DNA of 64,000 bases. Source: Microvirga sp. (GTDB lineage: Bacteria > Pseudomonadota > Alphaproteobacteria > Rhizobiales > Beijerinckiaceae). Of this stretch, positions 1 through 64,000 are shown one piece after another. The position numbers and the translations under genes were made by a program. The notes beneath the pieces are model-generated. The model saw only the letters and a program-made list of their open reading frames with translations. It was not told where the DNA came from and did not search any database. The stretch is taken from NCBI GenBank assembly GCA_031181145.1, contig JAPSLB010000018.1:1-64000 (forward strand). Reading direction: 5' to 3'. How positions within the stretch are numbered: position 1 is the first letter of the stretch; each line of letters begins with the position of its first letter.

Positions 1-332
1 GTCCAAAGCCCGAGCAACCCCCTCCGAGCAACACCCGCCAGCGCCTCCCCGCATCAAAACCCAACACTCAAAACCCAAAGAAAACTCGCAAGCCGCCCCC
101 TCCCCGCACCAGCCAAGGCCAGGCGGCCCGGAGAGGGATCGGTTGCTCACGAGCTGCCCCGATCTGAGGTCATGGGGCGGTCCTAGCCAAGTCGAGAGAA
201 CCGAGAACCTGCGAGGCGATAGGCTACCGTCCATGGCTTTCGGTTCAGACTGTTTAGAACCGCATTCGTGACAGGGAATGCCTGGGCCGGCACTCCCTGT
301 CGGCTTCGCATAAGACTAAGGGCCTCTGGGTT
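1..332. other. Noncoding stretch at left edge
   Basis: No open frame here has a ribosome binding site or a recognisable protein, and I see no tRNA fold. The first 120 bases are C- and A-rich and low in complexity. The only structure I can support is the stem-loop at 271-300 behind the carboxynorspermidine operon, listed separately, and a weaker 6-bp inverted repeat at 241-262. Confidence 0.6.
271..300 (-). terminator. Stem-loop downstream of the carboxynorspermidine operon
   Basis: ACAGGGA at 271-277 pairs with TCCCTGT at 294-300, and inside it TGCC (279-282) pairs with GGCA (289-292) across a one-base mismatch, leaving a 6-base loop. It lies about 30 bases beyond the stop codon of the dehydrogenase on the minus strand. 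No clear U-tract follows, so termination is inferred from position and stability only. Confidence 0.45.
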
Positions 333-1601
333 TTACGCTGCCTTCGCGGGCTGCACCTTCCCGGCGAAGACGAGTTCCTCGTCCACGTCGCCGATCTTGA
401 TCCTCGTTGGCAGACCCATCGTGCTCAACAGGCTCAGGAAGGGCTTCGGCGGGAGTTCCTCGACATTGGCCATTCTCCCGGCATCCCAGTCACCGTTCGC
501 GATCAGGATCGCCGCCGCGGCGGCCGGCACGCCGGCGGTGTAGGATATGGCCTGACTGCCGACTTCCCGATAGGCTTCCTCATGATCTGCCACGTTGTAG
601 ATGAAGATCTCGCGTTCCTTGCCATCCTTCACGCCCTTGACCACATCGCCGATGCAGGTCTTGCCGGTGTAATCCGGCGCAAGCGAGGACGGATCGGGTA
701 GAACGGCCTTGACCACCTTGAGCGGAACCACTTCTTGACCTTCCGCCGTTCGGATCGGCTGCTCCGACAGCAGCCCGAGGTTCTTCAGCACCGTGAACAC
801 AGTGATGTACCGCTCACCGAAGCCCATCCAGAAGCGGATATTCGGCACGTCAAGGTTCCTCGACAAGGAATGGATCTCGTCATGGCCGGTCATGTAGGTC
901 GTCCGCGTGCCGACAACCGGAAGGTTCCAGTCCTTGCGGATCTCGAACATCCTGTTGGACGTCCACTGCTTGTCTTGCCATGACCAGACCTGACCCGTGA
1001 ACTCCCGGAAATTGATCTCCGGATCGAAGTTCGTGGCGAACCAGCGCCCATGATCGCCGGCATTGACGTCGACGATGTCGATCGAATCGATCCGGTCGAA
1101 ATATTCGTCCCTTGCCAGCGCCGCATAGGCATTGACGACGCCCGGATCGAAGCCGGCGCCGAGGACGGCCGTCACGCCCGCCGCAGCGCATTCCTCCCGA
1201 CGCCTCCACTCGTAGTTTCCATACCACGGCGGCGTCTCGCAGATCTTCAGAGGATCCTCGTGGATCGCCGTATCGATGTAGGCCGCACCTGTCGCGATGC
1301 AGGCCGAAAGCACCGACATGTTGATGAAGGCGGAGCCGACATTGACCACGATCTGGCAGCGCGTGCTTTCGATCAATCTCTTCGTCGCCTCCACGTCCAG
1401 AGCGTTCAGGGCATGAGACTCGATAACGCCGCCGACCTTCATGCTCTTCTTTTCGCGGACAGAGTCGACGATCGCCCCGCACTTCTCGACGCTGCGCGAA
1501 GCGATGTGAATGTCGCCGAGCAGGTCGTTGTGTTGTGCGCATTTGTGGGCCACGACGTGGGCGACGCCGCCTGCCCCGATGATGAGAACATTCTTCTTCA
1601 T
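333..1601 (-). CDS. Carboxynorspermidine dehydrogenase (saccharopine dehydrogenase family)
   Basis: A 422-residue saccharopine-dehydrogenase-like protein. The N-terminus carries a Rossmann nucleotide-binding loop (IIGAGGVAHVVAHKCA, about residues 7-22), followed by the family pattern NVGSAFINMSVLSAC and AAYIDTA. This family includes carboxynorspermidine/carboxyspermidine dehydrogenase, which uses NADPH to condense aspartate semialdehyde with a diamine (putrescine or diaminopropane). The decision for this function over lysine metabolism rests on its neighbour: the carboxynorspermidine decarboxylase gene ends 39 bases upstream on the same strand, so the two steps of the alternative spermidine pathway sit together. 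An AGGAAGGAG sequence lies about 14 bases before the ATG. Cytoplasmic. The product, spermidine or norspermidine, cannot be read from sequence. Confidence 0.88.
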   Translation of the reverse strand: MKKNVLIIGAGGVAHVVAHKCAQHNDLLGDIHIASRSVEKCGAIVDSVREKKSMKVGGVIESHALNALDVEATKRLIESTRCQIVVNVGSAFINMSVLSACIATGAAYIDTAIHEDPLKICETPPWYGNYEWRRREECAAAGVTAVLGAGFDPGVVNAYAALARDEYFDRIDSIDIVDVNAGDHGRWFATNFDPEINFREFTGQVWSWQDKQWTSNRMFEIRKDWNLPVVGTRTTYMTGHDEIHSLSRNLDVPNIRFWMGFGERYITVFTVLKNLGLLSEQPIRTAEGQEVVPLKVVKAVLPDPSSLAPDYTGKTCIGDVVKGVKDGKEREIFIYNVADHEEAYREVGSQAISYTAGVPAAAAAILIANGDWDAGRMANVEELPPKPFLSLLSTMGLPTRIKIGDVDEELVFAGKVQPAKAA

Positions 1602-1640
1602 TTCAGCTTGCTGCTCCTTCCTGGGGTCGAGGGGAGAGCC

Positions 1641-2741
1641 TTATGAAAGGCTCGTGAGGTAATCGTCGAACGTGAACTCGCGGATCGTTTTCACGCTGCC
1701 GTCGAGTTCACGCACCGCAATGGATGGCATCCGCACGCCATTGAACCAGTTCTTCTTCACCATGGTGTAGCCGGCGGCATCCTGGATGGAGATGCGGTCA
1801 CCCGGCTTCAGCTCGCGGTCGAAGTGGAATTCGCCGAAGATATCCCCCGCCAAACAGGATTTTCCGCAAATCATGTACTGATGGCGGCCGGCGTCCGGGG
1901 AGACTTTTGCGCTCTGCCGGTAGATCAGGAGATCAAGCATGTGCGCTTCGACGGAACTATCGACAATGGCGAGGTTCTTGCCGTTGAACAGCGTGTCGAG
2001 AACCGTCACTTCGAGAGTTGTGCTTTTCGTGATCGCCGCCTCGCCGGGCTCTAGGTAGACCTGCACGCCGTAACGTTCGGCGAAGGATTTCAGGCGCTTG
2101 CAGAAATCCTCGAGAGGATAGTTTTCCCCCGTGAAGTGAATGCCGCCGCCAAGGCTGATCCATTCGACCTGTTCGAAAAGGGAACCGAACGTTTCCTCGG
2201 CCCGGGTCAGGAGCCGATCGAAGAGACCGAAATCCGCATTCTCGCAGTTGTTGTGGATCATGAACCCGTCGATGCGGCTCACGATCGCCTCGACCTTCGA
2301 TACATCCCACTCACCGAGACGGCTGTGGGGACGGGCCGGATCTGCAAGGTCGAAGCTCGATGCGCTGACCTGCGGGTTGAGACGCAAGCCGCGGCTCAAT
2401 GCAGCCGTTTTATCTGCAAAGCGTTCGAATTGGCCAAGCGAGTTGAAAATGATCTTGTCTGCATGGGCGATGACTTCGTCGATCTCATGATCGGCATAGG
2501 CGACGCTATAGGCGTGGGTTTCGCCGCCGAACTTGTCGTGGCCCAGCTTCACCTCGAAGAGTGACGAGGACGTGGTGCCATCCATGTATTCGCGCATGAG
2601 ATCAAAAGCCGACCATGTGGCGAAACATTTCAGAGCAAGCAGTATCTTCGCGCCAGAATTCTCGCGCAATTGCTGGATGATGCGCATGTTGCGGAGCAGA
2701 GTGCTCTTGTCGATAAGGTAGTAAGGCGTTTGAAGCATCAA
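1641..2741 (-). CDS. nspC: Carboxynorspermidine decarboxylase
   Basis: A 366-residue, full-length, PLP-dependent fold-III decarboxylase of the NspC/CANSDC group, related to diaminopimelate decarboxylase. The PLP lysine is K38 in LLALKCF; the glycine-rich phosphate loop is SLGGGIHFTG, the phosphate-binding EPGE follows, and the C-terminal CGKSCLAGD holds the expected active-site cysteine. It removes the carboxyl group from carboxyspermidine or carboxynorspermidine to give the polyamine. It is the first gene of a two-gene operon with the dehydrogenase at 333-1601, the usual arrangement in bacteria lacking S-adenosylmethionine-dependent spermidine synthesis. The gap to the next gene on the minus strand upstream is 231 bases, enough for its own promoter. 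Confidence 0.92.
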   Translation of the reverse strand: MMLQTPYYLIDKSTLLRNMRIIQQLRENSGAKILLALKCFATWSAFDLMREYMDGTTSSSLFEVKLGHDKFGGETHAYSVAYADHEIDEVIAHADKIIFNSLGQFERFADKTAALSRGLRLNPQVSASSFDLADPARPHSRLGEWDVSKVEAIVSRIDGFMIHNNCENADFGLFDRLLTRAEETFGSLFEQVEWISLGGGIHFTGENYPLEDFCKRLKSFAERYGVQVYLEPGEAAITKSTTLEVTVLDTLFNGKNLAIVDSSVEAHMLDLLIYRQSAKVSPDAGRHQYMICGKSCLAGDIFGEFHFDRELKPGDRISIQDAAGYTMVKKNWFNGVRMPSIAVRELDGSVKTIREFTFDDYLTSLS

Positions 2742-2972
2742 TGCGGGCTCCTGTTAACGACGCGTCTGCCGCCAGACTTTGGATGGGCAGGGGCTTGCAA
2801 GGCTGGACCGCTATGTACGGGCGTGTGTCGCCTGAGCCGGTCCAGGCGGTTCGTTCAGTCGTTCCGCTTCTGGAAACGAGTATAAAAAATTCCTTCGGTG
2901 CCTCGAAACCTCGAGCTGCACTTTGGAAGGTGTATGGCTTTGGAATGTTGCCTGAGAGCGGGCGAACGCGCC

Positions 2973-3188
2973 TTACATCAGCGCTTTAGCGCTGTTGCCC
3001 CGACTCTTCTTCTCTGCACGGAACAGAGCGGCGACGGCCAACTCGGCAAAGCCGAGCTCTCGGCCTTGCATCGCAACGTCGATTGCCTCAACGCACGCGG
3101 CAGCGTGCCTGGCAAGAGCATCTTCCGTTTGGGAGGCATTCAGTAAAACTGAGCCCATCCCCAATTGGAAGAGGGTGTCATAAGACAT
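2973..3188 (-). CDS. Small protein of unknown function (71 aa)
   Basis: I do not recognise this protein. It is supported by a strong ribosome binding site, GGGGAGG, about five bases before the ATG, and by protein-like composition: alanine-rich amphipathic helical stretches (residues about 20-60), no signal peptide, no membrane segment and a basic C-terminus. It lies 231 bases upstream of nspC on the same strand and could be read through into the polyamine operon, but the gap makes independent transcription as likely. No catalytic motif is visible. The reading could be a conserved hypothetical or, less likely, a spurious frame. Confidence 0.5.
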   Translation of the reverse strand: MSYDTLFQLGMGSVLLNASQTEDALARHAAACVEAIDVAMQGRELGFAELAVAALFRAEKKSRGNSAKALM

Positions 3189-3438
3189 AGCATCCTCCCC
3201 AACCAGCAGATGAAGCCTGCATCGGACTGATGCATATACGATATTGCCGGAGAATCAACCCCGTTCGCCCGATGCTCCGTTCCTGCCGCGGGCTTTTCCG
3301 CCATATGCCGCCTTCAGGTGAGGAGTTTCGGCGCGATCCGTCCTCTTCAGAAGAGCGGCGGCCTCCGACGCTCCATTGGTGATTGGGTGGCCCTGTACCC
3401 GATATGAGCCTCTGCAGCGTCTGCACCTGGGGAGAAGC

Positions 3439-4299
3439 TCAGAACGGCTTCCATCCTTGCAGCGAACGCGAGATCAGGCGCGCGGTCTGCATCACAACCG
3501 GTGCGAGGCGCTCTCGCGCGTTCTCGGCGGTCCAGTCGGCCGTCGATGTGGAAATCCCAACGGCAGCCAAAGGACGGCCGCTGCCGTCGAGAATCGGCGC
3601 CGCAAGGGCGATTTCGCCGAGATTGACCTCCTCGTAGACGAGCGCGAAACCATCGTGTCGCGCAGCCGCGAGACGTTGCTCCACCTCCCCTCGATCAATG
3701 ATCGTATGCGGCGTGCGCGCCCGGAATTCGGTGCAGTCGAGGATGGCCGCGGCTTCCTCCGGCGGCAGCCATGCGAGTTGCGCCCGGCCGCCGGCTGTGC
3801 AGAAGGTCGGTAGCCGGCGCCCGATGGTCGACGTTGGATTCATGTACCGTTGGCTCGGCATGCGGATGACCGCGACCACTTCCGGACCATCCAACTCGGC
3901 GACGTTCACAGTCTCCCTGCACTCGTCGCGCGCAGATGCGACGAACGGGATGGCGACCTCATAGAGCGGGCTCGCATGGAGATAGTGATACGCGAAGTCG
4001 AGCATACGCGCGCGAAGCCGGTAGCGGCGCGTCCTTTCATCCTTTCGGAGATAGCCGAGATGGACCAGCGTGTGCGTGATCCGCTGAGCTGCTCCCATGC
4101 TGATGCCGGATCGAACGGCGATTTCGCGCAGACCCAGAGAATCCCACCCGCCACCGAAGGCCGTCAGGACGCCCAAGCCCTTCGCCAGCGAGGCTATGAA
4201 CTGCGGATCTTCACGTAGGGCGGGCGTTTGGGAAACGTTTTTGGGAGCGCCGTTCTTCTCAACCGGATCTGGCGCTCCAACACGCCTGCGCGATGTCAA
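3439..4299 (-). CDS. IclR-family transcriptional regulator
   Basis: A 286-residue one-component regulator. Residues about 35-95 form the winged helix-turn-helix typical of IclR (LGLREIAVRSGISMGAAQRI, then LVHLGYLRKD), and residues about 100-280 match the IclR effector domain, including the conserved AGGRAQLAWLP segment and the ISTSTADW stretch near the end. The first 30 residues are an extra basic, proline-containing tail. It is transcribed divergently from the peptide ABC transporter that starts at 4481, so local control of that transporter is the natural inference. A perfect 14-bp palindrome lies just upstream of its start codon and a second inverted repeat lies nearer the transporter; both are listed. 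The effector is unknown. Confidence 0.9.
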   Translation of the reverse strand: MTSRRRVGAPDPVEKNGAPKNVSQTPALREDPQFIASLAKGLGVLTAFGGGWDSLGLREIAVRSGISMGAAQRITHTLVHLGYLRKDERTRRYRLRARMLDFAYHYLHASPLYEVAIPFVASARDECRETVNVAELDGPEVVAVIRMPSQRYMNPTSTIGRRLPTFCTAGGRAQLAWLPPEEAAAILDCTEFRARTPHTIIDRGEVEQRLAAARHDGFALVYEEVNLGEIALAAPILDGSGRPLAAVGISTSTADWTAENARERLAPVVMQTARLISRSLQGWKPF

Positions 4300-4323
4300 G
4301 ACAACTCTCCTCCAGCGGCGCTT

Positions 4324-4337
4324 GGCAGGATCCTGCC
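4324..4337. promoter_or_regulatory. Perfect 14-bp palindrome in the IclR/transporter intergenic region
   Basis: GGCAGGATCCTGCC is a perfect palindrome starting 25 bases upstream of the IclR start codon, in a place suited to autoregulation. IclR proteins commonly bind palindromes of about this size. That this one is bound is inference. Confidence 0.35.
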
Positions 4338-4380
4338 CTCCGCAGTCCTTGACAAGCTTGGCTATTGTAGATGAGATGAT

Positions 4381-4410
4381 CGCGTTGCGCTACATCTTTA
4401 TCGCAATGCG
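4381..4410. promoter_or_regulatory. Imperfect inverted repeat upstream of the peptide transporter
   Basis: CGCGTTGCG (4381-4389) and CGCAATGCG (4402-4410) are inverted copies matching at 8 of 9 positions, separated by 12 bases, about 70 bases before the binding-protein gene. It is a candidate operator for the divergent IclR regulator; no binding can be shown from sequence. Confidence 0.3.
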
Positions 4411-4480
4411 GTAACTGACATCGTAATTCAATAATAATACCGTCAGAGATGCGCTTTGAGCCACATACCAGAGAGAGGTC

Positions 4481-6079
4481 ATGAAACAGCAGCTATCTAT
4501 CCTTGCCGGCGCTTTCGCCGCCGTGCTTCTTGGAGGTCAAGTCTCGGCCGCCGAACTTCGCATCGGCACCGCCGCCGAACCGAGCGCGCTCGACCCGCAC
4601 TATCATAACCTCACGCCGAACAACACGGTCCGCCGTCACATCTTTGAATCTCTGGTCGATCAGGACGCGAAGCAGCGCCTGATCCCGGCTCTCGCGGAAT
4701 CCTGGCGGACGATCGACGACAAGACCTGGGAGTTCAAGCTCCGCAAGGGCGTGAAATTCCACGACGGCACGGAGTTCACGGCGCAGGACTTCGTCTACAC
4801 GGTCTGCCGCATTCCGAACGTTGCCAACAGCCCGTCCTCGTTCACGCTCTATACCAAGGGCATCGACTCCATCGAGGTGCCCGATCCCCACACGCTGATC
4901 ATCAGGACCGCCGCGCCCTACCCGCTGCTGCCCGTCGAACTGACCACGTTCGGAATCATCTCGGCGAAGGCCGCCGGCGGCGAGACGGTCACCTTCGACA
5001 AGGCCGGCTGCAAGGCCGATTCCTGGCCCTCGACCCAGGCCTTCAACGACGGCTCCCTCGCCATCGGCACCGGCCCGTTCAAGCTGGCCGCGTACCGCAA
5101 GGGTGAGCGGATCGTGCTTGATCGCAATCCCGACTACTGGGGAGAGAAGCCCGAATGGGACAAGGTGACATTCCGCCCGATCACCAGCGAAGGCCCGCGC
5201 GTCGCGGCGCTGCTCGCCGGTGACGTCGATCTGGTCGACGAACCGCCGCTGCAGGATCTCGAGCGGCTGCGCAAGGATCCCAAGATTTCGGTCGTCGAGA
5301 CCCTGTCGAACCGCATCATCTATCTCGCCCTCGACCAGGCCGAGAAGACGCCGACGATCAAAGGCACCGACGACAGGAACCCGCTGCGCGACATCCGCGT
5401 CCGTCAGGCGATGTCTATGGCGATCGACCGCGAGGCCATCGTCAAGCGCATCATGAACGACACCGCGGAACCCGCAGCCCAGCTCCTGGCGCCCGGATTG
5501 TTCGGCACCAACCCGGATCTGAAATTCTCCTACGATGCCAAGAGGGCGAAGGAGCTGCTCGCGGAAGCCGGATATCCCAACGGGTTCGAGCTCACTATCG
5601 GCACGCCGAACGACCGCTACATCAACGATGAGAAGATCGCTCAGGCGGTCGCCCAGATGTACAGCCGCATCGGCATCAAGACCCAGGTCGATGCCGCGAC
5701 GGTGAACGTCTTCTTCTCCCGCCGCAACAAGGGCGAGTTCAGCGTCTTCCTCGGGGGCTGGAGCGCCGCCACCGGCGAGGCTTCGTCGCCCCTGAAGTCG
5801 CTGGTCGCCACCCGCATCAAGGAAAAAGGCTTCGGGCCGACGAACTACACCGGCTACTCCAATCCGAAGCTCGACGACCTGCTCACGAAGGCGCTTGCCA
5901 CCGTCGACGACAAGGAGCGTGAGAAGCTCTTGGCGGAAGCCATGAAAACCGCGGTCGACGATGTCGCCCTTGTGCCGCTGCATTACGAGGTCACGTCGTG
6001 GGCCATGCGCAAGGGCCTGAGCTACGAGCCGCGCGCAGACCAGTACACCCTGGCTTACGCCGTTCGCTCGGCCAAGTAA
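4481..6079 (+). CDS. Dpp/Opp-type ABC transporter, periplasmic substrate-binding protein
   Basis: A 532-residue family-5 solute-binding protein. A Sec signal peptide covers residues 1-23 (basic start, hydrophobic core, cleavage likely after VSA). The mature protein opens with the family pattern RIGTAAEPSALDPHYHN and continues with the conserved LRKGVKFHDGTEFTAQDFVYT block near residue 90 and RQAMSMAIDREAIV near residue 310. Such proteins bind di- or oligopeptides, opines or similar cargo and hand it to the membrane permeases, encoded next. It is the first gene of a plus-strand operon ending in an M20 deacylase, which suggests an acylated amino acid or peptide as cargo; that is inference. A GC-rich stem-loop follows the stop codon and may favour higher expression of this gene than of the permeases. 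Confidence 0.92.
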   Translation: MKQQLSILAGAFAAVLLGGQVSAAELRIGTAAEPSALDPHYHNLTPNNTVRRHIFESLVDQDAKQRLIPALAESWRTIDDKTWEFKLRKGVKFHDGTEFTAQDFVYTVCRIPNVANSPSSFTLYTKGIDSIEVPDPHTLIIRTAAPYPLLPVELTTFGIISAKAAGGETVTFDKAGCKADSWPSTQAFNDGSLAIGTGPFKLAAYRKGERIVLDRNPDYWGEKPEWDKVTFRPITSEGPRVAALLAGDVDLVDEPPLQDLERLRKDPKISVVETLSNRIIYLALDQAEKTPTIKGTDDRNPLRDIRVRQAMSMAIDREAIVKRIMNDTAEPAAQLLAPGLFGTNPDLKFSYDAKRAKELLAEAGYPNGFELTIGTPNDRYINDEKIAQAVAQMYSRIGIKTQVDAATVNVFFSRRNKGEFSVFLGGWSAATGEASSPLKSLVATRIKEKGFGPTNYTGYSNPKLDDLLTKALATVDDKEREKLLAEAMKTAVDDVALVPLHYEVTSWAMRKGLSYEPRADQYTLAYAVRSAK

Positions 6080-6091
6080 TCGCCATCGGCC

Positions 6092-6111
6092 GGGGCGGCA
6101 TCTGCCGCCCC
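6092..6111 (+). terminator. Stem-loop between binding protein and permease genes
   Basis: GGGGCGGC (6092-6099) pairs perfectly with GCCGCCCC (6104-6111) around an ATCT loop. No U-tract follows. Hairpins at this position in ABC operons usually stabilise the upstream binding-protein message or reduce read-through rather than stop transcription fully; that role is inferred. Confidence 0.45.
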
Positions 6112-6144
6112 CGCTCCAATCCTGTCCGCCATGTGGAATTCGAG

Positions 6145-7122
6145 ATGCTGGTTTTCCTGATCCGGCGCATCGCCCAAAGCGCGATCGTGGTCGCCATCAT
6201 GTCCGTCCTGGTCTTCACCGGCATCTTCGCGATCGGCAACCCGATCGACGTGCTGATCAGCCCGGAGGCCGACGAGGCCGAGCGCGCCGCCGCCATTGCA
6301 CGCCTCGGGCTCGACCTGCCCATGCACGAGCAGTTCCTGGCCTTCGCCAGGAACGCACTCGCCGGCGACCTCGGCATCTCCTTCGTTCACGGGGTCCCGG
6401 CGGTGCAGCTCGTTCTCGAACGCTTCCCGGCGACACTGGAGCTGGCGCTGCTCGCCATGACCATCGCCGTGTTGACCGGTATCCCGCTCGGCGTCTGGGC
6501 TGGACTCAGGCCCGATTCCAAGGCTGGCAAGATCATCATGGCGGGTTCGATTCTCGGCTTCAGCCTCCCGACCTTCTGGGTCGGCATGTTGTTGATCATG
6601 GCCTTCGCGGTCTCCCTCGGCTGGCTGCCTGCGAGCGGCCGCGGCGAGACGGTGGAGGTGTTGGGGGTTCCCTTCAGCTTCCTGACGGCCAACGGTCTCA
6701 AGCATATGATCCTGCCGGCCCTGAACCTTGCCCTGTTCAAGGTGTCCTTGGTCATTCGCCTCGCTCGCGCCGGCACCCGCGAGGTCGCGCTGCAGGACTA
6801 CGTGCGCTTCGCCCGGGCCAAAGGTCTGTCGCCGGCCCGCATCGTCGGCGTCCATATCCTCAAGAACATCATGATCCCGGTCGTCACCGTGCTCGGCCTC
6901 GAATTCGGCTCCGTGATCGCCTTCTCGGTCGTGACCGAGACGGTCTTCGCCTGGCCTGGCATGGGCAAGCTCCTGATCGACAGCATCCTGCTGCTCGACC
7001 GGCCCGTCGTGGTGGCCTATCTGCTCGTCACGGTGCTCCTCTTCATCGTCATCAACCTCGTGGTCGACCTGCTCTACTCTCTGCTCGATCCACGCATCCG
7101 CCTGGGAGGCGCCAAGGCATGA
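6145..7122 (+). CDS. Dpp/Opp-type ABC transporter permease (DppB-like)
   Basis: A 325-residue inner-membrane permease of the DppB family with about six hydrophobic segments. The first follows directly on LVFLIRRIAQS at the N-terminus, the standard start of this family, which is why I choose the ATG at 6145 rather than upstream in-frame codons that overlap the previous gene. The cytoplasmic EAA-type loop that contacts the ATPases is ARAKGLSPARIVGVHILKN near residue 225. The last codons overlap the start of the next permease by four bases (ATGA), so the two halves of the channel are translationally coupled. Confidence 0.9.
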   Translation: MLVFLIRRIAQSAIVVAIMSVLVFTGIFAIGNPIDVLISPEADEAERAAAIARLGLDLPMHEQFLAFARNALAGDLGISFVHGVPAVQLVLERFPATLELALLAMTIAVLTGIPLGVWAGLRPDSKAGKIIMAGSILGFSLPTFWVGMLLIMAFAVSLGWLPASGRGETVEVLGVPFSFLTANGLKHMILPALNLALFKVSLVIRLARAGTREVALQDYVRFARAKGLSPARIVGVHILKNIMIPVVTVLGLEFGSVIAFSVVTETVFAWPGMGKLLIDSILLLDRPVVVAYLLVTVLLFIVINLVVDLLYSLLDPRIRLGGAKA

Positions 7123-8027
7123 CCGCTGCAAGCCCCGTCGCCGCCGCTCCCAGGGTCCAGACGCCGCTCAAGCGCTTTGTCGTCGAGTTCCTCGACAGCC
7201 GAGTGGCCGTGCTCGGCCTCGCCCTGCTGGTGCTGATCGTCTCCTCAGCCCTGTTCGCGCCCCTGATCGCCCCGCAGGATCCCTACGATCTCAGCAAGCT
7301 CGACATCATGAACGGGATGCTGCCTCCCGGCAGCGCCGACATGGACGGCAACGTCTTCTGGCTCGGCTCCGACGAGCAGGGTCGCGACCTGATGAGCGCG
7401 ATCCTCTACGGGCTGCGCACCAGCCTGCTGGTCGGCTTCTCGTCCACCGCCGTGGCACTCGCGATCGGACTCGTGGTGGGCATGATCGCGGCCTATGCAG
7501 GCGGCAGCCTCGATGCGGCGATCATGCGGCTGGTGGACATCCAGCTCTCTTTCCCGGCGATCCTCATCGCCCTGATCCTGCTGGCGGTGCTCGGCAAGGG
7601 TGTCGACAAGGTAATCATCGCGCTCACCGCCGTGCAATGGGCCTATTATGCCCGCACCGTGCGCAGCGCCGCTCTCGTCGAGCGGCGCAAGGAATACGTG
7701 GAGGCCGCCCAGTGCCTCGCTCTGCCGAAGCAGCGCATCGTGCTGCGCCACCTTCTGCCGAACTGCCTGCCGCCGCTGATCGTCGTCGCGACCGTGCAGG
7801 TCGCCCATGCGATCACTCTCGAAGCGACGCTCTCGTTTCTCGGCGTGGGCGTGCCGGTCACGGAGCCCTCGCTCGGCATGCTGATTGCCTCGGGCTTCTC
7901 CTACATGCTCAGCGGCGAGTTCTGGGTCAGCCTGTTCCCGGGCCTTGCCCTGCTGGTCACCATCGTCAGCATCAACCTCGTCGGGGACCAGATGCGTGAC
8001 GTCCTCAACCCGCGCCTGCAACATTGA
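7119..8027 (+). CDS. Dpp/Opp-type ABC transporter permease (DppC-like)
   Basis: A 302-residue permease of the DppC family, partner of the preceding permease. It has the family's cytoplasmic N-terminus, a first membrane segment around residues 30-50, a periplasmic loop containing FWLGSDEQGRDLMSAILYG (the conserved LGTDxxGRD block), and the EAA-type coupling loop AAQCLALPKQRIVLRHLLPN near residue 200. It starts inside the stop codon of the DppB-like gene and is followed after ten bases by the first ATPase gene, so all five transporter genes form one transcription unit. Confidence 0.9.
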   Translation: MTAASPVAAAPRVQTPLKRFVVEFLDSRVAVLGLALLVLIVSSALFAPLIAPQDPYDLSKLDIMNGMLPPGSADMDGNVFWLGSDEQGRDLMSAILYGLRTSLLVGFSSTAVALAIGLVVGMIAAYAGGSLDAAIMRLVDIQLSFPAILIALILLAVLGKGVDKVIIALTAVQWAYYARTVRSAALVERRKEYVEAAQCLALPKQRIVLRHLLPNCLPPLIVVATVQVAHAITLEATLSFLGVGVPVTEPSLGMLIASGFSYMLSGEFWVSLFPGLALLVTIVSINLVGDQMRDVLNPRLQH

Positions 8028-8037
8028 GGAGGCGACC

Positions 8038-9012
8038 GTGACACGACAGGAACCCGTGCTCGAGGTCGAGGATCTGCGGACCCACTTCTTCACCCGCGGC
8101 GGCGTCGCGAAGGCGGTGGACGGCGTGAGCTTCACGCTCCGTCGAGGCGAGATTCTTGGGCTCGTAGGAGAATCCGGCTCCGGCAAGTCGGTGACCGGCA
8201 TGTCGGTTCTGGGCCTCATCGACGCGCCCGGCCGCATCGTCGGCGGCGCGGTGCGCTATCGCGGAGAGGATCTGGTGACGGCAGGCGAGAAGCGCCTGCG
8301 CCAATTGCGCGGCCGCCGCATCGCCATGATCTTTCAAGACCCCATGATGACGCTGAATCCGGTGCTCAGCATCGAGACCCAGATGGTCGAGACTGTGCTC
8401 GCCCATGAAAAGGTCTCGCGCAAGGAAGCCCGCGAGCGTTCGCGCGAGGCCTTGGTCCGCGTCGGCATTCCGTCGCCCGACGAGCGGCTCGCCGCCTACC
8501 CGCACCAGTTCTCCGGCGGCATGCGCCAGCGCGTGGCCATCGCCATCGCGCTCCTGCATCGGCCCGACGTGATCATCGCCGACGAGCCCACCACTGCGCT
8601 CGATGTGACGATCCAGGCGCAGATCCTGTTCGAAATGCAGAAACTGTGCCGGGAGACCGGCACGGCACTCGTCTGGATCACGCACGATCTCGCGGTGGTG
8701 TCCGGCCTCGCCGACCGGATCGCCGTGATGTATGCCGGCCGCATCGTCGAGATCGGTACTGCGGTCGAGGTCATCGACGGCGCTCGTCATCCCTATACCC
8801 ACGGCCTCCTCGGCTCGGTGCCGAGCCGCAACAGGCGCGGCGAACCGCTGGCCCAGATCCCGGGCATGACCCCGTCCCTGCTCAACCTGCCGGAAGGTTG
8901 CGCCTTCCGGCCGCGCTGCCCGCGCGCCACCGATGCCTGCCTCGCCCTGCCGCCCCTGTCGGACGGAGGACATGGCTGGCGCTGCTTCAACCCGCAAGGG
9001 GCCGCCGCATGA
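8038..9012 (+). CDS. Dpp/Opp-type ABC transporter ATPase (DppD-like)
   Basis: A 324-residue ATP-binding subunit. Walker A is GESGSGKS at residues 44-51, the ABC signature FSGGMRQRVAIAIAL, Walker B VIIADEPTTALD, and a switch histidine in ITHDLAVV. The C-terminus holds the cysteine-containing oligopeptide/dipeptide extension (GCAFRPRCPRATDAC) typical of this subfamily. I choose the GTG at 8038, preceded by GAGGAGGC, because the family pattern begins directly after it and upstream codons run through the permease gene. It overlaps the second ATPase gene by four bases. Cytoplasmic face of the inner membrane. Confidence 0.9.
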   Translation: MTRQEPVLEVEDLRTHFFTRGGVAKAVDGVSFTLRRGEILGLVGESGSGKSVTGMSVLGLIDAPGRIVGGAVRYRGEDLVTAGEKRLRQLRGRRIAMIFQDPMMTLNPVLSIETQMVETVLAHEKVSRKEARERSREALVRVGIPSPDERLAAYPHQFSGGMRQRVAIAIALLHRPDVIIADEPTTALDVTIQAQILFEMQKLCRETGTALVWITHDLAVVSGLADRIAVMYAGRIVEIGTAVEVIDGARHPYTHGLLGSVPSRNRRGEPLAQIPGMTPSLLNLPEGCAFRPRCPRATDACLALPPLSDGGHGWRCFNPQGAAA

Positions 9013-10058
9013 CCGCAACCACCTCCCCTTTCGCTGCCGTGCCCTCGCCCGGGTCGGACAGCGCGACGCCCATGCTCGAACTCTCCCATCTGACCAAGCG
9101 CTTCACCACCAAGCTGGATTTCGCCGAGCGCCTGGCGAAGCGGCTCGGCGCCAAGGTGCAGGAATTCGACGTCCATGCGGTCGATGACGTGAGCCTGACC
9201 ATCGCGCCGGGCGAGGTCGTCGGGCTGGTGGGCGAATCCGGCTGCGGCAAGACCACCCTCGGCCGCATGGTGGCGGGCATCACGCCGCCGAGCTCCGGCG
9301 AACTCCTCTATCGCGGCAAGTCCATGGCGGCGCTGCCGCACGACGAGGCCAGGCAGGCGAAACTGAAGATCCAGATGGTTTTCCAGGACCCGATGGCTTC
9401 GCTCAACCCGCGGCTGCGGGTGTCCGAGATCATCGGTGAGGCGCCGCGCGTGCACGGTATCGTGTCCCGCAATGAGCAGACGGACTACGTCGCCTCGATC
9501 ATGCGCAAAGTCGGGCTCGATCCGGCCTATGCGGCGCGCTTCCCGCACCAGTTTTCCGGCGGCCAGCGCCAGCGCATCGGGATCGCGCGGGCGCTCGCGG
9601 TGCAGCCGGAATTTCTCGTCTGCGACGAATCCGTGGCAGCCCTGGACGTGTCGATCCAGGCGCAGATCATCAATCTCTTCATGGGGCTGCGCCGGGAGTT
9701 GGGGCTGACGTATCTTTTCATCAGCCATGATCTCGGGGTGGTCGAACACATCGCCGACCGCGCCGTCATCATGTACCTCGGGCGCGTCGTCGAAGTGGCC
9801 CCGAGCGCGGAGCTGTTCACCAAACCGAACCATCCCTACAGCCGCGCCCTCCTCGATGAGGCGCCCCGGGTCGATACCCGCAAGCGCACCTTTGCGCCGA
9901 TCAGGGGCGAGATTCCGTCGCCTCTCGATCCTCCTGCAGGCTGTGCCTTCCATCCGCGCTGCCCGCTCGCGCTTCCCCGCTGCAGGAGCGAGCGTCCGGC
10001 GCTGCGTGAGATCGCGCCCGGACGGCTGTCCGCCTGCCATCTGAACGATATGCAGTGA
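9009..10058 (+). CDS. Dpp/Opp-type ABC transporter ATPase (DppF-like)
   Basis: A 349-residue second ATPase subunit, starting at the ATG that overlaps the previous stop codon. Walker A is GESGCGKT (75-82), signature FSGGQRQRIGIARAL, switch histidine in ISHDLGVV, and the C-terminal cysteine motif GCAFHPRCPLALPRC. Two details differ from the common form. The segment between the first strand and Walker A contains an insert of roughly 20 residues (around 35-55). The Walker B region reads LVCDESVAALD where CDEPVSALD is usual; the catalytic glutamate is kept, so activity is expected. It completes the transporter opened by the binding protein at 4481. Confidence 0.88.
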   Translation: MTATTSPFAAVPSPGSDSATPMLELSHLTKRFTTKLDFAERLAKRLGAKVQEFDVHAVDDVSLTIAPGEVVGLVGESGCGKTTLGRMVAGITPPSSGELLYRGKSMAALPHDEARQAKLKIQMVFQDPMASLNPRLRVSEIIGEAPRVHGIVSRNEQTDYVASIMRKVGLDPAYAARFPHQFSGGQRQRIGIARALAVQPEFLVCDESVAALDVSIQAQIINLFMGLRRELGLTYLFISHDLGVVEHIADRAVIMYLGRVVEVAPSAELFTKPNHPYSRALLDEAPRVDTRKRTFAPIRGEIPSPLDPPAGCAFHPRCPLALPRCRSERPALREIAPGRLSACHLNDMQ

Positions 10059-10089
10059 GCAGATGCTCGCTCCTTTGAAAGCTGGAGAC

Positions 10090-11259
10090 ATGATGCCTAC
10101 TGACGAACTCGTCAGCCTCGACCTCATCCGTGATCTGGTCCGCTTCGACACCACGAGCCGGAACTCCAATCTGGAGCTGATCGGCTATATCCGCGATTAT
10201 CTCGCGGGCTTAGGGATCGAGAGCACTTTGGTCTTCGACGAGACCGGCCGGAAGGCAAGCCTCTATGCAACGATCGGACCGCAGGATCACGGCGGCATCC
10301 TGCTCTCTGGCCATACGGATACGGTTCCGGTCGACGGTCAGGATTGGTCGAGCGATCCGTTCACCCTCAGCCGACGCGGCGACCGGCTCTACGGCCGCGG
10401 CACCGCCGACATGAAGAGTTTCGTGGCTATCGCGCTTGCCTTCGCCCCCGCCTTCGCGAAGGCGGATCTGAAGATCCCGATCCACTATGCCTTCTCCTAC
10501 GACGAGGAGGTCGGCTGCCTCGGGGTCCGTCCGCTCATCGCGCATCTGAACACCCTGCCGGTACGCCCGCGCATGGCGATTATCGGCGAACCGACTGAGA
10601 TGCAGGTCATCTGCGCGCACAAGGGCAAGCTCGCGACCCGCTGCCGCGTGGAAGGAAAATCCTGCCACTCCTCCCTCGCGCCGCAGGGCGTGAACGCAGT
10701 CGAGTATGCGGCGGAGGCGGTCGCCTACTTGCGCGGCATGGCACGGCGCATCGCGGCGGAAGGGCCGTTCGACGAAGGCTTCGACGTTCCCCACACCACA
10801 GTACATACGGGCGTGATCCGCGGCGGCACGGCGCTCAACATCGTGCCCTCGGAATGCGAGTTCGACTTCGAGTTCCGCCATCTCCCGGAGCAGGATCCCG
10901 CCGTCCTGCTCGCCGAGGTGAAGCGTTTCGCCCATGACGTGCTGGAGCCACAGATGAAGGCCGTCGCGCCGAATGCTGGCTTCTCCTGGCGTGAATTGTC
11001 CTCGACCCCCGGCCTCGACGTCGCACCTGAGGACGAGGTGGTGACGCTCGCCAAGGCACTCGCCGGACAGAACGGCCAGTCCAAGGTCGCCTTCGCCACG
11101 GAGGCGAGCCTGTTCCAGAAGTCCGGCGGCATCCCGGCCGTGGTCTGCGGACCCGGCAACATCGACCAGGCGCACAAGCCTGACGAGTACATCGAGCTGA
11201 GCGAAGTGGCCAAAGGCGAAGCCTTCATGCGCAGCCTGCTCGATAGGATCACGGCTTGA
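10090..11259 (+). CDS. M20 metallodeacylase, acetylornithine deacetylase (ArgE)-like
   Basis: A 389-residue M20 family zinc amidohydrolase. Metal and catalytic motifs are in order: LSGHTDTVP (H75, D77), YGRGTADMKS (metal-bridging D107), YDEEVG (E139 base and E140 metal ligand), IIGEPTEM, and FATEASLFQ further on. The best match in organisation is ArgE/acetylornithine deacetylase, but the family also cleaves N-succinyl, N-acyl and peptide bonds. It follows the transporter by about 30 bases and is probably the last gene of that operon, so it likely processes the imported compound rather than serving arginine synthesis. I prefer the ATG at 10090, after GGAG, over the one at 10063, which has no clear ribosome site. 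Confidence 0.85.
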   Translation: MMPTDELVSLDLIRDLVRFDTTSRNSNLELIGYIRDYLAGLGIESTLVFDETGRKASLYATIGPQDHGGILLSGHTDTVPVDGQDWSSDPFTLSRRGDRLYGRGTADMKSFVAIALAFAPAFAKADLKIPIHYAFSYDEEVGCLGVRPLIAHLNTLPVRPRMAIIGEPTEMQVICAHKGKLATRCRVEGKSCHSSLAPQGVNAVEYAAEAVAYLRGMARRIAAEGPFDEGFDVPHTTVHTGVIRGGTALNIVPSECEFDFEFRHLPEQDPAVLLAEVKRFAHDVLEPQMKAVAPNAGFSWRELSSTPGLDVAPEDEVVTLAKALAGQNGQSKVAFATEASLFQKSGGIPAVVCGPGNIDQAHKPDEYIELSEVAKGEAFMRSLLDRITA

Positions 11260-11409
11260 TCCTGCCGGCGGTCTGAGCGCGGCATTCATCGATGCATGAC
11301 CCCTGCGACGGGTTGCGGGCGTCTGCACCGGTGCAGGAGCGGCCAGCCGGCATCGTCGGACACGGAGGCTCCTCTCCGACAAGGATCTGTCGATTCTCTG
11401 CGAGATGGT

Positions 11410-11437
11410 CCAGTCCCGCTCCTTGAAGCGGGACTGG
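11410..11437. terminator. Bidirectional terminator-like hairpin
   Basis: CCAGTCCCGCT (11410-11420) pairs perfectly with AGCGGGACTGG (11427-11437) around a 6-base loop. It sits between the convergent ends of the M20 deacylase and the yjiH-like gene, the place expected for a shared terminator. No long U-tract is present on either side. Confidence 0.55.
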
Positions 11438-11484
11438 GAGTGCACCTGATTGGAGGAGACGCAGGCAGAGAGCCTTGTCGGGGC

Positions 11485-12810
11485 TCAGCCAATCCAGCCC
11501 ATATGGACAGCCAGCCAGGCCACAGGTGCGGCGAACAGGATGCTCAGAGCCGTGCGGATGTACCAGATGATCAGGAGATCGCGGAATTTGAGCGGGATCG
11601 ATGTCGCGAGCACGCAGGGGATCGAGGCCGAAAGGAACAGCACCTGACTCACTGAGACAACAGCCGCCGTGAAGCGCGCCGCAATCTCCCCCTCCTTCAG
11701 GAGGATCGCCGGCAGGAACATTTCCGCAAGTCCTGAAGCCATCGCCTTGGCGACCGCCATGGGCTCGGCGAACTGCGCGACCCAGGTGAAGGGATAGAGC
11801 AGCAGGCCGAGTCCGTCGAAGAGCGGTGTGTATTTCGCGGCAAGCAATCCGAGAAGGCCGACCGCCATGATGCTGGGCAGGATCATGGCCGCCATACGCA
11901 GCCCGTCGACGAAGTTTTCGCGCAGTGTTACAGGAAGGCTCTTTGCCGCGCTGGCCTGCTCGATGCCCGCCGCTACTGCGGCCTGCAGCCGGCCCTTCCC
12001 TGCGGGCAGAGGCTGTTCGTGTACTCTGCTGTGTTCCAAACCTGCGATCGGCCAGAGCCGTGCGGTGATCGCCGAAACGGCAAAGGTGATGATCAGGGTC
12101 GCCCAGAAATAAAGATTCCAGGCATTCATCAGCCCAAGCGTTTTTGCGACGATCACCATGAACGTGGCGGAAACAGTCGAGAAGCCCGTGGCGACGATCG
12201 CTGCCTCACGGACATTGTATTTTCCCTCGCGGTACACGCGGTCGGTGATCAGCAGAGCCAGCGAATAGCTGCCGACGAAGGAGGCGACAGCATCGATGGC
12301 CGACCAGCCGGGCGTGCGCCACACGGGGCGCATGATCGGCTGGACGAGAATACCGGTAAATTCGAGTAGCCCGTATCCGACGAGGAGGCCGAGTGCGAGC
12401 GCGCCGATCGGCACGATGAGGCCCACGGACAGGACCAACTTGTCGAACAGGAAGGGCAGCATGTCCGGCGCAAACAGCGCTGCAGGGCCGATCCCGAAAA
12501 GATACATGGCCGTCAGCACGACGCCGAGCACGCGCAGGACCGAGAAGATGGCCTGCGCCGTGTCCTTCCGCCATGTGCCCCGAACGAACGGAGCGATCGC
12601 GCCATAAAGGATCAGCAGACAGACGAAGGCGATCGCCGCCGGGCGTGCATAGGTCGAGATTGCCGTCGCAGCGTGATCGAGCGGGATCGTGGATTTGCCC
12701 GCGATGGTGACCGGCACGAAGAAAACGAAGATGCCGATCAAGCTATAGATGCAGAGCCTGGCCAGCGCACCGTTGCGCGAGCCACGTTCGCTGTAAGTGA
12801 TGTCCGTCAT
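11485..12810 (-). CDS. YjiH-family membrane protein (nucleoside-recognition/Gate domain), putative hut transporter
   Basis: A 441-residue polytopic membrane protein with about ten hydrophobic segments and the two Gate (nucleoside recognition) domains of the YjiH family, recognisable in AIDAVASFVGSYSLALLITDRVYREGKYN (read here as two halves around residues 170-200) and in LSASIPCVLATSIPLKFRDLLIIW near residue 405. It is the last gene of the minus-strand hut operon, 57 bases behind hutU. The hut location suggests import of histidine, urocanate or a related imidazole, or export of a product; the family's substrates are poorly known, so this is inference. A GC hairpin in the gap to hutU may lower its expression relative to the enzymes. 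Confidence 0.8.
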   Translation of the reverse strand: MTDITYSERGSRNGALARLCIYSLIGIFVFFVPVTIAGKSTIPLDHAATAISTYARPAAIAFVCLLILYGAIAPFVRGTWRKDTAQAIFSVLRVLGVVLTAMYLFGIGPAALFAPDMLPFLFDKLVLSVGLIVPIGALALGLLVGYGLLEFTGILVQPIMRPVWRTPGWSAIDAVASFVGSYSLALLITDRVYREGKYNVREAAIVATGFSTVSATFMVIVAKTLGLMNAWNLYFWATLIITFAVSAITARLWPIAGLEHSRVHEQPLPAGKGRLQAAVAAGIEQASAAKSLPVTLRENFVDGLRMAAMILPSIMAVGLLGLLAAKYTPLFDGLGLLLYPFTWVAQFAEPMAVAKAMASGLAEMFLPAILLKEGEIAARFTAAVVSVSQVLFLSASIPCVLATSIPLKFRDLLIIWYIRTALSILFAAPVAWLAVHMGWIG

Positions 12811-12835
12811 GAGTTCCTCCCATTCCCTAGGAAGC

Positions 12836-12855
12836 GGCGGCCGTGAGCGGCCGCC
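12836..12855 (-). terminator. Stem-loop between hutU and the yjiH-like gene
   Basis: GGCGGCCG (12836-12843) and CGGCCGCC (12848-12855) pair perfectly around a 4-base loop, 12 bases beyond the hutU stop codon on the minus strand. No U-tract follows, so partial termination or message stabilisation is more likely than full termination. Confidence 0.45.
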
Positions 12856-12867
12856 TTATCGTTTCAT

Positions 12868-14535
12868 TCAGCCGAGAATACCCGGCAGGTTGAGGCCGTG
12901 CTCTCTGGCACAGTTGATCGCGATGTCGTACCCGGCGTCGGCGTGACGCATCACGCCGGTGGCAGGATCGTTCCACAACACGCGCTCGACGCGCTTGGCG
13001 GCTTCGGGCGTTCCGTCGCAGACGACCACCATGCCCGAGTGCTGCGAGAAGCCCATGCCGACGCCTCCGCCGTGGTGCAGCGACACCCAGGTGGCGCCGG
13101 AGGCGCAGTTGAGAAGCGCGTTCAGCAGCGGCCAGTCGGACACCGCATCCGACCCGTCCTTCATGGCCTCGGTCTCGCGGTTGGGCGACGAGACGGAGCC
13201 ACTATCGAGATGATCGCGGCCGATCACGATGGGAGCCTTCAGCTCGCCTTTCGCAACCATCTCGTTGAAGGCGAGGCCGAGACGGTGACGATCGCCGAGG
13301 CCGACCCAGCAGATGCGGGCGGGCAGGCCCTGGAACTTGATCCGCTCCTTCGCCATGTCGAGCCAGTTGTGAAGATGCTTGTTGTCCGGCAGCAGCTCCT
13401 TCACCTTCGCGTCGGTCTTGTAGATGTCCTCCGGATCGCCCGACAGGGCGGCCCAGCGGAAGGGCCCGATACCCCGGCAGAAGAGCGGACGGATATAGGC
13501 CGGCACGAAGCCCGGAAAGTCGAAGGCATCCGCGACCCCTTCCTCAAGGGCCATCTGGCGAATGTTGTTGCCGTAATCGACCGTTGGGACGCCCATCTTG
13601 TGGAAAGCGAGCATGGCACGGACGTGTTCGGCCATGGATTGCTTGGCGGCCTTCGCCACTGCCTTCGGGTCGGTCTCACGCCTGGTCTCCCAATCGCCGA
13701 CACTCCAGCCCTTCGGCAGGTAGCCGTTGACGGGATCGTGCGCGGATGTCTGGTCGGTAACGCAGTCGGGGCGGACGCCGCGCCTGACCATCTCCGGGAG
13801 AATCTCGGCAGCATTGCCCAGCAGCGCCACGGAGATCGCCTTCTTCTCCTTGCAGGCCCGGTCGATGATCGTGAGGGCGTCGTCCAGGTCCTTAGCCTGA
13901 ACGTCCACATAGCCCGTGCGCAGGCGGAACTCGATCCGGCTGGCCTGGCACTCGACGGCAAGGCACGAGGCTCCCGCCATGGTGGCGGCCAGCGGCTGCG
14001 CGCCACCCATGCCGCCAAGTCCCGCGGTGAGGATCCAACGGCCCGACAAGTCGCCGTTGTAATGCTGGCGACCCATCTCCACGAAGGTCTCGTAGGTGCC
14101 CTGCACGATGCCCTGGCTGCCGATGTAAATCCAGGAGCCGGCCGTCATTTGGCCGTACATCATGAGGCCCTTGCGGTCGAGCTCGTTGAAATGCTCCCAG
14201 GTGGCCCAGTGCGGCACGAGATTGGAATTGGCGATCAGAACCCGCGGGGCATCCGCATGCGTACGAAAGACGCCGACGGGCTTGCCGGACTGCACGAGAA
14301 GCGTTTCGTCCCCTTCCAGTTTCTTCAGGGCCGCCACGATTCGGTCGAAGCTGTTCCAGTCGCGTGCTGCGCGGCCGATGCCGCCATACACGACGAGTTC
14401 ACCCGGCTTCTCGGCGACATCGGGATCAAGATTGTTCATGAGCATGCGCAGAGGTGCTTCCGTCAGCCAGCTTTTGGCCGACAGTTCGGTGCCGTGGGCG
14501 GCGCGGATCACGCGGGAATTGTCGATACGGGTCAT
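12868..14535 (-). CDS. hutU: Urocanate hydratase
   Basis: A 555-residue, full-length urocanase. It adds water to urocanate to give imidazolonepropionate, the second step of histidine breakdown, with NAD as a tightly bound electrophile. The NAD-binding region includes [10 protein letters not shown] at 172-181, and the N-terminus carries the family block [13 protein letters not shown] (about 48-60). The C-terminal part contains [18 protein letters not shown] and [13 protein letters not shown], both strongly conserved in the family. It lies between hutH (94 bases upstream on the minus strand) and the YjiH-type transporter. Cytoplasmic. Regulation is expected through HutC at the promoter in front of hutI. 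Confidence 0.97.
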
Positions 14536-14628
14536 GAAGTGGTCCTTACGTCATAGATCAGCGGGGCAATGCCCTTCAGGTTTCAGTGTGGAGATGGGTG
14601 TCTCCTTCTGGGCGTCGTCCTGTCTCGG

Positions 14629-16173
14629 CTAAACGGCCTCCGTCACGGAAGGCAGGGCTTCGCGGCCTACAGCTTCCACCAGCGCTCCCGAGCGCACGAG
14701 CGTCGCGGCCGCAACGATATCGGGGGCGATGTAGCGGTCCTCGTTCAAGGTCGGCACGATTTCCCGGAGGGCCGCACGCGCCGCCTCCAGGCGCGGGCTC
14801 GAGGTGAGCGGGGAATGGAAGTCGCAGCCTTGCGCCGCAGCCAGAAGCTCGATGCCGATGACATTCGCCGTGTTCTCGGCCATGGCCAGGAGCCGGCGCG
14901 CACCATGGGCCGCCATCGAAACATGATCTTCCTGGTTGGCCGATGTCGGGATGGAGTCGACACTTGCCGGAAATGCCCGTTGCTTGTTCTCGGACACGAG
15001 CGCCGCGGCCGTGACCTGCGGGATCATGAAGCCGGAATTCAGGCCGGGCTCCGGGGTCAGGAAAGCGGGCAGACCCGACAGGGTCGGATCAACCAGCATG
15101 GCCATGCGACGTTCGGAGAGCGAGCCGATCTCGCACAGAGCCATGGCGATCATGTCGGCGGCGAAGGCGACGGGCTCGGCGTGGAAGTTGCCGCCGGAGA
15201 CGACCTCGCCCGTTTCTGCGAAAACCAGCGGATTGTCGGAGACGCCGTTGGCCTCGATCGCAAGCGTCGCTCCTGCCTGACGAAGAAGGTCGAGACAGGC
15301 GCCCATCACCTGAGGCTGACAGCGCAGGCAGTAAGGATCCTGCACGCGGTCGTCATTGGTGAGGTGGGAAGCCCGGATCGCGCTTTCCGCCATGAGCTCG
15401 AGCAGGGAGGCGGCAACCTCGATCTGCCCGCGATGGCCGCGGACGACCTGGATCCGCGGATCGAAGGGCTTGTCCGAGCCCCGCGCGGCATCCGTGGCGA
15501 GGGCGCCCGTGACGAGTCCGGCCTGCAGAAGGCGCTCGGCGTGGAACAGCCCCGCCAAGGCCAGAGCTGTCGATGTCTGCGTCCCGTTGAGAAGGGCGAG
15601 GCCTTCCTTGGGCCCGAGTTCGAGAGGCGCCAAGCCCGCGCGTTCGAGCGCCTCGTCAGCCGGCGCCTGTTCCCCGTCGAGGAAGAACGCCCCGATGCCC
15701 ATCATGGCGGCGGTCATATGCGCGAGTGGGGCGAGGTCGCCCGAGGCGCCGACGGAGCCTTGCGCCGGGATCACAGGGACGAGATCGGCCTCGAGGCAGC
15801 GGATGAGATGTTCGACGGTCGAGCAGCGCACGCCTGAGGCACCCTGCGCCAGGCTGGCCAGCTTGAGGGCCATCATCAGGCGCACGACCGGAGGCGGGAG
15901 AGGCTCACCCACTCCTGCTGCGTGAGAGATCACGATGTTACGCTGAAGCATGACGAGATCGGCATCGCTGATGCGGACATTCGCCAGCTTCCCGAAACCG
16001 GTATTGATGCCGTAGACGCTCTCACCCTTGGCGACGATCGCATCGACGGCGGCGGCCCCTTGCGCCACCTTGGCATCCCATCCCTTCTGAAGCGTGAGTG
16101 CGGCACCGTGATAGATGTCGCGCCACTGCGCCAGAGTGGCGGCGCCGGGAATGAGCGTCACGGTATGGTTCAT
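14629..16173 (-). CDS. hutH: Histidine ammonia-lyase
   Basis: A 514-residue histidase, the first enzyme of histidine degradation, turning L-histidine into urocanate and ammonia. The catalytic electrophile MIO forms from the A-S-G triad at residues 143-145 inside [24 protein letters not shown] (54-63) holds the conserved active-site tyrosine. I set the start at the ATG at 16173, giving the standard N-terminus [10 protein letters not shown]; the frame is open further upstream but that part overlaps hutI and is not histidase-like. The ATG overlaps the hutI stop codon (ATGA), so hutI and hutH are translationally coupled. Confidence 0.96.
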
Positions 16174-17378
16174 TGTCCCCTCCAGACACGGGAGTGCAAC
16201 GGGTTGAAGCCGATCCGATACACGAGCTCTGCCGGCCGCTCGATGTCCCAGATAGCCAGATCGCACCATTTGCCGGGCTCGAGCGCACCGATTTCCTGCG
16301 AGAGGCCGAGCGCCCGCGCCGCTTCGCGCGTCACGCCTGCGATGCACTCGTCGACGGTGAGCCTGAACAGGGTCGCGCCCATGTTCATCGTCAGCAGCAG
16401 CGATGTCAGTGGCGACGTCCCGGGGTTGCAGTCGGTCGCAAGCGCCATCCGGGTGCCGTGGATTCGGAACAGTTCGACAGGAGGCATCTGCTTCTCGCGA
16501 AGCATGTAGAACGCACCGGGGAGGAGAACGGCCACCGTCCCCGAGCGAGCCATGGCGGCCGCGCCCTCTTCGTCGGTGTATTCGAGATGATCCGCCGACA
16601 GGGCGCCGTGCTCGGCCGCCAGTCGGGCCCCGTGCAGGTTGGACAATTGGTCAGCGTGCAGTTTGACCGGGAGATTTACGGCCTTCGCGGCCGCAAACAC
16701 CCTTGCAATCTGCTCCGGCGTGAACGCTATTCCTTCGCAAAAGCCGTCAACCGCGTCGGCCAGACCCTCCTGCGCGACAGCCGGCAGAAACTCGTCACAG
16801 ATGCGGTCGATGAACCCATCTTTGTCGCCGTCCGCCTCTGGCGGGAGGGCATGAGCACCCAGGAACGTGCTTGACACGGACACGGGGCGGACGCTCGCCA
16901 GCCGTCGTGCAGCCCGGAGCATCCGAACCTCCGTCTCGAGGTCGAGCCCGTAGCCGGACTTCACCTCGACCGTGGTCACACCTTCGGCCAGCAGATGATC
17001 GAGGCGCGGCAAGGCCGAAGCGACCAGCGCCTCCTCGGTGGCCGCACGGGTCGCTCGGACCGTCGAGAGAATGCCGCCTCCGGCGCGCGCGATGTCCTCG
17101 TAACTTGCGCCCGCCAAGCGCATCTCGAATTCCTGGGCGCGATTGCCCCCGAAGACCAGATGGGTGTGGCAGTCGATCAGGCCGGGAGTGATCCAGCGAC
17201 CGGCGCAGTCTATTGTCCGCGCGGAATCCCAGGATGAAGGCAGGTCCTCTTGCGGTCCGGCATAGGCGATCCGGCCGTCTTTCGCGCCGATGGCGCCTGC
17301 CTCGACGATCCCCAAGCCTTCACGTCCCTCTGCGAGGGTCGCCAGGCGTGCATTCAACCAGACGGTATCGAATTGCAT
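16170..17378 (-). CDS. hutI: Imidazolonepropionase
   Basis: A 402-residue amidohydrolase-fold enzyme that opens imidazolone-5-propionate to N-formimidoyl-L-glutamate, the third hut step. Metal ligands H71 and H73 lie in [12 protein letters not shown]; the conserved [15 protein letters not shown] (metal histidine) and [10 protein letters not shown] (catalytic aspartate) follow in order. It is the first gene of the minus-strand unit hutI-hutH-hutU-yjiH-like and faces hutC across 125 bases holding two HutC-like operator sequences. Cytoplasmic. Confidence 0.96.
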
Positions 17379-17402
17379 AGTCGGCCTTGATTGCTTGTGA
17401 TA

Positions 17403-17441
17403 TGTATAGTCATAAGTATGTGATTTTGACTTGTCTATACA
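17403..17441. promoter_or_regulatory. Paired HutC-like operator half-sites between hutI and hutC
   Basis: TGTATAGTCA (17403-17412) and TGTCTATACA (17432-17441) are inverted copies of the same motif, 9 of 10 matching when one is reversed (TGTATAGACA). This closely resembles the TGTATA-containing site recognised by HutC repressors of the GntR family in pseudomonads. The region is AT-rich, unlike its surroundings, and is the shared promoter of hutI and hutC, so HutC would repress both until urocanate accumulates. Sequence and position are seen; binding is inferred. Confidence 0.7.
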
Positions 17442-17503
17442 TTAATCAAAGATCTGATTAGACAAAGGTCGCAAGGCGGGGAAGGATTGACTGTGCAGAA
17501 GCC

Positions 17504-18319
17504 ATGCTTGCGAAGAACCCCGCAGAAGTGCTGCCCGGCCCGCAATCGGACATGGCCGGGCCCGAAGGGCGGAACACCGTGCATCTGAACCAGAAAATCC
17601 GCAGAGACATCGAGAGCAAGATCATGTCCGGCGAGTGGCCGCCCGGGCACCGTCTGCCCTACGAGCACGAATTGATGGCCGAATACGGCTGCTCGCGCAT
17701 GACGGTCAGTAAGGTCTTGTCCGGCCTGGCCGTGCAGGGTCTCATCACGCGGCGGCGGCGCGCGGGATCCGTTGTTGCGACCCCTAAGGCCGACCGGGCC
17801 GTTCTCCAGATCCAGGACTTCGCGCTTGAAGCGAAGCGGGCGAACAAGTCCTACCGCCATCAGGTTCTGCGCCGCTCTATCGAGCCGATCGATGCCGCCA
17901 CCGCCTCGCGGATCGGGATGCCTGCCGAAGCGAAGGTGCTCTGCGTGGACACCCTGCATCTGGTGGAGGGGGAGCCGGAGGCCTATGAGGAGCGCATCAT
18001 CAATCTCGCCGCGGTCCCGGATGCGCGCGGGGAAAAGTTCGGCGAGGATCCTCCCGGAACATGGCTCTTGAACCGGGTGCCCTGGACCGACGCCGAGCAC
18101 GTGATCAGAGCGGTCAATGCAGACGCCAAGCTCCACAAGCTGCTCCAGGTCGCGACAGGCTCGGCTTGTCTCGTGCTCGAAAGACGGACTTGGCAGGCTG
18201 GTGTCTTTCTCACGGAGGCTCGCATTGCCTATCCCGGCGAACGCCACCGACTCATCGGGCGCTTCTCCCCGGCTGGAAGCGGGCAATTTCCGCAGTTGCC
18301 CTCCGACGGCGCCAAATAG
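17504..18319 (+). CDS. hutC: Histidine utilisation repressor, GntR family
   Basis: A 271-residue regulator with a GntR winged helix (about residues 27-95; LPYEHELMAEYGCSRMTVSKVLSGL) and a UTRA effector domain (about 115-255), the HutC subfamily layout. In studied bacteria urocanate releases HutC from hut promoters. It is divergent from hutI and followed on the same strand by hutG after 84 bases. The N-terminus is about 20 residues longer than usual; an ATG at 17552 would give a more typical length, so the start is uncertain. Confidence 0.92.
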   Translation: MLAKNPAEVLPGPQSDMAGPEGRNTVHLNQKIRRDIESKIMSGEWPPGHRLPYEHELMAEYGCSRMTVSKVLSGLAVQGLITRRRRAGSVVATPKADRAVLQIQDFALEAKRANKSYRHQVLRRSIEPIDAATASRIGMPAEAKVLCVDTLHLVEGEPEAYEERIINLAAVPDARGEKFGEDPPGTWLLNRVPWTDAEHVIRAVNADAKLHKLLQVATGSACLVLERRTWQAGVFLTEARIAYPGERHRLIGRFSPAGSGQFPQLPSDGAK

Positions 18320-18403
18320 CGTACAGACGCCGCCACTCCGTTGTCGCGGGAGCCGCTACCGGAAGGTCGATCAGATCGAATTCTGCTAATTGGGTGCAAG
18401 CAT

Positions 18404-19372
18404 ATGTCGAACGATAGAAACGGAATTGAGCCCGCCGGTCTTCCGGGAGATCAGGGAGAGGACGGCTCGGTCCTTCGCATCAAGGACATCCTCCGTCCAT
18501 GGGATCCCGCAGCCCAGGGCGGTTCAGCCATTCTCGGCTTCGCCAGCGACGAGGGGGTGCGGCGCAACCACGGCCGGACGGGTGCCGCAGGAGGTCCTGC
18601 CGCGATCCGGAATATGCTGAAGCGCCTTCCCGTTCACCGGCAGGTCAGCCTTTACGAGGCCGGTGACGTCGCATGCACCGATGGCGACCTGGGGGGCGCC
18701 CAGGGCCGTCTTGCCGAGCAGATCGCAGTGCTCCTCGGGCGTGACGTTCGGCCTGTTGTCCTCGGCGGCGGGCATGAGGTCGCCTATGGCAGCTTTCTCG
18801 GCCTGGCCAAGCATCTTGGCGACCAGCTCGCCTCGACCAGCGTGCTCGTCGTCAACTTCGACGCCCATTTCGACCTGCGGCAAGCAGCCCACCCGAATTC
18901 AGGGACACCGTTCCGTCAGATTGCGGAGCTGTGCGCTGCGCGGGCTGCCGCATTCCAGTATCTCTGCTTCGGCATAAGCGAGCTTGCCAACACGTCAGCC
19001 CTTTTCGAGCGTGCCGGGGCCCTCGGCGTCGAGTACCTTCTAGACGAGGAGATGCGCGCAACGGCCGTCGAGGGCTTGCGGGAAATGCTCCGGAAGAGAA
19101 TGGCAAGTGTCGACAAGATCTATCTCTCGATCGATCTCGACGTGTTGCCGGCGGGAATGGCGCCTGGCGTATCCGCACCGGCAGCCCGTGGCGTCGCTCT
19201 CGAGATCATCGAAGATCTCGTGGACGAGATTGCGTCATCGGGAAAACTTGCTCTCGCTGATATTGCAGAACTCAATCCCCTCCTCGACCGGGACGATCAG
19301 ACGGCGCGCATTGCGGCCCGTCTCGCCTATCGCCTCGCGGTCGGACCGCAGAGGGCTTGGCGTCATAAGTAA
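18404..19372 (+). CDS. hutG: Formimidoylglutamase, arginase/ureohydrolase family
   Basis: A 322-residue ureohydrolase. The dinuclear manganese ligands are all present: H124 in GGGHEVAYG, D153, H155 and D157 in NFDAHFDLR, and D244 and D246 in LSIDLDVLPAG. Within the hut locus this assigns hydrolysis of N-formimidoyl-L-glutamate to glutamate and formamide, giving a four-enzyme route without HutF. The ATG at 18404 gives the family-like N-terminus; the frame is open 21 codons further up but without support. Same strand as hutC, probably co-transcribed. Confidence 0.92.
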   Translation: MSNDRNGIEPAGLPGDQGEDGSVLRIKDILRPWDPAAQGGSAILGFASDEGVRRNHGRTGAAGGPAAIRNMLKRLPVHRQVSLYEAGDVACTDGDLGGAQGRLAEQIAVLLGRDVRPVVLGGGHEVAYGSFLGLAKHLGDQLASTSVLVVNFDAHFDLRQAAHPNSGTPFRQIAELCAARAAAFQYLCFGISELANTSALFERAGALGVEYLLDEEMRATAVEGLREMLRKRMASVDKIYLSIDLDVLPAGMAPGVSAPAARGVALEIIEDLVDEIASSGKLALADIAELNPLLDRDDQTARIAARLAYRLAVGPQRAWRHK

Positions 19373-19445
19373 GCCGAAGCCCGTTCTTCATGTGCGATGC
19401 GGCGCCGATCGGCAGCGGTGCCGATGATCGAGGCTCCGGCGCGGT

Positions 19446-19922
19446 TCAGGCCTCGATCGCTAGCAGGCTCGGAAGCGGGTCGGCGGCCTTTACGTTCTTC
19501 GTCACGACATATGTGAAATATCGCTCGATCCCGAGATCGAGCCTCAGCAGCTTGTCGATCAGTCTCTGATAGGCATCGATGTCTTCAGAGACGATTCTGA
19601 GGATGTAATCGACGCCGCCGCCGGTCGCATCGCAAGAGATGATCGCAGGCTCTTTGAGAATTGCGGCCTCGAAGCGCTGGAAATCCGATTGCTGATGACT
19701 CTTGAGCATGATTTCCACGAGCACGGTGGTGCGTCGCGCCAGCTTGTCGGCGTTGATGCGGGCGGTGTAGCCGGTGATCACCCCGCTCTTTTCGAGGCGG
19801 CTCAGGCGCTCCCAGCATGCCGTAGGAGACAGATTGACCGCCTCCGCGAGCCGAAGCTTGGTCATCCGCCCATCGCTCTGGAGAGCAGCGAGAATTTTAA
19901 GATCGATTTTGTCTAGTTTCAT
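19446..19922 (-). CDS. Lrp/AsnC-family transcriptional regulator
   Basis: A 158-residue Lrp/AsnC protein: helix-turn-helix in residues about 5-60 (LRLAEAVNLSPTACWERLSRLEKSGVITGYTA) and an RAM/AsnC ligand domain with the DYILRIVSEDIDAYQRL segment. I place the start at the ATG at 19922, where the standard MKLDKIDLKIL pattern begins; the same frame stays open far upstream on the strand opposite enuR, which is not real coding. It is divergent from the MocR regulator of the ectoine cluster across 63 bases. Ectoine clusters frequently carry such an AsnC-type gene (DoeX in Halomonas), so a role in ectoine use, beside EnuR, is likely. Confidence 0.9.
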   Translation of the reverse strand: MKLDKIDLKILAALQSDGRMTKLRLAEAVNLSPTACWERLSRLEKSGVITGYTARINADKLARRTTVLVEIMLKSHQQSDFQRFEAAILKEPAIISCDATGGGVDYILRIVSEDIDAYQRLIDKLLRLDLGIERYFTYVVTKNVKAADPLPSLLAIEA

Positions 19923-19947
19923 GACTATTCCGCAGCTCCAGCACAAT

Positions 19948-19958
19948 GTAATGATTAC
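19948..19958. promoter_or_regulatory. Short AT-rich dyad between the AsnC-type gene and enuR
   Basis: GTAATGATTAC is an inverted repeat of 5-bp arms around one base in the 63-base divergent region. Lrp/AsnC proteins prefer AT-rich dyads of this sort, so it may be an autoregulatory site. The motif is short and could occur by chance. Confidence 0.3.
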
Positions 19959-19985
19959 TCCATCACAATCGGTTGAGACAATCCT

Positions 19986-21446
19986 ATGCGTGAGCTGCCT
20001 CGCTCCCCCGCCGGCCGGGAAGTCCCGCCCTCCTCCCATGAAGCGATCGTCACGGATTGGCGACCCACCCTGACCAAGCGCAAGGGCGTCACGAAGCACA
20101 AGCTCCTGACCGAGCGGATCATCGCGGATATTGAGAGCGACATCCTGCCGGCGCACGCCCGAATGCCCACCCATCGCGACCTTGCGCGCCAGCTCGGGGT
20201 TTCGGTGCAGACGGTGAGCCTCAGCTACAAGGAGGCCGAGCGGTGCGGCTACCTGCGGGGCGAGGTCGGCCGGGGCACCTTCGTGCGCAGTCGCGTCACG
20301 GAGAAGGCGGACCGCTTCATGCTCGACCGGGACCCCGGCGAGACGGTGGATCTCTCGATCATCAGGGCGATCTATACCGAGGCGCATGAAGAAGCCTCCC
20401 GCAACGTCATGGAGGAACTCGCCCAGGGCGACAACAGCGCCTTCATGCGCCCGTGCCGGCCGATCGCGGGGCTGGAGCGCCACCGCGTCGCGGCCCAGGG
20501 CTGGCTGAGGGGCCTCGGGGCCGACGCCGCGATGGACCGCATCCTGATCACGAACGGGGCGGCCCATGGCCTGTTCCTGGCGGTCGCCGCCATCGTCCGG
20601 CCGGGCGAGATCGTCCTCACGGAGAACCTCACCGACCATGGCATCATCGGCCTTTCCAACGTTCTGGGATTCACCCTCCGCGGCCTCCCGACGGACGAGG
20701 AGGGCATCCTCGTCGAAGCCTTCGAGGAGGCCTGCGCGGCCGGCGGCGTGTCCGCCCTGGTGCTCGTCCCCTCCCTCGGCAATCCTACCAGCCATGTCAT
20801 GGGAACCGAGCGGCGGCGGGCCATCGCGGAGGTCGCGCGCAGCTATGGGGTCTATGTCGTGGAGGACGAGGTCTACAAGCCGCTGCTGGAGACGCCTCTT
20901 CCGTCGTTTACCGAGCTTCTGCCCGACCTCGGCTTCTTCGTGACGAGCTTCACCAAGTCGGTCCTGACGGGGCTGCGCGTCGGATATCTCGTGGTGCCGC
21001 CGCAATACACGATCCGCGTGGCGAGCATCATGCGCGTGACGAGCTGGAGCGCCACGAACCTGCCCGCCGAGATCGCGACCCGGTGGGTGGAGGACGGCAC
21101 GGCCCGGAACCTGATCGATCTGCAGCGCCGGGAGATCAGGGCGCGCCAGGCCGTGGTGGCGGAGACCCTCGGGGAGCACATCGCCCAGGTCCACCCCCTG
21201 TCCCTCTGCGCCTGGCTGAAAGTGCCGCCCCGGTGGACCGAGGACGGCCTCGTGCGCATGCTGGCCCAGAGGAACATCGCGGTGACGCCGTCGGATCCCT
21301 TCAGGGCCGGCATGGACGCCCCCGGCGGAATCCGCATCTGCATCGGCGGCCGCCTGTCCCACGCGACCCTGGGCCGCGCACTCCAGACGATCGCCGAAAC
21401 CTTCGAGCAGCTGCCGCCCGTTTTCGACGCGGGCACCATCGCATAG
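19986..21446 (+). CDS. enuR: MocR-family (GntR/aminotransferase) regulator EnuR
   Basis: A 486-residue MocR-type regulator: an N-terminal GntR winged helix (about residues 35-105; HRDLARQLGVSVQTVSLSYKEAE) joined to a fold-I aminotransferase-like domain (about 120-480). The probable PLP lysine is K324 in TSFTKSVLTGLRVGY, and ILITNGAAHGL and LVPSLGNPTSH are typical of the domain. EnuR proteins repress ectoine catabolic genes and are relieved by the pathway intermediates N-alpha-acetyl-diaminobutyrate or diaminobutyrate bound to PLP. Position directly ahead of eutB, eutC, doeA and doeB fits this exactly. A strong inverted repeat lies behind it, before eutB. Confidence 0.93.
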   Translation: MRELPRSPAGREVPPSSHEAIVTDWRPTLTKRKGVTKHKLLTERIIADIESDILPAHARMPTHRDLARQLGVSVQTVSLSYKEAERCGYLRGEVGRGTFVRSRVTEKADRFMLDRDPGETVDLSIIRAIYTEAHEEASRNVMEELAQGDNSAFMRPCRPIAGLERHRVAAQGWLRGLGADAAMDRILITNGAAHGLFLAVAAIVRPGEIVLTENLTDHGIIGLSNVLGFTLRGLPTDEEGILVEAFEEACAAGGVSALVLVPSLGNPTSHVMGTERRRAIAEVARSYGVYVVEDEVYKPLLETPLPSFTELLPDLGFFVTSFTKSVLTGLRVGYLVVPPQYTIRVASIMRVTSWSATNLPAEIATRWVEDGTARNLIDLQRREIRARQAVVAETLGEHIAQVHPLSLCAWLKVPPRWTEDGLVRMLAQRNIAVTPSDPFRAGMDAPGGIRICIGGRLSHATLGRALQTIAETFEQLPPVFDAGTIA

Positions 21447-21506
21447 ATCACCGCAGAGGCGCGATTCCTGCGCGCAAAGCTCCCGTAGATGCGCGTTCTG
21501 AAGGCG

Positions 21507-21566
21507 TTGTTCCTCCGTGCCGCTCCGTATAATTGTTTCATGACAATATAAAGATTGACATGAAAC
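21507..21566 (+). promoter_or_regulatory. Promoter with overlapping EnuR-type inverted repeat
   Basis: A -10-like TATAAT (21528-21533) with TTGTTC (21507-21512) 15 bases ahead is followed directly by GTTTCATG (21535-21542) and its exact reverse complement CATGAAAC (21559-21566). Counting flanking bases, the arms match at 10 of 12 positions, centres 24 bp apart. This lies between enuR and eutB and would place a repressor over the transcription start, as expected for EnuR control. Promoter spacing is short, so start-site placement is uncertain. Confidence 0.6.
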
Positions 21567-21725
21567 TGGGTGCATCACACCATTGCTTTGTCCTGACGAG
21601 AGGTGGTGAATGTACGCGATGCCCGCAGGAAGACCTGGCTTCGGAACAGGTCAATCCGATGCGACAAACGGAAACGTGAGCGCCGTCTCGACCCTCGGCG
21701 TTCGTGCACCGGCGGATCGCCGGCC

Positions 21726-22727
21726 ATGATCCTGGTCGGACCCGACAGAATCGCCGAGGCTCAGGCCCGCATCGCCGACCGCGTCCGGCGCACCCCGCTG
21801 GAATCGTCCCCGAGCCTCTCCGCCCTTTCCGGCGCTCCGGTCCGCCTCAAGCTCGAAAGTCATCAGCTCACCGGCAGCTTCAAGCTGCGCGGCGCGACGA
21901 ACGCCGTTCTTTCCCTCAGCGAAGAGGCGCGCCAGCGCGGCCTCGTGACGGCATCGACCGGCAATCACGGCCGCGCGCTCGCCCATGCGGCGAAAGCCGA
22001 GGGCGTGCGGGCCGTCGTCTGCATGTCCGCCCTCGTGCCCGCCAACAAGGTCGAGGCCGTCCGCGCCCTCGGGGCTGAAATCCGCATAATCGGCCGCTCG
22101 CAGGACGATGCGCAGGAAGAGGTCGAGCGCCTGGTGCGCCAGGAAGGTCTGGCGGCGGTGCCGCCCTTCGATCATGCCGACGTCATCGCGGGCCAGGGAA
22201 CGATCGGCCTGGAGATCGCCGAGGCTCAACCGGACACCGAACTCGTCCTGGTGCCGCTGTCCGGCGGCGGGCTGGCCGCGGGCGTCGCCATGGCGGTCAA
22301 GAGCAGGCTTCCGCACGCGCGCGTGATCGGCGTCTCGATGGCCCGCGGAGCGGCCATGTCCGAGAGCCTGCGGGCCGGAAGGCCCGTCCTGGTGGAGGAG
22401 GTGGAAACCCTCGCGGATTCCCTCGGCGGCGGCATCGGCCTGGAGAACCGCTACACCTTCGCCATGTGCCGCGATCTCATCGACGACGTCGTGCTTCTGT
22501 CGGAGGAGGAGATCGCCGAGGGCATTCGCCACGCCTTCGCGGCCGAGGGCGAAACGGTCGAAGGAGCAGGCGCGGTGGGAATCGCCGCGCTCCTGGCCGG
22601 CAAGGTCGATGTGAAAGGGCCGACGGTCGTCGTGGTCTCGGGCCGCAACATCGACGAGGCGCTGCACCGGCGCATCGTGAGCGGCGGCGCCGATGAAACC
22701 GTGTCGTTGGGAGGGCCCAACCCGTGA
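21726..22727 (+). CDS. eutB: Hydroxyectoine utilisation dehydratase, threonine dehydratase-like
   Basis: A 333-residue fold-II PLP enzyme related to threonine/serine dehydratases. The PLP lysine is K53 in TGSFKLRGATNAV, followed by TASTGNHGRALAHAA (substrate loop) and PLSGGGLAAGVA (phosphate-binding glycine loop). EutB proteins occur next to EutC in ectoine clusters and are believed to act on the hydroxyl group of hydroxyectoine-derived intermediates; this step is not fully established. The ATG at 21726 gives normal length, though its ribosome site is weak. Its stop codon overlaps the GTG start of eutC. Confidence 0.88.
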   Translation: MILVGPDRIAEAQARIADRVRRTPLESSPSLSALSGAPVRLKLESHQLTGSFKLRGATNAVLSLSEEARQRGLVTASTGNHGRALAHAAKAEGVRAVVCMSALVPANKVEAVRALGAEIRIIGRSQDDAQEEVERLVRQEGLAAVPPFDHADVIAGQGTIGLEIAEAQPDTELVLVPLSGGGLAAGVAMAVKSRLPHARVIGVSMARGAAMSESLRAGRPVLVEEVETLADSLGGGIGLENRYTFAMCRDLIDDVVLLSEEEIAEGIRHAFAAEGETVEGAGAVGIAALLAGKVDVKGPTVVVVSGRNIDEALHRRIVSGGADETVSLGGPNP

Positions 22728-23737
22728 CTCGAATGCTCGTTCTCACCGAACCCGATCTGCGAAAGGTCGTGCGCCTCGACGCGAGCGCCGTGGCCTGCGT
22801 CGAGGAGGCCTTCGCGGCGCTCGCCACCAGGCCCGTCGTGATGCCGCCGATCCTGCGCCTCGACATCGTCGAGCATCGCGGCGAGGTGGACGTGAAGACC
22901 GCCTATGTGCCCGGCCTCGACGGCTTCGCCATCAAGGTGAGCCCCGGCTTCTTCGACAATCCGAAGCTCGGCCTGCCGAGCCTCAACGGCCTGATGATCC
23001 TGTTCAGCACGAGGACCGGCCTCGTCGAGGCCCTGCTCCTGGACAACGGCTATCTCACGGACGTGCGCACCGCCGCCGCCGGGGCGGTCGCCGCCAAGCA
23101 CCTGTCGCGGCCGGATTCGCAGAGCGCCGCGATCTTCGGAGCCGGAATCCAGGCCCGCCTTCAACTGGAGGCCCTGACGCTCGTGCGGCCGATCCGGCAG
23201 GCGTGCATCTGGGCGCGGGATGCCGCCAAGGCCGAAGCGGCGGCCCGCGATCTCACCACGTCGCTCGGCATCGCGGTCGAGGCCGCCCGGAGCCCGGAAG
23301 CCGCCTGCGAGGCAGCCGACATCGTCGTCACGACGACCCCCGCCGAACAGCCCATCCTGAAGGCGGAGTGGCTTCGGCCCGGCCAGCACGTCACCGCCAT
23401 GGGGTCCGATTCCGAACACAAGAACGAAATCGACCCGGCCGCTCTGACCCGGGTCCGCTACATTGCCGACAGCGTGGCGCAGACGCGCCGCCTCGGCGAG
23501 CTGCATCACGCCATCCGGGCCGGAGCAATCGACCGGGACCGCTCGTTTCCCGAGCTCGGACAGGTCATCGCCGGACAGGTGCCCGGACGCGAAAGCCCGG
23601 ACGCCGTCACGCTCTGCGACCTCACCGGGACCGGCGTGCAGGATACGGCCATCGCCACTCTCGCCCATGCCCGCGCCCGTGACGCGGGAGCAGGCAAATC
23701 CATCGACACCAAGGAAGCCACTGGAGATCGTCTGTGA
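22724..23737 (+). CDS. eutC: Ornithine cyclodeaminase/mu-crystallin family protein of hydroxyectoine use
   Basis: A 337-residue member of the ornithine cyclodeaminase/mu-crystallin family. It begins with GTG overlapping the eutB stop codon. The NAD-binding loop is IFGAGIQARLQLEAL (GAGIQA 139-144), and TAYVPGLDGFAIKVSPGF and LTDVRTAAAGAVAAKHL match the substrate-binding half. In ectoine clusters EutC pairs with EutB in conversion of hydroxyectoine-derived compounds into the ectoine route. The end overlaps the start of doeA. Cytoplasmic. Confidence 0.88.
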   Translation: MTRMLVLTEPDLRKVVRLDASAVACVEEAFAALATRPVVMPPILRLDIVEHRGEVDVKTAYVPGLDGFAIKVSPGFFDNPKLGLPSLNGLMILFSTRTGLVEALLLDNGYLTDVRTAAAGAVAAKHLSRPDSQSAAIFGAGIQARLQLEALTLVRPIRQACIWARDAAKAEAAARDLTTSLGIAVEAARSPEAACEAADIVVTTTPAEQPILKAEWLRPGQHVTAMGSDSEHKNEIDPAALTRVRYIADSVAQTRRLGELHHAIRAGAIDRDRSFPELGQVIAGQVPGRESPDAVTLCDLTGTGVQDTAIATLAHARARDAGAGKSIDTKEATGDRL

Positions 23738-24915
23738 GCGCGCCCAACCTCAATTTCAGCAGAGCGGAATATGCCGAGCGCCTCGCCAGGACGCGCAGGG
23801 CGATGGAAAAGGCGGGGATCGATCTCCTGATCGTCACCGACCCGTCCAACATGCACTGGCTGACGGGATACGACGGCTGGTCGTTCTACGTGCATCAATG
23901 CGTGCTCGTGCCGCCGGACGGCGAGCCGATCTGGTTCGGCCGCGGTCAGGACGCGAACGGCGCGAAGCGCACCGCCTATCTGTCCCACGACAACATCGTC
24001 GGCTACCCGGATCACTACGTTCAATCGACCGAACGCCACCCGATGGACTTCCTGTCCGGCATCATCGAGGAGCGCGGCTGGGACAAGGGCGTCATCGCGG
24101 TCGAGATGGACAATTACTACTTCTCCGCCGCCGCCTACATGTCGCTGACGAGGCATCTGCCGAATGCGACGTTCAAGGATTCGCTGTCCCTCGTGAACTG
24201 GCAGCGCGCGGTCAAGAGCGCGACCGAGATCGACTACATGAGGAAGGCAGGCCGCATCGTCGAGGCGATGCACCGGCGCATCCTCGAGACGGTCGAGCCG
24301 GGCCTGCGCAAGTGCGATCTCGTGGCCGAGATCTACGACGCCGGCCTTCGCGGCGTCGACGGATACGGCGGCGACTACCCGGCCATCGTTCCGCTCCTGC
24401 CATCGGGCGAGGAGGCTTCCGCGCCGCACCTCACCTGGGACGACCGCCCGATGCGGAAGGGCGAAGGCACGTTCTTCGAGATCGCGGGATGCTACAAGCG
24501 CTATCACTGCCCGCTTTCGCGCACCGTCTTCCTGGGCAAGCCGACGCAGGCCTTCCTCGATGCCGAGAAGGCCGTGCTGGAGGGCATGGAGGAGGGCCTC
24601 GCCGCCGCCAGGCCCGGCAATGTCTGCGAGGACATCGCCAACGCGTTCTTCGCCGTCCTCAAGCGCTACGGCATCGTGAAGGACAACCGCACCGGCTATC
24701 CCATCGGCCTGAGCTATCCGCCGGATTGGGGCGAGCGCACCATGAGCCTGCGTCCCGGCGACAGGACCGAACTGCGGCCCGGCATGACCTTCCACTTCAT
24801 GACGGGGCTGTGGCTCGAGAACATGGGCCTGGAGATCACCGAGAGCATCCTCATCACCGAAACCGGCGTCGAGTGCCTCTCCAACGTGCCGCGCCAGCTC
24901 TTCGTGAAGCCATGA
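23734..24915 (+). CDS. doeA: Ectoine hydrolase
   Basis: A 393-residue protein with a creatinase-like N-domain (residues about 1-165; TDPSNMHWLTGYDGWSF) and an M24 'pita-bread' C-domain. It opens the ectoine ring, giving N-acetyl-diaminobutyrate isomers. The usual M24 metal aspartates are not found where expected (the segment reads FFEIAGCYKRYHCPLSRTV), which agrees with published findings that this hydrolase (also called EutD) works without metal. GTG start overlapping the eutC stop; its own stop overlaps the doeB ATG, so the four genes eutB-eutC-doeA-doeB are coupled. Confidence 0.93.
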   Translation: MSAPNLNFSRAEYAERLARTRRAMEKAGIDLLIVTDPSNMHWLTGYDGWSFYVHQCVLVPPDGEPIWFGRGQDANGAKRTAYLSHDNIVGYPDHYVQSTERHPMDFLSGIIEERGWDKGVIAVEMDNYYFSAAAYMSLTRHLPNATFKDSLSLVNWQRAVKSATEIDYMRKAGRIVEAMHRRILETVEPGLRKCDLVAEIYDAGLRGVDGYGGDYPAIVPLLPSGEEASAPHLTWDDRPMRKGEGTFFEIAGCYKRYHCPLSRTVFLGKPTQAFLDAEKAVLEGMEEGLAAARPGNVCEDIANAFFAVLKRYGIVKDNRTGYPIGLSYPPDWGERTMSLRPGDRTELRPGMTFHFMTGLWLENMGLEITESILITETGVECLSNVPRQLFVKP

Positions 24916-25931
24916 ACGTCATCACGCCGATCCAGCGTCCCTCTCCCGTCAGCGCCAGCGTCGATTTCGACGCGGACGGCGTGCAGCACGGCTTCCTGCG
25001 CCTGCCCTACAGCAGGGACGACTCGGCCTGGGGCTCGGTGATGATCCCGATCACGGTCGTCAAGCGGGGCGATGGGCCGACGGCGCTTCTCACCGGAGGC
25101 AACCACGGCGACGAATACGAGGGGCCGGTGGCCCTGTTCGATCTCGCCCGCACGCTCGACGCGCAGGCGGTCCAGGGGCGCGTCATCATCGTGCCCGCCA
25201 TGAACTACCCGGCGTTCCGCGCGGGCACCCGCACCTCCCCGATCGACCGGGGCAACCTCAACCGGAGCTTTCCCGGACGCCCGGACGGCACGGTGACGGA
25301 AAAGATCGCCGATTACTTCCAGCGCACCTTGCTGCCGCTCGCCGACATCGTGCTCGATTTCCATTCCGGCGGACGCACCCTCGACTTCCTTCCCTACGCG
25401 GCCGCCCACGAGCTGCCGGACAAGGAGCAGGAGAAGCGCTGCTTCGATGCGGTCGCGGCCTTCTCGGCGCCGTACTCGATGCGGATGATCGAGATCGACG
25501 CGGTGGGCATGTACGACACGGCCGCCGAAGAGATGGGCAAGGTGTTCGTGACCACGGAGCTGTCGGGCGGCGGCACGTCCTCGGCCCGAACGGTCCGGAT
25601 CGCCAAGCGTGGCGTCATGAACGTGCTCAAGCACGCGAGGATCGTCTCCGGCGCGCCGGAGACGGGGCCGACGCGCTGGCTCGACATGCCGTCCGGCGAC
25701 TGCTTCCGCTTCGCCGAGGACGACGGACTCGTGGAGCCGGTCGTCGATCTCGGCGAACCGGTGCGGGAGGGCGACGTGATCGCCCGGATCCATCCGGTCG
25801 GGCGCACGGGGCAGGCTCCGTCCGAGTACCGCGCAGCCCTCGACGGCATTCTGGCGGCCCGGCACTTTCCCGGCCTGGTCAAGACCGGGGATTGCCTCGC
25901 AGTGATCGCAACCGTGGAGGAAACGATCTGA
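24912..25931 (+). CDS. doeB: N-alpha-acetyl-L-2,4-diaminobutyrate deacetylase
   Basis: A 339-residue zinc deacetylase of the succinylglutamate desuccinylase/aspartoacylase family. Zinc ligands are H65 and E68 in GGNHGDEYEG and H151 in LDFHSGG; the catalytic glutamate is probably in TTELSGGG. It removes acetate from the product of DoeA to give L-2,4-diaminobutyrate. The frame is open 483 codons upstream on top of eutC/doeA, but family similarity begins only at the ATG at 24912, which overlaps the doeA stop. Also called EutE. Confidence 0.93.
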   Translation: MNVITPIQRPSPVSASVDFDADGVQHGFLRLPYSRDDSAWGSVMIPITVVKRGDGPTALLTGGNHGDEYEGPVALFDLARTLDAQAVQGRVIIVPAMNYPAFRAGTRTSPIDRGNLNRSFPGRPDGTVTEKIADYFQRTLLPLADIVLDFHSGGRTLDFLPYAAAHELPDKEQEKRCFDAVAAFSAPYSMRMIEIDAVGMYDTAAEEMGKVFVTTELSGGGTSSARTVRIAKRGVMNVLKHARIVSGAPETGPTRWLDMPSGDCFRFAEDDGLVEPVVDLGEPVREGDVIARIHPVGRTGQAPSEYRAALDGILAARHFPGLVKTGDCLAVIATVEETI

Positions 25932-26011
25932 ATTCAACCACCGCCAGCGACAACGCTGCAAGCCGGGTCAACCGGCACGCGGCCCTTAACAACACCAGAG
26001 GAGAAGACCAG

Positions 26012-26863
26012 ATGAAGACCATGATCCGCTACGGCGTCGCCGTTCTCGCTCTCGCAGTCGGCCTCGGAGGCGCGCAGGCGCTCACACTCGAAGAGGTGAA
26101 GAGCGCGGGCTACGTCCAGGGCGCCACGGCCAACGAGGTGCCATACGGCTTCATGAAAGAGGACGGCACGGCCGCCGGCATCGGCCCCGACGTCGCGATC
26201 GCCGTGTTCAAGCGCTTGGGCATCGACGAGGTGAACTGGACGGTGACGCCGTTCGGCACCCTCATTCCCGGTCTGAAGGCCCGACGCTTCGCCTTCGCGG
26301 CCGCCGAACAGAACATCTCGCCCGAGCGCTGCAAGCAGGTGGCGTTCACCGAGCCGAATTCCAGCTATGGCGAAGGCCTGCTCGTGAAGAAGGGCAATCC
26401 GAAGAAGCTGACCACCTATGCGGACATCGCCAAGGATCCCTCCCTCAAGGTGGCGGTCGTCTCGGGCGCGAACAATATCGACTTCCTGCGCGCGGTCGGC
26501 GTGAAGGACGACCAGATCGTCATCATCCAGGCCAATGCCGACGCGCCCGCGACCGTCCAGTCGCGTGTGGACGCCTATGCGGCGACGGAGCTCACCGTGT
26601 CCAAGCTCGCGGAGGGCAGCGAGGCCGTCGAGCAGGTGCGGCCCTTCACGGATCCCGTCGTCGACGGCAAGCCGGTCCGCAACTACGGCGGCTTCGCGTT
26701 CCGTCCCGAGGACAAGGAGCTCCGCGACGCCTTCAACAAGGAGCTCGTGGAATTCCGCAAGACCGAGGAATACCAGAAGATCCTCACGTCCTATGGTCTG
26801 AGCCCCGAGAGCATCGAGGCCGCGGCGGCCAAGAAGGTCGCCGACCTCTGCGCCGGCAAGTAA
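26012..26863 (+). CDS. ehuB: Ectoine/hydroxyectoine ABC transporter, substrate-binding protein
   Basis: A 283-residue family-3 solute-binding protein with a signal peptide (residues 1-24, cleavage near AQA-LT). The mature part shows the two-lobe pattern: EVPYGFMKEDGTAAGIGPDV near the start and NNIDFLRAVGVKDDQIV and a C-terminal YQKILTSYGLSPES. EhuB proteins bind ectoine and hydroxyectoine in the periplasm through stacked aromatic residues. Start chosen at the ATG after AGAGGAGAAG. It sits 80 bases after doeB and before the two permeases, with a strong hairpin behind it. Confidence 0.9.
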   Translation: MKTMIRYGVAVLALAVGLGGAQALTLEEVKSAGYVQGATANEVPYGFMKEDGTAAGIGPDVAIAVFKRLGIDEVNWTVTPFGTLIPGLKARRFAFAAAEQNISPERCKQVAFTEPNSSYGEGLLVKKGNPKKLTTYADIAKDPSLKVAVVSGANNIDFLRAVGVKDDQIVIIQANADAPATVQSRVDAYAATELTVSKLAEGSEAVEQVRPFTDPVVDGKPVRNYGGFAFRPEDKELRDAFNKELVEFRKTEEYQKILTSYGLSPESIEAAAAKKVADLCAGK

Positions 26864-26880
26864 TCCGGCATCGTTCGAAC

Positions 26881-26913
26881 CATCCGGCCGGGGCTCGCCG
26901 CCCTGGCCGGATG
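26881..26913 (+). terminator. Stem-loop between ehuB and ehuC
   Basis: CATCCGGCC (26881-26889) pairs perfectly with GGCCGGATG (26905-26913) around a 15-base loop, 18 bases past the ehuB stop codon. No U-tract. Likely a stabilising or attenuating hairpin that keeps binding-protein message in excess over permease message. Confidence 0.45.
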
Positions 26914-26936
26914 AGCGCCCGTAAGGAGTTTCGACG

Positions 26937-27602
26937 ATGACATGGACGCAATATCTGCCCCCTCTGCTGAAGGGCGCGCAGGTCACGGTGATGATCTCGC
27001 TCTCGTCGATCGTGATCGGCGCGATGCTGGCCTTCGCGGCCGGGATCGCGCGCACTTCGAGCAACCGGATCCTGTCGGGCATCGCCTTCGTCTATATCGT
27101 GCTGTTTCGCGGCACGCCGCTTCTCGTCCAGCTGTTCTGGTTCTATTATGCGCTTCCTCTGATCGGCATCTCGTTCGATCCGATCACGACGGGAATCATG
27201 ACCCTGTCGCTTCTCACCGGCGCGTTCGGAGCCGAAGTGGTGCGCGGCGCCCTCCTTTCGGTGCCTCACACCCAGCTCGAGGCCGCGCGCGCCCTCAATT
27301 TCAGCAAGACCTACACGCTCTGGCACATCTCGATGCCTCAGGCCGTGATCGAGATGATGCCGGCCTTCGGCAATCTCGCCATCCAGAACCTCAAGGACAC
27401 GGCTCTGGTTTCGCTCATCTCGATCGCCGATCTGACCTTCCAGGCGCAGTCCATGCGCAACATCACCCTGGACAGCGCGACGGTCTATACCCTGACGCTC
27501 GTCGGCTACTTCATCATCGCGCTGTGCCTGATGCTCGTCGTGCGCTTCATCGAGATGAAGCTGAGGCGCGGGCCGGCCTTTCCCCGGAGCGCCCACTCAT
27601 GA
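26937..27602 (+). CDS. ehuC: Ectoine/hydroxyectoine ABC transporter permease
   Basis: A 221-residue amino-acid-type (HisM/GlnP) permease with about five membrane segments. FRGTPLLVQLFWFYY is the conserved block after the second segment, and the cytoplasmic coupling loop is LEAARALNFSKTYTLWHISMPQA. An AAGGAG ribosome site precedes the ATG. It ends inside the start of the next permease gene (ATGA overlap), so the heterodimer is made in balance. Confidence 0.9.
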   Translation: MTWTQYLPPLLKGAQVTVMISLSSIVIGAMLAFAAGIARTSSNRILSGIAFVYIVLFRGTPLLVQLFWFYYALPLIGISFDPITTGIMTLSLLTGAFGAEVVRGALLSVPHTQLEAARALNFSKTYTLWHISMPQAVIEMMPAFGNLAIQNLKDTALVSLISIADLTFQAQSMRNITLDSATVYTLTLVGYFIIALCLMLVVRFIEMKLRRGPAFPRSAHS

Positions 27603-28287
27603 TGTACGGTTATGCCTGGGACACGACGACGCCGCTCACCTTCGCGATCTCCATTCTGCCGATCCTCGGCATCGGCCTGCTGGTCACGCTCAAGGCGGCG
27701 GCGGTCGGCTATGCCATCGCGCTCGTTCTCGGCCTGGTGCTGGCGCTCCTGCGCCGCAGCCGGTTCAAGATCATCTCCTGGACGGTGGCGGGCTTCACCG
27801 AGTTCGTCCGCGATACGCCGCTCCTGGTCCAGCTCTTCTTCCTCTATTACGTCCTGCCGGATTTCGGGATCGTCCTTCCGGCCTTCATGACGGGGGCGCT
27901 CGCGCTCGGCCTGCAATATTCGGCCTATACGTCGGAGGTCTATCGCGGCGGCATCGATGCGATTCCGCGCGGCCAGTGGGAAGCGGCGACGGCCCTCAAC
28001 CTGACCCGTCTTCAAACCTATCGCGACATCGTCGTGCCGCAGATGGTCCCGCGCATCGTGCCCTCGCTGGGGAACTATCTCGTTTCGATGCTGAAGGAGA
28101 CGCCGGTCCTCTCCGTCGTGACGGTGCTCGACATGCTCGGCCTCGCCAACATGATCGGCGAGCGGACCTTCGAGTATCTCGTGCCGCTCTCCATGGTCGG
28201 CCTGATCTTCCTTCCGATGACCATCATCTGCTCGGCTCTCATCTACGCGGTTGAGAGAGCCCTGCCCAAAAGTGGGATTCCCCTGAG

Positions 28288-28291
<4 letters not shown>
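27599..28291 (+). CDS. ehuD: Ectoine/hydroxyectoine ABC transporter permease
   Basis: A 230-residue partner permease of the same family, with RDTPLLVQLFFLYYVLPD and the coupling loop EAATALNLTRLQTYRDIVVPQMVP. The upstream open frame covers ehuC in another frame and is not real; I start at the ATG at 27599 (a second ATG follows immediately at 27602). Its stop codon overlaps the ehuA ATG. Confidence 0.9.
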
Positions 28292-29091
<800 letters not shown>

Positions 29092-29189
29092 AAACCGAGA
29101 GAATCTCCCCGGCCATGCCGAAGAACCGAGAATGTTTCGCCGCCTGAGGCGCTAGCCTTTCCCCGATCCGATCTCCAAGAGGGCGACGC

Positions 29190-30701
29190 ATGAACGCGAT
29201 GACGCAGACCACCGCTTCCACTCCGGCAAAAGCGAATTCCCATATGGCGCTGGGCCGCCTGCGGGATCCGCGCCTTCTCAGGGAGATGGCCTATATCGAC
29301 GGACGCTGGACCGCCGCCGCCGACGACGCGCGTTTCGAGGTCAACGATCCGGCCACGGGCCTCAACGTCGCCCGCGTGCCGCGCCTCGGCGCCGAGGCCG
29401 CCGGGCAGGCCGTCGACGCCGCCGCTCGCGCCCTGCCCGCCTGGAAGGCCCTGCTGCCGCAGGAGCGCGCGGCGCGCCTTCGCGCCTGGCACGGCCTGAT
29501 GCTCGAAGCGCGCGAGGATCTCGCCCTCATCATGACGCTCGAGCAGGGCAAGCCTCTCGCGGAATCCCTCGGCGAGATCGATTACGCGGCGTCGTTCGTG
29601 GAATGGTACGCCGAGGAGGCCAAGCGGCTGAACGTGGAGAGCGTGACGAGCCACCTGCCCGGCGCGGAGATGCTGGTGCGCCGCGAGGCTATCGGCGTCG
29701 CGGCCCTGCTGACGCCCTGGAACTTTCCCTCCGCCATGCTGACGCGCAAGGCCGCGGCCGCGCTGGCGGCCGGCTGCACATTGGTCGCCCATCCCTCCTC
29801 CCACACGCCGCTCTCCGCTCTCGCGCTGGCGGAACTCGCGGAGCGCGCCGGCCTGCCGCCCGGCGTCTTCAACATCGTGACCGGCGACGCCGAGCCCATC
29901 GCGAACCGTTTCTGCGACGACGAGCGCGTGCGCGTCGTCAGCTTCACCGGCTCCACGGAGATCGGCCGCAAGATCGCCGCGCGCTGCGCCCCCACCATGA
30001 AGCGCCTCGTGATGGAGCTCGGAGGCCACGCGCCGCTCATCGTTTTCGACGATGCGGATCTCGACAAGGCCGTCGAGATCGCCATGGCGGCGAAATTTGC
30101 GACCTCGGGCCAGGATTGTCTCGCGGCCAACCGCATCTACGTGCAGCGTTCGATCTACCCGGCCTTCTGCGAGGCCTTCGGCCGCCGCATCGCCGGCCTC
30201 AAGGTAGGATCGGGCCTCGACAGGGACGTGGAGATCGGGCCGCTGATGCACGCCAATGCGGTGGCCAAGGCGCAGGCGCAGATCGCGGACGCGCTCGCCC
30301 TCGGGGCGCGCCGCGTCACGGAGGAGAGGCGCACCGAAGGCCCGCTCTTCATGACGCCGACGCTCCTGGCCGACGTGCCGGACGGCGCACTGATCATGCG
30401 CGAGGAGACCTTCGCTCCGGTCGCGGCGGTGACGCCCTTCGACACGGAAGGCGAGGTGGTGGCGCGGGCCAATGCCACCGAGTACGGCCTCGTCGCCTAT
30501 GTGGTCACCGAGAACGGCGCCCGCGCCCTGCGGCTCGGCCGGGCCCTCGAATACGGAATGGTCGCCGTCAACCGGGTGAAGATCACCGGCGCGCCCGTCC
30601 CCTTCGGGGGCGTGAAGCAATCGGGCCTCGGCCGCGAGGGCTCGCGCCACGGCCTGGAGGCCTTCACCGAGCTGAAATACCTTTGCCTCGACGTTCATTG
30701 A
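29190..30701 (+). CDS. doeC: Aspartate-semialdehyde dehydrogenase of ectoine catabolism (DoeC-like, succinate-semialdehyde dehydrogenase family)
   Basis: A 503-residue NAD(P)-dependent aldehyde dehydrogenase. FTGSTEIG (252-259) and ELGGHAPLIVFDD (catalytic base E276) are present, and the nucleophile is C310 in GQDCLAANR. In the pathway it would oxidise aspartate semialdehyde, formed by the neighbouring aminotransferase, to aspartate. The residue normally a lysine in the KPxE cofactor loop is a histidine here (VAHPSSHTPLSAL, H201). Catalytic residues are otherwise intact, so this may alter cofactor preference. Spaced 12 bases from doeD. Other semialdehyde substrates remain possible. Confidence 0.82.
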   Translation: MNAMTQTTASTPAKANSHMALGRLRDPRLLREMAYIDGRWTAAADDARFEVNDPATGLNVARVPRLGAEAAGQAVDAAARALPAWKALLPQERAARLRAWHGLMLEAREDLALIMTLEQGKPLAESLGEIDYAASFVEWYAEEAKRLNVESVTSHLPGAEMLVRREAIGVAALLTPWNFPSAMLTRKAAAALAAGCTLVAHPSSHTPLSALALAELAERAGLPPGVFNIVTGDAEPIANRFCDDERVRVVSFTGSTEIGRKIAARCAPTMKRLVMELGGHAPLIVFDDADLDKAVEIAMAAKFATSGQDCLAANRIYVQRSIYPAFCEAFGRRIAGLKVGSGLDRDVEIGPLMHANAVAKAQAQIADALALGARRVTEERRTEGPLFMTPTLLADVPDGALIMREETFAPVAAVTPFDTEGEVVARANATEYGLVAYVVTENGARALRLGRALEYGMVAVNRVKITGAPVPFGGVKQSGLGREGSRHGLEAFTELKYLCLDVH

Positions 30702-30713
30702 CCGGAGTATCCC

Positions 30714-32105
30714 ATGCTGAACGAAACGAACAATCTCGACAACGAACTCAACGCCTGGGACCGGGACCACTTCTTCCACCCCTCCACCCACATGGCCCAG
30801 CACGCGCGCGGGGAGACGCCCAACCGCGTCATCGCCGGCGGCGAAGGGGTCTACATCGTCGACCGCGAGGGCAGGCGCAGCCTCGACGCCTTCGCCGGCC
30901 TCTACTGCGTGAATGTCGGCTACGGCCGGACCAGGATCACCGACGCCATCGCCGCCCAGGCGGCCGCCCTGCCCTATTACCATGCCTATGTGGGCCATGG
31001 CTCCGAGCCGTCGATCCGCCTCGCGAAGATGATCATCGACCGCGCCCCGAAGGGCATGAGCCGCGTGTTCTTCGGCCTGTCGGGCTCGGACGCCAACGAG
31101 ACCAACATCAAGCTCGTCTGGTACATGAACAACGTGCTGGGACGCCCCGAGAAGAAGAAGATCATCTCGCGCTGGCGCGGATATCACGGCTCCGGCCTGA
31201 TGAGCGGCAGCCTCACGGGGCTCGCCGCCTTCCACAACCTGTTCGACCTGCCGCGCCCGCCGATCCTGCACACGGAAGCGCCCTATTACTTCCGTCGCCC
31301 CGACAGGAGCATGAGCGAGGAGCAGTTCTCGCAATACTGTGCCGACAAGCTCGAGGAGATGATCCAGGCCGAAGGGCCGGACACGATCGCGGCCTTCATC
31401 GGCGAGCCGGTGCTCGGCACGGGCGGGATCGTGCCTCCGCCGAAGGGCTATTGGGAGAAGATCCAGGCCGTTCTGGCGAAGTACGACATCCTGCTCATCG
31501 CCGACGAGGTCATCACGGGCTTCGGGCGCCTCGGCTCCATGTTCGGCTCCGACCATTACGGCATCAGGCCCGACCTCATCACCATCGCCAAGGGTCTGAC
31601 CTCGGCCTATGCGCCGCTCTCGGGCGTCATCGTGTCCGAGAAGGTCTGGCGCGTGCTGGAACAGGGCTCCGACGCCTACGGGCCGATCGGCCACGGCTGG
31701 ACGTACTCGTCCCACCCCCTGTGCGCGGCGGCAGGCGTCGCGAACCTGGAAGTGGTGGATGAACTCGACATCGTGGCCAATGCCCGCGAGGTCGGCGCCT
31801 ACTTCAACAACGCGCTCAAGGAAGCGGTGGGTTCGAACCGCTTCGTGGGCGAGGTGCGCGGCGAGGGCCTGATGGCGGCGGTCGAGTTCGTGCGCGACCG
31901 CGACGACCGCGTCTTCTTCGATCCGGCCGAGAAGGTCGGGCCGCGCATCACCGCGGCCCTGCTGGAGCGCGGGGTCATCGGCCGCGCCATGCCGCAGGGC
32001 GACATTCTCGGCTTCGCCCCGCCGCTCTGCCTGACCCGCGAAGAGGCCGATATCGTGGTGTCCGCCGCGAAGGACGCCATCGAGTCGGTCACCGCCGCTC
32101 TTTGA
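30714..32105 (+). CDS. doeD: Diaminobutyrate aminotransferase of ectoine catabolism (DoeD-like, class III)
   Basis: A 463-residue class-III PLP aminotransferase. The PLP lysine is K293 in IAKGLTSAYAPLSG, the cofactor-ring aspartate is in LLIADEVITGFGRLG, and SGSDANETNIKLVWY marks the phosphate loop. Together with the preceding dehydrogenase it would convert L-2,4-diaminobutyrate to aspartate semialdehyde and then aspartate, completing ectoine degradation. Sequence alone does not separate it from other omega-aminotransferases; the assignment rests on its place in the cluster. A GGAG site lies before the ATG. Confidence 0.85.
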   Translation: MLNETNNLDNELNAWDRDHFFHPSTHMAQHARGETPNRVIAGGEGVYIVDREGRRSLDAFAGLYCVNVGYGRTRITDAIAAQAAALPYYHAYVGHGSEPSIRLAKMIIDRAPKGMSRVFFGLSGSDANETNIKLVWYMNNVLGRPEKKKIISRWRGYHGSGLMSGSLTGLAAFHNLFDLPRPPILHTEAPYYFRRPDRSMSEEQFSQYCADKLEEMIQAEGPDTIAAFIGEPVLGTGGIVPPPKGYWEKIQAVLAKYDILLIADEVITGFGRLGSMFGSDHYGIRPDLITIAKGLTSAYAPLSGVIVSEKVWRVLEQGSDAYGPIGHGWTYSSHPLCAAAGVANLEVVDELDIVANAREVGAYFNNALKEAVGSNRFVGEVRGEGLMAAVEFVRDRDDRVFFDPAEKVGPRITAALLERGVIGRAMPQGDILGFAPPLCLTREEADIVVSAAKDAIESVTAAL

Positions 32106-32115
32106 GGCCCTGCGC

Positions 32116-32141
32116 GCCTGCGGCGGGTGCTCGCCGCAGGC
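32116..32141. terminator. Bidirectional terminator-like hairpin
   Basis: GCCTGCGGCG (32116-32125) pairs perfectly with CGCCGCAGGC (32132-32141) around a 6-base loop, between the convergent doeD and MFS genes. No U-tract, so function is inferred from its place and stem strength. Confidence 0.55.
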
Positions 32142-32166
32142 TCATCCGGCCCAGCGCAGAGCCCAT

Positions 32167-33414
32167 CTATTCAGCGGCGCTGTTCAGCGGCTGCTCTTCC
32201 GCTCTGGGCTCCGGGACGCCCCGCAGGGAGAGGCGTCCCCGTTCGGTCCAGAGAACGACGAGAAGGCAAGCAAGGCCGAGGCACAGATAGCCGATGCTCA
32301 GCGGGATCACCGTCCCGTTGAAGGCGCGGCCGATCACGAGCCCGAGAAGCGCGCCCACAAGCGTCGTGTAGGACCCGATGAACGACGAGGCCGTGCCGGC
32401 GATCGACCCCAGAGGCTCCATCGCCATCGCGTTGAAGTTGGGCATCGTCAGGCTGAACAGGAACTGGTTGACGGCAAAGATCGACGCATAGAGGAGAAGC
32501 GGCGGCCGGCCGTCGAAAAGGAGCGCCGCCGCGACCTGTGCGGCGGCAACCAGGGTGAAGCCGCAGATGCCGATATGGGACAGGCGGCGCATCCCCAGCC
32601 GCCGCACGAGCCTCGCATTCGTGAAGGAGGCAAGCCCCATCAGCATCGCGATGCTGCCGAAGGCCAGCGGGAACCAGGGTCCGAGCTGATAGACTTCCGT
32701 CTCGAAGATCTGCTGGGACGAGCCGATATAGGACATCAGACACCCGAACATGAAACCCATGCCCGTGGCGTATCCGATGCTGATGCGGGTCGAGACGGTC
32801 ATCCGGACGGCCGATGCGATCTGGCGGAGGGAGAAGGGCTTGCGATATTCCGGGTGAAGGGTTTCCGGCATGCGGGCGTAGAACCAGGCCGCCACCAGAA
32901 CGGCGATCCCGACGACGGTTCCGAAAATCCAGTGCCAGCTCCCCAGGAGCAGGAGAAGGCTGCCCGACGCGGGCGCCAGGATCGGCACGATGATGAAGAC
33001 CATCATGGTGATGGACATGACGCGCGCCATCTCGCGGCCGGCGAACCGGTCGCGCACGATCGCGATCGTCAGCACGCGCGTCGACGCCAGACCGGCCCCT
33101 TGGATCACCCGGCCGATCAGCAGCATGGAGAAGCTGCCGGCCAGCGTGGCGACCAAGCCGCCGACGACGTAGAGCGCCAGCCCCATCATCAGGGTCGGCC
33201 GCCGCCCGATCACGTCGGAGACCGGGCCGTAGACCAATTGCATGATGGCGAACGGCACCATGTAGGCGGTGATCAGGAGCTGGAGATCGTTGGAGTCGGG
33301 AATTGCGAAATCGGCCTGGATCGGGCCGAAGGCCGGAAGCAGATTGTCGATGGACAAGGAGCCGAGGCTCATCACAAGGGCGATGAGCAGCACGAATTCG
33401 GGAAAGGACGGCAT
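32167..33414 (-). CDS. MFS transporter, Bcr/CflA (DHA1) drug-resistance type
   Basis: A roughly 415-residue major facilitator with about 12 membrane segments. The loop motif VYGPVSDVIGRRPTLMMGLALY follows segment 2 and identifies the DHA1 12-helix group; the N-terminus (FPEFVLLIALVMSLGSLSIDNLLPAF) is typical of Bcr/CflA exporters. I choose the ATG at 33414 because the family pattern starts there; an ATG at 33459 and a TTG at 33516 are also in frame, and none has a good ribosome site. Substrate unknown. It is convergent with the ectoine cluster and has no obvious functional link to it or to the molybdoenzyme operon. Confidence 0.85.
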   Translation of the reverse strand: MPSFPEFVLLIALVMSLGSLSIDNLLPAFGPIQADFAIPDSNDLQLLITAYMVPFAIMQLVYGPVSDVIGRRPTLMMGLALYVVGGLVATLAGSFSMLLIGRVIQGAGLASTRVLTIAIVRDRFAGREMARVMSITMMVFIIVPILAPASGSLLLLLGSWHWIFGTVVGIAVLVAAWFYARMPETLHPEYRKPFSLRQIASAVRMTVSTRISIGYATGMGFMFGCLMSYIGSSQQIFETEVYQLGPWFPLAFGSIAMLMGLASFTNARLVRRLGMRRLSHIGICGFTLVAAAQVAAALLFDGRPPLLLYASIFAVNQFLFSLTMPNFNAMAMEPLGSIAGTASSFIGSYTTLVGALLGLVIGRAFNGTVIPLSIGYLCLGLACLLVVLWTERGRLSLRGVPEPRAEEQPLNSAAE

Positions 33415-33707
33415 TCGGCCGTGACCGTCCGGGTCAGAGCCTCTGGCAGATGACAACATAAGATGGCTTTTCACTGAGTTGTTCGCAGCACCCGACAGGT
33501 GTCTGCCTTCGAGCAAACGAGCAGCTTACCGGGAAGGCCGAATTCGAGAACTGCGCTGACCGCTGGGCTCGGATGCACGGGCCGCAGATTCATGCCGCAT
33601 TCCGTCCCATTTCGATGGTCCTGCCCTCATCCCGCCGCCCCATGCCCTCCTCTCGTCGTGGCCTCATTGATCGAAAACCGGTACATTTCGCTTCGCCGGG
33701 AGCCGCG

Positions 33708-35939
33708 CTAGAGGAGCTTCTCGGGCAGGATCGGGAAGTCGCGGATGCGCCGGCCCGTGGCGTGGTAAACGGCATTGCCGATGGCCGGAGCCACCCCGCA
33801 GATTCCCAGCTCGGCCACGCCCTTCACCCCGAGCGGGTTGAAGATCCTGTCCTCGCTCTCCACGAACAGAGCATCGAGTTCCCGGACATCGGCGCAGACG
33901 GGCACGAGGTATTCGGCCAGATTGCCGTTCATGACCCGCCCGAAGCGCTCGTCCCATTCCGCCTGCTCCAGAAGCGCCATGCCGATGGCGCCGACCATTC
34001 CGCCGATGCACTGGCTGTGAGCGGTCTTGGGATTGACCACACGCCCGATGTCGTAGGCGCCGACGATCCGGTGAACGCGCACGGTTCCCAGATCCGGATC
34101 CACGCGCACCTCCGCGAACACGGCCCCGAAGGCGCAGCTGGAATAGGTTTTGCTCTCATCGCCCGGCGCGGAGTCCCCCTGGCCGACGATCCTGTCGAGC
34201 CTGAGCCCGCGCAGAAGCGTCTCGAACGTCACCAATTCTCCGCCGCCGCGCCGGACGGCGCCTCCGTCGCGCCATTCGAGATCATCGGCGCTCAGGTTCG
34301 CAAAGGGACCGTCCGGATCCGCGCGAACCACGTTCGAGAGATCCTCCAGCAAGACCCGGCACGCCGCCTCGACGGCCGTTCCGACGCTTGCGAGCGTGAT
34401 CGAACCGCCGTGCACGGGTGCGAACGGCATGTCGGTGTCGCCGAGTTCGAAGCGGACGGCCTCCACGGGCAGGCCGAGAGCATCGGCGGCCACCTGCGTG
34501 ATCGACGTATAGGTGCCCGGCCCCATGTCGGAGGCGGCCGAGCGGATGAGCGCCGTCCCGTCGGAGAACAAGGTTGCCTCGGCGGACGCCTCCGAGCGGT
34601 GGGCCGGATAGGCGGCCGTCGCCATGCCGAACCCGATCAATTGCCCGTCCTCGCGCATGGATCGGGGCTCCGGCTGGCGTCCGGACCATCCGAACCGTTC
34701 GGCGCCGATGCGGTAGCATTCCCGCAGCGCCTTGCTCGACCAGGGGAGATCCTTGTGCTGATCCTTCTCGGCATAGTTCCTGAGGCGCAGCTCGACGGGA
34801 TCCATGCCGAGCGCGACGGCGAGCTCGTCCATGGCCGTCTCGTGCGCCAGCAACCCGGTGGCGACTCCCGGCCCGCGCATGGGACAGGGGGAGTTGGTGT
34901 TCATCTCGATCAGCCGGTAACGGGTGCGCACATTCGGGCAGGCATAGGTATTGCGCGCCGGATCGAGGGTGACTTCCGCATATTCCTCGTAGGCCGAGGT
35001 CTGGCCCCAGGCTTCCTGGATGATCGCCGTGAGCGTGCCGTCGCGCTCGGCTCCCAAGGCCACGCGCTGCACCGTGTGAGGCCGGAAGCCCACGGAGGTG
35101 TACAATTCGCGGCGGGTCAGCTCGACCCGCACGGGCCGCCCCGCCACCTTGGCCGCGAGGGCCGCGACCGTCACATGCGGCCAGGTGCGCAGGGCCGATC
35201 CGAAGGCGCCGCCCACGAAGGGGGACACAACCCTGATCGATTCCTCGGGAATGCCGAACACATGGGCGATCTCCTTCCGGTCGTTGTCGACCCATTGCGT
35301 CTTGTCGTAGAGGGTCAGGACATCGCCATCCCACCGGGCGATGGTGACGTGCGGCTCGATGGCGTTGTGGTGCTCGCGGGGCTGGGTGTAGATGGCCTCG
35401 ACCTTCACCGGCGCCGCCGCGAACGCCGCGTCCGCGTCGCCCATGCTGGTTTCGGCCGGCCGGCCCGCCTTCTCGTTGCCGGAGCTGGGCGGCTTGCCCC
35501 TGTCGATGTCGAACGTGGTGGAGGCTTCCTCCTCCTCGTAGGTGACGGTCACGAGGCTCGCGGCATGGACGGCCTGCTCCAGGGTCTCGGCCACCACCAC
35601 CGCGACGGGCTGGCCGTTGAAGTGGATCTCCGGCCCCTGGAACACCTGCAGCTGGTCGCCGGATTGCGCATCCACCTGAGGGCGCTGCGCCATGCGCCTG
35701 TAGGGCAGCCGCGGCGCATTCTCGTGCGTGACGAGGACGTGAACGCCGGGAACCTGCCTGGCCGCCTCGCCGTCGATCGCCGCGACGGCTCCCTTCGGCA
35801 CCGTGCTCAGGACCAGAGCGGCATGAAGCATGCCGGGGACGTCGAATTCGCCCGCGTAGCGGGCATGGCCCGTCACCTTCCGGGGGCCGTCGACACGGCT
35901 CACGGGTTGGCCGACGGCCTTGGCGAGGGGCACATTCAT
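33708..35939 (-). CDS. paoC: Molybdopterin-binding subunit of an aldehyde/xanthine oxidoreductase (PaoC-like)
   Basis: A 743-residue large subunit of the xanthine dehydrogenase superfamily. It holds the Mo cofactor and the substrate site; the conserved catalytic glutamate is about residue 710 in GVKGVAELGICGV. VVSPFVGGAFGSALRTWPH and CPMRGPGVATG are the usual cofactor-contact blocks. The ATG at 35939 overlaps the stop codon of the FAD subunit; the long open frame further upstream overlaps that subunit and is not used. With the two subunits before it, the composition matches the PaoABC (YagTSR) type of aldehyde oxidoreductase. Substrate, probably an aromatic or heterocyclic aldehyde or N-heterocycle, is unknown. 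Confidence 0.9.
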   Translation of the reverse strand: MNVPLAKAVGQPVSRVDGPRKVTGHARYAGEFDVPGMLHAALVLSTVPKGAVAAIDGEAARQVPGVHVLVTHENAPRLPYRRMAQRPQVDAQSGDQLQVFQGPEIHFNGQPVAVVVAETLEQAVHAASLVTVTYEEEEASTTFDIDRGKPPSSGNEKAGRPAETSMGDADAAFAAAPVKVEAIYTQPREHHNAIEPHVTIARWDGDVLTLYDKTQWVDNDRKEIAHVFGIPEESIRVVSPFVGGAFGSALRTWPHVTVAALAAKVAGRPVRVELTRRELYTSVGFRPHTVQRVALGAERDGTLTAIIQEAWGQTSAYEEYAEVTLDPARNTYACPNVRTRYRLIEMNTNSPCPMRGPGVATGLLAHETAMDELAVALGMDPVELRLRNYAEKDQHKDLPWSSKALRECYRIGAERFGWSGRQPEPRSMREDGQLIGFGMATAAYPAHRSEASAEATLFSDGTALIRSAASDMGPGTYTSITQVAADALGLPVEAVRFELGDTDMPFAPVHGGSITLASVGTAVEAACRVLLEDLSNVVRADPDGPFANLSADDLEWRDGGAVRRGGGELVTFETLLRGLRLDRIVGQGDSAPGDESKTYSSCAFGAVFAEVRVDPDLGTVRVHRIVGAYDIGRVVNPKTAHSQCIGGMVGAIGMALLEQAEWDERFGRVMNGNLAEYLVPVCADVRELDALFVESEDRIFNPLGVKGVAELGICGVAPAIGNAVYHATGRRIRDFPILPEKLL

Positions 35940-36919
35940 GCCAGACCTCCGATCTGAAGCAGGGCCCGTTCGACGGTCCGCCGGAGCAGCGTGACCTTGA
36001 AGGCGTTCCGCCCGCGCGGCTCCGCGCCGTCCGCGGCGCGCTCGCCCGCGGCGCGGGCCAGGGCATGGTCGAGGCGCCGGTCGACCAGCATTTCTTCCAC
36101 ATGCCGCAGGCGCCATGGCTTCGTGGCGACGCCGCCGACGGCGACCCGGGCCTCCAGGATCGTGTCCCCGTTCATGCCCAAGGACACGGCGGCCGAGGCG
36201 AGCGCCCATTCGAACGTGGTCCGGTCCCGGACCTTCAGGTAATGCGAGCGCCGTCCCGCCGCCGCGAGCGGGATCCAGATCGCCGTGATCAGGTCCCCGG
36301 GCTCCAGCACCGTCTCGAGGTGAGGCGCGTCGCCCGGGAGCCGGTGCAGGTTCTCGACCGTGATCGTGCGCTCGCCCGTGGGGCCCGCGACCAGCACTTC
36401 CGCATCGACCGCCACGAGCGCGACCGCGAGATCTCCCGGATAGGCTGCGATGCAGCGGGGACTTCCACCCAGGATCGCGTTGATGCGGTTCTGCCCCTCC
36501 AGCGCGGGGCATCCGGATCCCGGCACGCGCCTGTTGCAGGGGGTCGTCGCGTCGCGGAAGTAGAGGCAGCGGGTTCGCTGGAGGAGGTTGCCTCCGACGG
36601 TTGCCATGTTGCGCACCTGGGGCGAGGCCGATTCCTGCAGGGCGCTCGAAACGACGGGAACGCGCTCGCGGATCGCCGGATCGTCCGCCACGTCGGCGAG
36701 CCGGGCCATGGCCCCGATCCGGATCCCGTCGATGGCGATGGACACGTCGTCGAACGCGATGCCGTTGATGTCGACGAGCTCCAGGGGCGCGCGCACGCCC
36801 TCCTGGAGGAGCTGGACCATGTCGGTGCCGCCCGCGACGTACTCGGCGCCCCGCCCTTCTGCGGTCCGGCGGATGGCGGCTTCCGGGGTCGCGACGGCGA
36901 TGTAGGCGAAGGGGACCAT
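35936..36919 (-). CDS. paoB: FAD-binding subunit with extra 4Fe-4S site (PaoB-like)
   Basis: A 327-residue CO dehydrogenase-type FAD subunit. The FAD loops are AGGTDMVQLL (29-38) and MATVGGNLLQRTRC. Unlike most family members, it has a cysteine insert (C118, C128, C137 and C156, in RCLYFRD, PCNRR, GSGCPA and SPRCIA), which in E. coli PaoB binds an additional 4Fe-4S cluster. All four positions are present. The ATG at 36919 lies four bases after the 2Fe-2S subunit stop codon on the minus strand; an in-frame start eight codons earlier would overlap that gene. Confidence 0.9.
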   Translation of the reverse strand: MVPFAYIAVATPEAAIRRTAEGRGAEYVAGGTDMVQLLQEGVRAPLELVDINGIAFDDVSIAIDGIRIGAMARLADVADDPAIRERVPVVSSALQESASPQVRNMATVGGNLLQRTRCLYFRDATTPCNRRVPGSGCPALEGQNRINAILGGSPRCIAAYPGDLAVALVAVDAEVLVAGPTGERTITVENLHRLPGDAPHLETVLEPGDLITAIWIPLAAAGRRSHYLKVRDRTTFEWALASAAVSLGMNGDTILEARVAVGGVATKPWRLRHVEEMLVDRRLDHALARAAGERAADGAEPRGRNAFKVTLLRRTVERALLQIGGLA

Positions 36920-36923
36920 GGCC

Positions 36924-37505
<582 letters not shown>

Positions 37506-37617
37506 CGGTTGTTCCCCGCGCGGTCATCCGGCCAATGCCTATCAACCGGCTCGGACCGGGAGAGTTGCAAGGGAACCCGGCTGCGGAACAGGCTGCCGGA
37601 GGTCGGCGGCGGTTCCG

Positions 37618-38217
37618 TCAGAACCGGAGCCCGGCGAGCGCCTCTCTCGTGTCGATGTCCTGAACGACGGCGGGATCCGAGGTCGGCCATTCCAGGACGT
37701 CGGGCCTCCCGCGCAGGAGCGGGCCTGCTCCGGTATCCCCCGAGAGACCCTCGATCTCGGCCTGAAGGGCGCGCGAGATCACGACGGGATTGCCACGCCG
37801 GCCGTGCAGGGTGGGGACGAGAGCCGCCGGCTCCCCCCTGTCCCGCCAGCCGGCCGCGAGACCGTCGATGAGGCCGGCCTTCACCAAGGGCATGTCCCCC
37901 AGAAGGATCACTGCGGCCCGGACCGTCGCCGGAAGCGCGGCGAAGCCGGCCTTGAGCGACGTCGAGAGCCCCTGCATGTACAGGGCGTTGTGCACGATCC
38001 GGACGGGCAGCCCGTCGAGCGCCGCCTGGACCTCCCCGGCGCGGTGGCCGGTCACCACGACGACCGGATCCGCCGTGGACCGGACCGCGGCCTCGGCCAC
38101 GCGGCGCACCAGGGCCTTGCCGCCGACCTGCGCCAGCAGCTTCGGCTCCTCGCCGAAGCGGGTGCCGCGCCCGGCCGCCAGGAGGACGGCCGCCACGTCG
38201 CTTGTCTGCCGGCTCAT
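37618..38217 (-). CDS. MobA/MocA-like nucleotidyltransferase (molybdenum cofactor cytidylyltransferase type)
   Basis: A 199-residue NTP transferase with LLAAGRGTRFG (12-22) as nucleotide loop, ILLGDMPLV as the metal-binding segment and RRGNPVVISRAL downstream. In E. coli, MocA adds CMP to the Mo cofactor for xanthine dehydrogenase-family enzymes, and MocA homologues are often encoded beside them, as here. It begins inside the stop codon of the MoeA-like gene. Cytoplasmic. Confidence 0.85.
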   Translation of the reverse strand: MSRQTSDVAAVLLAAGRGTRFGEEPKLLAQVGGKALVRRVAEAAVRSTADPVVVVTGHRAGEVQAALDGLPVRIVHNALYMQGLSTSLKAGFAALPATVRAAVILLGDMPLVKAGLIDGLAAGWRDRGEPAALVPTLHGRRGNPVVISRALQAEIEGLSGDTGAGPLLRGRPDVLEWPTSDPAVVQDIDTREALAGLRF

Positions 38218-39251
38218 TCCTCGCCCTCGCCCTCGCCCTCGCCTTCGCTCTCGCCGCCCTCGCGCGGCTGCGGGCGCGAGACGATCTCCATGAGAAGCCC
38301 CCCGACCCCGAGGGCCATGATGTCGGCCCGCGTCACGGGCACGTCCGCCAGAAGGCGGTGGAGGATCCAGTCGAACCCGTTCTCCTTCGGGGAGCGGGCG
38401 CAGCCCGGGGCGCCGATGACGGGCTTGCCGGCGATGGACCCGATGAGGAGCAGGTTTCCGGGATCAACCGGCATGCCGAAATGCTCCACCCGCCCCCCGG
38501 CCATCTCGATGGCGGCGGGGATGACGTCCCGGCGGTCGGCGATGGCCGAGGCGCCGAAAACCACGATGAGCTGCGGGTCGCCCCGTGCCTGGTCGGCCAG
38601 CTCCCGCGCCAGGGCGGACGCGTCGTGCGGCACGCGGCGGTCGAGCACGATCCGCGCCGAAGCGGGTTCCAGCCGCTTGCCGAGCACCGCGAGGGTCTTG
38701 TCCACCACGCTCGGCTTGAGGCCGGGAAGAACCGTCGACACGGCCCCGATCGCGCGGCGCGCGTAAGGGGCCACACGCAGGGCCTCCTTGCCCGCGCGGG
38801 CGATCCCCTTCTGAAGCAGGCTCTCCGCGATGGCATAGGGGATGATCTTGACGGTGCCGACCATCTCTCCCGCGACGACCGGCTTGTAGGCCGGCAGGGT
38901 CGCGGCGGTCATCGCCTCGTCGACGGCGTTGAGGCCGTCGATGGCCGCGACGTCGATCAGGAGAACGCCGGACGTCGCGGCATGGAGGTTGGAGCGCCCG
39001 GTGAAGGGCGCCTCGACGGTGACGTTCTCGCCCGCAAGGGCGCGGGCGAGCCGGAAGGCCGCATCGTCCTCGGCGACGTCCCCGGGTTCGAACCGCGCGG
39101 CGATGATCGTTTCGACCCCGGCCTGCCTCAGCCGCATCGCGATGTCGGGCGAGACGAGGGTCCCCTTCCTCACCACCATGTCGCCCGCCCGCACGCTGTG
39201 GGCAGCGAGGGCGCCGATGGCCTCCTCGACCGGAACCGGGCCGAACCTCAC
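38214..39251 (-). CDS. Molybdopterin-binding (MoeA/MoCF-like) protein
   Basis: A 345-residue protein resembling the molybdopterin-binding MoCF fold: residues about 165-320 carry LIVVFGASAIADRRDVIPAA and GSIAGKPVIGAPGCARSPKENGFDWIL, the pattern seen in MoeA/MogA-like proteins encoded with xanthine dehydrogenase-type enzymes. It probably takes part in inserting or modifying the Mo cofactor. The last dozen residues are an acidic glycine-glutamate repeat encoded by a hexanucleotide repeat in the DNA. Overlaps the genes on both sides by four bases. Confidence 0.75.
   Translation of the reverse strand: MRFGPVPVEEAIGALAAHSVRAGDMVVRKGTLVSPDIAMRLRQAGVETIIAARFEPGDVAEDDAAFRLARALAGENVTVEAPFTGRSNLHAATSGVLLIDVAAIDGLNAVDEAMTAATLPAYKPVVAGEMVGTVKIIPYAIAESLLQKGIARAGKEALRVAPYARRAIGAVSTVLPGLKPSVVDKTLAVLGKRLEPASARIVLDRRVPHDASALARELADQARGDPQLIVVFGASAIADRRDVIPAAIEMAGGRVEHFGMPVDPGNLLLIGSIAGKPVIGAPGCARSPKENGFDWILHRLLADVPVTRADIMALGVGGLLMEIVSRPQPREGGESEGEGEGEGEE
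38219..38254. repeat. CTCGCC hexanucleotide repeat encoding an acidic tail
   Basis: About six tandem copies of CTCGCC, the middle ones exact and the outer ones degenerate (TTCGCT), cover the 3' end of the MoeA-like gene and encode alternating glycine and glutamate. Such a simple repeat can change copy number without shifting frame. Confidence 0.7.
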
Positions 39252-39940
39252 GCCGAACGCCTCCGCTCCTTGCGCAGGGTCGCGACGATCTCGGCCAGGA
39301 TCGAGACCGCGATCTCCGCCGGCGAAACGGCCCCGATATCGAGGCCGATCGGAGCATGGATGCGGTCGAGGTCCGCTTCCGTGAAGCCGGATTCCATCAG
39401 TCGCCGGACGCGGCGCTCATGGGTTTTGCGCGAGCCGAGCGCGCCGATATAGAAGCATTCCGCCCGGAGCGCCGCGGCGAGCGCGGGATCGTCGATCTTC
39501 GGATCGTGGGTGAGCGCCACGACGGCCGTATAGCGGTCGAGCCCCATTTCCGGCAGGACGGCATCGGGCCATTCGGCCAGGACCTGCACGTCCGGAAAGC
39601 GCTCGGGGGTGGCGAAAGCCGTGCGCGGATCGATGATGGTGACGTCGAAATCCACGCCCCTGGCCATGGGCGCCAGCGCCTGACTGATATGCACGGCGCC
39701 GATCACGGCCATTCTCACCGGCGGGGTCTGCACGGTCAGGAAGAGCTGGCGGCCGTCGCGCTCGACGAGGCCGCTCCTGCCCTGGCGAAGCCTTTCCCGC
39801 AGCTCCCCGGCCAGCGGGTCGCTTGCGATTTCCGCCTCCCGGACGAGGCGCTGCTCGCCCGAAGCGACGTCGGTCACGAGGACGGCGGCCCGCCGGGCCG
39901 CGCGCTCCGCGTTGAGATCGGACAGGAGACTGAGCCGCAT
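39248..39940 (-). CDS. XdhC-family protein, Rossmann-domain part
   Basis: A 230-residue XdhC/CoxF-like protein. The C-terminal Rossmann domain starts at MAVIGAVHISQAL (77-89; the glycine loop usually reads GAGHVGQAL, so it is altered here) and ends with FYIGALGSRKTHERRVRRL and APIGLDIGAVSPAEIAVSI. XdhC proteins hold and sulfurate the Mo cofactor and deliver it to the apo-enzyme. The N-terminal XdhC/CoxI domain is weak here but is encoded separately just upstream (40005-40328). Four-base overlap with the next gene. Confidence 0.85.
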   Translation of the reverse strand: MRLSLLSDLNAERAARRAAVLVTDVASGEQRLVREAEIASDPLAGELRERLRQGRSGLVERDGRQLFLTVQTPPVRMAVIGAVHISQALAPMARGVDFDVTIIDPRTAFATPERFPDVQVLAEWPDAVLPEMGLDRYTAVVALTHDPKIDDPALAAALRAECFYIGALGSRKTHERRVRRLMESGFTEADLDRIHAPIGLDIGAVSPAEIAVSILAEIVATLRKERRRSA

Positions 39941-40004
39941 GCCGTTTACTCACCTCTGCGGAGGAGCGACGGCGAACGGAAGCGGCGGAGAGAGACCGGC
40001 CATC

Positions 40005-40328
40005 CTAATCCACCCGCTCCACATAGACCTTGATCCGCCCTCCGCACGACAGGCCGACCTGCCAGGCCGTCTCGTCGGCGACCCCGAACTCGAGCATGCG
40101 CGGCTTTCCGTCGGCGATGACATCCAGCGCCTCGGTGATGACCGCGCCTTCGACGCAGCCGCCGGACACGGAGCCGAGAAAGTTCGTATCCCCGTCGATG
40201 ACCAGGTGGCTGCCGACGGGCCGGGGCGCCGATCCCCAGGTCTCGACGACGGTCGCGACCGCGACGCCCCTGCCCTCGCGCCTCCAGGTTTCTGCCGTCT
40301 TCAGGATTTCGGTGTCGGTGGAGAGCAT
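40005..40328 (-). CDS. XdhC-family small protein, XdhC/CoxI domain only
   Basis: A 107-residue protein matching only the N-terminal XdhC_CoxI domain: residues about 20-45 (VAVATVVETWGSAPRPVGSHLVI) and FLGSVSGGCVEGAV (50-63), whose cysteine is conserved. Its C-terminal partner domain is in the next gene, 64 bases on. It is the first gene of the minus-strand molybdoenzyme operon. The longer open frame upstream is unsupported; the ATG at 40328 begins the domain directly. Confidence 0.85.
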   Translation of the reverse strand: MLSTDTEILKTAETWRREGRGVAVATVVETWGSAPRPVGSHLVIDGDTNFLGSVSGGCVEGAVITEALDVIADGKPRMLEFGVADETAWQVGLSCGGRIKVYVERVD

Positions 40329-40630
40329 GGGGTCCCCGGCGTAGAGGCGGCTTGAGGGCGCCGCCCGGTCATCGATACTGCCACCACCTCCCCTCGAACC
40401 GCAACCCGGATGCGAGAGCATCGGACGCGGAATGTGGACTTGCACGTCTGGGACCAGTCCGAGGCTCTCTCCTTGGAGAGGCGAGCGAAAAACCGGATCC
40501 GCCTTTCCGCACGAGGCGCGATGCGCGTGGCAGCCGAGGGTGGGCGCCGGGGCGCGACATTGACAGGCGCGGCGATGGGGCGTCTGATCCGTCTCGAACA
40601 AGCACCACCGTCGGATGGCTCGCGGACAGG
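40329..40630. promoter_or_regulatory. Divergent regulatory region between two molybdoenzyme operons
   Basis: This 302-base gap separates the XdhC/Pao operon (minus) from the NifU-like/Cox operon (plus), so it must contain both promoters. The open frames crossing it lack ribosome sites and family similarity. I see one small inverted repeat, CTCTCC/GGAGAG at 40467-40480, and no clear -35/-10 pair or riboswitch-like fold. Confidence 0.5.
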
Positions 40631-41086
40631 ATGCTGAACGACATCTACAGCCGACGCGTCTTGGAACTCGCGGCGGACATCCCGCTTCTCGGGACCCTTC
40701 CGGATGCGGATGCCAGCGCGAAGGCGCATTCGAAACTGTGCGGATCGACGGTCACGGTCCATCTGCGGCTCGACCGGAACGTCGTCAGCGCCTTCGCACA
40801 CGAGGTGAAGGCCTGCGCCCTGGGTCAGGCCTCCTCGGCGATCATGGGACGCCATGTGGTCGGCTCCACGGTCGATGAACTCCGGGCCGTTCGCGAGGAG
40901 ATGCGCCGGATGCTGAAGGAAGGCGGCCCCCCTCCTTCGGGCAAGTGGGCGGACCTCGCGCTGCTTGAACCGGCCCGGGACCTGAAGGCCCGCCACGCCT
41001 CCATCCTTCTCACCTTCGATGCCGTCGCCGATGCGCTCGCCAAGGCCGAAGCCGCCGGGCAGAGCCGTGCCGCCGAAGATCCGTGA
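40631..41086 (+). CDS. NifU/IscU-like iron-sulfur scaffold protein
   Basis: A 151-residue protein of the NifU N-domain/IscU fold. Two ligand cysteines are visible: C37 in KLCGSTVTV and C62 in EVKACALGQASSA. The third cysteine, found in IscU near the C-terminus, is absent: the aligned segment reads KARHASILLTF and no further cysteine follows. It could still assemble or pass on a cluster with the histidine as ligand. Its place ahead of coxG and coxS suggests service to the 2Fe-2S centres of the adjacent enzymes. The ATG at 40631 starts the family pattern LNDIYSRRVLELA. Confidence 0.82.
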   Translation: MLNDIYSRRVLELAADIPLLGTLPDADASAKAHSKLCGSTVTVHLRLDRNVVSAFAHEVKACALGQASSAIMGRHVVGSTVDELRAVREEMRRMLKEGGPPPSGKWADLALLEPARDLKARHASILLTFDAVADALAKAEAAGQSRAAEDP

Positions 41087-41121
41087 TCTGCGGCCCTGCC
41101 GCATTCGGCATGCATCACGGC

Positions 41122-41170
41122 CATGCTCGGCGGCGATGCTTGGCGACGATGCTTGGCGACGATGCTTGGC
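41122..41170. repeat. 13-bp tandem repeat ahead of coxG
   Basis: GATGCTTGGCGAC occurs at 41135-41147 and 41148-41160 exactly, with a truncated third copy from 41161 and a degenerate copy (CATGCTCGGCGGC) at 41122-41134. The array lies between the NifU-like stop codon and coxG. Direct tandem repeats of this kind are rare elsewhere in the window. Confidence 0.8.
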
Positions 41171-41236
41171 AGGTGACGCGCCGCCTGATTTGCCCATACT
41201 CTGCTGTTGGGAAAGCTGACAGGAGGAGAAATCAGC

Positions 41237-41698
41237 ATGGCGATGACGATGCAGGGTGAAGTCGCGCTTCCGGCCGATCGGGCGACGGTGTGGGCGGCCC
41301 TCAACGATCCGGAGGTTCTGAAGGCGTCCATTCCCGGCTGCCAGGAACTGGAGAAGCTCAGCGGCACGGAGTTCCAGGCCACGGCCAAGGTTTCGGTCGG
41401 ACCCGTGAAGGCGACGTTCAAAGGCGGCGTCACCCTGACCGATCTCGACCCGCCCAACGGCTACACCATCAGCGGCGAGGGACAGGGCGGCGTCGCCGGC
41501 TGGGCCAAGGGCGGCGCGAGGGTGCGCCTCGAAGACGTCGAGGGAGGGACCAGGCTTGTCTATGACGTCGAGGCCCATGTGGGCGGGAAGATCGCCCAGC
41601 TCGGCGGACGTCTGATCAACGGCGTCGCCAAGAAATACGCCGACGAGTTCTTCGCCAACTTCGCCAGGATTCTCTCCCCCGCTGAGTCTCCCGCGTAA
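41237..41698 (+). CDS. coxG: CoxG-like protein (SRPBCC fold)
   Basis: A 153-residue SRPBCC/START-fold protein of the CO dehydrogenase subunit G family: [29 protein letters not shown] at residues about 11-40 and [28 protein letters not shown] near the C-terminus. CoxG is linked to membrane attachment or assembly of CoxSML-type enzymes. A strong AGGAGGAG ribosome site fixes the ATG at 41237. No signal peptide or transmembrane segment. Followed by coxS after about 170 bases. Confidence 0.9.
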
Positions 41699-41871
41699 TC
41701 GCCGCCGGAACCCTTCGGCACGACTTCACGATACTTGACCGCTCAGACGGGGCGGTTCACACTCGATTTCGACGGATCGCATTCGTGCGGTCGTCCAACA
41801 AGAACACCTGCCGGTGCCTGAGACCACCTGAAGGTTGGCCGGGTTCCCGGCGCCCGAGGAGGATATCACGC

Positions 41872-42366
<495 letters not shown>

Positions 42367-42517
42367 GGCAGACCCGACACGCTCGTCCGGGGCATGGCGC
42401 CTTTTTGAACGGGTGCGATGTGCAGGCGAGCCTCCGAGCGGGCGCCTTTCGAAGCGATCTTCGAGGTGCCGCCTCGCTCCCGCCCGGTGAGGGCCAACGA
42501 AGACAAGGGAGGACTTC

Positions 42518-44881
42518 ATGACCGCAACAGGGATCGGCGCTCCCGTACGCCGGAAAGAGGATCAACGTTTCGTCACCGGCCAGGGACGCTACGTGGACGA
42601 CTTCAACCGACCTGGCCAGACTTATGCGTATTTCCTCCGCTCACCGCATGCCCATGCGAAGATCCGCTCCATCGACACCGGACCGGCCACGATCATGCCG
42701 GGCGTCGTGGCCGTCTTCACGGGCGACGATCTCGCGTCCGACAAGATCGGCGGCCTCATCTGCGGCTGGATGATCCATTCCAAGGACGGCTCCCCGATGA
42801 AGGCGGGGCCGCACCCTGCGCTGGCTCAGGGCAAGGTGCGCTATGTGGGCGACCACGTGGCGGTGGTGATCGCCGAAAGCCTTGCTCAGGCCAAGGATGC
42901 CGCGGAAGCCATCGTGGTCGATTACGAGGTTCTCCCGGCGGTCGTCGACACGGCCGAGGCCGCGAAGGCATCGGTTCAGGTGCACGACGTCTCGCCCGAC
43001 AACACCGTGTTCAACTGGCATCTCGGCAACAGGGAGGAGACGGAAGCAGCCTTCGCGCGGGCCAGGCACGTGACGAAGATCGATCTCGTCAACAACCGGC
43101 TGGTGCCCAACCCCATCGAGCCCCGGGCGGCTCTCGGCGAGTACGATCCCGGCACCGACGCCTACACCCTCTACACGACGAGCCAGAATCCCCACGTGGC
43201 CCGCCTCGTGCTGTCGGCCTTCATCGGCGTCGCGCCCGAGCACAAGCTTCGCGTCATCGCTCCCGACGTCGGCGGCGGTTTCGGTTCGAAGATCTTCATC
43301 TATGCCGAGGAGACGGTCTGCGTCTGGGCGGCGAAGAAGGTCAAGCGTCCGGTGAAGTGGACGTCCGACCGCACGGAGGCGTTCCTGGCCGATGCCCATG
43401 GCCGCGACCACGTCACCCATGCGGAGATGGCAACCGACGAGAACGGCAAGATCATCGGTCTGCGGGTCCACACCGTCGCCAATCTCGGCGCCTATCTCTC
43501 CACCTTCTCCTCCTCCGTGCCGACCTATCTCTATGCCCCGCTCCTGTCGGGCCAGTACGACATCCCGGCGATCTATTGCGAGGTGGACGCGGTCTACACC
43601 AACACCGCCCCCGTCGATGCCTATCGCGGCGCGGGACGGCCCGAGGCCACCTTCGTGGTCGAGCGGCTCGTCGAGAAGACCGCCCGCGAACTCGGTCAGG
43701 ATCCGGCGGAGTTCCGCCGCAGGAACTACATCACGCAGTTCCCGCACCAGACGCCGGTCATCATGACCTACGACACGGGCGACTACGCCGCCTCCCTCGA
43801 CAAGGCGCTGGAGCTCGCCGATTACAGGAACTTCCAGCAGCGCAAGCAGGACAGCGCGCGCCGCGGCAAGCTCAGAGGCATCGGCTTCTCGAGCTACATC
43901 GAGGCCTGCGGCATCGCTCCCTCGCAGGCGGTCGGATCCCTCGGCGCAGGCGTGGGCCTGTGGGAATCCGCCGAGGTGCGCGTCAACCCGACCGGCTCCG
44001 TCGAGGTGCTCACGGGCTCGCACAGCCACGGCCAGGGCCATGAGACCACCTTCGCCCAGCTCGTCTCGGACCGGCTCGGCATCCCCATCGACCAGATCAG
44101 CATCGTCCATGGCGACACCGACAAGGTGCAGTTCGGCATGGGTACCTACGGATCGCGCTCCGGCGCGGTCGGCATGTCGGCCATCGCCAAGGCCCTCGAC
44201 AAGGTCATCGCCAAGGGCAAGAAGGTCGCGGCCCATGTTCTCGAAGCCTCCGAGGGAGACATCGAGTTCAAGGACGGCAAGTTCGGGGTCGCCGGAACGG
44301 ACCGGGCGCTCGGCTTCGGCGAAGTGGCCCTCCAGGCCTACATCGCCCACAAGTTCTCCGGCCAGGATCTGGAGCCCGGCCTCAAGGAGGGCGCGTTCTA
44401 CGATCCCACCAATTTCACCTTCCCGGCCGGCGTCCATATCTGCGAGGTGGAGATCGACCCCGACACGGGCGTCACCCGCATCGATCGCTGGACGGCGGTG
44501 GACGATTTCGGGGTGATCATCAACCCGATGATCGTCGAGGGCCAGGTCCATGGCGGCATCGCGCAGGGCGTCGGACAGGCGCTTCTCGAAGGGGCCGTCT
44601 ACGACCAGAGCGGTCAGCTCGTGACGGCCAGCTTCAACGATTACTGCATGCCGCGCGCCATCGACCTGCCGTCGTTCCAGGTCGGCATGACGGTGACGCC
44701 CTGCCCTTCGAACCCGCTCGGGATCAAGGGCTGCGGCGAGGCGGGCGCCATCGCGGCGCCGCCCGCCGTCATCAACGCGATCACGGATGCCCTCGGCCAC
44801 GAGGACGTCGCGATGCCCGCGACGCCCCAGGCCGTCTGGCGGGCGGCCCAGAAGGCGCGCATGCCCATGGCGGCGGAATAA
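42518..44881 (+). CDS. coxL: CO dehydrogenase-type large molybdenum subunit, form II
   Basis: A 787-residue xanthine-oxidase-family large subunit. The active-site loop reads AYRGAGR at residues 368-374, the form II signature; true aerobic CO dehydrogenases (form I) carry AYXCSFR with the Cu-binding cysteine. The catalytic glutamate is E741 in [15 protein letters not shown], and [13 protein letters not shown] (about 248-260) contacts the cofactor. So the enzyme is a molybdenum hydroxylase of unsettled substrate; CO oxidation should not be assumed. Adjacent coxS and coxM give the complete heterotrimer. Confidence 0.9.
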
Positions 44882-44895
44882 GGGAGGACAGAGGT

Positions 44896-45702
44896 ATGTA
44901 CGCTTTCGACTATCACCGCCCCACAAGCGTCAAGGAGGCCGCAAACCTCGCCGGCCAGTCCGAGGAGGCCAAGTTCCTCGCGGGCGGGCACACGCTGCTG
45001 CCGACCATGAAGCTGCGGCTCGCGGGGCCCGCCAGCCTGATCGATCTCGGCCAGATCGCCGAGCTCCGCGGCATCCAGCGATCCGGCGATGCGATCACGA
45101 TCGGCGCCATGACGAAGCATGCGGAGGTTGCGAGTTCCGCCGATATCCGCGCGGCCATTCCGGCCCTCGCGGAACTCGCCGAGCTCATCGGCGATCCGCA
45201 CGTGCGCAACCGCGGCACCATCGGGGGCTCGGTGGCCAACAACGACCCTTCCGCCGATTATCCGGCGGCGTGCCTCGCGCTCGACGCGGCGATCGTCACC
45301 GACAAGCGGAGGATCGCGGCGGACGACTTCTTCCAGGGCATCTTCACGACGGCGCTGGACGAAGGCGAGATCATCACGCAGATCTCGTTCCCGATCCCCG
45401 CGCAGGCGGCTTACGCCAAGTTCCGCAACCCGGCCTCCCGCTACGCCCTGGTCGGCGTCTTCGTGGCGAAGCACGCCGGCGGCGTGCGGGTCGCCGTGAC
45501 GGGCGCGGGCTCCAACGGCGTGTTCCGCGTGCCGGAGATGGAGGAGGCCCTGAGCCGGAACTTCGCCCCCGAGGCTCTCGACGGCATCGCCGTGGCCGAG
45601 GACGAGATGAACAGCGACATTCACGCGGATGCCGCCTATCGGGCCCATCTCGTCGGGGTCATGGCCCGCCGCGCCGTCGAGGCGGCCGCCGCACGGGATT
45701 GA
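44896..45702 (+). CDS. coxM: CO dehydrogenase-type FAD-binding subunit
   Basis: A 268-residue FAD subunit: AGGHTLLPTMKLRLA (29-43) and TIGGSVANNDPSADYPAA (108-125) are the two FAD pyrophosphate loops. It lacks the cysteine insert seen in the PaoB-like paralogue of the neighbouring operon, so it belongs to the plain CoxM type. GGGAGGA precedes its ATG, 14 bases after coxL. Takes electrons from CoxS and passes them to quinone or another acceptor. Confidence 0.92.
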   Translation: MYAFDYHRPTSVKEAANLAGQSEEAKFLAGGHTLLPTMKLRLAGPASLIDLGQIAELRGIQRSGDAITIGAMTKHAEVASSADIRAAIPALAELAELIGDPHVRNRGTIGGSVANNDPSADYPAACLALDAAIVTDKRRIAADDFFQGIFTTALDEGEIITQISFPIPAQAAYAKFRNPASRYALVGVFVAKHAGGVRVAVTGAGSNGVFRVPEMEEALSRNFAPEALDGIAVAEDEMNSDIHADAAYRAHLVGVMARRAVEAAAARD

Positions 45703-45779
45703 GACAGTCCTAACGGAGCGCATCGAAGCCGATGCCTGGGCCCTGCCCGGGCATCATGCCCTTATGGAGCAGCTAGCCC

Positions 45780-46694
45780 GTGGCCGATCAACCCGGTTCC
45801 ATCGACGAGACATTGCACCTGCTGAACGGCGCGGGCTATGTCGCCGACCGTCCCCTCGCGACGGTGCTCTTCCTCGCCCTGAAGCTCGGACGTCCGCTCT
45901 TCCTCGAAGGCGAGGCGGGCGTCGGCAAGACGGAGATCGCGAAGGTGCTGTCGAAGGCGCTCGGGCGGCGCCTCATCCGCCTGCAATGCTACGAGGGGCT
46001 CGATGTCGCGTCCGCCGTCTACGAGTGGAACTATGCCGGGCAGATGATGGCCATCCGGCTCGCCGAGGCCGGCGGGACGGTGGATCGCGATACGCTGGAG
46101 AGCGACCTGTTCTCGGAGCGCTACCTGGTCAAACGGCCGCTCCTGCGGGCTCTCGAGCCGGATACGGCCGGAGCCCCGGTCCTGCTCATCGACGAGCTCG
46201 ACCGCACCGACGAAGCCTTCGAGGCCTTCCTGCTCGAGGTTCTGTCCGATTTCCAGGTGACGATCCCGGAGCTCGGCACCATCAGGGCGGAGCATCCTCC
46301 CATCGTCGTCATCACGTCGAACCGCACGCGGGAGATCCACGACGCGCTGAAGCGCCGCTGCCTGTATCACTGGGTCGATTATCCGGATGCGGAGCGCGAG
46401 CTCGCCATTCTGCGAAGCCGCGTACCGGAGGTGCCGGAGCGGCTGTCGCGGGAGATCGTCGCCTTCGTCCAGGCGATCCGCAAGGAGGAGCTGTTCAAGG
46501 CGCCGGGCGTCGCGGAAACCCTGGACTGGGCCTCGGCGCTGGTGGAGCTCGACGCGGTGGCCCTCGACCCGGCGCTCGTCTCGGACACGCTGGGCGTTCT
46601 CCTGAAATACCAGGACGACATCCAGAAGATGCAGGGCAGCCGGGCGAAGGACATGCTCGACCGCATCCGGGACACGCTGAGGGCGCCGGAGTGA
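45780..46694 (+). CDS. coxD: CoxD-like MoxR-family AAA+ ATPase
   Basis: A 304-residue AAA+ ATPase of the MoxR group. Walker A is GEAGVGKT (44-51), Walker B PVLLIDELDRTDEAFEAFLLE near residue 139, and a sensor-1 region VVITSNRTREIHDALKRR. In CO-oxidising bacteria CoxD and CoxE mature the metal site of CoxL. It starts with GTG at 45780 and overlaps coxE by four bases, supporting a functional pair of ATPase and VWA protein. Confidence 0.9.
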   Translation: MADQPGSIDETLHLLNGAGYVADRPLATVLFLALKLGRPLFLEGEAGVGKTEIAKVLSKALGRRLIRLQCYEGLDVASAVYEWNYAGQMMAIRLAEAGGTVDRDTLESDLFSERYLVKRPLLRALEPDTAGAPVLLIDELDRTDEAFEAFLLEVLSDFQVTIPELGTIRAEHPPIVVITSNRTREIHDALKRRCLYHWVDYPDAERELAILRSRVPEVPERLSREIVAFVQAIRKEELFKAPGVAETLDWASALVELDAVALDPALVSDTLGVLLKYQDDIQKMQGSRAKDMLDRIRDTLRAPE

Positions 46695-47908
46695 GCATCC
46701 CTTCCGCTCCCGGGGGCGAAGGGCGCCTCGCGGACAACATCGCCTATTTCGCGCGGGCCCTGCGCCATGCGGGCCTCCCCGTGGGCCCGGGCGCGGTCCT
46801 CGATGCGATCACGGCGGTCGAGGCGGCGCGGATCGGCACGCGCGAGGATTTCTACTGGACGCTCCATGCGGTCTTCGTGAAGCGGCGCGAGCACAGCATC
46901 CTCTTCGACCAGGCCTTCAGGATCTTCTGGCGGCGGCGCGCGCTGATCGAGAAGCTCATCGCCCAGATGTCGCCGATGGCTCCCGGAGGGCAGGAGGAGA
47001 AGAAGCCCCAGGCGGGCGCCCTGCGCGTCGCCGAGGCCCTGGCCACGCCCCGGCAGGAGCAGCCCGGGCAGGTCGAGAGGACAGAGTTCACGGCCCGGCT
47101 CACGGTCTCGGACCGGGAGGTCCTGAAAGCGAAGGACTTCGCGCAGATGTCGGCCGCCGAAATCGCGCAGGCCAAGCGCGTGATCGCCGAGATGTCCCTG
47201 CCGCACGACGAGCTGACCACGCGCCGCTTCCTGCCGGATGCACGGGGTCGGCGGATCGATCCGAGGAGAACCTTCCGGCGGTCGCTGCGCGGCGGAGGCG
47301 CCGGGATCGATCTGGCCTATCGCTCCCCCGCCGTCCGGCACGCGCCCGTCGTGGCCCTCATGGACATCTCGGGCTCCATGGCGGAGTACTCCCGGCTCTT
47401 CCTGCATTTCCTGCATGCCATCGCCGAGAAGCGGCGGCGGGTCCATTCCTTCGTGTTCGCCACGCGCCTGACCAATATCAGCCGCGAGCTGAACGGCCGC
47501 GATCCCGACGAGGCCCTCGCCCGCGCGTCGAAGCGCGTGCAGGACTGGGAGGGCGGAACGCGGATCGCCCACGCGCTGCACGACTTCAACCGCCGCTGGT
47601 CCCGCCGGGTGCTCGGCCAGGGTGCCATCGTCCTGCTGTTCACGGATGGGCTGGAGCGGGAGGTGACGGGAGAGCTGAACTTCGAGATGGATCGGCTCAA
47701 GCGCTCCTGCCGACGCCTGATGTGGCTCAATCCGCTCCTTCGGTTCGATGCCTTCGAGGCCCGCGCCTCCGGCATCCGCGCGATGCTGCCCCACGTGGAC
47801 GAGTTCCGGCCCATCCATAATCTGACATCGATGGAGGCACTCTGCAGGGCCTTGTCCGGCGAGCCGTCAGGACAACGAAGCCCGCGCAGCTGGCTGCAGG
47901 CATCGTGA
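46691..47908 (+). CDS. coxE: CoxE-like VWA-domain protein
   Basis: A 405-residue protein of the CoxE family. The C-terminal von Willebrand factor A domain has an intact metal-dependent adhesion site, D225-x-S227-x-S229 in ALMDISGSMAEYS, plus the downstream FTDGLEREVTG aspartate. The N-terminal half is helical and proline- and glutamine-containing around residues 95-130. It acts with the MoxR-type ATPase CoxD. GTG start inside the coxD stop codon; the longer frame upstream overlaps coxD and is not real. Confidence 0.9.
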   Translation: MSIPSAPGGEGRLADNIAYFARALRHAGLPVGPGAVLDAITAVEAARIGTREDFYWTLHAVFVKRREHSILFDQAFRIFWRRRALIEKLIAQMSPMAPGGQEEKKPQAGALRVAEALATPRQEQPGQVERTEFTARLTVSDREVLKAKDFAQMSAAEIAQAKRVIAEMSLPHDELTTRRFLPDARGRRIDPRRTFRRSLRGGGAGIDLAYRSPAVRHAPVVALMDISGSMAEYSRLFLHFLHAIAEKRRRVHSFVFATRLTNISRELNGRDPDEALARASKRVQDWEGGTRIAHALHDFNRRWSRRVLGQGAIVLLFTDGLEREVTGELNFEMDRLKRSCRRLMWLNPLLRFDAFEARASGIRAMLPHVDEFRPIHNLTSMEALCRALSGEPSGQRSPRSWLQAS

Positions 47909-47974
47909 CCGGCCGGATGTCACAATACGTGCGCGCGCATTCTCGGGCCGGAGCCTCGTGAGGTGCGGACACCG

Positions 47975-48004
47975 CGTCATGGCCGGGCTTGTCCGGCCAT
48001 GACG
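47975..48004. repeat. REP-like extragenic palindrome
   Basis: CGTCATGGCCGG (47975-47986) and its exact reverse complement (47993-48004) surround a GCTTGT loop. This 'CATGGCCGGGCTTGT-CCGGCCATGAC' type of palindrome resembles dispersed intergenic repeats I know from rhizobial genomes. It is the only copy I noticed in the window. It lies between the convergent coxE and hydantoinase-like genes. Confidence 0.6.
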
Positions 48005-48051
48005 TCGGGCGAGCGGGAATCCGGATCTGCTCGGTGAGCCTTCCATGACGA

Positions 48052-48077
48052 GAGGGCCGGTCGCGAGACCGGCCCTC
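48052..48077. terminator. Terminator-like hairpin between coxE and the hydantoinase-like gene
   Basis: GAGGGCCGGTC (48052-48062) pairs perfectly with GACCGGCCCTC (48067-48077) around a GCGA tetraloop, 25 bases past the stop codon of the minus-strand hydantoinase-like gene. Convergent genes on both sides suggest a bidirectional terminator; no U-tract. Confidence 0.6.
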
Positions 48078-48101
48078 ATCGCTGACGTGAATAAGGCTTG
48101 C

Positions 48102-49658
48102 TCAGGCGACGAGTTTCATGCCGGGCGTCCCGATCGTCCCGACCACCCGGGCCCTGACGCGTCGGGCGTCGCCGGGCAAGTAGGCGATCGGGATATCCTC
48201 CGCATCGACAAGACTGATCGTGCCGAGATCGGCTCCCGCCTCCACGGCGCGCTGAGTGGCGATCTCCTGCGCGGCGGCAAGCGCCGCATCGCGGCTCATG
48301 CCGGAGAACACCTGATCGACCTCGCCCGACACCTGAGCCATCGCGGCCCCGAGCGCGTTGGCGACGCCGGCATGCTCCACATGAACCACCTCGCTCACCC
48401 CGGCGAGCTGGTGTGGCACCAGGAAGGAGCCGCCGCCCACCACGATGATCGGCATGTCGCCTGCCGAGGTCTTCATGCGGTCGACGCCGTCCTCGATCAT
48501 CTGGTGAATGCCTTTCAGAAGGCTGTCGACCAGCGAGCCGTCGAGGTGCTTCACCCGGTCGCGGTCGCCGATCTCCACGATGCCCGCCGCCACGGCGATG
48601 TCAGTGGTCGTGAGCGTATCGCCGCCGAAGACGAGCGCCTTCTCGGTGATGCGGTAGCCCACGCTGCGCGGGCCGATCTTGCCGGTTTCCGGATCGATGA
48701 TCGTGCCGCCGCCGAGCGCCATCGGCAGAAGGTCGGGCATGCGGAACAGGGTTCTGACGCCGCCGACCTCGACGATGTTGTTGGCCTCGCGAGGGAAGCC
48801 GTTCACGAGGCAGCCGACATCGCTGGTGGTGCCGCCGACATCCACCACCATGCCGTCGGCCAGGCCCGACAGGAAGGCCGCGCCGCGCATGGAGTTGGTC
48901 GGACCGGACGCGAAGCTGTAGACCGGGTTCGCGGCCGCAACCTCGGCCAGCACCACGGTGCCGTCGTTCTGAGTCAGGTAGAACGGGGCGCGGATGCCCG
49001 CGCTCTCCAGGGCGTTGCGAAACGCTTCGACCGTCGATTGTCCCAGGCTCTGCAGCGATGCATTGAGGAGAGTGACGTTCTCCCGCTCCAGCAGACCGAT
49101 GCGGCCCAGGCGGTGGGACAGCGTGATCCTCGCCTCCGGCAGCACCGAAGAGACGATCTCCGCCGCCTCGAGCTCGCACTCCGCCGTCAGCGGAGAGAAG
49201 AGGGCCGTGATGCCGACGGCGGTGATGCCCGCGTCGCGGATCCGCATCGCCGCGTCGCGGATAGCGTCGCGATCCAGCGGAACCAGCGGACGCCCGTCGT
49301 ATTCATGGCCGCCGGCGACCATGAAGGACAGAGGATTGACGCAGGCGCGCAGATCCGCCGGCCAGTCCACCATGGGCGGCAGGGAGGCCGCCGCCGGCAT
49401 GGCGATGCGGATGGCCGCCACACGATCCAGCCGCGCCCGCTCCACCACCGCGTTGGTGAAGTGAGTCGTTCCGATCATGACGGCGTCGATATCCAGAGGC
49501 GCATCGCCTTGCGCCTTCACGAGACGCTGGATGCTGTTCACCACGCCGGACATCACGTCCGAGGTCGTGGGAGATTTGACAGCGGCCAGAACCGTCGATT
49601 TGTCGATCAGGACGGCATCCGTATTGGTGCCGCCGACGTCGATGCCGATGCGTTTCAT
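48102..49658 (-). CDS. Hydantoinase/oxoprolinase (HyuA)-like protein
   Basis: A 518-residue protein with the acetate/sugar kinase-type ATP-binding fold of the hydantoinase A/oxoprolinase family: IGIDVGGTNTDAVLID at residues 4-19, MVVDVGGTTSDVGCLVNG in the middle and IIVVGGGSFLVPHQLAG near the C-terminus. Such proteins couple ATP to opening of hydantoin, oxoproline or related amide rings, or to carboxylation. It is shorter than full-length HyuA (about 700 residues) because the C-terminal domain is absent, as is common for copies encoded beside DUF917 proteins. It overlaps that partner's stop codon by four bases, so the two are coupled. Substrate unknown. Confidence 0.85.
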   Translation of the reverse strand: MKRIGIDVGGTNTDAVLIDKSTVLAAVKSPTTSDVMSGVVNSIQRLVKAQGDAPLDIDAVMIGTTHFTNAVVERARLDRVAAIRIAMPAAASLPPMVDWPADLRACVNPLSFMVAGGHEYDGRPLVPLDRDAIRDAAMRIRDAGITAVGITALFSPLTAECELEAAEIVSSVLPEARITLSHRLGRIGLLERENVTLLNASLQSLGQSTVEAFRNALESAGIRAPFYLTQNDGTVVLAEVAAANPVYSFASGPTNSMRGAAFLSGLADGMVVDVGGTTSDVGCLVNGFPREANNIVEVGGVRTLFRMPDLLPMALGGGTIIDPETGKIGPRSVGYRITEKALVFGGDTLTTTDIAVAAGIVEIGDRDRVKHLDGSLVDSLLKGIHQMIEDGVDRMKTSAGDMPIIVVGGGSFLVPHQLAGVSEVVHVEHAGVANALGAAMAQVSGEVDQVFSGMSRDAALAAAQEIATQRAVEAGADLGTISLVDAEDIPIAYLPGDARRVRARVVGTIGTPGMKLVA

Positions 49659-50734
49659 GCTGCGAATACCGATTTGAAGTCGAGGTCGTAACCGAAGGCC
49701 CGCGGACCGACATGATCAAGGCCCTTGGGGGTGAGGAGGACGTCCGGCGCGGGCAGCGCAATGACCGTGACCCGCTGACCGTAGCGGAGCGTCTCCGTTC
49801 CGATGGCCTCGCCCGATACGGTGTCGAGAACGCAGATGAGATCAGGCGTCATCACGATGGGCTCGCCGTCGCGGAAGCCCACCGCCCACTCGTTCTGGAA
49901 CGCGAGCTCGAGCTTGCTGCCGCGATCCGTATCGAGGCCTTCGATGACGGCCGTGCCGCGCAGGAAGCCGCCCGTCGTCGTGCGGTCCATGTCGCTGACT
50001 TTGCCCTTGAACAGGATCTTTCCGCCTTCATGCTCCAGAACGGCCGCGATCGGATCGGAATGGGCAGCCCGTGCTTCGAGAACGGCCCGGCCGAGGCGTG
50101 TCGCCTTCGTGACCGTGTGCAGAACGCCCCATTCCTTCACTTCCTTGCCCGTGCGGGGCGCCTTGCAGGTCGCAGAGGTCGAGCCGACTTCGGTGCAGAC
50201 CTTGCGCGAAATGCGCTCCATCCATTTCCACGAAGCCGCGCGGGCGACCACGACCTCGTTGTCGCGGCAATCCACCAGGCTGAGCGGATACATCTGCAGA
50301 TCGCCGATGGCGAAGCTGGTCATCTGCGCTTCGGGGTAGGCGCGGCCCATGGCGTCCGCATCGACGACCGGATAATCGAGGATGGCTCCGGCCAGGAAGG
50401 GCGAGATCGCATTGCCGCCGCCGATCTCCACGCTCATGATGGCGCGGAATTTCTTGCCGAGGTAATCTTCCATCACCTGCACGGCGCGGGCGAGATGAGC
50501 CGGGTCGACGAGACGTTCCTGGCCCACCAGAGGCGCACCCATCTTGGAAACGACCGCGACATAATCGTCGTCGTCCAGAGCGGCCGGGTCCATCAGCTTG
50601 CAGGTCTTGCCCTCGGCGTAAAGCTGTTTCAGGTTCAGCTGGGCAAGATAGGGACTGCCGCCGCCGCCGGTCCCCAGGATCCAGGCTCCGATAGCCAAAG
50701 GATCGATTTCGTCAGCCCCGAATTCACGGATCAT
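49655..50734 (-). CDS. DUF917 family protein
   Basis: A 360-residue protein of the DUF917 family, recognised from the N-terminal LAIGAWILGTGGGGSPY, the SVEIGGGNAISPFLAGA and the VDADAMGRAYPEAQMT blocks. Biochemical function is not established; the family is regularly encoded next to hydantoinase/oxoprolinase-like proteins and is probably its partner subunit. The ATG at 50734, behind CCGGAGGGAGA, is clearly the start; the open frame 12 codons further up is unsupported. It is transcribed divergently from the AroM-LuxR fusion across about 260 bases. Confidence 0.85.
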   Translation of the reverse strand: MIREFGADEIDPLAIGAWILGTGGGGSPYLAQLNLKQLYAEGKTCKLMDPAALDDDDYVAVVSKMGAPLVGQERLVDPAHLARAVQVMEDYLGKKFRAIMSVEIGGGNAISPFLAGAILDYPVVDADAMGRAYPEAQMTSFAIGDLQMYPLSLVDCRDNEVVVARAASWKWMERISRKVCTEVGSTSATCKAPRTGKEVKEWGVLHTVTKATRLGRAVLEARAAHSDPIAAVLEHEGGKILFKGKVSDMDRTTTGGFLRGTAVIEGLDTDRGSKLELAFQNEWAVGFRDGEPIVMTPDLICVLDTVSGEAIGTETLRYGQRVTVIALPAPDVLLTPKGLDHVGPRAFGYDLDFKSVFAA

Positions 50735-50800
50735 TGATCTCCCTCCGGTGATATAGAAGACGGTATCCATCCGCCGGGCGGGCCGAAATAGGGGTGTGCA

Positions 50801-50814
50801 CCTAATCGATAAGG
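50801..50814. promoter_or_regulatory. Near-palindrome in the DUF917/AroM-LuxR intergenic region
   Basis: CCTAATCGATAAGG is symmetric except for one mismatched pair. It lies about 65 bases upstream of the DUF917 start codon and could be an operator for the regulator encoded on the other side. Short and unproven. Confidence 0.3.
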
Positions 50815-50993
50815 GGGCGCCCCGTGCCGGTGATCTCCTTCAGGAAAGGCGCATCGCTTTTCCAATCGGGATGGCCGGGACGGTCCCGTCCAAGAAAGAG
50901 GCATCGGCCCGAGCCCAAAAGCGCAAATCCTTCCTACGTCCGATGCTCCGACGGCGCTTGTTCCGCCGTACATTCTCGCTGTAGAAGTTCTCT

Positions 50994-51962
50994 ATGCAGA
51001 TCAGCACCGAAGGCAACGATATTCAGGGCCAGAAGAATGGCGGGCCGGCCTTGCTCAAAGTGGCGTTCGTCAGCGTCGGGCAGACCCCGCGCTCCGATCT
51101 CGTGCCCGACCTTCTGACTCAGCTCGATCTGCCCATCGCGGCGACGGAGTTCGGCGCTCTGGACAACCTGACCGACGAAGAGATCCTGGCGCTCGCGCCA
51201 GACCCCTCCGAGCAGGCCATCGTCACACGGCTCGCTGATGGAAGTGACATCGTTCTCTCCAAGCCCCGCATGGCCGAGCGCATGGCGCAGATCGTCTCGC
51301 GGTTCGTGCCTTCGGATTTCGACCTCGTGGTCATTCTCACCACAGGGCTTTTCAGGGAGTTCGAAAGCCGGTGCCCGACCGTGAATGCTCAGAGGGCGAT
51401 CGAGGCCGGCATCCTGTCCTTGGCCTCGCAGGGGACGGTGGTCGGTCTCATTCAGCCGCTCGCGCAGCAGGTGGACGAGATTGCCTTCCCGGCGCTGTCC
51501 GCCTACCGCGTCCTGAAGAGTCACGCATCGCCGGGTGACAAGGGCGAATTGGCGCAGGCGCTCGTAGACCTGGCGGAGAGCGAGATCATCGTTCTCAATT
51601 CCGTAAGCTTCACGGATGCGGACCGGCTGATGGTGACCCGCGCCAGCGGCAAGCCCGTGGTTCTCGCGCGCCGCCTGGTCGCAGGCGCGATGAGACTCCT
51701 CCTCGACGGGCGGCCGGAAATGCCGCGATCCTACGATGCCTCCCCCATGCTGGCGGAGCGCCTCGAGCGCCTGACGCCGAGGGAGCGGCAGGTTCTTTCC
51801 CTGGCGGCGGAGGGCCTGTCGAACAAAGCGATCGGACGCCAGCTCGGCATCAGTCCGAAGACCGTCGAGATCCACCGCTCCAAAGTCATGAGCAAGATGG
51901 AAGTGTCCTCGACGGGAGCCCTTATCCGGCTTATTGTTTCGGCAGAACACCCCGGTTTATGA
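50994..51962 (+). CDS. AroM-domain protein fused to a LuxR-type DNA-binding domain
   Basis: A 322-residue fusion. Residues about 20-237 match AroM: KVAFVSVGQTPRSDLVPDL, then ALDNLTDEEILALAPDPSE, and LARRLVAGAMRLLL at the end of the domain. Residues about 257-318 form a LuxR helix-turn-helix: LTPRERQVLSLAAEGLSNKAIGRQLGISPKTVEIHRSKVMSKM (split across the domain). Aligned with the stand-alone AroM protein next door, its two conserved cysteines are replaced by T116 (VVILTTGL) and S203 (VLNSVSF). I infer a non-catalytic ligand sensor controlling the divergent DUF917/hydantoinase genes and the following aroM-transporter genes. The ribosome site before the ATG is weak. Confidence 0.85.
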   Translation: MQISTEGNDIQGQKNGGPALLKVAFVSVGQTPRSDLVPDLLTQLDLPIAATEFGALDNLTDEEILALAPDPSEQAIVTRLADGSDIVLSKPRMAERMAQIVSRFVPSDFDLVVILTTGLFREFESRCPTVNAQRAIEAGILSLASQGTVVGLIQPLAQQVDEIAFPALSAYRVLKSHASPGDKGELAQALVDLAESEIIVLNSVSFTDADRLMVTRASGKPVVLARRLVAGAMRLLLDGRPEMPRSYDASPMLAERLERLTPRERQVLSLAAEGLSNKAIGRQLGISPKTVEIHRSKVMSKMEVSSTGALIRLIVSAEHPGL

Positions 51963-51968
51963 GGCAAA

Positions 51969-51985
51969 TGCCTAGTTTGTAGGCA
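51969..51985 (+). promoter_or_regulatory. Dyad TGCCTA-N5-TAGGCA upstream of aroM
   Basis: TGCCTA (51969-51974) and its exact reverse complement TAGGCA (51980-51985) are separated by GTTTG; AGGCAAAT also repeats directly at 51962 and 51981. It starts seven bases past the stop codon of the AroM-LuxR gene and 84 bases before aroM, well placed for a LuxR-type regulator to control aroM and the transporter. Binding is inferred. Confidence 0.45.
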
Positions 51986-52068
51986 AATCGTTTCTACGGG
52001 CATTCCCCTATAGCCCGATCCAAATCCCAAATTTAGCCTGTTTCGATCGGTTGAGGGGGGATGAGGAC

Positions 52069-52731
52069 ATGACGAGACAGCTGCGGCTTGCATTCGTGAC
52101 GATCGGCGAGAGTCCGCGAGACGATATCGTCCCTGAAATGCTGGCGGATATCGGCGGGAATGTGGAAGCCGTCGAATTCGGCGCCATGGACGGTCTCACG
52201 GAGGAAGAGGTGGCGGCGCTCGCTCCGCTGCCGGGCGAAACATCGTTTGCCACGCGCCGGCGGAACGGCAGCGAGGTCGCCATTTCCAAGGAGCGCATCG
52301 AGATCCGCCTGGAAGAGCTTCTCCGGCGCATCGACAACGAAGGCTTCGACGCGGTCGTCCTGCTCTGCACGGGCACGCATGTCGCTCCGCTCCAGAAAAC
52401 CCTCATGATCGAGTCGCAGCGTATCGTCGATTCCATGGTCGAGGCGATGGCGGCCTCCGCGAAGCGCCTGGGTGTCCTGCTCCCCCTGGAGCGGCAGATC
52501 GAAGAATTTCCTAAGCGGCATGTCTTCAGCACCATGCCGAAGCTGGCCGCGGCCTCGCCCTATGCAGGCGACGACATCGCCGCGAAGGCGGCATCGCTCG
52601 CCGATTGCGACCTCGTCGTGATGCATTGCATGGGCTACTCGGATGCGATGCGAGCGGAGGTTCGCAGCGCGATCTCCGCCCCCGTCCTGCTGTCGCGCCG
52701 GATCGTTTCCGGCGCCATCCGCCAAATCCTC
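52069..52731 (+). CDS. AroM family protein
   Basis: A 221-residue AroM protein, related in fold to aspartate/glutamate racemases. Two cysteine motifs sit where the racemase catalytic cysteines would be: C100 in VVLLCTGTH and C187 in VVMHCMGYSDA. In E. coli aroM lies beside aroL and its function is unknown. Here there is no shikimate gene nearby; it follows the AroM-LuxR fusion and precedes a peptide-type transporter, and shares the same domain with the fusion throughout. Start at the ATG after GGGGGATGAGG. I infer an isomerase-like activity on the compound handled by this locus; its substrate cannot be read from sequence. Confidence 0.85.
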
Positions 52732-52768
52732 TGACGACCAAGCGACAAACCAAAGGGAACTGGAGAGA

Positions 52769-54361
52769 ATGATGAGGAACTGGATTTTCGGAATTGCCGC
52801 GGCGAGCCTCGTGGTCGGCATGACGCAAGCTGAACCGGCTTTCGCGTTCGAGCGCGTGGAGGGCGGCAAGGTCATCGTCTTCGGCGGGCGCCAGCAGATC
52901 CCCGTGCTCGATCCGCACGTGCGCTACGACTGGTCGACGCGCATGATGCAGCAGGCGGTCTACGACGCGCTCGTGAAGTACGAGGGCAATCCCGCCGAGA
53001 TCAAGCCGTGGCTGGCCGAGCGCTGGGAGACCAGCGAGGACGGCAAGACCTGGACGTTCCATCTCGTCGACGGCGCCAAGTTTCACAACGGGGACCCGGT
53101 CGATGCCGAAGCCATCCGCTATTCCTTCGAACGCGGCCTGAAGCTCAACAAGGGCGTGGCCTGGATGCTGAAGGACTTCCTCGATCCGGAAGGCATCGAG
53201 GTGGTCGACGCCCGCACCGTCCGCTTCAACCTGAAATCCCCCTACTCCGCCTTCCTGTCCTTCCTGCCCTGGTGGTATGTGGTGAACCCGAAGGAAGTGA
53301 AGGCCAACGAGGTCGACGGCGATTACGGCCAGAAGTGGCTGACGGACCATGCGGCCGGCTCCGGCCCCTTCAAGCTGAAGCGCTGGGAGCCGAACGTCCT
53401 CTACGAGGTCGAGGCCGTTAAGGACTACTGGAAGGGCTGGCCGCAGGGCGACGCGAACCGCCCGGCCGGCGTGATCTATCGCATCATCCGCGAGCCGGCG
53501 GCCCAGAAGGCAGCTCTCCTGCGCGGCGAGGCGGACATCGTCGAGGGCCTGACGCCCGACGATTACGTCCAGATCGCCAGGCAGCGCGGCGTGACCATCC
53601 AGGATCACCCGGGCATGACGACCTTCAGCATCAAGTTCAACAACCAGCAGGGCCCGACGGCGGACAAGAACCTTCGCAAGGCGATCGCCTATGCGGTCGA
53701 CTACGACGGCCTCGTGCAGATCTACAACGGCGCCGCGAAGCTCCAGACCAGCCCCTTCCCGAACGCCCTGCGCGGCCATGTCGACGTGCCGAACATTCCG
53801 CGCCGGGATCTCGCCAAGGCGAAGGAATTTCTCGCGAAGTCGCAGCATCCGGACGGCGGCCTGACCCTGGAATACTACCATGTCGCGGGCCTCGAGGAGG
53901 CGCGGCGCATCGGCCTTCTGCTTCTCGACAATCTGGCTCCCCTGAACATCAAGGTCGAGCTGCGTCCCGAGCAATGGCCGAACATGGTCGCCAAGGGCTC
54001 GAAGGTCGAGACTTCGCCGGCCATGACGTCGGTCTACGTGACGCCGATCTCGACCGATCCGGACGCGGTGGCCTACCAGTACCACCCGAACTCCTACGGC
54101 CAGTACTTCGCCATGTCGTTCTACCAGAATCCCGACGTGGCGGCGAAGATCGATACGGCCCGCCGGAGCAGCGACTGGAACGAGCGCGCCAAGCTCTACG
54201 AGGACATCCAGAAGCAGATCGTCGAGGATCAGCCGGAAGTGTTCGGGATGATGCAGAACCGCCGCTGGGCGCACCGGGACTATCTGAAGGGCTTCTCCTT
54301 CAGCCCCGTGCGGTTCACCGGCGAGGTCGATCTCTATCCTCTCTGGATCGACGCCAAGTGA
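52769..54361 (+). CDS. Dpp/Opp-type ABC transporter, periplasmic substrate-binding protein
   Basis: A 530-residue family-5 solute-binding protein. The signal peptide spans residues 1-26 (MMRNWIFGIAAAS core, cleavage after AFA). Mature blocks include IPVLDPHVRYDW, WTFHLVDGAKFHNGDPVDAEAIRYSFERG and LRKAIAYAVDYDGLVQIY. It is distinct from the binding protein of the first transporter at 4481. Start at the ATG after GGAGAGA, 38 bases behind aroM, so aroM and the transporter are probably one operon. Cargo unknown; the locus suggests a modified amino acid, peptide or hydantoin-like compound. Confidence 0.92.
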   Translation: MMRNWIFGIAAASLVVGMTQAEPAFAFERVEGGKVIVFGGRQQIPVLDPHVRYDWSTRMMQQAVYDALVKYEGNPAEIKPWLAERWETSEDGKTWTFHLVDGAKFHNGDPVDAEAIRYSFERGLKLNKGVAWMLKDFLDPEGIEVVDARTVRFNLKSPYSAFLSFLPWWYVVNPKEVKANEVDGDYGQKWLTDHAAGSGPFKLKRWEPNVLYEVEAVKDYWKGWPQGDANRPAGVIYRIIREPAAQKAALLRGEADIVEGLTPDDYVQIARQRGVTIQDHPGMTTFSIKFNNQQGPTADKNLRKAIAYAVDYDGLVQIYNGAAKLQTSPFPNALRGHVDVPNIPRRDLAKAKEFLAKSQHPDGGLTLEYYHVAGLEEARRIGLLLLDNLAPLNIKVELRPEQWPNMVAKGSKVETSPAMTSVYVTPISTDPDAVAYQYHPNSYGQYFAMSFYQNPDVAAKIDTARRSSDWNERAKLYEDIQKQIVEDQPEVFGMMQNRRWAHRDYLKGFSFSPVRFTGEVDLYPLWIDAK

Positions 54362-54409
54362 TGGATGCGGCCAACGTCTTGGCGCAGTCCGACTGCTCAC
54401 GCGGGACAT

Positions 54410-54429
54410 GTGGGGGCCTGAGCCCCCAC
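54410..54429 (+). terminator. Stem-loop between binding protein and permease
   Basis: GTGGGGGC (54410-54417) pairs perfectly with GCCCCCAC (54422-54429) around a CTGA tetraloop, 49 bases past the binding-protein stop codon. As in the other two transporters of the window, a hairpin follows the binding-protein gene; partial termination or message protection is inferred. Confidence 0.45.
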
Positions 54430-54469
54430 GACCCTCGACATATCGTTCTCGACCGAAGGGCATAGCGCC

Positions 54470-55477
54470 ATGCTGACGTTTACCTTCCGCAAGATCGCGG
54501 TGCTGGTGGGCACGATGCTCGGTCTTGCGGCCCTGACCTTCCTCATCACCAACGTCGCACCGGGCGATCCTGCCCGCCTCGTCGCGGGTCCCGACGCCAC
54601 CAACGACATGGTGGAAACGATCCGCCAGGAATACGGCCTGGACCGCCCGCTCTACGAGCAGTTCGCGATCTATATGGGCGATCTGCTCACAGGCGATCTC
54701 GGACGCTCGATCGTGTCCACCCGTCCGGTCGTCGACGAGCTCATGCGCTATGTGCCGGCGACCCTGGAACTGGTTCTCGTCGCCATGGTGCTCGGCATCC
54801 TGGTCGGCGTGCCCTTCGGCATGCTCTCCGCCGTCTACAAGGACAGGTTCCTGGATCAGGTGACCCGCATCTTCTCCATCTCCGGCGTGGCCCTGCCGGC
54901 GTTCTGGTTCGGCATTCTGCTGCAGCTTTTCTTCGCCGTGCGCCTGGAGTGGCTGCCCGTCTCCGGCCGGCTTCCGCTGACCGAGCTCCCGCCCGAGCCC
55001 ATCACCCATCTTCTCCTGGTGGACAGCCTGCTGCGGGGTCAGTTCGAGACGTTCTGGGCTGCCCTCTCCCACATCATTCTGCCTGCCATCGTCCTGTCGT
55101 TCCCCTGCCTGGCCTCGATCCTGCGCGTGAACCGGGCCGAGATGATCGAGGTCCTGCAGTCGGATCACATCGTGGCGGCCCGCGCCCATGGCATCAGCTC
55201 GGCCCGGATCGTCACGATCTATGCTCTCAAGAACGCCCTTCTGCCGACGCTCGCCATGATCGGCCTGCGCTTCGGCTGGATGCTGGGCTCCACGGTGCTG
55301 GTGGAAACCGTGTTCGATTGGCCCGGCATCGGGCTTTATGCCGTGTCCTCGGCGCTGGCTTCCGATTTCAAGCCCGTCGTCGGCGTCACTCTCGTCATCG
55401 GCTTCTTCTTCATGATCACAAACACGCTGGTCGACCTGGCCTATGCCTGGATCGATCCTCGACTGAGGAGGGCCTGA
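54470..55477 (+). CDS. Dpp/Opp-type ABC transporter permease (DppB-like)
   Basis: A 335-residue DppB-type permease with about six membrane segments. It begins TFRKIAVLVGTMLGLAALTFLITNVAPGDPAR, and the periplasmic GLDRPLYEQFAIYMGDLLTGDLGRS block follows; the coupling loop is ARAHGISSARIVTIYALKNALLP near residue 238. One base separates its stop codon from the next permease start. Confidence 0.9.
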   Translation: MLTFTFRKIAVLVGTMLGLAALTFLITNVAPGDPARLVAGPDATNDMVETIRQEYGLDRPLYEQFAIYMGDLLTGDLGRSIVSTRPVVDELMRYVPATLELVLVAMVLGILVGVPFGMLSAVYKDRFLDQVTRIFSISGVALPAFWFGILLQLFFAVRLEWLPVSGRLPLTELPPEPITHLLLVDSLLRGQFETFWAALSHIILPAIVLSFPCLASILRVNRAEMIEVLQSDHIVAARAHGISSARIVTIYALKNALLPTLAMIGLRFGWMLGSTVLVETVFDWPGIGLYAVSSALASDFKPVVGVTLVIGFFFMITNTLVDLAYAWIDPRLRRA

Positions 55478-55478
55478 A

Positions 55479-56392
55479 ATGTCGGCCGAACTCCAGAGCA
55501 CCGCCGTGCATGTCCCCGGCTTCAGGGAGCGCCATGCCAGCACCATCCGGCAATGGCGCCTCTATGCTCATCTGTTCACGAGCAGCTTCTCCTCGATGCT
55601 GGGTCTCGGCCTCGTGCTGCTGTTCCTCATCCTGGCGGTATTCGGGCCCATGCTGGCGCCCTATCCCGAGGATACGATGGGAGCGGTCAAGCTCGGACAG
55701 CGTCTGCTGCCTCCGAGCCTCGAGCATCCCTTCGGCACGGACGAGATGGGTGCGGACATTCTGTCCCGCGTGATCGTCGGTGCGCGCACCTCGCTGTGGA
55801 TCGGCCTGGTCATCACAGGTCTCGGCGCGGGGATCGGCGTGCCGCTCGGCATCATCGCAGGGTATAAGGGCGGGTTCATCCGGGCCGCGATCATGCGCGT
55901 CACCGACCTGTTCCTGGCGGTCCCGGGCCTGGCGCTCGCCCTGGCGATCGTCGCTGCCCTGGGGCCCGGCATCACCAATTGCGTGATCGCCCTCGCCATC
56001 GTCTGGTGGCCGGGATACGTGCGGCTGGTCGAAGCCAAGACGCTTTCCATCAAGGAAGAGCTTCACGTGGAGGCCGCCCGCGCGCTCGGCGCGAAGACGC
56101 CCTGGATCCTGCGCAAGCACATCCTGCCGAACTGCATGACGCCGATCGTCGTCAAGGCCAGCATGGACATGGGCATGGCCATTCTCTCCGCCGCGAGCCT
56201 GGGCTTCATCGGCCTCGGTGCCAAGCCGCCGCATCCGGAATGGGGCGCGATGATCTCGGTCGCCCGCACCTACATGCCTGACTGGTGGTGGTACTCCGCC
56301 TTCCCGGGTCTTGCCATCTTCCTGACCGTGCTCGGCTTCAATCTCCTCGGCGACGGCCTGCGCGACATCCTCGATCCCCGGAGCCGCGGCCG

Positions 56393-56396
<4 letters not shown>
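55479..56396 (+). CDS. Dpp/Opp-type ABC transporter permease (DppC-like)
   Basis: A 305-residue DppC-type permease. PFGTDEMGADILSRVIVGA is the conserved block after the first periplasmic loop, and EAARALGAKTPWILRKHILPN is the coupling loop. It forms the channel with the preceding permease. The last codons overlap the first ATPase gene by four bases (ATGA). Confidence 0.9.
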
Positions 56397-57376
<980 letters not shown>

Positions 57377-58238
57377 GGCTGCGGCGGGAGCGAAGCCGCT
57401 CCTTTCCGCCCGTCATCTCACCAAGGTCTTTCACACGGGCGGCCAGGAATTCCGCGCCGTCGACGACGTCTCCCTAAGCGTCGGCCACGGCAAGGTGCTT
57501 GGCATTGTCGGCGAGTCGGGCTCCGGCAAATCGACGGTCGCCCGCATGGTCATGCGGCTGATCGAGCCGACCTCGGGCACCGTCATGTTCGATGGCGACG
57601 ATCTGACCGCCAAGACAGGCGAAGCCCTCCGCCGGATGAGGCGGAACATGCAGATCGTCTTCCAGAACCCGCACTCGGCGCTCAACCCGCGCGACACGAT
57701 CGGCGACGCCATCGCCGAACCTTTTCTGGTTCAGACGAGAGTCCGGGGCTCGGAGCTCGACCGTAAGGTCGAGGAACTGCTCGATATCGTCAGCCTGCCG
57801 AAGACCTTCAAGTACCGCTATCCGCACGAACTCTCCGGAGGCCAGAAGCAGCGCGTCTGCATCGCCCGCGCCGTGGCGCTGGAGCCGCGCCTTCTGGTTC
57901 TCGACGAGCCCACCTCCGCGCTCGACGTTTCGGTTCAGGCTCAGATCATCATGTTCCTGCAGGATCTCAGGGCGCGTCTGAACCTGACCTATCTCTTCAT
58001 CTCGCACAATCTGGCCGTGGTTCGGCATCTCTGCGACGATGTCGTCGTCATGAACAAGGGCGCCGTCGTCGAGAGCGGGCCGACCGAGGCCGTGTTCAAG
58101 TCTCCTCGCAACGCCTATACACGGCAATTGATCGAGAGCGTTCCTCGCATTCCCCGCCCGGCCAGCTGATCCGCCGGTCCCTTGAACCATCTCCATTCAT
58201 GCCTATCTCGGGAGGGACCCCCGATCCGGGCCCCTCTG

Positions 58239-58263
58239 ACGTAAGCCACGCCGCCACTTACGT
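58239..58263 (+). terminator. Stem-loop behind the second transporter operon
   Basis: ACGTAAG (58239-58245) pairs exactly with CTTACGT (58257-58263) around an 11-base loop, 70 bases past the last ATPase stop codon. A second GC-rich inverted repeat lies shortly before it. No U-tract; a terminator is likely by position only. Confidence 0.35.
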
Positions 58264-58286
58264 GATGTCGGATCCTGCCTGATCCG

Positions 58287-58616
58287 ATGGCCGGCGACTG
58301 GACGAGCATGATCCAAGAGATTCTGATTCTCATCGTCAATTTTCTGATTGTCGACCCGCTGCAGGCCGAGATGAATAAACGCCTCGCCGACGCCCGTGCT
58401 CCGCAGGCCATCATCGCCGATGTCAGGAGCTGCGCCGATGCTGCGCTTCCGCACCTTGCCGACCGCGCGGCAGGAGAGCCCGGCTGGGTGGCGATGACGG
58501 CTCTCGATGTTTGGCTCGGCAGGGTCGCACCGGAGGACGTGCTTGCGTCGGTGTCGCCTCAATGCGACGGCCCAGTCAGGGCAGCGAAAGGGTATCTCCA
58601 AGGACGGGCCGCCTAA
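58287..58616 (+). CDS. Small protein of unknown function with hydrophobic N-terminus
   Basis: A 109-residue frame I do not recognise. Residues 8-23 (MIQEILILIVNFLIVD) are strongly hydrophobic and could anchor it in the membrane; the rest is helical and alanine-rich, with WVAMTALDVWLGRVAPEDVLASV as the most protein-like stretch. Two cysteines (about C49 and C93) are present. The ribosome site is weak at both possible ATG codons (58287, 58308). Protein-like composition favours a real gene, but I cannot exclude a chance frame. Confidence 0.5.
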   Translation: MAGDWTSMIQEILILIVNFLIVDPLQAEMNKRLADARAPQAIIADVRSCADAALPHLADRAAGEPGWVAMTALDVWLGRVAPEDVLASVSPQCDGPVRAAKGYLQGRAA

Positions 58617-59268
58617 ACCTCGCGCGGTCCTTTCGGGACCGCAGCGAACGATGCCAGGCCCAGAGCGTGAGCCCCGGAAGGTCTCCGATCCGCTCCTCAT
58701 CCTATCCGCGCAATACCGGCAGCTTCGCCGTTCCCGCGCTCACCGGCAGGCCCCTCCGCCTCTCCTTTGCAAAGGGAGTGGCGGCCCCCTTGGGCTGGCG
58801 AATGGATCGGTGGACCGGTGAATCGCAGGCTCTCGGGCGCTTGGCGCTTGCTGCGTTCACACAGCCTCGTCCACCCATCGCATGAGGGCACCACAGCCCG
58901 CCCGAGATCTTCCTGCCGGATAGCTCGCAGCTGCGACGGCATAGCCGGACATGCCAGTCAAATCAGCGGGTTGGCCTCCCGTGAAGGCATGAGCGTCCGC
59001 GGCGGGAGGGGGCTTCACTTTCATATCGTGAAATTGCGCTTCACGTCGTTGACGGGCGAGTTCCACCAAACCATACTTTTTGAAAGCAAATAAAACAGAG
59101 GAAGGATGTGAAAATTACCTGATCTTTGTTGGCTTATCTTAAGTGAATGAAGCACTGCTGTTTGAAGCCACAGGATACCTTCTGAACAATCAGACACGAC
59201 AACAAAGGATCGTGTCTCATTTTAGTTTCGCGCCCTCGAGAAAGTGGCTGCCCGGAGGAGATCTATAC
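58617..59268. other. Long noncoding stretch ahead of the alcohol dehydrogenase
   Basis: These 650 bases hold no frame with a ribosome site or recognisable product. The left part is GC-rich with a 12-bp palindrome CCTTTGCAAAGG near 58770. From about 59075 the sequence turns AT-rich, as expected for a promoter region, and contains the inverted repeat at 59192-59217 listed separately. Confidence 0.55.
59192..59217 (+). promoter_or_regulatory. Inverted repeat upstream of the alcohol dehydrogenase
   Basis: AGACACGA (59192-59199) and its exact reverse complement TCGTGTCT (59210-59217) are separated by 10 bases, 52 bases before the start codon. It could be an operator or a leader hairpin. No regulator gene is adjacent; the LysR gene three kilobases on is a possible partner. 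Confidence 0.45.
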
Positions 59269-60432
59269 ATGTCGATGCCCGAAAACGTTCGCACCCACGC
59301 CGATTATCCGATTCCGGAGACCATGAAAGCCTGGGTATTGGGAGATCCCGGCCAGCTGACCCTGGTCGATAAGGCCGTGCCGGTTCCCAAGAAGGCGGAA
59401 GTTCTGGTCCGCATCGATGCGGTCGCCATTTGCGCAACCGATCTGGAGATCATCAACCACGGCCCGCCGGCCCAGATTCAAGGCGGCGCGCCGTTCAACA
59501 AGAACTTCACGCCGGGTCACGAATACATGGGTACGGTCGTGGCCCTCGGTCCGGGCGTGGACGAATACAAGATCGGTGACCGCGTGACGGTCGAGATCCA
59601 CGCCGGATGCGGACAATGCAAGCGCTGCCGCCAGGGCATGTACACATCGTGCCACAACTACGGCAAGAACTACGGAGATGTCGACAAGGGGCATCGCGCG
59701 AACGGTTTCACGACCGATGGCGGATTCTGCGAGTACCAGGTGAACAACATCAACACCCTGGTGCATGTCGCGGACAGCATGAGCGACGAAGAGGCGACCC
59801 TCGTGGTTACGGCCGGAACGGCGATGTACGGCCTGACCGAGCTCGGCGGCCTCGTTGCCGGTGAGAGCGTGGTCGTCAGCGGACCCGGTCCGATCGGGCT
59901 GCTCGGCGCGGCGGTTGCCAAGGCGCTGGGAGCTCAGCCGGTCATTCTCACCGGAACGCGCGACAATCGCCTCGAAATGGGCAAGAGGCTCGGTGCCGAC
60001 CACGTCATCAACGTCCGGAAGGAAGATCCCGTCGAGGCAGTCAAGCGCATCATGGGCGGCAAGGGCGTCGATTATGTTCTCGAGTGCTCGGGTGCGCCGA
60101 ATGCCGTCAACGAAGCCGCTCAGATGCTCAATCGAGGAGGCAAGATCTGCCTCGCCGCCTTCCCGAGCGACGCCGTTCCGGTCGACGTGGCCTACCTGGT
60201 CCGCAACAACATCTATCTCTACGGGATCCGCGGCGAGGGCAAGACGGCGACCCACCGCGCCGAGGCGTTCATGCGCCAGAAGCGCTTCGACGCCACGCTG
60301 GTCCATACTCATACATTCGCGATGGAGGATCTTCCGGAAGCCCTGCGGTATGCCAAAGACCGCGTGGAAGATGCCATCAAGGTCGTCGTGAAGAACAAGC
60401 ACGCCATGCAGTACGCTGAGGCGGCGGAGTAA
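59269..60432 (+). CDS. Zinc-dependent alcohol dehydrogenase (MDR family)
   Basis: A 387-residue medium-chain dehydrogenase. Catalytic zinc ligands are C55 (AICATDLE) and H84/E85 (PGHEYMG); the structural zinc is bound by C114, C117, C120 and C128 (CGQCKRCRQGMYTSC). The NAD-binding loop is VSGPGPIGLLGAAVAKALGA near residue 205. It resembles threonine/sorbitol-type dehydrogenases but the substrate cannot be assigned. The GGAGGAG ribosome site fixes the ATG at 59269, although the frame is open 42 codons further. A terminator follows and dctA comes next. Confidence 0.88.
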   Translation: MSMPENVRTHADYPIPETMKAWVLGDPGQLTLVDKAVPVPKKAEVLVRIDAVAICATDLEIINHGPPAQIQGGAPFNKNFTPGHEYMGTVVALGPGVDEYKIGDRVTVEIHAGCGQCKRCRQGMYTSCHNYGKNYGDVDKGHRANGFTTDGGFCEYQVNNINTLVHVADSMSDEEATLVVTAGTAMYGLTELGGLVAGESVVVSGPGPIGLLGAAVAKALGAQPVILTGTRDNRLEMGKRLGADHVINVRKEDPVEAVKRIMGGKGVDYVLECSGAPNAVNEAAQMLNRGGKICLAAFPSDAVPVDVAYLVRNNIYLYGIRGEGKTATHRAEAFMRQKRFDATLVHTHTFAMEDLPEALRYAKDRVEDAIKVVVKNKHAMQYAEAAE

Positions 60433-60757
60433 GAAGGGTGCGGCGCTGGCTGACTGCCAGCGCCGCTTCCTGCATTAAGCGATGATCTGACCGAGCCCTC
60501 AGAGGCTACGCCACGGTCGGATCGACTGAGGCAGATTGCCACGCGACAAACACAAGGGCCTATGTCGACGCACTGTCTCTTGAGCACTCGGAGCGCGAAG
60601 GTATTCTCGTTCGATTCTTCGCCCGCGCGTGCGAAAAGCACCAAACTCAGAAATAAAAAAATACAACACGCCGACAAAGATAAAGGGCGCACTTGTCAAG
60701 ACGGGGGCAAGATGAGGTCCAGAAAACAATCCGCTAGTCTCTAGCAGGGAGGATGGA
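60433..60757. other. Intergenic region between alcohol dehydrogenase and dctA
   Basis: This 325-base gap starts with the terminator at 60440-60466 and otherwise must hold the dctA promoter. I find no sigma-54 (-24/-12) sequence, which often drives dctA in rhizobia. The GGGAGGATGG before dctA at about 60747 is a strong ribosome site. Confidence 0.5.
60440..60466 (+). terminator. Terminator behind the alcohol dehydrogenase
   Basis: GCGGCGCTGGC (60440-60450) pairs perfectly with GCCAGCGCCGC (60456-60466) around TGACT, seven bases past the stop codon, followed by TTCCTGCATT. It is the best terminator-like hairpin of this part, although the T-run is short. Confidence 0.7.
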
Positions 60758-62122
60758 ATGTCTCAAGGTGCAGTTATAACCGACGCGGTTGGCGGCGCCC
60801 CGAAGACCCCGAATGGGGTCATGAAGTGGCTGCAGAAACTCTATATTCAGGTCATCATCGGCGTCGTCATCGGTAGCCTGATCGGCTACTTCGAGCCTCA
60901 GCTCGCAGTTCAGCTCAAGCCGCTCGGCGATGTGTTCATTCGTGCCATCAAGGTCATCGTCACGCCGATCATCTTTCTGACGATCGTCGTCGGCATCGCG
61001 ACCATTGGCGATATGCGCAAGATCGCCAATATCGGCGTGAAAGCGCTGATCTATTTCGAGGTCGCGTCAACGATCGCGCTGCTGATCGGCCTGTTGGTCG
61101 GCAATCTGTGGCCCGTTGGCCGCGGGATCAATGCCGATCCGGCGACGCTCGATGCCGGTGCGGTGTCAGGCTATGTGTCGAACGCGGAGCATATGACGCT
61201 CCTCGACTTCTTCATCAACATCATCCCGAAGACCTTCGTCGAACCCTTCGTATCCGGCGATATTCTGCCCGTCCTGTTCGTTGCCGTGCTCTTCGGCCTC
61301 GGTCTGTGCAAATTGGGCGATCGTGCGAAGCCCTTCATCGGCACACTCGAAGTCGCCACGCACGGCCTCTTCGGCATGGTCGGCATCATCATGCGCTTTG
61401 CTCCGCTCGGAGCGGCCGGTGCGATGGCGTTCACGATCGGCAAGTACGGGACCGGCTCGCTTCTGAGCCTGGGCGAGTTGGTGCTCTCGGTCTACATCGT
61501 GAGCGTCATGTTCGTCGTGGTCATTCTCGGACTTTTCCTGCGGATTGCCGGATTCAACCTGTTCAAGGTGCTGTCGCACTTCAAGGACGAGATCCTTGTC
61601 GTGTTCGCCGCGACCTCGGCGGAGACCATGATCCCGCGCTCCATGGAGAAGCTCGAAGCCATGGGGGTGAAGAAAGAGGTTGTCGGCCTGGTGATGCCGA
61701 CGGGCTTTTCCTTCAACATGGATGGCACCGCGATCTACATGACCATGGCGGTCCTCTTCATCGCACATGCGACCAACACCGAGCTGACCGTCGCCCATCA
61801 GCTGACAATTCTGCTGATCATGCTCTTCACCTCCAAAGGCGCGGCAGGCGTGACCGGCGGCGGCTTCATTGCCCTGGCGGCGACGATGCCGGCCATCGGC
61901 GTGCTGCCGATCGCGGGGTTGACCCTCCTCATCGGCGTGGATCGCTTCATGGCCGAGATCCGGGCCGCCACCAACCTCACCAGCAACATCATCGCGACCC
62001 TGGTGGTCGCCCGGTGGGTCGGAGCGGTGGACTGCGAGAAGGCACGGGCAGTGCTGGACGGCGAGATTGCTCCGGAGGCGCCGAAGGCCGCGAAGATCGA
62101 CGTTCTTCAGCCTGCCGAGTAG
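60758..62122 (+). CDS. dctA: C4-dicarboxylate:cation symporter, DctA-type
   Basis: A 454-residue DAACS-family (glutamate/dicarboxylate symporter) protein with eight membrane segments and two re-entrant loops. Signature blocks: FIRAIKVIVTPIIFLTIVVGIA, FAATSAETMIPRSMEKLEAMG (first hairpin loop), PTGFSFNMDGTAIYMTMA (segment 7) and TSKGAAGVTGGGFIALA (second hairpin loop). These are the DctA pattern for succinate, fumarate and malate uptake, though aspartate or orotate is possible. It has its own promoter region and strong ribosome site, is followed by a terminator pair, and is convergent with a LysR gene. Confidence 0.93.
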   Translation: MSQGAVITDAVGGAPKTPNGVMKWLQKLYIQVIIGVVIGSLIGYFEPQLAVQLKPLGDVFIRAIKVIVTPIIFLTIVVGIATIGDMRKIANIGVKALIYFEVASTIALLIGLLVGNLWPVGRGINADPATLDAGAVSGYVSNAEHMTLLDFFINIIPKTFVEPFVSGDILPVLFVAVLFGLGLCKLGDRAKPFIGTLEVATHGLFGMVGIIMRFAPLGAAGAMAFTIGKYGTGSLLSLGELVLSVYIVSVMFVVVILGLFLRIAGFNLFKVLSHFKDEILVVFAATSAETMIPRSMEKLEAMGVKKEVVGLVMPTGFSFNMDGTAIYMTMAVLFIAHATNTELTVAHQLTILLIMLFTSKGAAGVTGGGFIALAATMPAIGVLPIAGLTLLIGVDRFMAEIRAATNLTSNIIATLVVARWVGAVDCEKARAVLDGEIAPEAPKAAKIDVLQPAE

Positions 62123-62157
62123 TGAGGCCGCGGCGTCTGACACCCCGACGCCGCAGC

Positions 62158-62187
62158 GAAACGCCCGTGCTGACGCGCGGGCGTTTC
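62158..62187. terminator. Terminator between convergent dctA and LysR genes
   Basis: GAAACGCCCG (62158-62167) pairs perfectly with CGGGCGTTTC (62178-62187) with three more inner pairs, leaving a four-base loop. The flanking A and T bases give short U-tracts on both strands, so it can serve both genes. An 8-bp stem (62130-62137 with 62147-62154) precedes it. Confidence 0.7.
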
Positions 62188-62231
62188 ATTGCGTTGCTGG
62201 CGCGATGCCGGCGAAGCCTCCCGCAATTCGC

Positions 62232-63236
62232 TCACAAGGAAGGCCAGGCGGCCTTGGGCAGATTTTCGGCGGCATAGCTCAGGAACGTGGCCGGTGCGAA
62301 ATGGAGATTGCTCGACGCGCGAACCACCAGGCCGAAGAAGTGCGCAGGAAGCTCCTCGTCTTCCAGAGGTCGGAACAGGAGCTCGCCGCCGGTCGGAGGA
62401 CTGTGGGCTCCGATGGACGTCATGATGGAAACGTGGTGCCCCAGACGCGCAAGCTCGACGAGCATGGCATTGGAGCCCATTTCGACGACCGGCTTGCTAA
62501 GCAGGTTCGAACCTTCCAGGAGCGGGTTGATGGCGTCGCGGATGGAGAGGCCAGCCTTTCCGATGGCGACGGGATGCTCGAAACAATCCGCGAGCCTGAG
62601 GCTCGATGCATGGGCCAGGGGGTGATCCTTGCGCATGAGCGCGCCCACCTGCACCTCGTGGCGTACGGGCATGTGCACAAGCGTCGGAGGCTGGGTCACG
62701 AAGGCGAAGCCGAGGTCGACATGCTCTTCGGCAACCAGCTTGATGACCTCGGACGACGAGGCGACGGCCACGTCCAGGTGGATCGTGGGGTAGGTTTCGG
62801 CGAAGCCGGAGAGCAATTGCGGCAGGACCGAAAGCCCCACCGTCTCGGCCGTAGCCATCCGCACGGAGCCCGTCTTGAGGCCCCGAAGCATGTCGAGTTC
62901 CGACACGGCGGCCTCGAGCGGCGCAGAGATCCGGCCGAGGTGCCGGTAGAGAATCTCGCCGGCCGCCGTCAGGCGCAGCCGTCGTCCGTCGCGCTGAAAC
63001 AGCGTCATGTCCAGCGCATCCTCGAGCTGCAGGATCTGACGGGAAATCGCAGAGGATGCCACGTTCAGCCGGCGCGAGCATTCCCGCACGGAGAGAGTTT
63101 CCGCGACGACCTTGAAATAGACGATCGCCGGTTGATGAAACATGCGCGTCAACAGCGCGGGCGAAAGCGGGCGGCCTCGCGGGATCCGCGTCGGAGAGAC
63201 TACGGCTGGCGCATCACTCGCGTGGTTCTTGTCCAT
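62232..63236 (-). CDS. LysR-family transcriptional regulator
   Basis: A 334-residue LysR regulator. The DNA-binding helix-turn-helix covers residues about 38-95 (VVAETLSVRECSRRLNVASSAISRQILQLEDAL); the effector domain runs from about 120 to the end (GSVRMATAETVGLSVLPQLL). The first 35 residues are an unusual extra tail. I use the ATG at 63236; the frame is open 23 codons further without support. Divergent from the M24-type gene at 63420 across about 180 bases, which is its most likely target. Confidence 0.88.
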   Translation of the reverse strand: MDKNHASDAPAVVSPTRIPRGRPLSPALLTRMFHQPAIVYFKVVAETLSVRECSRRLNVASSAISRQILQLEDALDMTLFQRDGRRLRLTAAGEILYRHLGRISAPLEAAVSELDMLRGLKTGSVRMATAETVGLSVLPQLLSGFAETYPTIHLDVAVASSSEVIKLVAEEHVDLGFAFVTQPPTLVHMPVRHEVQVGALMRKDHPLAHASSLRLADCFEHPVAIGKAGLSIRDAINPLLEGSNLLSKPVVEMGSNAMLVELARLGHHVSIMTSIGAHSPPTGGELLFRPLEDEELPAHFFGLVVRASSNLHFAPATFLSYAAENLPKAAWPSL

Positions 63237-63419
63237 GGAGGCGCTTCTCGTCACTGCTGCCGGATCGGCAACAATGTGCTCTGGAATCGGAAATGGCAAG
63301 CGCATTCGGAATGCGTCACAGTGCAGGAGAAAGAGCTGGATGCCCTTGAGAAACCGACCCGAAAAAAGGGTCAGGACAGCACCCGGCGTCGAGGAAATGA
63401 CAACCTAGGGAGAGTTTCC

Positions 63420-64000
63420 ATGAGCTTCGCATATTCAGAGGGCAATCCCGTCGAGGACACCTCAAAGCTGCACAAGCCGCCTTTCGACACGAACCGGCTC
63501 GACCGTTTGATGGAGGAGGCGAAGCTCGATGCCCTGCTGGTGACCTCCAAGCACAGCATTCAGTATCTCCTCGGCGGTTACCGCTTCTTCTTCTACGACT
63601 ACATGGACGCCCACGGCCTCAGCCGTTATCTGCCGTTCTTCATCTACGTGAAGGGCAAGCCCCTCAATTCGGCATATGTCGGCGCGCCCATGGAGCGATA
63701 CGAGAAGCAGCTGGGCAAGTTCTGGGTTTCGAATCTCGACCTGACGAACTACACGAGCCCAGGCTACGCCGGCGCGGCAGCCGAGATGCTCAAGAAGGTC
63801 GGCGGTGCGAAAGGCAATATCGGAATCGAAGTCGCGTTCATGCCGATCGATGCCTACAAGGTCCTTCAGGCTCAGCTTCCCGATGCCGAGCTCGTCGACG
63901 GAACATTCACCCTGGAAATGCTGCGGGCGCTCAAGAGCCCGACGGAGATGCAGATTCTGCGGGAAGCATCCGAGAAGGTCGTGGACTCCATGCTCGCGGT
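63420..64000 (+). CDS. M24 peptidase/creatinase-family protein (cut by window end)
   Basis: The first 193 codons of a protein that runs off the window. The visible part is the creatinase N-terminal domain: DRLMEEAKLDALLVTSKHSIQYLLGGYRFFFYDYMD, then a segment YKVLQAQLPDAELVDGTFTLEMLRALKSPTEMQILREAS that in this family joins to the catalytic M24 domain. This domain pair occurs in Xaa-Pro aminopeptidases, creatinase and ectoine hydrolase; the metal-binding half is outside the window, so the reaction is undecided. GGGAGAG precedes the ATG. It is distinct from doeA at 23734. Confidence 0.82.
   Translation, partial: MSFAYSEGNPVEDTSKLHKPPFDTNRLDRLMEEAKLDALLVTSKHSIQYLLGGYRFFFYDYMDAHGLSRYLPFFIYVKGKPLNSAYVGAPMERYEKQLGKFWVSNLDLTNYTSPGYAGAAAEMLKKVGGAKGNIGIEVAFMPIDAYKVLQAQLPDAELVDGTFTLEMLRALKSPTEMQILREASEKVVDSMLA

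Follow-up and report, generated by a model that had tools for sequence, protein, structure and literature searches.

The Microvirga sp. contig analysed here encodes a protein of 322 amino acids in which a full AroM domain is joined in a single chain to a LuxR/FixJ-type helix-turn-helix (HTH), and this fusion belongs to a conserved alphaproteobacterial family. Judging from sequence comparisons, we consider it likely that the protein is a one-component activator whose non-catalytic racemase domain senses a hydantoin-like or cyclic-peptide-derived ligand. It probably switches on two adjoining gene groups for uptake and opening of hydantoin-like rings. The cluster comprises the following features (the window denotes the whole stretch of DNA that was analysed, 64,000 nucleotides; the basis of each assignment is given in brackets).

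48102..49658, minus strand: hydantoinase A / oxoprolinase-type protein, HydA (Pfam PF05378, PF01968)
49655..50770, minus strand: DUF917 / S-Me-THD-type protein, divergent from the fusion (Pfam PF06032, PF20906)
50760..50765, minus strand: predicted -10-like element TACCGT of the DUF917-HydA operon (hexamer at offset 21 from operator 1)
50787..50806, no strand: predicted operator 1, AATAGGGGTGTGCACCTAAT, between the DUF917 gene and the fusion, the weaker site (alignment, foreign-genera matrix)
50994..51962, plus strand: AroM-LuxR fusion protein, 322 aa, AroM at residues 23-234 and HTH at 259-313 (Pfam, 51 complete homologous fusions, structure model)
51993..52012, no strand: predicted operator 2, TCTACGGGCATTCCCCTATA, between the fusion and AroM (alignment, foreign-genera matrix)
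52034..52039, plus strand: predicted -10-like element TAGCCT of the AroM operon (hexamer at offset 21 from operator 2)
52069..52734, plus strand: stand-alone AroM with both cysteines, C100 and C187 (Pfam 201.8 bits, alignment, Foldseek 2eq5)
52769..58169, plus strand: peptide/nickel-type ABC transporter (Pfam, NCBIfam; order common to Microvirga and Rhizobium-type loci)
52769-54361, plus strand: binding protein of this transporter (Pfam, NCBIfam)
54470-55477 and 55479-56396, plus strand: its permeases (Pfam, NCBIfam)
56387-57376 and 57345-58169, plus strand: its ATPases (Pfam, NCBIfam)

A preliminary description of this DNA had claimed an uninterrupted frame with an AroM domain at residues of about 20-237 and a LuxR HTH at about 257-318, and all of this is borne out. 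The frame 50994-51962 (plus strand) is open throughout. AroM (PF07302) is matched at residues 23-234 with 144.4 bits (cut-off 23.8, E 4.6e-42) over profile positions 1-216 of 219, i.e. as a full domain, and the LuxR/FixJ-type GerE HTH (PF00196) at residues 259-313 with 73.3 bits (cut-off 23.5, E 1.2e-20). With an input domain (AroM) and a DNA-binding domain (GerE) in one chain the fusion has the layout of a one-component regulator. In BLASTP it is 34% identical to the adjacent stand-alone AroM over 219 columns (pair E 8e-45). The AlphaFold2 model, built on a 73-sequence alignment, reaches a pLDDT of 85.9 and a pTM of 0.72, with low-confidence stretches at residues 1-15, 242-248 (interdomain) and 319-322. 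Foldseek matches of its N-terminal part are the hypothetical Rhodococcus protein 4ix1, maleate isomerase, arylmalonate decarboxylase and aspartate racemase, those of the C-terminal part FixJ, NarL and other response regulators; the TM-scores of these matches are modest (about 0.4 to 0.6). By sequence the nearest solved chain to the HTH is FixJ (1x3u, E 3.9e-13). Two adjacent genes or a sequencing error could be ruled out since both Pfam domains lie in one frame in all 51 complete homologues. A response regulator and a quorum-sensing LuxR protein were rejected as well, as Pfam matches of the window protein and of the 73 aligned members include neither a receiver domain nor an autoinducer-binding domain.

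The occurrence of the family was followed in overlapping samples of 48 genomes of the genus, 397 of the family, 397 of the order, 385 of the class and 398 of the phylum, in one scan of 84,980 species genomes (43 loci) and in plasmids (6 records). In the genus sample a full-length relative occurs in the source genome and in 5 of the 47 others. Counting only domains that score 50 bits or more, the collected loci contain 154 different AroM domains, and 52 of these share an open reading frame with an HTH, including the rear piece of the split gene L128; this split gene and AroM-like frames below 50 bits were kept out of the 154-row count or of the tree. The preliminary description had suggested a search for co-occurring PF07302 and PF00196 over all bacterial proteins, with their genomic neighbours; the samples covered here gave 51 complete fusions, all matching AroM and GerE, with a divergent gene order that is fixed at most places. 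Among the 73 members scanned with Pfam, the 22 stand-alone proteins all match AroM, and GerE is found in 51. Named hosts besides Microvirga are Neorhizobium, Rhizobium, Allorhizobium, Pseudorhizobium, Methylobacterium, Bradyrhizobium, Shinella, Ketogulonicigenium and Acidisphaera, and the hosts are bacteria of soil or plant association. The 43 loci of the large scan are alphaproteobacterial where labelled, three of them carrying less precise labels (one "Rhodobacterales", two "Proteobacteria" MAGs). In the phylum sample (14 of 398 genomes with AroM) none of the 10 AroMs from outside Alphaproteobacteria is fused to an HTH. Public records already call such fusions "AroM family protein", so the sequences themselves, architecture apart, are already known.

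The tree was computed from 150 AroM domains with IQ-TREE in quick mode, without bootstrap and without the very long rows L146 and L143_alone, both of which the program had flagged as long. In it all 52 fusion rows, i.e. the 51 complete ones and L131, which is cut by a contig end, are found on one side of a branch with SH-aLRT 98. As the fusions form a single clade, many independent fusion events are unnecessary on this tree; in the first tree, where L146 and L143_alone were included (152 rows), two changes were needed, L146, with an end branch of 4.08, being placed inside the fusion group. L146 (1480-3150) itself is a very divergent AroM-like stretch in an over-long frame, lacking the cysteines at both columns and the HTH. 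Some incomplete or distant relatives were also seen. In the record of Mesorhizobium sediminum a frame break divides the fusion (L128, 9959-10896), and a nearby transporter ATPase likewise appears in two overlapping pieces, which means either decay or an assembly error. Near a contig end of another genome (L009, 559-798, G017) lies a piece 69% identical to fusion residues 222-301 with an internal stop, possibly a remnant. Divergent AroM-like gene pairs, facing each other 4 to 5 kb apart and scoring 38 to 55 bits, occur in four genomes of the order, G428, G448, G623 and G641 (L061-L064 with L072-L075); two checked genes of these pairs contain AroM only (Pfam).

The residues on which cysteine chemistry would depend have been replaced throughout the family. 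In the stand-alone AroM of the window, C100 and C187 each align with a cysteine of hydantoin racemase 2eq5 (E 0.0041), and in Foldseek the model of this AroM has the same racemase as its best match. The replacements noted in the preliminary description, C100 to T116 and C187 to S203 in the fusion, are exact by alignment and general: cysteine is present at neither column in any of the 51 complete fusions, and fusions keeping both cysteines, part of what that description had named as speaking against its view, do not occur among them. At the first column the fusions have S (42), T (7) or M (2), at the second S (50) or A (1). The collected stand-alone AroMs, among the matches listed in each search, have the second cysteine in 99 of 99 and the first in 92. 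These figures derive from 102 rows without HTH, of which 92 are C,C and seven S,C, the remaining three being L131 (the cut fusion), the front piece of L128 and L146 (the over-long frame). Since the first cysteine is not universal in stand-alone proteins (Ser in 7 of 99), loss of the second is the more telling. The seven S,C proteins (L156-L159 and L161-L163) come from one family outside Alphaproteobacteria and keep the second cysteine; the first cysteine may be dispensable for AroM function.

The rest of the domain has changed far less. Among the 22 aligned stand-alone proteins 20 columns are conserved in 20 or more, and 16 of these columns are kept in at least 40 of the 51 fusions; the other four are both cysteines (0 and 0 of 51), I28 (6 of 51, mostly V) and P180 (11 of 51). 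As read from these alignments, the AroM part of the fusion is a mostly kept scaffold from which the residues for cysteine chemistry are gone. This retention of fold and of most conserved columns, together with a first-column serine that most fusions share with seven stand-alone proteins, would suit a trigger enzyme whose AroM part is still catalytic via Ser/Thr or other residues and whose regulatory role is secondary. We give this idea hardly any probability, as the second cysteine, invariant in stand-alone AroMs, is absent from every complete fusion, and as a two-cysteine AroM adjoins the window fusion and an AroM gene lies close by at most other places. In the favoured reading of a sensor the N-terminal domain would derive from an AroM protein with the Asp/Glu/hydantoin racemase fold, and because both cysteines are lost and the scaffold is mostly kept it could hold a ligand without racemising it.

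The genes around the fusion point to the class of ligand. In the window HydA and DUF917 are encoded on the minus strand and the fusion, AroM and the ABC transporter on the plus strand, and according to Pfam the fusion is the sole HTH gene within the conserved cluster. Neighbours were counted at 58 fusion places (59 rows, with L128 counted once), many of them from close relatives, with distances taken between tblastn match edges. A HydA or HyuA gene is present within 9 kb of the fusion at all 58 places, and the same distance takes in an Opp-type or OPT transporter at 53 of them and AroM at 51. At 52 places a divergent DUF917 gene lies no more than 300 bp away. Places without a close divergent DUF917 gene are L077, L124, L125 and L132, all four with HyuA and HyuB, and also the first copy of L174 (DUF917 at 7.6 kb) and L175 (at 2.0 kb). 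Shinella sp. HZN7 has an OPT/YSL transporter and a gene of the aspartate/glutamate racemase family downstream of the fusion. A Pfam scan of 10 flanking proteins of four distant loci (L172, L077, L132, L125) revealed no additional enzyme common to all. For the DUF917 protein of the window the thiohydantoin desulfurase reaction is not proposed, as its scores with the two NCBIfam models of that enzyme are far too low (117 and 101 bits against cut-offs of 450 and 440).

Three further observations concern gene arrangement. In L174 (G1115) two different AroM-LuxR fusions (7390-8364 and 14825-15724) flank one AroM-ABC transporter operon and are perhaps two sensors for a single pathway. In Methylobacterium terricola (L121) the 4 kb between fusion and AroM resemble, by eye, a chemoreceptor and a sugar-type binding protein. 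The window also contains, at 4532-10040, a second, distant Opp-type transporter gene set that is 25 to 45% identical to the cluster transporter.

Similar gene content has been reported from another direction. In a published survey the surroundings of cyclodipeptide-oxidase-like genes are enriched in genes for AroM, DUF917, hydantoin racemase and peptide ABC or OPT transporters, and hydantoin-like substrates were proposed for those clusters (PMC11055893, available part of the text). Among the window-cluster proteins scanned with Pfam no cyclodipeptide oxidase gene was identified. From gene content and fold, the ligand of the fusion would most likely be a substrate or intermediate of its own cluster, i.e. 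a hydantoin-like or cyclic-dipeptide-derived ring, which the transporter would import, AroM isomerise, and the DUF917/HydA proteins open.

That the fusion is a regulator, as the preliminary description proposed, gains support from the fixed divergent gene order, from a palindrome in both intergenic regions and from a partial covariation of recognition helix and palindrome. In the alignment the palindrome TATAGGGG-N4-CCCCTATA is common to both intergenic regions of the cluster. A 20-bp matrix was refined on both regions of 34 loci and then remade per group (28 Rhizobium-type and 6 Microvirga loci), and scans were made on the plus strand only, which is sufficient for a near-palindrome. With these group matrices, whose training sites had been chosen with the pooled matrix and included one false site (L106, AroM side, from a wrongly cut region), each group could be scanned with the matrix of the other. 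With the Rhizobium-type matrix the fusion-AroM site comes top in all 6 Microvirga loci (20.1 to 26.6 bits), operator 2 being the top place in the whole 64 kb window with 26.6 bits. The DUF917-fusion site is second in four and third in two of these six loci (with an unrelated place above it in two) and scores only 3.0 to 6.2 bits in five of them; operator 1 is the second-best place in the 64 kb window with only 5.5 bits. Conversely, the Microvirga matrix puts the DUF917-fusion site first in 28 of 28 Rhizobium-type loci and the other site second in 27. In an unprompted dyad search of the window, operator 2 is the top dyad of its region and operator 1 is not. A motif-free pairwise test gave a clear outcome, with none of 60 shuffles as good, for the window, L094, L168 and one region pair each in L171 and L176, and also for L079, there for a G+C-rich pair other than the motif; most remaining region pairs of the tested loci were unclear.

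The palindromes could in principle belong to another regulator encoded elsewhere, with the fusion controlling different genes. Binding of the fusion to them is a prediction only, and each genus genome has 2 to 31 LuxR-type HTH matches, most of them to the HTH part only. We judge this very unlikely, as the strict pattern TAVGGGNNNNCMCCTA matches six whole genomes of the genus at the fusion cluster only, as the cluster encodes no HTH protein besides the fusion and as palindrome type tracks its helix type in most loci. The strict pattern occurs twice each in G000, G047, G002, G039 and G008 and once in G004, whose AroM-side site does not fit it; having been written from the operator sites it matches these by construction, and its absence elsewhere is the result. 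The reversed pattern has 0 to 3 matches per genome.

The position of the palindromes argues for activation. A hexamer, TA[GC][GC][CTG]T, composed after the alignment of sites had been seen, starts 21-22 nt past the palindrome on the AroM side in 34 of 34 loci and on the DUF917 side, at offsets within 20-23, in 28 of 34, and in shuffles in at most 3 of 34. Because of this fixed spacing to a -10-like hexamer the palindrome centre would be situated about 43 bp upstream of the deduced starts of both the DUF917-HydA and the AroM-ABC transporter operons, i.e. over the -35 position, which would be the placement of an activator. The FixJ/NarL-type HTH, presumably as a dimer, is predicted to read TATAGGGG-N4-CCCCTATA there. 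The same palindromes and the same class of ligand would serve a fusion that keeps the two operons repressed in the absence of bound ligand, or that represses its own gene as well. This alternative we regard as unlikely: operator 1 is indeed in the shared region before the fusion gene, where no hexamer occurs at activator distance on the fusion-gene side (0 of 34 loci), so that a different effect of the fusion on its own gene is possible, but the equal palindrome-to--10 spacing on both target sides, over -35, is what an activator requires. Directly on the fusion side of operator 1 many Rhizobium-type loci (L094-L120) have a stretch like CTTGCCTTGATTTTGGGCAT that may be the promoter of the fusion gene itself; no such stretch is evident at window positions 50807-50850.

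The recognition helix starts with SPK in 37 of 55 members, with SHR in 11 and with SPR in five, with two others. SPK loci carry the GGGG/CCCC form of the palindrome: these are the 34 matrix loci, Ketogulonicigenium (none of 100 shuffles as good in either region) and L078, L121 and L122 (0 or 1 of 100 shuffles as good for the AroM-side site, 1 to 4 of 100 upstream). Of the 11 SHR loci, 8 (L126, L127, L169, L080, L132, L172, L173, L077) have in one or both regions a site like TATACGTG-N4-CACGTATA that none of 100 shuffles equals. In L127 the upstream site is closer to the GGGG form, and no palindrome was found in the upstream regions of L126, L132 and L077. The remaining SHR loci have weak sites (first copy of L174, L177) or no clear palindrome (L175). 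SPR members are mixed, with the GGGG form in L171 and L085, a CGTG-like form in L129, none in L170 and a weak site at the second copy of L174; the palindrome at L176 is also weak. In most loci the form of the palindrome matches the type of helix, and the covariation read from these sequences is partial. Helix types and operator types both follow clades, so the covariation does not represent many independent events. It speaks for a reading of the palindrome by the fusion's own HTH but is no proof of it. We lean slightly towards the wider proposal that the fusions are a new family of activators in which a sensor arose once by double cysteine loss, responds to a ligand of the adjoining pathway and reads TATAGGGG half-sites with SPK helices and TATACGTG half-sites with SHR helices.

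If this is true, a racemase fold became a gene regulator, with one origin and many descendants. A probable binding-only AroM stands beside an apparently catalytic one, with predicted operators at hand, so a reporter or gel-shift screen could identify the ligand, rather than guesses at a reaction. This gives an experimental handle on DUF917/HydA clusters of unknown substrate, and AroM family proteins were described as still experimentally uncharacterised in 2024 (PMC11055893, available part).

Among the matches listed in the literature searched, which covered few subscription journals, no description of an AroM-HTH fusion was recognised. In the clusters of PMC11055893 no AroM regulator is described and the word LuxR is absent, as far as the available text goes. 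An enzyme fold turned into the effector domain of a one-component regulator is a known kind, and it is the combination of AroM with LuxR that was not found in print. Compared with the AroM family (PF07302) the fusion contains the full domain, but both cysteines are replaced and an HTH is added. The kind of HTH (PF00196) is shared with FixJ and NarL; unlike these and unlike quorum-sensing LuxR proteins, the fusion has AroM in place of a receiver or autoinducer-binding domain. The closest parallel is BzdR, in which an HTH is joined to a shikimate-kinase-like effector domain with benzoyl-CoA as experimentally established ligand (PMC3602430, available part). As in BzdR, an enzyme fold that has lost its activity would provide the effector part of a one-component regulator governing a degradation pathway; in contrast with the fusion, BzdR has a shikimate kinase fold and carries an XRE-type HTH at its N-terminus.
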